Assembly (NCBI RefSeq): GCF_040436345.1
Contig: NC_133232.1
Location: forward strand, 16,248,220 to 16,312,219
Direction: 5' to 3'
Source of the DNA: Pagrus major
Lineage: Eukaryota; Chordata; Actinopteri; Spariformes; Sparidae
DNA length: 64,000 bases
Under the pieces are notes generated by a model. That model made no database searches and had not been told where the DNA came from. It saw only the letters and a list, made by a program, of their open reading frames with translations. Shown in pieces: positions 1-64,000 of this stretch. The translations under genes were made by a program, and so were the position numbers. Position 1 is the stretch's first letter. Every line of letters begins with the position of its first letter.

Positions 1-16105
<16,105 letters not shown>

Positions 16106-16447
16106 TTTGGAGACTTATCCACACTTCAGGGTGTTTCTTGCTGTAAATTCATGGCGCACAGTTCAACCACATGCGTAGCAAAGTTGCTGCTGGATCACAC
16201 GTGGGACGGTCACACTAACTTTAGATTAGAGGGGAGACGCAAATACAGATAAGTACGCTTTTCTGTAAACTCAGAGGATATTTTACTTTTAAAATAACGT
16301 ATTCATCATCGAAATCGAAACTCTATCGATGTTAAGTTTGGATACAGCGCGTTTTTACTCGAAATACAAACTGTTATTATTTTTCTCTCCCCCTTTTCGG
16401 TCCCCCACATGGTTTCTCCCTCCCAGAAGCCTTCAGTGTTTAACAAC
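16106..16447. promoter_or_regulatory. Divergent promoter shared by polr1a and ptcd3
   Basis: Only 342 bp separate the initiator codons of two head-to-head genes, so both 5' UTRs and core promoters must lie here. No TATA box is obvious. A YY1-like motif AACATGGCGGC sits at 16445-16455, over the ptcd3 start codon. The same ATGGCGGC core occurs on the minus strand in polr1a exon 1 (16075-16085). YY1 sites overlapping the start codon are known in housekeeping and nuclear-encoded mitochondrial genes. Occupancy here is inference. Confidence 0.75.
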
Positions 16448-19400
16448 ATGGCGGCGCCCGGACGGCACGTAGGGCATTATATCCAGAGAAACAGCCGATT
16501 TTTGCTAAAAAACTTGGAGCCGTTATGGGGTCACAGGTAATAAAAGTTGTACAGCGGTGTTTTTAAGCAGAATAATATTTAGTCGACTTTTATGTCATTT
16601 AATTTTGGTTGGTTCATGAGTCTGACAGCTGCAGCTAGCATCATTTGACAGGAGGTCATGTCTTCAAGAAGCTAAATTACGTTGCTGCAGCAAATGTTGG
16701 CAAACTGTTTGGTATTTGAGCAGAGCAGATGTATGTTGCTGATAAGCATGTACACGGTATTTTACCCCAAAGATTGAATGTGGTTTATCTTTACCAGTTA
16801 AAAGAACATGGTGCTGTTACAAAAGGACAAATGCTGTCCGTCAGTCATCCTCTCTGTAACTTCTGCTTGTCTACTGATACTGACCTCATGCTCCGTTGAA
16901 TGTTGTAGGCAGCTATAATGTTTTTCCATGATATTGTCTTGGCCACGTCCTCCTTCAACAGGTTTCATTAGATACTGCATGTGCAACAAGGGAATCCTTG
17001 AATTGATGCAATCTACCAGCAGATTGAAGTCGTCCTTTATAAAATCAGATGTAATGTTACTTCTCTCGTTTCTTTTTTTCCAGGAGTTTTGGTTGGACTT
17101 CAGCTTTGCGACAACAAGCTGCAGAAGCTAATAAAGGTGACTTAGAATAAGATTTATGGTCATGACAGAAACACTCTTGTCAGTACAGACAATATCAGTG
17201 CTCAACATCTTAACTGCTTCAAAATTAAAGCTACAGCCAAATGTAGTCATCCCTGTTTCAGGTGCTCTTTTGATAGATACATTCAGTCATGAAAGCCGAA
17301 TCATTTGGAAGCTTGTATCAGGTTCACTGGTTATATTTACAGCTACACTTAACATATAGATTTGGCTATATTTTTCATATTGTCAAACTACTATTGTTGT
17401 CCTACTGTTCCGACTGTTGCCCGTGTAGTCAAATACATAAAGGATATAGTTAATTTCTCTGATCATTAGTGTGTAAAAACACCTCAGTGAACTACAGTGT
17501 TTGACTTCATTACCCCATCATCATCAAACACCATCCTGTAGACGTGTGTATTAATCCGCTGCTTTAAATAGTCGCCAAATGCCCTATTTACTCCAGTTTG
17601 AGAGGTGTTTTTCTTAAAACTACAGTGTCCAGCTCTTTTTAGTGAATAAATTGGCCCTAAGAAAAAGTGAAATAATATATAAATGACCTGTCTTTTAAAG
17701 ATTTAAATCTTCAGCAGGAACCAGTGGTCTTGGGGATGAGACAGGGTTGGAAAATAGGGAAGTATTGAGTGATGGGCTAAAACATTGTTGGTTGTCTTTT
17801 TCTCATGGGATATGTTGACAATAAAAAACCTGATCCTTCAAATAATTGGATTTTCTGGAGCATTTATTGGAAAATGTCACCTTCTACCAACAGAGGGCAT
17901 CAGTTATGTCAGAGGGAATATGTTGTTTCTAATTGATTGTAACTAATTTATCAGTGACATTAAAATTCCACATTAAAATTGTTTTGTCAATGTTGTTGCA
18001 GAATTGTCAGAGACTATTGTCATCCCCAGGAAGAAAACATGGTATGTGTCCATATCAACCGTCAAATGAAGTGTTGAAGGTTCATACACTTCAATCAACG
18101 CTGTACCTTTATAGTCAGAGAACCTTTATATAAATAGATCATCTAGTTTTCTATCGAGGCAACCAAGTGTTTAAGTTTACACAAACAAGGCTATGAATTA
18201 ATGTCCCTTCTTATTGAACAGGAGCAAGGAGGCAGTGCTGGAGGCTCTGGCTGCAACTGTCAGCAGGGTGAGAGCTCCTTTACATCTTTCTGATGCTAAT
18301 GTGGATGTGGATCTTACAGAGTGGATGTTTACTTGATTATCTGTCTGTGTGTGTTGTGCTTTTTCTTTTCTCCCTCCAGGATACTACAGCGTATCCCTAC
18401 CAGTTCCAGGATGACCCTTACCTCTCTCCCAGGACCTCTGCTGAGTTTGTACGTCTCAAGCATGCTAAACTTTACACTGACATTACCTTACTACGTTACT
18501 GCATCACTTTTGTTTTCTATTTTTCCTCTGTAATCAGTCCTCTGTCGTGTGTAGGGACCTCTGGGTTGTTGTATTTTAGACCCTGTACACACTTTTATTA
18601 CAACACAATTATGGAACTTAAAAATAAGCATTTTTTCACAGCAGATTTTTAGATATAGCAGGAAAAGAGCAGGTGTAATTAATAATGTTATGGCTGCATT
18701 TATTTATGTTGTTAGTGTTAATAGTTGCACACGTGCTCTCCCATCAAGACTAAGCTAAAACGTGCTCTTGTCTTTCCTTTTACTTATGTATTTCTTGTTT
18801 ATTGTCTTTTTACAAGTAGCCAAATAATTTTTTGCATAATATTTGTTGTTGATGTATTTAAGTTAATGACATAAGTTTTAACACCCCCATGTATTTACTT
18901 ACTTATTTATAATATGCCAGTCATATCAAGATGGTGTCATGATGAACAGTCCACATCTCTGCTGTATCAATAATCAAAGCAGAATAATCTCTGCTGTAGT
19001 GTCTGTAATAAACAGTTGATATACTGTCACATATTTAGGAACTGACATATTGTTGTCCTTCTCTCTCTGCAGAAGCTGTGCTCTCTCTCTCAGGAGTCGG
19101 GCAGATCTGCAGCTAAATACTTTATCAACAGCAATCCCAAGTTCTTCACCAAAGACTTTGCTGAACCACATATACCAGTAAGAACTACACGCAAATGAAC
19201 ATATGTAATGAACATAGATATACATCGAGTCTAGTAATGCAGCAGGCTTGGAAGGTTGAACTACAACTTTGTGTGTGTGTAGTGTCTGATGCCAGAGACT
19301 GTGTCACTGCGTCTTGAGGAGGTGAGCGAGGAGGCTCTAAAGGAACGAATCAGCTTGAGGAAAGTTACAGCTGCTGCTGACATGTATGATCAACTACTCC

Positions 19401-22400
19401 AAGCTGGTAAGAACACACACACACACACACACTCAAACTCATTCTGTTTTAGGAAGGTTGCTTCAATCCTTCTACATCACACATGTCTTTTGAATTAAAT
19501 TCTTCCAGGCACAGCAGTCTCTGTCGAAACGACCCATGACCTGTTGGACCTGATCTGTTTCTATGGTGACAAAGACCCTGTCCAGGATGGAGAGCCAGAG
19601 ACGGAGGACATGGTGAGTCATCCCTGATCCAAACCTCAGGGTCACAGTCAGCGACAAAACACAAAAAACAGTGTCAGTTAGTGCAGGGCTGCAACTAACA
19701 ATTATTTTCATTATTGATCGTCTGTCAATTTTTTTCTTGATTCATCCTTTATTTTATAGTATTTATTTTAATATGTCATAGTTTCCTAGAGTCCAAGAAG
19801 ACAAGTGGTTTGTCCAACCCTCAAAAATATTCTGGTCAAAATTGCAGAAGAGTAAGGAGTCAAAGTGGAGAAGCTTAAACTAGAACATTTTGGTGTTTTT
19901 TCTTTTAAAATGACTTGATTAATCAATTATTAAAATAACTGCAATTCATTTTCAATTGACTAAGCAGTTAATCATCTAATAATTGCAACTGTGGACACAG
20001 TAAACTTAAAGTCAGGTTTTTGCTACAGCAAGTAAAATAATACACCGGCCGCATTCAGTCGGAGACTCCAGACACCATGTTGATACCACAGTGTTTATGT
20101 TTATTTTTACTTCTGTATGTCTTTGTGTATGTCTTATGTGTGTGTGCAGGAGGAGTCAGGAGAGCAACCGAAGAAAACAAAAGGGAGAGGGCGCCGGGCC
20201 CTCAGCAAGTCCACCTGGAAAGAAAACAACAACGCAGAGAGAATCTTTAACCTGCTGCCAGAGAGAGACACACACTGTTACTCTGCTCTGATCAGAGGCA
20301 TGGTCCTGGTATGAACACAGTACTTTCCTTGTACCTTCAGGCTGCTAATTGTAGGACAATGGTCATTTTGGTGCATCTAGATTAAGTGTATTTATTTATA
20401 TTTCTCTCCTCAGCATGGAGCCTATGCAAAGGCCTTCAGCTTATACACAGACATGCTGAACAACAGACTGACCGGTGAGTTACAACAGACAATAACTCAT
20501 TAGTTGTAGGATACAAACACCATTTTAAAGGCGCTATTTGGAGTTGAAGTTGTAGGTTAAAGTGATGTCTTTGAAGCATACACTTGTAATATTTCATTTT
20601 TAAATGCTTGCCATAGTTGCTTTACAACTCTGGATTTTGAAAATTTAAATAAATTGAAATTTTACATTTTAATTCAGTGATAAAAGTCATGTGTTCAGTT
20701 CGAAAACACTTTCATTGGTTTTGACCTTGTGATTATTTATTGTTATCTTTGACGATGCCAGTAGATGGTGCCAAATGATCACATTTTCAAATCCTTCACA
20801 TATTGGCTTTAAACATGACCCGCTAAATCCTGTAGATATCCTCTCTATCTAAACTATCACTGGCTTGTTTGCACTCTTTTCACTCCCTGTTGAAAGATGA
20901 CTAATAATTCAGCCTTTTGTTTCCAGCTGACGTCCACATCTTCAACGCTCTGATCTCAGCAGCTCCAGATGTCGGAGATAAATACCAGGACAGATGGGAC
21001 GTCATCACTGTAAGATCCGTTTTGACTGTTTCACTCAGTGTTACAGATCTGAAGAACACATTGACAGGTTTCCTTATAAAAATAAGGAAACCTGTCAAAC
21101 CTGTCATGTCATCAACAATGAACATGCTTGTTTATTGTTTAAATGTTTATTTACAATGTAAACTTTGTTTACAGTATTACACAGTGTTCCTGAGTCCATG
21201 TAGCCCACTGAAAAGATATTATGGAATAAATACACACTAAATCAATAAATAGTAAAGTAAATAACTTAAGAGCGATAAAATTTAAGAAATCTTTCAAATT
21301 TAACCTACTCATTTCATCATTGTAGTTCTATTTTCTTTGAGATAAAAATGTTTTTAAAAGGGCATTTTAAATGCATTCATCAATAATTCAATAAAATTAA
21401 ACACCAATTAAACATTTGTTTTATAACAATTTCTAAAATTGGTAATTTATGTATGTATTGTAAATTAGTTATTCATTATTATTTATTTCATTTTTATTTA
21501 TTTATTTAGTATTGAACACTTTGGGTCTCCATATATATTGACAAAAAATATAAAAATATGAAAATGCTTCTTGATGAGACATAATGACATCATTAGGAAT
21601 GAAAAAACTCTCAAATTCTCTCTCAAATGAACAAAATATGCTCACATTCTGATACTGAGTGTTAAATGTGCAGTTCTTTTTGCCATGCGTGGCATTAAAA
21701 GTGTGAGATGTTTGTGTTCCTGTCTCTGTGTGCAGGATCTACTGAAGCAGATGAGTCAGCAGAAAGTTCAGCCCAACCTGCTGACCTTCAACAGTGTCCT
21801 CAAAGCTCTGAGACGCTGTGGCTCTTTAGGCAAATCACAAGCTCTATACACTCTGAATGAGATGAAGGCTTTAGGAATAGGTGACTACAAACAAACACCA
21901 CACACAAACACAAACACACACATAGGTGCACAGTAGTAAGATCAGTTTGTTACGATGGATGATGTCCTCTGTTAAATGTCTGTCTCTGTGTGTGTTCAGC
22001 TCCCAGCCTGGCCTCCTTCAGTCACATCCTGGCAATCTTTTGCAAACCAGGTAAACAGAGTTTGGTGTTATATTACACTTAAACATTCCCCGTATAGTCT
22101 TGGGTGCGGCTGTCTGTATGCTGAGTTGTATTAAGTGTTTTTGTTTCCTCTCCAGCCTCTTCTGGGCAGGGCAACAGTGACATTTTGCAGGAAGTTATTG
22201 CAGAGCTGGCAGGAACCAGCTTCACCTGCCAGGACCCTGATGATAGTATGTTGTCCTGTATTATTTGAGAAACAAATCTTTTATTTAGTCTTAAACTGAT
22301 AGAAAAGACATGAACAATTATAATCACCATAACAAAGCAGAGTGATTTATCTATCATGATGTGGCTTTTAATAATGGTAATGTGCCCTCTCTCTTTTTCT

Positions 22401-25400
22401 CTCCAGCTCTCTTCTTCATAAATGCAATGAGAATAGTAAGTCTTTTTTATTACCTGTTTTATATAAATATTTATCTTAAATGAGTTCCTGCAGAGTGCTA
22501 GTCCTTTTTTTAAACTACGACACAGTCTTAAATGAAGAGTTTGTTACTAGAAGCCTTTTTTTCATCAGTCACATATCTTTCTTTGCCCACTTTTACATAT
22601 ATACACAGGTGTTGCTATTGAAATATCACATCCTACTCAACATCCTATTCAATCAATCCTGAAATCGTTTTTTAATTCCACTTTTATTAAATTCTAATCA
22701 GCTATTTTATTCAGATACTGTGTGGCTGTTTTTTTTTTTTTTTTACAGCTGTTTATAACAGTTTTAGTTTAAGATTAAGGGTTTTTACCAAGTCTTAAAT
22801 TAGTCTTAAAACATGCAGACACTCTGATCCTGTGTCTCCATATTAATTACATCACTTTGGAGCAGGTGTAGGTCTGTTTACAGTCCCCCTGACCTGTTTT
22901 TCTCTCTGCCAATTTGTGTCCTAACAGTGTCTGGATAGTAAAGATATGGAGCTGGGTTATAAGATCCAGAGTCTAGTAGAAGTTGGGGAGAACTGGAGGC
23001 TTCTGGGAGATTCCTTCCAACAGAGTATTTACTAGTAAGTAAAAACCTTCGACCAACCTAAAACTAGTTACAGAACATGTATATATGAGCCTTAACCTGA
23101 AAGCATTCTTGTCCTATGTAAGTAAACCTCTCCTCTCTCCTCTCCAGTGGTCGCTTCTTCAACCTGCTGTGTATGATGGAGCACATTGACACGGTGTTTA
23201 AGTGGTACAGACGGCTCATTCCCTCGGTCAGTATCTCTGCATCTCTCTCCCTGCTCCGAAATGCTACTCCACATCATATAATGTCTTGCATGAGGATGAG
23301 TAGCTGTAGCTGTTGCTTTACTGAGTCATCAACCCCATAGTTGTTATACACGCTTGCAGTGTAACAGTAGAGTGTTTTTTCTTGGTGGTGGAAGAAGGCT
23401 TTAGATCCTTTTATTTATCTTTTTTTAACTTTAGTTGTCATTGGTGATTTTAACAGTTATATACAAAAAGTACGGCCAAAAAAAATAAACACAAAAAACA
23501 CAATAATACAAAAAGAATAATACTAGTTTGGGAGTTTCATTTTCTCAGTTTCATCAAATAAATCACATGGTCCATTCCGTGGTTTTTGTTGCTGTCTTGG
23601 GTTCTGAATAATCTCCATGTCTCCCGCTTATCTTCAAGCTGTGTTACTTGTCATCTCAGGCGATGCGTCAATTTGTCCATTGTGTAGATTTCCTCTACAA
23701 TCTCTATCCATTGCTCCTGGCTAGGAGGGTCCACTTTACTCCATTTTCATGTGATTTCTTTATCGGAAGTAAAAGTAGTCATTCCCTGTTCCCTGTATTA
23801 TATCTGATGTTTTTGAATTAATATTCCTGCTGCTTTTATGTGTATGTCTGTGTAGATGTTAAAGGTTAAGCTCATTTCAACTACTTTATATGCTGTTGGG
23901 TAGTTTAATCTACAGCAATGCATCATATTCTATACGATCATCATATGTTTGTAACTTGGATGTCCTGTGAGAACCACTTACTTCTAAAAAGTCAACTTTT
24001 CATGGTGTCAGAAAAACAGCCTGTTTTCAGCTTTCTGATGATGTATTTCTCAGCTAATTTAGCTTAAGAAGTAGGAGAATTTCTCAACACATAAAGGAAC
24101 CTTTCATCCTTCGGTTCATCACAAACATTTAAAATCAACACACGTGGAGATGCATGTTTTCACTGGACAGGAAAGGTGTGAAATATTGTAACCTGAAAAG
24201 TTACTAGTAACCGAAGCTATCAGACAAATGGAATGGATTAAAAAAGTGAGGTGGCTGCTCGACTTTCGAATCTTAACTCAAAATGACTCTTTCCTTGCAG
24301 AAATGAACAGTACATTTGATTATGCTCTGTGTTTCCAGGTGTACTACCCGAACCCTCAGGGCCTGAGGGACCTGCTGCAGGCTCTGGACACAGACAGTCG
24401 TCTGGATTTGCTGCCCACTATATGGAAAGGTGAGTGCAAAGATAATGTTACAGTTACAGGAATCTAATATCACTCAGTAGATGTCTTAAGTGGTTGATGA
24501 CTCATGAAATCTGACCACCAGTTAATGACATAGACCATGCTTATAGTCAGAAACCCTGCATGTTTACATTTCACTCTAAAGACAGTTTAAGAAAGTAAAG
24601 TGGAGGAGTTCTCGAAAATGTCAGACAGACTCAGATGCTGTTCTTTTACATCTTATTTTGTAAATCTGTTGTTTTCCACCTGTTTTCCAGATATCTGCAC
24701 TCTAGGTCATGATAATAAGGTTGATCTGGTGGAGGAGCTGCTCACCCTGATGGCCAGAGACAGACACAGTCCTGAGGTCAGTCAGATATCACAGTTCTAC
24801 CTCTGTTAATGTTCTACCATTCGGAGACAGTAAATCATTAAAGGTAACTCTGGTGACTGGCTTGTGTTTATGTGTTTGTGTCTGCAGGTTCAGGAGTCTT
24901 TTGCAGTGTGCGCTCTGGATGTAAAGAGGGTGTACGATGGAAACAGAGGGAAGCTCAGTCTGGAGTGGAGCAATTCCTCCCTCTCACACATCGCCTCCCT
25001 GCTGCTTCAAGCCAACAAGACCCAGCAGGCCTGGTGAGAGAGAGACAGCTGTACATCTGTCTGTCTGTCCGTCTGTCCATTTACAGGAGAGCTTTTACTG
25101 CCAAATGATGTTAAAGTGAAACGCATCTGACTTCTCCTTCCTCCTATCTGTGTTTCTCTGCAGGGACGTGCTGCAGCTCTTCAAAGCCAAGAACAGAGTT
25201 CCTCAGTGAGTCTCTACTGCAAACATAAAGAAAGGAAATAATTGATTTAATCAGACTTTATATTTACCACATTAAATGTCTTCAAATTTAGGACATGTTT
25301 ACCATTTCACATTAGTGCTGGGAGTGTGACTTAAAACAGGTGCCATCTGGAGAAACGTGTTATGACATCCTCTAAGTGGTAATTACAAGTAGTAAAATTG

Positions 25401-26787
25401 GAATTATTTTTGTTGGCTCCAATGTCTCCAACTTGTCATGACAGGAGCTTTCAGAACAAATGGCAAACATGTCACTAGTGTGAGCTAATAAAAGTGTTAA
25501 TTTATTAAATAGATGAGTGTTATTGCAGGTGAGTGTGGATGTAACAGCTCCATCAGATTACATTTGGCATAAATGCTCATGTTCGTGGAGCTGTTAGTGA
25601 TCGTGTTTTTCTCGCTCTGTTTACTCTACAGTGAGGAGCTGTTGGAAGAATTCCTGTCAGCGTGTCACAGAGATGGCTCTCCTCAGAAAGCAGTGGAGCT
25701 GGTTCAGCTGTCCACAGCCTTCTGTCTGTCGGCAACACCAAAACTGGCCAAGCGAGCGCTGGCTGAGTTCGATCTGAATGAGGAACAAAGGTGAGGAGGA
25801 GATAGTGATAGTATGACAGCAGGAAACGTGTTTTCATGTGAGGCAATCACTTACAAATCTGTAATCTTTTTCCTTCTCATTCCTTGTTTGAAAACCACAA
25901 ATTATAGTGGGCAGGTGATACCAATTGTTGACTCAGAGTCAGGGTGGTGCAAGATGGCGAACTTTAAGGCTCAAAATACATCTACTTTTTGTGGAACGGT
26001 CTAATTTGCATTATACTGATCTAACTAACACTACAGACCAGCCTAGAAATAAATGTTGTGAAACCGGCCCCCAAGCACATCTCCCCAGGTTTCATCAGAA
26101 TCCCATCTGTGGAGATGACAGGGGCAATTTCATAGATTTTGAGGCCTCCGAGACTAAAATTCAGAAGTTTTTTTCTGTTTGAACTAGAAAGGAGTTTTCA
26201 TCCCTAGCAGCTCCACTGATGCCCATTTTCCACCAATATGGAACTGGTTCTGATCCTGTACCTTATTTTCAACCATTCTGAGCATTTTGACCAAAAATAA
26301 ACTGGTTCAGAACAAAAAATGTTGGTTCCTCGCTGAAACCATAACATTTTTTTTTTTTAATTAATTTTTTTTAACTTTCAGTGGGAACTGTAGAGGGCGT
26401 GATATATTTCTACAGGTTACTGTGCACAGTGCAACGCCTGACATTGGTGACACACCGAATGTTTCCATTCACAAATGCTCGTAACACAGGCTGGTTCACC
26501 AGATGGCACCAAGGATCAGAGAACCAGACCAAATTTGGTGGAGTAGGGGTCATATTATCCTAGAGTCTTTTTTAAAAAAACACAGAGGAGAAGCTTCTTC
26601 ACTTAGGGAGTTAGATGTGTAATTTTTAGTGTAGTTACTCTACTTGGAACTACAGAGGAAAATATTCCAGTAGAATTTCATCTGAATGCTTATTATTTTT
26701 AAAATATCTTGTTTTTCTGTCTCACCCAGAGCTGTGTTATCTGAACTGCAGGAGAGCCCTCTGACTGATGCGAAAGATAGCGGCTGA
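16448..26787 (+). CDS. ptcd3: Pentatricopeptide repeat domain-containing protein 3 (mitoribosomal protein mS39)
   Basis: PPR protein of the mitochondrial small ribosomal subunit, acting in the matrix in mitochondrial translation. Exons: 16448-16536, 17084-17136, 18002-18041, 18222-18267, 18380-18448, 19073-19177, 19283-19406, 19509-19612, 20150-20308, 20414-20474, 20927-21009, 21736-21880, 22000-22050, 22156-22245, 22407-22435, 22928-23034, 23148-23226, 24339-24429, 24691-24776, 24888-25033, 25164-25205, 25632-25790, 26730-26787. These total 2016 nt and 671 residues (human 689), with all phases consistent. The basic N-terminus fits a mitochondrial presequence. Family matches include [54 protein letters not shown], and PPR helices such as DVHIFNALI and [15 protein letters not shown]. 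It lacks the long Ser/Asp-rich C-terminal tail of human PTCD3, ending soon after the last helical repeat. Transcription probably starts in the promoter shared with polr1a. Confidence 0.96.
19684..19998. repeat. Dispersed repeat (GCAACTAACAATTATT-type) in ptcd3 intron 8
   Basis: It starts CAGGGCTGCAACTAACAATT and ends near ATAATTGCAACTG, and is an inverted-orientation relative of 14694-15050. Confidence 0.65.
21061..21098. repeat. Perfect 17-bp hairpin in ptcd3 intron 11
   Basis: TTGACAGGTTTCCTTAT and its exact inverse are separated only by AAAA. It lies 51 bp after the exon 11 donor. Confidence 0.95.
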
Positions 26788-26846
26788 TCCATTGATACAA
26801 GAATCTGACAAACCTGTAGAGAGTGTTCTTGTTTTGTTATATGTGT

Positions 26847-26852
26847 AATAAA
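26847..26852 (+). terminator. ptcd3 polyadenylation signal AATAAA
   Basis: A canonical AATAAA lies 60 bp after the ptcd3 stop codon, implying a very short 3' UTR. No competing signal lies between the stop codon and this site. Confidence 0.75.
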
Positions 26853-29800
26853 AATATATGTCGCATCAATACAATCTAATCCTTTCCCAGTGCTTTATTT
26901 TGTGTGTCAGCTAGAGGCCGCTGTTTCTCCTTGTTTTGTCAGGGCATTAGTAGCTCACTTCATAAGATTTTACCACAATGTCATATTTTACAGTTTATTT
27001 CCCACTTTTTTTCTTTATAATTCTTGTCAGCTCAGTTTTTGTGGAAACCAGACTGTTCATTGCTACAATGAAGCACATTTTAAAACATCCAGAGAAAAGG
27101 GCTTGATTCTGAAAACATGAATGTGACAGTCACTGTCACGACCACAGAGAGGGATTAGTATTTTCTGCATATTCCGTGGCCAAATGCAAATTTCTCCTGG
27201 TGATAACGACCAACTTCCTCAAATGATTGATAAGCCACTTCCACACAGTGCTGTCTGTGTGGCGCTGTGTGGAAGTAGTGCTTTTAAAAGCTCTGGATGT
27301 CTGTTTAGAAATGTCAGTGTCTTATTTTAGCTTTCTAAAACTCCACTGTCAGAAAACAACACACACACACAGTTGTAGATCTTTATTTGCAGGATTGCAC
27401 TGAGTGTGTTTTATAGACTGAGGATTTTATTGACAGCATGTCTGGACAAGATGGTTACCTGAGCTGTGAGGAATTTTTTTTCTTAAATTAACACATAATG
27501 ATGTATAGTATTTGTATTTATTGTATTAATTTAATGCTATTCTTAGCAGCAATCGCACGCAAAGCATACAGATGAAACACTGGTATCATTTTAGGACCTG
27601 TGTGTACAGCACATATGGGAGATGCTGAGAACAGGCTTGGGTAAGTGTGTGTGCAAGCCTGTACAGGTGTGTGTGTGTTTCTCAATCAAAATGTTTTATC
27701 TTCGACCAATCATCGGTCGAGTTGCGGGCACGACCAAATAAGGACAAGTGGGCTAGAGTGAGTGAGAAGGGAAAGGGAGGGGTACTTTAAGATGGGTGTG
27801 GTCAGGGGACGGAGTGTATTGTCCTGATGCACTCTGTTAAAGTGTCGCATTTCAACACATAACCTCAAGGACTGCTTCTGCTATTTAAACTTGTTTTTTT
27901 CTCTTGAGGGTTCTCCTGTATAATGAGATTTGGGTGATGATACACAGTCATCCCTTCTACGAGGAGTACTGAAGGTGTAGTTAAGGATTAGAAACAGCCT
28001 GCAATAATGGGAGAAGTGTAATGTTACCGACAACAATGGGGAGTTTGATTCGCCTGGATGAAAGGCAAACACGTCACACAATACTTTGTGTTCCTCAAGC
28101 TTGCAAAAAAACAACAACGCTGGAAGTGTCCGGTCACCAGCATTCCTCTCTCCCACTCCTTTATGCAACATGACTGTACTGTCCTGGAGCGGAGGTCAGA
28201 GGTCAGACCTGTTCACAAACACAGGATGTGATGGAACATCCTCGATTGTTTTTAATACCTCTACCGCGTGTTGCTTTTTAACATCTCTTACTTGATGTGA
28301 GGTTAAAAATATTTCTGGGCTTTTAGAGTAAGAACCTGTTTGTTTCCTTGTTCTGCCTGAAAGAAGAAGAAGAAGAAGAGAGGGAGGATGAGGGAAGAGG
28401 ATAAATAAGTGCTAGTGGTGGGAGGAAGGAGCAGAAAGATTAAACTCTTGAAGCGGAACCTCATAGCTCTGTTAAACCTCAGCTATTTTAGACAAAGTGT
28501 GCAGACAATAAAAAGTGGTTGACAACTCAAGTCAAACTGCAGATAGAAGCGCAATCTACCCACGACACGATTTCATGACTGACAGCTGTGATTGGCAGCC
28601 AGCACTGCCAGTCCCCACGCACTGGGAACAGCTAAAGATGAAAATTCCCCAGACCTGAAGTCATATTGGCTTTCAGTCCAGCCTCACCACATTGTTTCAT
28701 CTCTAACAGCAGTTTTCAGGCTCAGTATATCCCATTGTTATTAACCTTTAATACCACCAACCACTAGTTTGGCAATCAGCAAAGAACTATTTCCAAATGT
28801 ATGCTTATTCAGCGAGCATGGGGTGACATCTGACTACTGAACACACCCGTGTTGGCTTCCTAAATCGCAGCTCGGGGTGGAAGCAGGGAAGGGGAGTCCT
28901 GATTAAAAAATCCCCACCTTCAGTGCCATGAACATGCACACTGTAGTTTATTTTGAATCACTTCCACACACACTGTCCCGCCGCTGGGAATTCTCCCTGG
29001 AGAACCAAATGTGGATTGATCCACTGCTGAAAATAGTCCCCAACAAATGCTTTTTTTTTAAAAAAAACTCCTGTTTGAGTTACTTCTGTTACACAATAAA
29101 CTGTCCAGTTGTGTTGAAAGGAAAATAATATGTGGAACTTGTTTTTGTATACATTTACGCCATCAGTGGGAACCAATTGGGCTTGTGGCCGAGTGCCATC
29201 AACAGGGTAAGTAAGTCTTAAATTATTCAGACATGCACTAACAGTGTTGTGGGTTTTGGTTTCCTGTGATTTGTTGATAGTGCAAAAAGATGTAGAATAT
29301 CACCACCTTATCCCTTAATTATAATTACAATATAGATATATAATGAATATATCTAAATCAGTTTTATCATCTAAAGGAAGGTCAACTAGCAGATGCAAAC
29401 ATCAATAAATCTGCAGTTGCACAGCATGTGTTTTAAAACAACTGTTTTAATTCTAACCAGAAAGTATGTTCAGACATAAGTTGTTTGCCAAGTTGTAACA
29501 GAGCAATAAAATCAATAAAGCTTTTATCAATTAACATTATATCATGGCTGCACTCCATTCAGCTGTGTAGTCAGGACCTCGGTCATGTGCATGGAACTGA
29601 ACTAAATGGAACTGAACCATCATTATGGTTATTATTGCACCTGTGTTTTTTGTGCCATGACAAAAGAAATTGTCAGATATAGCAACTTCTGATCAGCCAA
29701 TGACAATTTCAGGCTCAAAATAACAACTTGCGGCTAGTCACGTCTGCTTCTGGTTTAACCCGGAGTACGGTAATGGATACAGATAGGCTAATTTAATTGG

Positions 29801-31267
29801 TTGAACAGATACAGATGCAGATAATGGTGCTCAGTCATTCCTCACTAAAGATGCTATTGAGTGCAAGCTGAGTTGTCAAGTTTCATTTGAGGTTTATTAA
29901 ATGTTGACTGCATTATTAGATCAGTATGTGAGAAGTCATTGTATAGGGAGTGTTGCCTCAGGGAGTCATGACAGTGTGATGTAGCTTAATAGTTAACAAA
30001 TGTTTACCTGAGTAAACACACACCACAAACAAATGTGTATTTATGCAGTTCTATATATAATATTAAAATTGGTATGAGTCACATCTTTCACACAGTATCA
30101 GCGTCTGTTCTGTTTGGTTTATGAGTCACAGTAGCATGTGTTTAAAGCATTCACTGCATCCTGGCAGAAGTGCACAATGGTCAGCCTTTCAGTATGTCTA
30201 TCAGTCCTGTCTGTGGCCCTCTCTCCCTCCATTTCCTCCTATCCACATTGCTGAGGGGCAGAGGAGCAGCCAACAATAGTGAATCGGCCAACAGTTTATT
30301 TGGCTTGTTGACATACTATCAGTATTATCACATGAGCCGGCTGTCGGCTTCCAGCCCTGGTTAAGCACCAGCAGACAGAATCCAAGGTCCTTCTGTGGCT
30401 GTATTCACATGGGAACAGAAATAATCGACGGTGGGCTTTGTTTCAGTTTAACATTTGACTTCTTTACATCAGCCATTGAATTACATGGGTGGGTTATTTT
30501 CAAAATACTACTCAAAGCAATTTATTATAAGTCATTAACTCATTACAATATGATTACATGATACATATACTCTTTGTAAGATTATTAAAAAAGTTGTAGG
30601 GAGAGAATCGCTTCCATCTAATTACTAATACTGGTCCCTCAGTGTTTCTTCTATGTTGTAACTTGATCCTGCACACTAACAGTCCACCCACACAGGTGGT
30701 ATCACTTGTTGCTGATTGACATGTTCCTCACTCTCCTGTTCATGTTGTTGCCCAGTCAGACCAGAAAGTGGCACAGCAAAATATTGCTATCTGCCAGTTA
30801 GCAAGCGAGCTAGCCAGCTCTGTTGCTCGCTGGATAATAAAGTTCACACAGTATTCAAGACGGACATTTGTACCACAGACTCCTGTCTCATAACCAACTG
30901 CAGAAACAGTTCATATAAAAGCTGTCTGGCTTTGTTCTCTCAAAGATCAGCACTCTCAGGGCAGTTTGCTATAGACTCTGCCCTGAATCTTATAACATAA
31001 ATGACGGTTACGCGGGCATGACACGGCTTACTGGTACACTAAATAGAATGGAGCCATCATTAACATTATCAGTCACACCTGTGCTTTCCCAAGCATGTCT
31101 GCTGTGAAAAGCAGCAGTTGGTCAATGGCTCAGATTAAAGTTTGCAAATGTTGTGAAATCTCTGCAAGATTTACTTCATTTAATTTACTGAATTTTTGCC
31201 AAAAGTTAGCTTTGAGCAGCAGTCCAATCAGTCAGAATAATTCTACTATATACCTAGAGCTGCAAAG

Positions 31268-31445
31268 AATAGTGAAACTGGTTTGCTGCATTTAACCCAT
31301 CCCGAGGGAGCAGTGGGCAGCGGATGTACAGCCCCTGGGGACAGACAGTGCCTTGGTCAAGGTGACTGGCTGGAGAACTGATCTAACATGTTTCATGGTG
31401 GAGGAAGCTGGACCCCACTGCTTACCAGTGCACCACCGTGCTGTC
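31268..31445. repeat. Dispersed teleost repeat (CATTTAACCCATCC type)
   Basis: The segment starts with a TTTAACCCATCC...GAGCAGTGGGCAGC motif and continues with a GGTGCCTTGG-like stretch. A shorter related piece, with TTTAACCCATTCCTGAGGAGCAGTGGG-like sequence, recurs near 61.63 kb in this same window. From general knowledge this resembles abundant fish interspersed repeats; the family is not determined. Confidence 0.55.
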
Positions 31446-33254
31446 AGTAAGAAACGTAGATTCACCGAAAATTGATAACAAATTTTGAAATTGATTAACA
31501 ATTTAATTGTAATATACCAAATATGTTCTGGTTTTAGGTTCAAAGTGAGTATTTTCAGCTTTTCCTTGATTTACATCACTGTAAATTTAACAACTTCGGC
31601 TTTTAGACATCTAAACACATCAATTCTAGCTTGCAGAACATGTTTCATGTTTTAGCTGTTTCCCTGCACCAACACACCTGATTCAAATGATCAGCTCGTC
31701 ATCAAGCCCGATAACGACCCATTCATTTGAGTCAGGTGTGTTGGGGCAGGGAAACCTACATAGATACACAGGGCAGGGGCCACCAGGAACAGGACTGAAC
31801 AACATTAGACAAAGACATGCACTCAATGACATCACTGTGTATTCCTCTTTCTAAAAGTTAAAGCCAAATCCACAGCTTGGCAGTCGAAGGATTTTCATTT
31901 GTTTAAAGGATGATATACTCAGGTTAGGTTAACAGAGCACACTCACATTTCCCATCAAGCTAAACCAAATCCAACCGCAGTGTTTCACTGTTTGAATTAA
32001 TGAAGCACTTCAGAAAAAAACACACTTGAACTTCAAATCTACCTGGATAAATAAAGCACAGAGAAAGAAGTCTGACATTAAAACTGTCATCAAAGGAAGT
32101 GACACTTTCAAACATGAAGAGTCATATTTCAGTAAGACATGACTTCCCGTCTAGCTGAAGGGGCATGTGCTGCCTCGCCTTTTTTGAGGCTAAATGTCTT
32201 AATTAATTTCAGCAACTAGTACCAACCTTATTTAAACTATATTGTATTTATTCACCGTGTAATCATAATACTGTATCATCTTTTTAATTTACTGCTACAT
32301 CACTGCAGATAACTAATGTTACAAAGTCAGTTATCAAGAGGCGTGAAAAGTTAAAACAATCAGATGACAGTGAGCAAGTCTGTGCAGGACACCATACAAA
32401 TACGTGTCCCAGAAAAATGGCAAACACAAAAGTCAAGGCCTTCTGGAAAAATCTGCCTTGGTTTTTGCCACAGAGGAGGAATTTACTCTGACAAGATTCA
32501 GCACATCACCCCAGACACAGAGAGCTATGAGAGGAGAGGGAAGAGAAAATGGGGAGGGATAGGAAGGAAAGGTATGAGAAGAGGAGGAATGAGAGGAGGA
32601 GGAGGGAGAAAGGAGGAATTCCTGCGTGTAGAGACTGGTAGCAGCAGAGCTCTGACACCACACCACTAAGTTACACTCACTGATAAAGCATGTTTGCAGA
32701 ATGAATAATAAGTAATAGCTACTTATTACTATCTGAACTCATTTGAACCTACTTTAACAGACGGTTATACATTTTTAATCTTCGATTGACATGTTCATGT
32801 TCGATTGCTATTGTAAAGAAAGGCTTTTATATAAAATTTACAGGTCATATCATTTTGCATCTAAAGAGAAACTAGTAACTACAGTGGCATGTATGACTGC
32901 ACAGTGTGTCCGCTGACATGTTCCACACTTGAGTTGGACTTCCTCAGGCTTATCTGCAGATGTGACAGATGAGTGAGGCTCCCAGAGGGACAATGAAGTA
33001 CTAAACTGAATAAAACCTTGCTCAAAGAGTGGCTAATCAAGCTAATGTAGGCTAGTGCTACCATGCAAAAATAAACAAACAAATGATCAAAACACTTATA
33101 CTAAGCAGTTCATTCACAATAAGGATTTTTTGTCCCGCTTCATCCATTTAGCTTGGTGGGATCCTGGCACCAACATATGGTTTGTAAGTTAGCACATTAG
33201 CTACATAACAAAACAAGCTGACAAAACCCTAATGATAACTACAATGGCACTCAG

Positions 33255-33560
33255 TAGAGCGCATACTTCTGCCAAGGCCCAACAGTCCCCTTTTGTACAC
33301 ACTCATAGATACCAGCCACCTAAATACGGCCTGAGAAATTAACGAAAATCATCCTTTCTCACAATGTTAAAGAAAGTGCAGGAAACAATCCTGGATTGGT
33401 GTTTTTAATGCAGATCTGCACCAAAAGTTAATGGGGTCTATTCTGGGCTGAGACCCATCCTCCATCCAAGTTTAGTGGAAATTCGTTCAGTAGTTTGTGT
33501 GTAATCCTGCTGACAAACCAACCAACCAACCAACAAACCAACAAACGGCCATGGGTTAAA
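33255..33560. repeat. Dispersed repeat ending in an (AACC)n-like tract
   Basis: The stretch has the pattern 'GAAATTCGTTCAGTAGTTTGTGTGTAATCC...' followed by tandem ACCAACCA units (about 33518-33545), a layout recalled from common fish interspersed repeats. No coding potential is seen. Confidence 0.5.
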
Positions 33561-34117
33561 TGAAGCTAACCTCCTTGGTGGACAAAAGACGTTTTGGTCA
33601 GCAAGATAATCTTCACAGATTAACACTTTTGTGATTTTCCAAGCGTAAATAAAATCACTAGAAGTAAAAAGCTAATGTTAGGCTATAGACAGACTACATT
33701 GCGGTCGCATAACTTAAACGTCACCACCACTAAGCATCTCACTACACAATTACAGTACACGTTTTCTATAAATTGATTGATCTAGATATATAGTCAGAGT
33801 TAGAATAATTTGCAGCTAATTGTTAGCAACTGCCGTTTTTATGACATGTAAGTGTTTTATAATTAAATTGCGGGACATCTTATGGTGTATGTTATGTCGT
33901 AGAACAAAACATGTAAATATCTTAAACCTGCGGTAACCACAGACCTTATTTCAGGCATTTAACTGAAAAACTATTCAAAAAACCCACTGACTTTGAGATG
34001 AGGGAACTGGATGTACAAAAATGCTAACTGATTTCTGGGTTTTGGGACTACAGACTACTCCACTCTATAGGCCTAGCCTGTCATAAGCTACAATTAGCAT
34101 AAACAACCTAATATATC

Positions 34118-34145
34118 GTTTAAATAAATAAATAAATAAATACAA

Positions 34146-34208
<63 letters not shown>

Positions 34209-34242
34209 AATTTTTTTAAATTGTATTTATTTATTTATTTTT
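34118..34242. repeat. (AT)n tract inside a large AT palindrome
   Basis: About 27 AT dinucleotides (34150-34204) are flanked on the left by AAATAAATAAATAAATACAATTTTAA and on the right by its approximate inverse, TTAAATTGTATTTATTTATTTATTT. The whole block could extrude as a cruciform. It lies roughly 0.4 kb upstream of the CpG-rich plastin exon 1. Confidence 0.8.
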
Positions 34243-34559
34243 TTCAGTTTTCATATAGCCTCTTTTCATTTTCTTTCTAATTGTGGCTGAAAAGTGCCCT
34301 TTTTAACCCATTAATTGTACTAGCCTAAACTTAGCCATTTGGCTAATTAAGCTAGTGAGCTTTTGTTTAGCATTAGCATAACAATTTGCCATAACCTGAT
34401 CAATTTTTTAAAAAAAATCCTACAGATTTAGTGGATATATTTTAGGAAATATCAATGAACAAACATAAGCTGCTGTTCCCTACGTAAGAACAATGCTATG
34501 AAATGTCAGCCTCCACTGGAGATGTTGATGTTTCTCTTGCTAAGTGCTCAGACATGAGG

Positions 34560-34728
34560 GCAGCAAGGCGGGGGAAGCTTGGTTGGGAAGGGGGTGGCGC
34601 GGAGGGGCGGAGCGGTTCTCCCTGCCGGGCGGTGTCAGCTGAAGAAAACGGGACAGAGGAGCAGCGAGAGGCCGCCACAGGGACACATTCCCCGGGTGGT
34701 GTTACTGAACTGCAGCAGCGGACTTCAG
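34560..34728 (+). promoter_or_regulatory. CpG-rich promoter/non-coding exon 1 of the plastin gene
   Basis: This GC- and CpG-rich island stands out from AT-rich surroundings and ends in a good splice donor, GACTTCAG|GTGAGAGC, at 34728/34729. The first coding exon of the plastin gene starts with an acceptor at 38374/38375, eight bases before ATG, so a separate 5' UTR exon is required. This island is the best candidate. The exact transcription start is not visible. Confidence 0.6.
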
Positions 34729-35417
34729 GTGAGAGCAAGGAGCGTTTTAGGGCGTTTTCTCCAGAGTCAGGAGGGGAAGTCTTTGTGTGAGGCTGACCGG
34801 AGAGCAGAAAATAGGATTTATAAGTCACTGCGGCACATGTGCTGTTCCTCCATTCAGCAAGAAATACATTTCACTGCTTATCTCAAGGTATGTAGAGAGA
34901 TACAAGTCAAGAAACGTGCTAACAGTGGTTAAAATGCGCAGTATTTCTGTGGGGAAAAGCGTGTGACATGCATTTAAAAGCTAGTTTGGACACTAGAAAC
35001 AAAAGAAATTCCACTTCATGTTATATATGTTAATGATAGTCACGATATTTTATCAATACATCTCAATGTTTTATGAATACTATTTGCCATTTATTTTTAT
35101 TTGCAGTATGCTAGCTGATGTTTTATTGAGAATCCCATTTAACTTTTAGCTAGCTCGAACCATGTAAAGGTTACAAGATTATAAAATTAGATTAACCTTT
35201 GGTCAAGACAATTTGCAGCAAACAATATAAAATCCTGCATGGCCAGTTTAGTTTGTATAAGACGTTTCGTGGTTGTTTCCAAATCAGTTAAGCTGAAGGT
35301 TGCTCTTTTTCTCGATAAATTTAAGGGATGCAGCTGTAGTGTGATTGGCAGACAGTGCAGCAGACACTGTCAGGATGTGTCAGGATGAATGACATGAACT
35401 GCATCGTCATGCTAAGC

Positions 35418-35420
<3 letters not shown>

Positions 35421-35483
<63 letters not shown>
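35421..35483. repeat. (GT)n microsatellite
   Basis: A pure GT tract of about 63 bp within the presumed plastin intron 1. Confidence 0.95.
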
Positions 35484-35486
<3 letters not shown>

Positions 35487-37264
35487 AATCCATCAGGGAC
35501 ACTCCTTCAGTCATGTGCATCACTGGATGAATAAAATCTGGAGGACAAATTGCATCCAGACATTGCAGGGTCATCGAGTCGATCAACCATATTTTCACCA
35601 GATTTTATCCAGATGTGTGCCCGATGACTGATTTATGTTGCTTTTTTAATCAGTACACTTTGGTGCTGTAAATATGTTCGATAAAGGACCAAAAAAAAAC
35701 TCATTTAAATTGGGAAATCTATGAGCTGACATTTCTTCACTATATAGCTGCAGACAGCTGGTCAGTATTTCCCAGACATGCTATGTATGATCATGTAATG
35801 TCAGTAATATATTCCTGTGATTTTATGATCAACACTGACATAACAAGACTTCTAATTATCTCTATTTCTAACCCAGAAAACATAGCAAGGACAAACCTGT
35901 AAATCCTCCCACATTAAGGGCTGTTCTTCCTGTAGCAGTGACATCTGGTGGCAGTAAAAGTATATTTTTCTCTAGTTTCTCTACTGTGTTATTCACACTG
36001 AAAAGGTTGAAGTTAAAAAGATGATATTTGCAGAAACACAAACATATTTTAAGATTACAAACATGGCTTAAGTTTAATGCATTTCCAATGGACCGGAAAT
36101 GCCCTCAAAAATGACTATTATTACTGTCTGTATTGTTTATACAGGCGCGTTTTGCATTTGGAGGAATACATCTCTTCTTTATTGAAATAGAACAGATAAG
36201 AGACATTCAGTAATATGTCATCTGATCACTAGTGTTATTTATATCGTCACAAGCACACTTAGGAGTGTTCTTGTAGACACTGGCGTCCCTGTGATTGCGT
36301 GCCTGTGTCTGGCCAACCATGCAACCACCACGTTTGCATGTTTAAGCCGCAGGAGCAGAGCCTATTTGTATTTTTTGCTAATGCTGTAACACGATCGTGC
36401 CACATGTGAGAGATTCTCAAAGACGCTCAGAGAGCACTACTGATTGTGGTGTGGAAAGGTGATTTTTTTGTTCAAACAGAAGGTCAAGAGCAACAACTTA
36501 AGAGGATCTTTTTAGTTTGCTAACGTCTGACAGACATCATTCATCTCTCCAAGTTGGATCTGGATTTCTCATCAGATCAGATCTTTTGATGGATGTCTAA
36601 ATAGAAAAAAATATTTTGTTATATTCATCTAACAGCTACAAGATGGTCAGTTTCCCTTTTCCATATGATGTTTGGAGCTAGATGCCATATCTCAGGCTTA
36701 TAATGCCTGACTTATCTGAATGGACTTGGCTTCCCAGGCTTGTATTGATTGTCTGTGGATGTAATACATCAAGTTGACATACCGTCTCAGCTAACAGGGC
36801 TGTGCTTTCTGCAGCAGAGAGCTCTCTCTCTCGGACTAAATCATATGAAGTCATATACGGGCTAATCTAACTATCTCTTACAGTACTGCTAAGACTGTAT
36901 TTCTAGGCCAGTATTTTCTGTAGCATTATTTGATGTATTGTGTGATGTGTTAAGCTGCCAAGCAACTACAGAAAGTAACATCCTGGTCAAGATTTGCTAG
37001 GATTTATTTCTTTTTACTGAAGACATTTGCATGCTAAAACAGATATATTCAGCTGCTACCTCATTTCATTAGCCTTGTTGGTGGTATTAAATGGTCAGCT
37101 TGCCCAGATCACACAATACATTTCTCAATTAGATGCATTTGGGGAAGTTTTGAGATTTTAGCTCACTACAAATGAAGTGAACCAAAGTGCGGACAGAGAT
37201 GGACAGCTGGTGTTTTGCCTTGGCAGTTTTTTGGATGGGTGAAGAGATTCATTAACCTCGCAGC

Positions 37265-37711
37265 AGGGGTGGGCGATCTGATGATTTCAGGTGGTGATAG
37301 ATCTTGAAGGTGTCCACAGGTGTCCTTTTCAGGCGAATTGTAGAGATCTCGATATTTAATGTCCTCTTACTTCTGTTTCCCAACTTCACATAGGCTCATT
37401 GACTAGCACATCCACACAATTCAAACAGACCGACAGATGGATGTAGCCGACTGGACAAATTACTTCACGTGGCTCTTCATTGGGTGACGTACTGCAAATA
37501 ATGCAACATCAGTCATAGTGAGCAACATGGAGGATGAGGAGCTTGTGCCAAAAACGAACTATCTTGAATGCAATATTGTGTTCGAATGGTATAAATGGAG
37601 AAATTATTAGACATTTTCAAGTCTGGCGAAGAGATCACAATTTAGATAGTGGATCGTGATTGCGATCAAAAAGATTGTGGTATTATTTTTTCACCAAATT
37701 GCCCGTCCCTA
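37265..37711. mobile_element. hAT-like MITE in plastin intron 1
   Basis: The left end AGGGGTGGGCGAT and the right end ATTGCCCGTCCCT are imperfect inverse copies. The flanks CCTCGCAG and CCTTTCAG look like a diverged 8-bp target duplication. The 447-bp interior has no supported ORF, fitting a non-autonomous hAT element. The exact ends are uncertain by a base or two. Confidence 0.55.
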
Positions 37712-38097
37712 CCTTTCAGCTATTGTGGATGTAAATATGTGGATCAATTAATACCTATTTTTATTCTAGAGAGATATATTAAACATTTATACATCTTAGT
37801 CTACATAAGCTATATTACAAACCTTTTACCCTCCATTACAGAGTCATATTACACCACACATTCTACATAAATCTATTAGAAGTTATAAGAGTCTCACTGC
37901 TGATATAACTGTAATGCTAAATGGGTTTTTAAAATAGATCAGGCTACTATCTATTTCCCTGGCTGAGTTAACAGAGCTGTAGTGCTTCAAAGCTTTAACC
38001 TGCCTCCAGGCTGACCCAAGCATTCGGCAATAAATAAAATGATGAACACGTTATGCTATCATCTCAGAGACCAAGCTAACAGAGCCTCGAGCCATCC

Positions 38098-38215
38098 TTT
38101 ATTTATTTTGGACAGGAAATGGGGGAGAGAGAGACGGGAAGACATGCAGCAAAGGGCAGCAGGTTGGAATCAAACCTGGCCGCTCTATGGGCCGACTGCT
38201 GCCTTATTTTAGAAG
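38098..38215. repeat. Dispersed teleost repeat fragment
   Basis: The stretch GGGGGAGAGAGAGACGGGAAGACATGCAGCAAAGGGCAGCAGGTTGGAATCAAACC-like pattern (positions about 38128-38185) is recalled as a common fish interspersed repeat. It has no ORF and lies just upstream of the first plastin coding exon. Confidence 0.45.
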
Positions 38216-38382
38216 AACTAACTGTAACTTGAGCGTGCAAACAGGCTACCAGGTCATAAACTGGGCATTTTAGGCGATTTCTGGAGCGCTAGAGAAACCG
38301 ACTATCACTTGCTAAAACTGTATTAAAGTAACTAAATGCTGCATTTTCTTGTGTTCTGCCGTTCTGTTTTAAAGGTGTGAAG

Positions 38383-41300
38383 ATGGCAACAAAGGTCAGC
38401 CCTGAGGAGATGGAGGAGATCACAGAAGGCTTCCAGAAAGTGGGTGAGTACATACCCATCAGTGATATATTAGTCGACCAAGAGAGGTCAAGCAGCTGAC
38501 AAACACATGTTTTCATACACTGTGTGTGCTCCATCTGACAGACAGATGTTTCTCTTTGGAGTTATGGAAAGAAATGAAACCTTTTGATATACCTACAGTT
38601 CAGTTATTGGAGTTATATAGGAATATTTTGCCATTTTGGAAAATTTGATTATTGATTTTCTTGCCAAGAATGAAAAGAGAAGGTTGATACCTCCCTTATA
38701 TCTGGGCGTTAAATGTGAAGATGGGGCCAGGAGATGGTAAGCTTAGTTTAAAAAACCAAAGGTAAAAAAAAAAAAAAAATACATCTAACTAGCCAGAAAA
38801 CTGCAACTGTTACTGTTTTGTAACCCATACTTTAATTAAGTCTCCAAGCTTAAGATAAAATAACCCCAGTACAGACCAAATCCTGATAATGATGTATCAA
38901 TCACACATAGAAAAGAGCAGCATGGGCTCCAAATAAAACATTGCTTTAACTTTATGTCTCCCCCCTCCCCCCCTCCTTGTCCCTGTTGCCTCCACCCCAC
39001 TTCTCAAGATGTCGATGGTAATGGGTACATCTGTGCCAAAGAACTCAGTAATCTCTTTCAAGAGGTGCGCTGTCCTATGGCTGGATACCAGATCAGAGAA
39101 CTCCTTAAGAAGCTGGACAAAGACAACGACAGCCGCATCGACCTGGAAGAGTTCAAGGCTGTAGGTAACATTAACTAACTAACTAACTGACTGACTGAAT
39201 TATTAAGTAACTAACTAAACCACAACTCACATCTTTACTAACAGCTTACTAACTACCTATTGATGACTAAATGAATAATGGTTGATTGATATTTAACTGA
39301 CCAACTATCTGATTGGATAACTGACTAGACTTTAATCAGTTGATTGCTGATGTATGGTCAGTGAGTAAATAACTAATAAGAAAAGACTAATTAACCAACT
39401 GACAGAGTAGTAAACCATCGTTATTAATCAGTATCTTAACAATTATCAGAATTAGATTGACTCAGGTGTGTGTTTTTGTGTGCACATTCAGATTTACCAG
39501 GATCTGAAGAACGAAGAGTATGCTCAAAACTTCAAGAAAGCTCTCAACAAAAAAGAAGGCATCGTAGCCATCGGGGGCACCAGCGAGATCTCTAGTGAAG
39601 GAACTCAACATTCAATCTCTGGTTAGTAAAGCTACATAACTTGTCTTATTACAGAGTAAAACTAATACCTATACGATTATATCAGGATTCACTGTCCAAT
39701 GGTATCTAAGACAGAAAGATCTTGACACTTGACTTCACTGAATTTCAGAGCAGGAGCGCTTTGCCTTCGCCAACTACATCAACTCATCTTTGGAGAAGGA
39801 CCCAGACTGTCAAGGAGTCCTGCCCATAAACCCCAGCACTGAAGCTCTGTTCAAAGCGGTAGCAGACGGCATCTTGCTTTGGTGAATATTACCAAGACAA
39901 ATTTGACTTAAGCATATTGATCCCTCACTTTGATATTATCTGTACTTTTCCTCCAGCTCTGTCTTCAACTTTAACTAGTTTTCACTGTTTTAAGGCATTG
40001 TAAAAGTTCAGTGTGCTATTAAGTTTTCCTTTATGTGTTTTTGCAGTAAACTCATCAACCTCTCTGTTCCTGACACCATTGATGAGAGAACCATCAATAA
40101 AAAGAAACTCACACCTTTCACCATACAGGTTAGTCAGTTTCTCAACTAGTGGACACTTGTATGTCTATGGCCTCTATCATCACCTGTTTGGTTGTTTCCT
40201 CCTGACTTTGTGCATCTGTTTTCCCCCCAACAGGAGAATCTGAACTTGGCTCTGAATTCAGCCTCTGCCATCGGCTGCCAAGTCGTCAATATCGGAGCTC
40301 AGGACCTGAAGGAGGGCAAACCTCACCTGGTGCTCGGACTCCTCTGGCAGATTATCAAGATAGGACTGTTTGCAGATATAGAGCTGAGCCGCAATGAAGG
40401 TATGTACACAAACACATGCTTTCGCAATGGAATAAAGAATAAAACATGCAGATAACCTCTCTCCTACAAACATATTTAGCTTTAATTCATCATTCTGCGT
40501 CATGCTTGTGTTTGTGTATGCAGCTATAGCAGCGTTGTTAGAGGAAGGGGAGAGTCTGGAAGAGTTGATGAAGCTCAGTCCTGAGGAGCTGCTGCTGCGC
40601 TGGGCCAATTTCCATTTAAAGAAAGTTGGAATGTCCATATCAAACTTTTCTGGAGATATTAAGGTAAAGAAATGTTGGTGGAATGCCTGAACCTCTTACA
40701 GTATTGCCACTGAAACCGTGAAATTAAACAGAGTTTAAGTTACATATTGTGATATTTGATGCAACAGTTTGACTCCCACATAAATCCACAACTTAATGTT
40801 CATGAAATCAACAAAGAGGAGTATAAATCTGTCTCATGTGGTGGGAATACCTATCAGTGTGGTTTGGTATTTTGTCATATTTCACTAAGTGTCTATCTGT
40901 GCATGTGCAGGACTCCAAGGCGTACTTCCACCTGCTTGAGCAGATTGCTCCAGACGGCAGCAAAGAGGACGTTCCACGGGTTGAGGTGGACATGACTGGT
41001 GTTTATGTGAGTTCATAGAGTTATAGCTTGAATATGCCACTTTTTATCTTAAGACCGCAAAGTGTAATGCACTTCAACTGAACTATCAAAGGGATGAGGT
41101 GCAGGTGGAGAGATGCGGAGAAACACAGGTGAGGGTAATGAGTAGGCGAAAAACAAGAGAGCAGGGAAGGAGCTGATACGCTGGGAAGGCTGGGGGAACG
41201 AAGGTGATACAGGGCAGATGTGTGGAGACATGAGAGCCTGTTTTCCTTAACAAAATGTAAATCTGTATATGTCACCAGGAGAAGGATCTTATGAAGAGAG

Positions 41301-41527
41301 CAGAGTGTATGCTCGTACAGGCCGACCGCCTCGGCTGCCGACAGTTTGTAACCGCTACTGACGTCGTGTGCGGAAACTCAAAGCTCAACATGGCCTTTGT
41401 GGCCACGCTGTTCAACAAACACCCGGCACTCACCAAACCAGAGAACGAAGACTGGAATCTGCAAAGTGAGCAACGATGAATATTCTCTCTCACACACATA
41501 CTTTCACAAATGTCCAGTAAAACCCTG

Positions 41528-41564
<37 letters not shown>

Positions 41565-44224
41565 GCTAATCTGCCTCCCACATTGTCTCCCTCGAGGTGA
41601 GACCAGAGAGGAGAGAACGTTCAGGAACTGGATGAACTCTCTTGGAGTGCGTCCACATGTTCACCATATCTACGGGTCAGTATCTCTCGCTTGCTGTAGT
41701 CATCATTTCTACTGTTTGTTGCCACGCTGATCCACAATTCACTCATTCAATACATGCCCGTGTGTATGTGTGTGTCTTAATGCAGAGATCTGCATGACGC
41801 CATGGTGATTCTCCAGCTTTATGAAAAGATTAAGGTGGAAGTGGACTGGGACAACAGAGTCAACCTCCCTCCATTCAAGGGAGGAGGAGGACATATAAAA
41901 AAGGTAAATTAACACACTGCTAAAGTATGTATCGTTTAAAGAATGGGTTTGCAACCTGACATGAATGAAAAAGAGTCTTTGAAATGGTAGAAATCTCATT
42001 TTCATATATAAGGGATGCACAATAATGGATTTTTGCGGATGTCTGATATGCAGATTTTTTTCAACTCATTTGGCCAATTGTCGATGCCAACATAGATATA
42101 CGCACACATTTTTCATGACTTTTATCCCAACTCTTACCCCTTGATTCCACTGGGCACGTCTCTGTTACCTGGCGAGTGCAATGTGTTTTGTTCTGTGCTC
42201 TCCGCGGCGTCATATCCAACTGTTCCACTGTCCGACTTCCTGTCTGGCTCGATCTGCTCTGTGCAGATTGATGTGGTCGCGGTCTGCTTCTGTCAAAAAT
42301 AGACTTGCCGTGGATTCACTGCTGAGCAGAGCTGAGAGCCGCTTCTGGTACGCTGCTGAAACGTGTCAGGGCGCATCCGGTAGAAACTTGAACATTGTAT
42401 AGAATGGCGTGATCAGCTCTGGTGGCTTTAAAGCAGCTGAGACAGGCCCGGGAGAATCTAGGGGTTATTGTGATGGCCCACTAGCAGATGGAGACGTACA
42501 ATGCTTTTAAAAATGTACACATTCCCTGGGATAAAAAATGACCTGGTCAACAGTTCATGTCATGTGCACATAATTAAAGTGTCATCTTATCGTCCTGTCA
42601 TATCGGCAGAAATGTTCATTTCAGGCCGGTATGTTATTTTGAAGCCTCTATTGGCAAATACTGACTGTGTGCTGACATTATCGTGCATCCCTATCATATA
42701 TATTTGTAAATTTATATAAACAAAATATTTATATACATCCACATGTAACTCTCTCACTCAGTTTCACTTTGAACAACTGAGTTTACCGTAAAATAAACTA
42801 ACTTTGTGTGTGTACGACAGATTGAAAACTGTAACTATGCTGTGGAGCTGGGCAAGAAAAAAGCTGGTTTTTCCCTGGTGGGAATTGCCGGACAGGACAT
42901 CTACGATGGAAATGAAACTCTAACCCTGGCGCTGGTGTGGCAGCTGATGAGGAGGTGACCTAGGCTTAATAGTCATTACTTACAGTCATTATGTGGTATT
43001 TCTGAGATGTTACAAAAACACTCTGGATGTTTGAGCTGTTATACAGCCCAGAACAGGGAGAGGGGGCTGTTGTCACATCACACAGTGAAGGCTTTCCCTG
43101 TTTCTGTCAGTGAAGCATAGAGAAAACAAGCACACCCAGTAATACACCGGGGAGGGCAAGGTGAGAAGATTGATCCCCAGGCTACCTGTCATCATGGTTC
43201 AGTTATTTACAGTAATTATGGCAAGGTATTCTGCTGCGCCATAACTATTTAGCTACCTCATTGTACCCCAGGTTCAATACTGTATTTACAATATATATGA
43301 TTTAATTGTTGATAACCAGACATTTGTCTTGTCCTCTATACACAGGTACACTTTAAATGTTCTGGAATTCCTTGGAGAAGGAGAAGTTGCAGGAGATGAT
43401 TTGATAGTTTCATGGGTCAACAAGACTTTGTCTGAGAATGGCAAGAGTTCCTCTATCAAAAGCTTTAAGGTGACTTCACATATATTTTACTTACCTTTGT
43501 TCAGTATCATTGTTTGAAGAGAAAGTGTGAGTGTTTAATCTTTCCTTAGCAAAGGAGGATACATGTGTGATCTGATGTGTGTGTGTGTGTGTGCGTGTGT
43601 CCCTCTGTTCAGGACAAATCGATCGGTACCAGTATTCCAGTTCTGGACCTGATTGATGCACTTCAGCCCAACAGTGTGAACTTCGATCTGGTTAAAGCAG
43701 AAAATCTGTCAGACGAAGACAAACTGGACAATGCCAAGTAATCACCTTCCTGCTCTTTGACAGTTTGTTTATTAGTTAGCATTATGTTTGTGTCTAAATC
43801 CTGAGCATGCAGTGACAAATATAAATCCACACAACTAGTAATAAAAAAGTGATAAATTCATTCAATGTCAGACATAAAACATCAGAGAACACTGATAAAA
43901 AGGTTACAAATGTAACCCTCAGAGACCTCAGTAATGTGGATAAAAGAGTGACGATAAAAGACAATGTCAAACTGAAATAAATTACATTTTTACATATACA
44001 TTTAAAATACATCTGCTGCATAAACAAGTAACTGGAAAAAAGATCTAATACATTGCTTAGTGATCCTAACTGTGACCCTTTCCTGCACCAGGTATGCCAT
44101 CTCCATGGCGAGGAAGATCGGAGCCAAAGTCTACGCCCTGCCTGAGGACTTGGTGGAGATTAACCAGAAAATGGTGATGACCATCTTCGCCTGCCTGATG
44201 GGGAGAGGCATGAAAAGGGTCTAA
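38383..44224 (+). CDS. lcp1: Plastin/fimbrin, closest to L-plastin (plastin-2)
   Basis: Calcium-regulated F-actin bundling protein of the cortical cytoskeleton. Coding exons: 38383-38443, 39009-39160, 39492-39621, 39749-39881, 40047-40128, 40234-40399, 40524-40663, 40911-41006, 41279-41465, 41597-41675, 41786-41903, 42821-42954, 43346-43469, 43613-43737, 44092-44224. They give 1860 nt and 619 residues (human LCP1 627), with all phases consistent. Domains: two EF-hands (about residues 10-72; loops [12 protein letters not shown] and [12 protein letters not shown]), then four calponin-homology domains in two actin-binding modules (about 115-230, 258-365, 384-493, 505-615). Conserved blocks include [80 protein letters not shown], and the ending [15 protein letters not shown] and FVTATDVV favour LCP1 over PLS1/PLS3, but the protein is divergent (for example [12 protein letters not shown]), so it may be a fish-specific paralog. 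The linker before EF-hand 2 is about three residues shorter than in human. Confidence 0.93.
39161..39420. repeat. Degenerate ACTAACTGA-type tandem repeat at start of plastin intron 3
   Basis: Immediately after the exon donor the intron runs through many imperfect ACTA/ACTGA tetra- and pentanucleotide units, most regular near 39170-39200. It looks like an old decayed microsatellite. Confidence 0.6.
41529..41562. repeat. (TG)n microsatellite
   Basis: An uninterrupted TG tract inside the short intron between plastin exons 41279-41465 and 41597-41675. It sits about 35 bp before the acceptor, where it may serve in place of a pyrimidine tract. Confidence 0.9.
42010..42693. mobile_element. hAT-type MITE with 8-bp target duplication in a plastin intron
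   Basis: The left terminus AGGGATGCACAATAATG (42011-42027) and the right terminus CATTATCGTGCATCCCT (42676-42692) are inverted repeats with one mismatch. The 8-bp sequence TCATATAT flanks both sides (42002-42009 and 42694-42701), the expected hAT duplication size. The 684-bp body codes for nothing recognisable and lies between exons 41786-41903 and 42821-42954. A GC-richer inner block (about 42130-42420) looks like a nested insertion. Confidence 0.8.
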
Positions 44225-45376
44225 AGGAGACACACATACACTTGTTACACACACACACATGCACACACATACTGACTTACAGACTGTCTTCGCCTTTGTT
44301 TGAATGGATGAAACATGAAGAGAGTGAACATGAATGAATTGTCTGCTATTTTTGGTGGTTATTCACTATTAGCAAAGATAGAAGTGTCACTTTATTCATC
44401 TGTTCTGCATTCAAAGGTTAGAAAACAAAAATGAACATAACACAAGATAAAAATGACAGTAGTGATCTTAGAGCTTCAAAGAAATGAGTACCGTCTAAAT
44501 GGTTGGACAGTTTGCAGTGAAGTGAGACTATAACGTGCTAAATATTTGGGGTTGTGGCTTTTTTCTCGATCTCAGTTTTGGTTTGGGTCACTTCAAGTAA
44601 GTCAACTTCCCATTATGCACATAGATATGAATACAGGTGTGAATGGCAGTGCATGCTGGGATAGGTTCCTGCCCAGCTGTGACCCGATGAGGAGTAAGCC
44701 TGTTAAATGAATACAAGGTTTTGTTTCTTTAATTGTAAAGGCTGTGATACATGGGAAACACTTGAAGACAACGACTGTGTAACATCAGGAAATTAGAGGT
44801 AGTTATTTTTGTAGTTTTTCCTCAACGTTTAAGGTTTGTTTTTAATCTGTAACGAGACTCTGGTTGGAGGTCCCTGTTTACTTTTTACATTTCCCCAGCT
44901 GCATTGCCTTAAAGTTTCCCATGTGTCACAACCTCATGATATGCCGACTAAGTTCTGCTGTATCTCCCAACGTGCCAGCCAATTCACAGTGTGAGCATTT
45001 ATTGTAACTAAGCCATATTCTAATATTCTTTACTGAATACCTTTGGGCCTTTTTATATGTGACCAAAGCTGTGCTAGATCACTGGCAGTTTGTGTCTTAA
45101 CACAAGTAACTGTAAAACTGAATACCTTTTAATTTGTTTTGTTAAACTTGTGGATTGGTTATCCAGTTTTGTTGCTGCTGATGTCAACATTCCAGTACCG
45201 ATGTGTTTTCTTCTTTATCCCAAATGTTTCTCAGTAAAGACTTTTCCAATCAGCTGTTTATCTTTCTCAGCTCCTTGGAATGTAACTGCTATACAGCTTT
45301 ACATGATAGCAATACTTTGAAAATTCAGTGTGTACAATCAGATCAATAATGTTAAATAAAAGCATTTTTTCATAAA
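44225..45376 (+). other. Plastin 3' UTR
   Basis: About 1.1 kb follows the TAA stop with no coding potential and ends after an AATAAA signal. Its extent is inferred from the first strong polyadenylation signal. Confidence 0.6.
45355..45360 (+). terminator. Plastin gene polyadenylation signal AATAAA
   Basis: A canonical AATAAA is followed within about 20-30 bp by a T/GT-rich downstream stretch (TTGTTTGTTTTCTG). Confidence 0.65.
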
Positions 45377-45717
45377 TTGTTTGTTTTCTGTTTATTTATT
45401 GTCTTTTTATGTACCATATGCCACCTGGATAAAGACTTTATCACTAATTATAATTAATGAATCAACTCGATTCAATGCAATTTAAATGAGTGAATGGAAA
45501 ATCATAAAAAAAACATAATAACTTTGCCAATTGAGAATTATTTTCTCAGGCGTCTCCTTGGAAAATTTAAGGTCCAACACATCGCAGATGACATATCAAT
45601 TCAATATATCTAAAATTCAATAAAATCTATAATTTCTTAATCATAATTTATTTTGGTGGCACACTCGAGACTCCATCGCCCCACACCTCATTGTTTTCAA
45701 TTTAGTTCATTCAAGGT

Positions 45718-46150
45718 CAAAGGAGTAGTTTAACATTTTCACAATACAATTACCGTTTCCCACCTGCGTCGTAGTGATTATGCTAAGCTAGGCTAATTGC
45801 ATCCTAACTTCATCTTTATACTTCCATTAACATGAGACTGGCCTTATCTCCCTCTAAAAGAAAGCAAGCAAGTGGTAGTTTCCTTAATTGTGATCTATTC
45901 CTTTAACTCACGTTTTTTTGGCCTTGTGATAAATTCAAGTCTAATTTTTTGTCTGCTTCTAGCTTATTTGCTCTCTGCCATGCCTGAGGTAAATATCAAG
46001 CTGTTTAGCTGGTAAATGCTCCACTATGTTCACTTGCAAGCCGCTAATTTTGTGCACAGTTCACTTTTTAGAGTAGGCTGTAAAAAAGACGTTAGTTTGT
46101 AGCCTAGAAAACCAAAACAATGAGCTGAAAGCCGATAAATAACAGTAAAG
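45718..46150. repeat. Dispersed repeat with GCTAAGCTAGGCTAA core
   Basis: A 'GGAGTAGTTTAACATTTT' start and a TATGCTAAGCTAGGCTAA core are shared with segments near 59.66-60.17 and 62.33-62.47 kb in this window. This is recalled as one of the most abundant teleost interspersed repeats. Confidence 0.6.
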
Positions 46151-46704
46151 CTGAGGGTAACTACACTGGGAGACAAGTGTCAGTGAATTCCTCACTAGAA
46201 GCAATACATTTCACAACATTTTTGCCAGTGTTAATATAATATTGATAAGTGCACTGGTTCATTATAACAGCTTTTTCCTCAAGATTAGCTTTGTAGTTAA
46301 GCAAGAACAAACAGTAATCAGTGTTGAGAGGCAGCTGTTGAGCCTGCTGGAAGCACACTTATTTTAATCCAACCAATCATGTGTCATTCAGTCCAAAAGA
46401 AATTACTTGCAATTACCCCGCACGCGCTTTAATGTACCATGTGTGCACCACCATAGCGCTCAGAGCACATTTCAACACATTCCACCTCAAACTATTTATT
46501 CCTCTGCTCAGTATGAACGGCATTTTGGATCAGAATCCTAGTTTGTGACATAAATGTACGTCTCAATTCTCCTGTGCAGGTGTGTGCATAAAAAACACGT
46601 CTCTCTCAGTAATCAGGAGACACACTTGTAGTTCAGAGGCCACTTCAAACGAGGTTCTTGAATTCAGATGAGCTCAGTGGTGAAAAGGAACACACACGCC
46701 CACG

Positions 46705-46706
<2 letters not shown>

Positions 46707-46756
<50 letters not shown>
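46707..46756. repeat. (CA)n microsatellite
   Basis: A pure CA tract of about 50 bp, preceded by interrupted CA/CG units from 46689. Confidence 0.95.
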
Positions 46757-46758
<2 letters not shown>

Positions 46759-47312
46759 TTGCAATTTAAACGATGCTTTTGTCAAGTACCATGTGATCAC
46801 GCTTTTGATCGGTTACGTTTGTTCACTGCATCCATCCATCCTTTCACATGAGTATTGGTCTGTGTGAATCTACCTACAGACAGATGGGATGCAACTGAAC
46901 TAAATGTGAGATGAACTAACGCTGGATCTGGAAATTCATCAGGTTTGTTGAGTGAACATTTTTCTGTCTCTCCCTTATGATCTGTTGTCACATACTGCTT
47001 GTTGCCATGCCATCTGGTTTCCGTGGTGATGCCTGATACAGGATGACCTCGTACTGGATGACCTTCCTTTTCTGACTATGGGTCCATCATTGCATGTGTG
47101 TGTGCTTGGCAGTCTGCATGAGTCTCTCTATGTTTGCATGTCTCTTTAATGTCAGTCTGTGTTGTACCTTGCAAGTTAGAGTGTGTGAGTGTCTACAAGT
47201 GTGTTTTATGACTGTGTGTGTATGTTAAGTTGAGTTTTTGTTCGTCTGTCTGATTCCTGTGGTCCATGTGTGTATGTGTGGTGATAATGTGCTGATAGTG
47301 TGTTTTTGTAGT

Positions 47313-53188
<5,876 letters not shown>

Positions 53189-54230
53189 ACCATATGTTGC
53201 AACTTTTCTTTATGTTAAATTTTCAATTTTATGTTGTGACAATGCCGTGCTTATGGTCTGGTTAGATTTGGCCACAAAAATGGCTTGGTTAGGGTTGGGA
53301 GAGGCTGTTTTTGTGGCTTACTTGGTTCTGTCACACACTAGTGGTTTCTCACTTACAATTGTTTGAACACTGTCTCGAACAGTGTCCTCTGGCTTGTCAG
53401 CCATAAGGTTTCACGACGCTGCCATCCCCTCCACCTTGTCGTGAAAGCCATGTAAGTGAATGTGATGACGTATTGTAGAAATGTCAATTTGTTTCATATT
53501 TAACGTACCTGTGGTTTGCAGAAATGTACAATACTGACATTTAGTTGTGGCGGTTGGGCTGCAAACCATCAGACTAATTCTGCAGAACACACTGCCGGAT
53601 GAAGAGCAAGCAATTATTTCCGAGGTTTTAAGTTCCTCACAAGAAAATACAAAAAAAATTCCACTGACTCTGGCTTTTGTTATCAATTATTATTAGCATT
53701 AGCATTATTATCAAACAGATATCTTTAAATTTGTTGTACAGGCTGGTGGCATCCTGACCCAGCCCTCGCTCTCTGAGAACTCCCACAGACCCCCACACAC
53801 TAAAGGAAACGCACCATCCATCCAAACACGTTGCAGATCAAGTACGACCCTTCACGGGAACAGCATTCCTCAATGGCAAAGTCTCCCTCCCCCAGCAGGA
53901 CAAAAACATAGCAATAGCATAGCAAAAACTGCTTAGGAAGGGTTAGGGTTCTATTATAAAGCTGAAGCAACTAAATGGAATTCAGCCACAGTCATTTCTT
54001 TTATTTATTTACATCTTTGTTATCACTACTCTGACGAGTCAGAATGTCTTTTAAGTAAAATGCTAATCTATTATCTGTCCAGGAAAATCACTGATAATCA
54101 CCTCTCAGCTGTCCTTCGCATATCCACCTCAGACAATAATCTGTCTTGAAGACGGCCCCTATATCAAAATACAGTTTTTAGACCCATTTTACTTGAACTG
54201 ATGTTGCGCTTACATGATGTATTTTGATGA

Positions 54231-54236
54231 ATTAAA
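54231..54236 (+). terminator. Candidate cnga2 polyadenylation signal ATTAAA
   Basis: This is the first plausible hexamer variant about 1 kb after the stop codon. The assignment is tentative because no transcript end is visible. Confidence 0.35.
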
Positions 54237-54287
54237 GACATGCACTGAGAGTTTGAATTTCTTTTCCTCTGGTTAATCTATTCATAC

Positions 54288-54288
<1 letters not shown>

Positions 54289-54338
<50 letters not shown>
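54289..54338. repeat. (TTTC)n microsatellite
   Basis: About 12 tandem CTTT/TTTC units lie downstream of cnga2. Confidence 0.95.
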
Positions 54339-54339
<1 letters not shown>

Positions 54340-55882
54340 TTTTTTCCATTTGCCAGCCTCTCCACTGAAACCCATGGGATTTTTCCTCTCACTCAAATTC
54401 CTCCACTCAGGTTTTTATGCTTAAGAGTGTTTGGCATATAGAAGGAGAAGAAGTCTTGTTGGCTTTGGTTGGTTGTTACCCACACCCATTAACAGGACGT
54501 TCTATATATTTTATAAAAGTTCAAACACAGCTACAACAGTGAAAAGCTGCATACACATTGATACGTTATAGTAGTATTAATGATGCACTTTTACTTTTAA
54601 TACTTTAAGTACATTTTGCTCATGATGCTTCTCTACTTTTACTCAAGTAGGATATTAAATGCAGGACTTTTACTTAAATAAAGAGAAAAAAGGGAGTTTG
54701 ATAAATTCCATGTTGCTGAGGTAAGACAGTTTGTGGTAACTGTGCTGATATTGATGCCGGTAATCCAGACGAACCTCCAGGTAATCATGTATTTAGAAAA
54801 AGGAGAATCGGGGGGTATAGATGCTCTTCACATGTCTGTCTGATCAAATAAATAATAATAAGAATAAAGAGATCCAGCTGTAGTAGTGGTTTGACAGGCT
54901 AAACCAGAGAGTGAAGGAGACTGACTCCAGACCAGCTGACAGGTTGGCTGTCACCCTGTCTCTGCTCCGTACCATCAAACCACGACCCAATCGTCAGAAA
55001 AAATGTTACATTTCTGCAGTGCACAGATTTGTGAACTTTATATTGGAAATATATGGAATTAACACAGCATCACTGTCACATATTTAAATTTTGTGTTTGT
55101 ATTTCAAAGCTTTCTTAATATATGTTTGTTACTTAGCGTTTTAAATCTTTCTGCCTCTCACAATTCCAAACATTTCCAAAAGACATTTATATGACTTTCT
55201 GTAAGATTGTATAGAAAAAAACATTTAAACTGACTAAGAATTTTAAAGGTTGCAGGCACTTGATCTAGAATATATATAAAAAATACAATAACACATGTAC
55301 TAACTGCTTATACTTTGGCTGAAGAGGAGGGTTTACTCAGGAATTCATTTATTGGCTACGATGTTAAGATGGTAATACAGTCCTATGGGAATAGTTTTAG
55401 GTAAAAAAAATAAAATAAATAAACGTACACTTGACTTGTGTCTGAACAGGTGTACAATTATGTTTTTGTCCACAAGGGGGCGTAAAATCTCTATAAATGC
55501 TACTGATTACCTGCCTGCTGTAAGAAGTGATATGCTCCAGTGGATTGTTCTGATTCACGCTTCCTGAATAAAGATAGTAAGACATTTTCACAATGTCAGC
55601 TCATCCACTCTAATCAAAAATAAGAATGTAAAATATGTTGGGTTATATTGTTGGTCAGAGGCTTTTTTCTTTTTCTTAAGTTACTTTGAATCTGTTTCTG
55701 TGTCATACATACATCGTTTTTAAATGCTTTTAACTCCTTGTGAAACTTTTAAAAATATTTTAACTTCATTATGTATCAGCTGCTTCATAACTACAATACT
55801 ATTACATACTACTCTCACATTGACCATTTACTTTGAGCATTATAAAAGACACACTTCAAACACAACTAATACCATGACAGGA

Positions 55883-55885
<3 letters not shown>

Positions 55886-55912
<27 letters not shown>
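55886..55912. repeat. (GT)n microsatellite
   Basis: A short pure GT tract upstream of the calnexin-tail gene. Confidence 0.9.
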
Positions 55913-55915
<3 letters not shown>

Positions 55916-56388
55916 ATGACCATGTCTTATGTGGCCACTGCATGCTCTACAACCATGTCAGCAAGTGACTTGGGACCAAAGTCCAACATCACATGACATG
56001 TGAAGATTTCAGGAAGTGACTTTTAAGGAACGTGTGGAAACTGAGAAATCACTGTTAATAAGGTAGAAACATACTGTTCAGTCATCTGTGGCTCCATCTG
56101 TGCTGCTCTTCATTTCACTCTCATTGTAGTCTTCTTTGTTTTTTGTCCCTCTCTGCTTCCCTTTTCTTTCTCGCCTTTGCTCTCTCTGTTCATGATCGTC
56201 TTTCTCTCCCTCTGTGTCGTTTATCTTTCTGATCTTTGTGCTCATATAATAGATTGAGAAAGAAAGATTACAATGGAGTGTGTTTCACATTGCGCGTGCA
56301 CATGTAAATGTGCAGTATATTCACTGTTACTGTGTGTATGTGGACATTCTTATGTGCATGTGTGTGCACGTAGGTGTGAGTTTCAGAC

Positions 56389-59019
56389 ATGGAGATCGAC
56401 TTTGTGTTGCTGTACACGCTGCTGGTGGCCAGTGTGACACCAGCGTCTGCTGCCGCACAGGTAAGACCTGCTTTTCATTTGAATGAATGAAGTCTATTAA
56501 TCACTGTTATGAAAAGAGAGTGTTTTTTCTTTTACTTTTTAAAACTTTATTGATGCTGACACACATTCACAGAGACATATAAATCATAAACAGTGAACGT
56601 TTAATCAATACATGAAAATCAATGTAGAGACAATAAGCATGGGTAAAACAAAAAGTTAGCTTTATGGTTCTGTAGTTTATCAATAGTGCTACAATCTATT
56701 TTTAAATTACCTTTAAAGTGTTCGCTTGCTTAATTAATTATAGGGTAACTCCACCAATTTTCCACATTAAAGGGGAGTACTACTGCACATGTTAAAAAAA
56801 GTAGTTGAAAGCCTTTCATGGCTTCAGAGGAAGCTGCATGTAATCTGATAAATTGCCTCCAGTGATGTCACTCAGTGGCTCAGTTGCATTGTGGGCAATG
56901 CAGGCTCCAGTCTTTGAAAAGGAAGAAGAATGTGTTGGGAAATAAAGGTCAAATCTCTGGTTCAGTTTTGGTTTCAAACTGTCCATAATGAGTCCAACAG
57001 TGTTGTAGGAGTGCATAACCTGGTGCCTACATTACCCACAATGCAATTTACCCACTGAGATTACACGCAGCATCCTCTGGACCCACAAAACACTTTATAT
57101 ACTACTTTTTTCCAACATGCTTTAATGTTTGAAATTGGTAGAGTAACCCTTTAATTGTTGTACTTTATACAACCGATGTAATAACCCTGATCCACCTCAG
57201 CTGTCATTTTTTGTACTATCATGTACAAATCATGTCAAAGTCAAGTCAAAGTCTAAGTTCAAAAGTTTTAAAATTAAAAATGTTTTTGAAAATAAAAAAA
57301 TCTGCATAATCAAATGATCAGGTTTCTACAGTTTAGATTTAGATAGACCAAAATGCAATAACATACACTTTTTGTTACCGCACAGCAACACCTGTTTCTA
57401 GTTTTAATAAGGGCTCCATGTGCTGGCAATACTCATACACCATCTGGTGCTCTGGTATATAAATACATATACATAAATTACATTTACATTGATATTAAAT
57501 TCACCGTGTTCTCTGTAGCTTTTAAGCTCTCCCTCCTAAATGATGCCTCTTCACCACCTTTTTGATCCACTATGTTCTCCCTTTATCACTTCTTCTAATC
57601 CTTCTTCCATGCGATCATTTTTTATGGGTATCCAGGCACTGTGGAATGATCTGTCACCTTTCTATACTATTGGTTGCATGTTGACATGTATGCATGTTTA
57701 TATACAGTAGGTTGATAGATATTATATAACAGGCGTATATATGTGTATTCCAGCCTGGTATCATAGAGAGCCTCCTATTGGCCACCGTCCAGCGACCCTG
57801 GCTCTGGGGTGTCTATGTCTTCACCGTTGGACTTCCCATCATTCTCTTTATAAGCTTCATGTGGCCTGACAAGGTAGAGTATGCATGGTTATGTGTGTGT
57901 AGATTTGTCTGAGTTATTGTAAAGATTTAGAGGTGGCTGTGGCTTGGTCCTCAAGACAAATAGTGAAGCTACAGTACAAGAAATCAGATTGTGTGTGTGT
58001 TTGCCTGCAGAGGTTTGGACCCCCTGATCAAGAGTATTACTATAAGAAGTCTGATGATGATCAGCCAGATGATGTGAAGTTCACACAGAGCACAGAATCA
58101 GTGGATATCAAAGGTAATGTTTTATGTTTTAGATGATCAAGTATTATGAGGAAGTAGAGGTAGAGTAGCTGCAGTGATTCTTCTCTTCTCTTCTCTTCTC
58201 TTCTCTTCTCTTCTCTTCTCTTCTCTTCTCTTCTCTTCTCCTCGTCTTGTTTTTTCTACGTTTAGGAAAGGCTGACAAAGCTGTAACAAGGAGGAGAGAC
58301 GCTCATGGTAGCCAGAGGAAGTCTGACTTAGACCTGAAGGTGAGATCCAGCAGGCAGTGTAGAGGTGATAATGACTTCTGAAGGTGTAAAAGCACACTTG
58401 AAAGAATTGATGTATCACAGAGCTATCAAATGACACTGAAATTGTATGATGGATAGATACGAAGTATGAGCTGGTTTCTAATCATAATGTGCTCAATAAT
58501 ACATTGTGTCAATGTACAAAAACATACATTATAGTTTGCCTGACTGAAATGAATGGTGACGCAGCTCATTTTATAAATAACCAATGGCCGCATTTTCAGA
58601 AATGTCCCGGCAACTGCAGAATCCAAGAAATGCCTGGTAAAGAGGTGATACAGCACCAGCAAAACCTCTGACTTGTAACATTGATTCATTCGGGTTGAGC
58701 TATTTATTTGGGTTACTTTATCTGGCAACGCTGGACCTTTAATTATTACCCTTTTAAGTTTGTAGAGGTTATGTTTGAGGCCATTCAAGCACATTTTACT
58801 TGTTGCCTCGCCAAATTAGCATATTAAATTGAACAGACATTTTATTACAGTGCTGATTTCATTACCACAACCCTTGTAAATGTTTTTGAATATCAATGAC
58901 TATTAAACCCATGATTTACAAAGTCCACTCTTGTATTAGTGGCCTCGAGCATGTCCTTGAAACTGTGGATAATGAAAACTGATTGTGTGTTTGTGTGTGT
59001 GTGTGTGTAGGATCACTGA
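56389..59019 (+). CDS. Small calnexin/calmegin-tail-like single-pass membrane protein
   Basis: Exons: 56389-56460, 57754-57873, 58011-58113, 58266-58339, 59011-59019, giving 378 nt and 125 residues. Residues 1 to about 22 look like a signal peptide (MEIDFVLLYTLLVASVTPASA). Residues 25-64 match the segment of calnexin and calmegin just before and across the membrane (ESLLLATVQRPWLW, then a hydrophobic stretch ending FMWPDK). The cytosolic tail starts like theirs (EYYYKKSDDDQPD against EYKKTDAPQPD in human calnexin). The lectin and P domains are absent, and none of their exons are recognisable upstream. Topology would be type I in the ER. The calnexin palmitoylation cysteines after the membrane are missing. 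An in-frame TGA lies 12 bases upstream of the ATG, supporting this start. The last exon is uncertain: acceptors at 59023 and 59028 would give tails ending at 59113 or 59073. Function unknown. Confidence 0.7.
58181..58240. repeat. (TTCTC)n pentanucleotide microsatellite
   Basis: Twelve perfect TTCTC units lie in the intron between exons 58011-58113 and 58266-58339 of the calnexin-tail gene, ending about 25 bp from the next acceptor. The tract is all-pyrimidine on the coding strand. Confidence 0.95.
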
Positions 59020-59108
59020 TCAGTGCAGCGACCTCAGGAGAGGAAAGAACACCAACACACAAGAGGACGCTGAGCAAGCTCATCCACGGCCAGTCGTTCT
59101 GATGACTG

Positions 59109-59114
59109 AATAAA
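59109..59114 (+). terminator. Polyadenylation signal of the calnexin-tail gene
   Basis: AATAAA lies about 90 bp after the proposed stop at 59019 and partly overlaps the stop codon of one alternative reading (59111-59113). It supports a genuine transcript ending here. Confidence 0.65.
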
Positions 59115-59416
59115 ACTACACATTGTGAACGCAATAGTATCTGAGCACTGACTGTCAGATTTGTATTTTTTTATATTATTCATACATATAGGCCTAAATG
59201 AAATATTTTTCCATTCGAATGTATTATTTGTAGTGCCCATACACTTACAGACCATTATGAAATATGTTGATCTTTGCTTGTCAGAGTATTTCATTTGAAG
59301 TTGGAATAAAGGGTTTGAACTCCTCAGCTTTTCTTCTAGTAGAGCATCAAAGGTTAAATAGTACACAATTTTGTCTCATCATGTCAGGTCTGTCAGCTGA
59401 TTGGATATAAAATGAG

Positions 59417-59438
59417 TTAGGGTTAGGGTTAGGGTTAG
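59417..59438. repeat. Interstitial telomere-type repeat (TTAGGG)3
   Basis: Three perfect TTAGGG units plus TTAG occur in tandem, the vertebrate telomere sequence, here in a gene-containing interior region. Confidence 0.9.
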
Positions 59439-59654
59439 TGTCTTTGAAGGCAGGGGGAAATATTAACTTCAGTCATGGCTAATAAAAAAAATCACTTTGA
59501 CACTAAATGTTACAGAAATGTGTTTTTTCATGAATACAGTCAGGATCTGATAGTGACCTCCACATATACTCAATATACTTTAACTGTGCACCATTTTCTG
59601 GCATGATTGAAACCACACACCCAGATTGACCATTAAAGCCAAGCATAGTTTTCA

Positions 59655-60170
59655 TAATTTGTTAAGGGAATAGTTAGACGTAGGTTGAATTATGCTTATT
59701 TGCATTTAAGTTTTACATCATAAGATTAACACCTCTCATGTCTATATAAAACTACCACCAGCACGAGATTAGCTTAGCATAGCACATATACCTGGTCTTA
59801 ATACAGGCTAAGCGTGACACCACTGGATATTATATTCTTGACAGGAAGTCTGAACATCTCAGCCGTGTTTGTGGTGACCAAAACAGGTCATTTAAACCAA
59901 AATGTGAGCTTTCATTACCCTAATCAAGTGGTTTTTGTGCCCAAACCTAACCAGAGAACAGGCACAGCATTGTGACAGCAGGACAATTATGTTAATTATA
60001 TCAGGATTATGTGTTTACCAGGAGCAGTTTTACTCTCAATTCTCATTGTTATGCTAAGCTAAGCTAACCAGCTGCTTGCTGTAGCTGCATAACAGTACAA
60101 ACATAAGAGTGGCATCAATCTTCTTATCTACGTAACGCTTGCCAAGAAAGAGAATAAGCTTCCCAATGTG
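59655..60170. repeat. Dispersed teleost repeat with GCTAAGCTAAGCTAA core
   Basis: It begins near 'AAGGGAATAGTTAGACG', contains GATTAGCTTAGCATAGC on one side and TTATGCTAAGCTAAGCTAACC on the other, and ends near 'AAGAGAATAAGC'. The same core recurs at about 45.78, 62.40 and (diverged) 0.88 kb. It may be interrupted by an insertion around 59.83-60.02 kb. Confidence 0.6.
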
Positions 60171-61026
60171 TTAACCTGCTGTTGCGAGTGCAGCTTCACT
60201 ATCTGATCGGCAATTGAAAGCCTGTCTAATTTCTTGGATATAATTAATATGTCCCCTTCATTTTGAATCATTTACAATAAGCAACAGCCACATTAGTCAG
60301 ACCGGCTCCTTTGTGATCCTTTCAGATAAAATGTCTCCCTCTGCTCCGGGCTGTTCAAAGCTGACCTTCAGTGCTGGCAGCATCTATTTGAGATGGCACA
60401 ATGCTGCTCATCAACACGATGACTACTCCAGTCTTTTAATGACACTCACAGAGGATACTAGCTGGATAAGTGGCCATTAAAGGAAAAGGAAAATCAAAGA
60501 AGAAGAAACACGTGGAAAAAAAGAGAGGAGAAGACAGATGGCAGATCACAGACAGAAGGAGAGAGATTTGAGGATGTTGAGCAACACTTGATAAAGCACT
60601 GTTGGTTGTCTCCTCTAATCAGTGGAATTGCTTGGAGCAATATGGTTATAATATTTTCACATCAGCTTCTGTTGACGGACCAATGCAGCTCTTCTATTAT
60701 ATTACTTTTTGTTCTGTTCGATTACATAAAACTAAAAAACAGAGATTTTCCCGAAAGTGCTGCTACTTTTGGCAAGTGTGCATCTGTTCTGGACACTCCC
60801 TGCATATTTTGTATATTTTATGACTGTAGAGAATCAGGTATTTCGTCAGTTTCTCCTTTTCCTCGGGCGCAGCTTTCTTTGGATCCAGGTGCGGGGAACA
60901 TTTTTAAAATGTCTCATGCTCACGGCGAAAATAAACTAGATTCAACTAAACGCTGAGAAGTAAAAGAGTCCCTCTCCGTCGACATCTAATCTTATAGTTT
61001 TGTGCTATCTAAACAAGAAGAAGAAG

Positions 61027-61092
61027 ATGGGAGGCCAGCTGCTGCTGCTCACAGGACTGATGGTCCTCACAGCTTGTTCTCAATCTGTTTGT
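61027..61092 (+). CDS. Candidate signal-peptide first exon of an unidentified gene (runs off the window)
   Basis: Twenty-two codons from ATG read MGGQLLLLTGLMVLTACSQS followed by VC, a good secretory signal peptide, and end exactly at a strong donor (TGT|GTAAGT at 61092/61093). No following exon is recognisable before 64000, so the gene, if real, continues to the right. A short ORF of this kind can arise by chance; the leucine-rich composition plus a consensus donor is the only evidence. The family is unknown. Confidence 0.35.
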
Positions 61093-62618
61093 GTAAGTAC
61101 TCATCACTCTGTTCGGAAAATATTTCAATTCTAAGCCACAGATTTTCTTATGACTTCATTTTGTGTGCTTGTGCAAAGGTGTTTGTGTGTATTTGTTCAT
61201 ATCTGGAAATGTCTACACTCAATTAAAAACATGTTATATAGTTGAATAGTTTAGGAAGGTATAAATAGCACTTTGGTACATTTTAAACGAGTTGGCAAAG
61301 ACATGCATGAATGTATTTTATGCATATAGTATCATAATATTATCAAAGATGCAAGACTCATTCCAGTGAAAGTGATCGATGATATTGCTTCACTCAGTTT
61401 CTTAGTTTCTGTTTAAATAGTCACCTCCTGATTTAACAGCGACTGGAACAGTTAACCACACTCTGGTGTGATTTCTATGAGTTTGTCGGGGTGTTCTTGT
61501 ATTTCTGTACCTGTGAACAGCACATTTCATTTGGCTGGTTGCTGTCTCTTTACAGAAATAGTCTTTATTCTTTCTGAAAATTAGCTTTTTTTTATGTTTG
61601 AATATAAGGAAACCTATTCTCTGAATTTAACCCATTCCTGAGGAGCAGTGGGAAGCCAACTAGCCAAGCTGGCTTTGTCCACTGCCAGCACCTCGAAAGC
61701 TCACATATCATAAACTATCTTGTATGTTTGTGTAGTCACTGGGGAAGTCACTACTCCCTGTTACGAGTCAAGTTGCAGTTTAAAAGAAGACGAATTTAAT
61801 AAATGAACAGTAACCAAACAGAGGGAAACCCCTACACAATCAAACTAACAAACAAACTGATGGGCCAGCCAAAATAAACAAAAGAAGGGCAGCCTCCCAG
61901 ACCAACCCACCAGGGCCGTCAGAGCTGGGGACTAATTCTCTACCTTAACACAAAGAAACAACTCACCCTAACTGAAACAAAGCCACGAAAACAGGACGAG
62001 TGCACCCATCAGACAAACATAAAACAAAACATAAGACCACAGCAAGCCTCCAGGCTGACTGACAGCGTCTCTGGATAGAAGGTGGAATGGGGAGAGAGCC
62101 AGAGCCTAGTGCCCTACCCCCTCTTACTGGTTCATACTCAGCCAGACTGCTTTCACCTGGAAAGGCAAGAGGCCACAGTTGCACATCCTGGCCAGCAGGG
62201 GGGGAGCATGTAACACTCCCAGCCAAGAAATAGTCCAGCACAAAACCTGAACAAAAAAACGTAACTTGACATGTTTGGTATATGCACAGATTAAACAAAT
62301 GAGATATAACATTGCTAGCCTCAGAACTGTTGGCGGGATGATTTTGTTACCTTTGAACAGAGCCAGGTTGGCTGCCTCCCTCAGTTTTCAGTCTTTATGC
62401 TAAGCTAAGCTAACTGGCTGCTGGTATAGCTTAATATTTGATGGACATGAAAGTGGTAATGATCTTTTCATCAAACTCTTGGTAAGACAGTAAATAAGCA
62501 TATCAGCAGAATAAGCACTAACTGCTGCTAACTGTAGGTACCGTTAGCTAGTTAGCTTAGTCAGCTGTGCAGCTAGCGGTCTGGACTAGGAGCTTGGAGC
62601 ACTGGGGGAGTGTTGGCG
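61093..62618. other. Non-coding or intronic stretch with repeats
   Basis: No supported exon. There is a fragment of the TTTAACCCATTCC repeat near 61.63 kb and a GCTAAGCTAAGCTAA-core repeat at about 62.33-62.47 kb. If the exon at 61027 is real, this is its first intron. Confidence 0.45.
62330..62470. repeat. Dispersed repeat, GCTAAGCTAAGCTAA core (further copy)
   Basis: The sequence CAGTCTTTATGCTAAGCTAAGCTAAC, split across 62387-62412, is the hallmark of the element also seen near 60.05 kb. Confidence 0.6.
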
Positions 62619-62871
62619 TTTACTACGGAAGCCCTAAAGGGCCATGCATTCATATATTTTATTTCCTCCGTTTTCCCGTGATAACGAGTTAATTTCATTT
62701 GTTTTCTCGAGATCTCAAGTTATTATCTCGAAATAACAACTGCCGTTTTCCCGAGATAACGGGATAATTTTCTCGAGATCTCGAGATAACAAAACTTTGT
62801 TTTCCCGAGATAACGATATAATTAATTCGAGATCTTGAGAAAACAAAACGATAGTGTAGTATATTAAATCA

Positions 62872-63495
62872 TTGCAGGAAACATCATTAAGTGTAGCAAT
62901 GTCAGAGGAGCAGGAGCATATCGATCACCACGTCACATATCTTTTCAATCAAGGCCTGACACAGGCTGAAATAGCATTATGCCTTGCTATTACAGATAAT
63001 ATACACATTAGTGTGCGTAATCTAAAAAGATGGTTAGCAAGGCTTCAGCTATATCGGCGGTGCAATCTCAGTGAGCCTGATGTCGTCCTTAACTACATAG
63101 CTGACCAGCTACGAGGTCTCGAGCGTCTCCATAATCTCAGGCCTATCATATCACAGTCATTATCTCGAGATCTCAAATTAATTATATCGTTATCTCGGGA
63201 AACCAAGTTTCATTATCTCGAGATCTCGAGAAAATTATCCCGTTATCTCGGGAAAACAAAGTTTAATTATCTCGAAATCTCGAGAAAATTATCCCGTTAT
63301 CTCGGGAAAACAAAGTTTAATTATCTCGAAATCTCGAGAAAATTATCCCGTTATCTCGGGAAAACAATGTTTCATTATCTCGAGATCTCGAGAAAATTAT
63401 CCCGTTATCTCGTGAAAACAAAGTTTCGTTATCTCGAGATCTCCAGAAAATTATCCCGTTATCTCAGGAAAACGGCAGTTGTTATTTCGAGATAA
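62872..63495 (+). pseudogene. Integrase-like N-terminal fragment fused to repeat-coded tail
   Basis: The open frame encodes 207 residues; a second ATG at 62899 is equally possible. Residues about 15-95 (for example YLFNQGLTQAEIALCLA, NLKRWLARLQLYRR, YIADQLRGLERLHNLRP) resemble the helix-turn-helix N-terminus of integrase-type proteins found in many fish and invertebrate genomes, which in full length continue into a DDE catalytic core. Here that homology stops after LHNLRP. The remainder is 18-residue units (like KFNYLEISRKLSRYLGKT) read through the 54-bp repeats. The DDE core is missing, so it is not an active enzyme. I recalled the family without a search. Confidence 0.55.
63211..63480. repeat. 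Five tandem 54-bp repeats
   Basis: Units start at 63211, 63265, 63319, 63373 and 63427, each exactly 54 bp with only a few substitutions and no indels. Each contains a palindromic TCTCGAGATCTCGAGA-like half and a CCCGTTATCTCGGG half. Because 54 is a multiple of three the reading frame stays open throughout. Single related units occur in the inverted repeats. Confidence 0.93.
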
Positions 63496-64000
63496 TAACT
63501 CGAGATCTTGAGAAAACAAATGAAATTAACTCGTTATCACAGGAAAACGGAGGAAATAAAATGTATGAATGCATGGCCCTCTAGGGCTTCCGTAATTTAC
63601 ACTGCTAGCACAGGAGATTTAGACAGAGATGAGCTGGAGCTAGCTGGTTAGCATGCTCTCCTCAGTAGATATCTCTGCAACACAAAATATAGATGTCATA
63701 ATGTCAAAACTGTTATTTCTTCACACTCTGTTGATAATTTTAGTTGACTTTTGAATATTTTAGACTAAAATTCTTACAATCGCGCCTTAAGGTTAAATTA
63801 GTGTAGGGTTTGCTAGGGTTAGGTCAATGTTATGAATTAGCCTTGATAAAATGAGGGTACATTTCATAATCTATGAGATATAGTTATAGTTTATGCTCTG
63901 TTGCTGATTAATTGCATACACTAGCAAGTCAGCCTGCTTTAGATCCAAATTTTACATTTCCTGTACTCAACATGTGACTGTATCCACCTCTCCTGTGTAT

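Follow-up and report, generated by a model that had tools for sequence, protein, structure and literature searches.

The stretch of DNA analysed here (the window) comprises 64,000 nucleotides of the Pagrus major genome (C18:16248220-16312219, plus strand; genome of 786 Mb in 25 contigs) and contains no N. It holds a compact gene, the mini-gene, whose five exons join into an open frame of 125 residues that begins with MEIDF, runs to LDLK and closes with DH. The mini-gene starts about 3.2 kb past the last coding-like piece (end 53185) of a cyclic-nucleotide-gated (CNG) channel gene on the same strand. The C-terminal part of this neighbour is closer to CNGA2 (179 bits vs 170 for CNGA1), the pore-linker part to CNGA1 (158 bits vs 154 for CNGA2). 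An LCP1/plastin-like gene (LCP1 95 bits, plastin-3 89) is located farther upstream, and positions 2294-11658 of the minus strand carry what we take, by eye, to be RNA polymerase I large-subunit-like exons. At 62860-63492 there is an open frame with repeated units (SRKLSRYLGKTKFNYLEI...), and the stretch before it is reminiscent of fish integrase-like proteins. The features of the mini-gene are:

56377..56379, plus strand: in-frame stop TGA upstream of the start codon, directly before VSDM
56380..56386, plus strand: candidate splice acceptor gtttcag, 2 bases 5' of the ATG (consensus reading only)
56389..56460, plus strand: exon 1, predicted signal peptide MEIDFVLLYTLLVASVTPASAAAQ, phase-0 donor CAG/gtaag
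56461..57753, plus strand: intron 1, 1293 bases, at the position of the luminal exons in calnexin/calmegin
56736..57156, no strand assigned: palindromic MITE-like element in intron 1 (outer arms 37 nt, 84% complementary; inner arms 40 nt, 85%)
57754..57873, plus strand: exon 2, phase 0/0, membrane segment PGIIESLLLATVQRPWLWGVYVFTVGLPIILFISFMWPDK, homolog of the membrane exon of calnexin/calmegin
58011..58113, plus strand: exon 3, phase 0/1, juxtamembrane part of the cytosolic tail, RFGPPDQEYYYKKSDDDQPDDVK...
58266..58339, plus strand: exon 4, phase 1/0, basic stretches in the tail (RRR...QRK), no homolog detectable
59011..59019, plus strand: exon 5, coding part DH and stop, first acceptor (other starts 59024 and 59029)
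59109..59114, plus strand: AATAAA polyadenylation signal

All donors of the mini-gene are gt, and the acceptors read cag, cag, tag and, before the last exon, again tag. The original prediction of a five-exon gene for 125 residues is confirmed in its exons, consensus splice sites, upstream in-frame stop and AATAAA. The weak point of the model is the last exon. Splicing at two more AG, with their ends at 59023 and 59028, would yield the C-terminus CSDLRRGKNTNTQEDAEQAHPRPVVLMTE or RPQERKEHQHTRGR, each followed by a stop, and DH is one of three candidate ends. A C-terminal ER-retention motif of the RKPRRE type is not recognisable in any of the three predicted ends; the species' own canx ends in RKVRRD and its own clgn in RKRRVRKD. 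Of the three alternatives within 59011-59113, the end reached from the third acceptor carries RK and RGR and loosely resembles the basic C-terminus of calnexin.

Exons 2 and 3 show firm homology to the calnexin family. A phmmer search of the 125 residues against the PDB returned a single match to E 10, calnexin chain 8rjc_9 (E 4.7e-13, residues 19-105). In the own genome, five matches were obtained to E 10: the mini-gene's two exons, the membrane exons of clgn (E 1.6e-7, C1:30.93 Mb) and canx (E 1e-4, C18:5.55 Mb), and one piece on C2 that contains stops and is at chance level (E 5.7). A second copy of the mini-gene was not found in this search (to E 10; 6 of 6 candidates scored). Own canx and clgn were named by tblastn with human CANX and CLGN sequences and by their tails. 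The membrane exon measures 39-40 codons in canx, clgn and the mini-gene, and that of the mini-gene is identical to clgn at 22/39 and to canx at 19/39 residues (one column dropped). The three genes also have in common, as read by eye, the phases 0/0 of the membrane exon, 0/1 of the tail exon and 1/0 of the next exon. The earlier claim of an exon matching the calnexin/calmegin membrane segment, followed by a tail, is therefore upheld by the PDB and own-genome matches and the shared phases, and these matches together with the sum of the codon scores (see below) make the mini-gene more than chance.

Within the family, the mini-gene is probably a calmegin-side paralog, judged from an alignment that is too short for dating. 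The tree was built from the membrane and tail exons (66 columns) of five sequences, two of them human. The split of calmegin plus mini-gene versus calnexin received a bootstrap of 98, with a long mini-gene branch. Three calmegin-side placements are equally good. The two on the canx side are rejected by the AU test (p 0.048 and 0.022) but not by the KH and SH tests (p 0.06-0.08). No shared neighbour gene was recognised when window ORFs of at least 25 aa were compared with the 200 kb around clgn (E <=1e-3); the 31 rows obtained were the membrane exon and 30 others, one of them reverse-transcriptase-like and the remaining ones repeat-like by appearance. No segmental duplication with the clgn region is visible. 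A search of viral contigs for relatives gave 21 pattern matches and none confirmed, and no fish calnexin without a luminal domain was found in the literature searched. MGAT4-family exons were seen on the mini-gene's chromosome at C18:5.48-5.51 Mb, about 30 kb from own canx, and at C18:10.99-11.02 Mb. They are a possible trace of an old 2R paralogon and prove nothing.

Cleavage of the predicted signal peptide after ASA would leave a protein of about 104 residues (12.0 kDa) with neither a cysteine nor an N-glycosylation sequon, in which a single helix separates some 16 luminal residues from about 60 in the cytosolic tail. The mini-protein has no luminal domain for binding glycans, ERp57 or calcium. 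The helix keeps the RPWLW edge of the calnexin family and the mid-helix proline (human Pro494 position), and the calnexin palmitoylation cysteines 502/503 are replaced by M and W (own clgn keeps one of the two). In the tail, counted as 64 residues, 15 are acidic and 14 basic, and the tails of own canx and clgn are strongly acidic. The tail motif EYYYKKSDDDQPD is kept and aligns with calnexin EYKKTD..QPD. This motif favours a reading in which the product of an intact gene works through its tail and not its helix, as a calnexin-tail scaffold that would signal to the cytosol like fission yeast S_Cnx1p; according to a passage in PMC4372366, the S. pombe calnexin piece of membrane segment plus tail is needed in starvation. 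Beyond EYYYKKSDDDQPD, however, the tail is unlike that of both paralogs, being short, charge-balanced and without RKPRRE, and a working role centred on the tail is in our view doubtful.

The training set for the codon scores comprised 1487 codons, taken from exons of own canx, clgn and the calreticulin-like genes and from a single CNG exon. In the expected frame, exons 1-4 score 5.3, 5.4, 7.9 and 4.3. Among 2000 open pieces drawn at random from the window, a null from which real exons were not excluded, 33, 68, 27 and 54, respectively, reach these values, and the four-exon sum is reached by 0 of 2000 null sets. Reverse frames can come near the forward values of exons 1 and 2 (one of exon 1 scores 4.9, one of exon 2 scores 5.1). 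Substitutions in the membrane exon were estimated with NG86; other estimators of dN/dS gave no value for several pairs. Against clgn, dN is 0.38, dS is not computable and 28/39 third positions differ; against canx, the corresponding values are 0.45, 2.9 and 25/39. Across the three membrane exons, dN ranges from 0.30 to 0.45, dS is 2.0, 2.9 and not computable, and 24-28/39 third positions differ. Silent sites near saturation combined with 19-22/39 kept residues argue for long maintenance. The membrane core (RPWLW to W) has 10 changes against clgn and 9 against canx, all to uncharged residues; among the one-step nonsynonymous changes of the clgn core, 46/152 would lead to D, E, K, R, H, N, Q or P, and 10 changes to a stop. 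Neutral evolution was simulated in 2000 runs per level with an assumed indel rate: frame and splice sites stayed intact, with no frameshift, in 30.5%, 4.2%, 0.5% and 0/2000 of the runs at 0.02, 0.05, 0.08 and 0.15 substitutions/site. Codon usage, splice-site reading and simulation agree with the original argument that an open frame with intact splice sites speaks against simple decay.

These data suggest that the gene has been under selection for most of its existence, with a very recent loss of constraint possible, and the argument for constraint leans on a long and partly shared branch. The same data bear on the idea of a young pseudogene, that is, a decaying calmegin-like copy without luminal exons whose frame is open by luck. 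Luminal exons, palmitoylation cysteines and retention motif are all missing, the membrane exon has evolved faster than in the paralogs (three-point dN, calculated by hand, about 0.27 for the mini-gene vs 0.19 for canx and 0.11 for clgn), and close to a third of the simulated neutral copies, the 30.5% at 0.02 substitutions/site, still look intact. We nevertheless regard this scenario as improbable, given four exons with intact splice sites, coding-like codon usage even in exons 1 and 4 (both without a detectable homolog), a membrane core that stays uncharged and a simulation that disfavours older neutral decay.

The claim that chaperone domains are missing was corroborated: neither the gene with its introns nor the window as a whole showed a luminal domain. 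The PF00262 profile gave 25 exon matches at five loci of the whole genome (canx 6, clgn 7, three calreticulin-like loci 4 each) and 0 in the window (23 of 23 candidates scored). A Pfam search of the 125-residue protein returned 0 families to E 10, and the membrane exon was the sole match (E <=1) when the human CANX and CLGN sequences were compared with the window. A more sensitive tblastn search with 18 own luminal pieces showed no luminal remnant above shuffles on the plus strand of 53201-59200; among the 20 matches listed the best had 18.9 bits, vs 16.9-23.5 bits in 20 shuffles. Three of four controls were recovered at their expected positions, the two membrane exons with 54 and 44 bits and the canx tail exon with 20.8 bits. 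The fourth control, the clgn tail exon, was absent among the matches listed for this region, so that a very diverged luminal exon could escape such a search. That the locus is an ordinary full calmegin gene, with luminal exons missed or lying elsewhere because of other splicing or an assembly gap, is very improbable, as the window has no N and none of the 25 luminal-domain exon matches, the five luminal loci resemble canx, clgn and three genes of calreticulin type, and the region upstream holds a CNG-channel gene on the same strand. By domain content the mini-gene is not a calnexin chaperone; it is related to calnexin by descent and has a microProtein-like architecture.

The putative signal peptide combines a hydrophobic core and an ASA/AA cleavage site with an acidic n-region. 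Under a crude signal-peptide rule, 21 of 744 open ATG frames of the window are as strong, own canx passes and own clgn fails. The donor of the signal exon is in phase 0 in canx, clgn and the mini-gene (read by eye), and the distance from candidate acceptor to ATG is 3 bases in own canx, 0 in own clgn and 2 in the mini-gene, where the candidate acceptor has a weak tract and a further AG just upstream. In canx and clgn the signal exon extends across an acidic segment as far as a phase-0 junction ahead of VTYK; exon 1 of the mini-gene ends right behind the predicted signal peptide, also in phase 0. Since no luminal remnant was found, membrane and tail exons are homologous, and phases and acceptor are shared, we read the mini-gene as a calnexin-family paralog that would have lost its luminal exons and retained a shortened ancestral signal exon. 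The simplest account of its origin would be loss of the luminal exons together with an early donor arising in the ancestral signal exon. A foreign signal exon acquired by exon shuffling is less likely than a shortened ancestral one, because position and phase of the signal exon match canx and clgn. It had been proposed that a signal exon was joined directly to the membrane exon after loss of the luminal exons; the loss stands, and in place of a separately joined-in exon we see an ancestral exon that probably ended early. The MITE-like palindrome (56736-57156) lies within intron 1, the place of the luminal exons in calnexin/calmegin.

Our preferred reading, to which we assign a probability of roughly 0.6, is that the mini-gene is a real coding calnexin/calmegin paralog which has lost its luminal exons, is made up of a shortened signal exon, the exon for the membrane segment and a short, rewritten tail, and has a membrane microProtein-like role. 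Most likely, the mini-protein would reside in the ER membrane and, in the manner of a microProtein, either partner or compete there with calmegin/calnexin. It would do so through the helix face with which calnexin may contact membrane partners and clients, and the cytosolic tail might serve as a small scaffold; expression, signal cleavage, ER location and partners are all predicted. As to the helix, one section of PMC9913998 reports that replacement of Pro494 impairs the interaction of calnexin with the ribosome-translocon complex and that palmitoylation of C502/C503 promotes it. PMC11186639 provisionally attributes to calnexin a transmembrane domain that lies, together with a cytosolic helix, on TRAP gamma, an assignment doubted by the reviewers there, and a secondary statement in PMC11513070 has it that misfolded transmembrane domains are recognised by calnexin. 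With its cysteines replaced by M and W, the mini-protein may lack the TRAP/translocon role, and the kept proline and RPWLW in the absence of both cysteines favour an un-palmitoylated, membrane-only partner or competitor over a translocon-docked chaperone.

More tentatively, and possible rather than probable, the mini-gene could be an ancient third member of the calnexin family in fishes that selection has kept as a dedicated membrane-only regulator, one in which intramembrane client or translocon recognition has been split from lectin chaperoning. If this were true, membrane recognition would be encoded here by a gene of its own, whereas in fission yeast proteolysis yields such a piece. Recent work sees in the membrane segment of calnexin more than an anchor, with a helix that recognises clients by itself and may dock close to the translocon. 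A natural membrane-only gene would allow the activity of the calnexin helix to be tested apart from glycan binding, and the mini-gene would add a case from the animal ER to the regulators that arise by domain loss.

Calmegin and calnexin have about 600 residues, the mini-protein 125. They have in common the homologous membrane exon, the same membrane and tail phases, calnexin's EY(Y)KK.D..QPD motif and the mid-helix proline; in contrast, no lectin or P domain was found in the mini-protein, and it is without the cysteines, the strongly acidic tail and RKPRRE. In fission yeast, according to the sections of PMC4372366 that bear on the point, calnexin is cleaved into a luminal piece and a piece of membrane segment plus tail, both of which are required in starvation. 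The engineered allele mini_cnx1 (52 luminal residues plus membrane segment and tail) is described in the same sections as giving wild-type growth in exponential phase and failing in nitrogen starvation, where a co-expressed luminal plus membrane piece rescues it (PMC4372366). The halves of S. pombe calnexin can hence work in trans, as a separate membrane-and-tail gene would need. The mini-protein resembles mini_Cnx1p and S_Cnx1p, as these are presented there, in combining a membrane segment with a cytosolic tail without a chaperone domain. It differs from them in coming from a separate gene, whereas mini_cnx1 was made by engineering and S_Cnx1p arises by proteolysis, and in having about 16 predicted luminal residues vs 52 in mini_cnx1 (PMC4372366). 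The microProteins given as examples in a portion of PMC9162457 are plant regulators, whereas ours is a predicted ER membrane protein with a putative dominant-negative action; like them, it is small, is the kin of a multi-domain protein after domain loss and may have kept a possible interaction segment.
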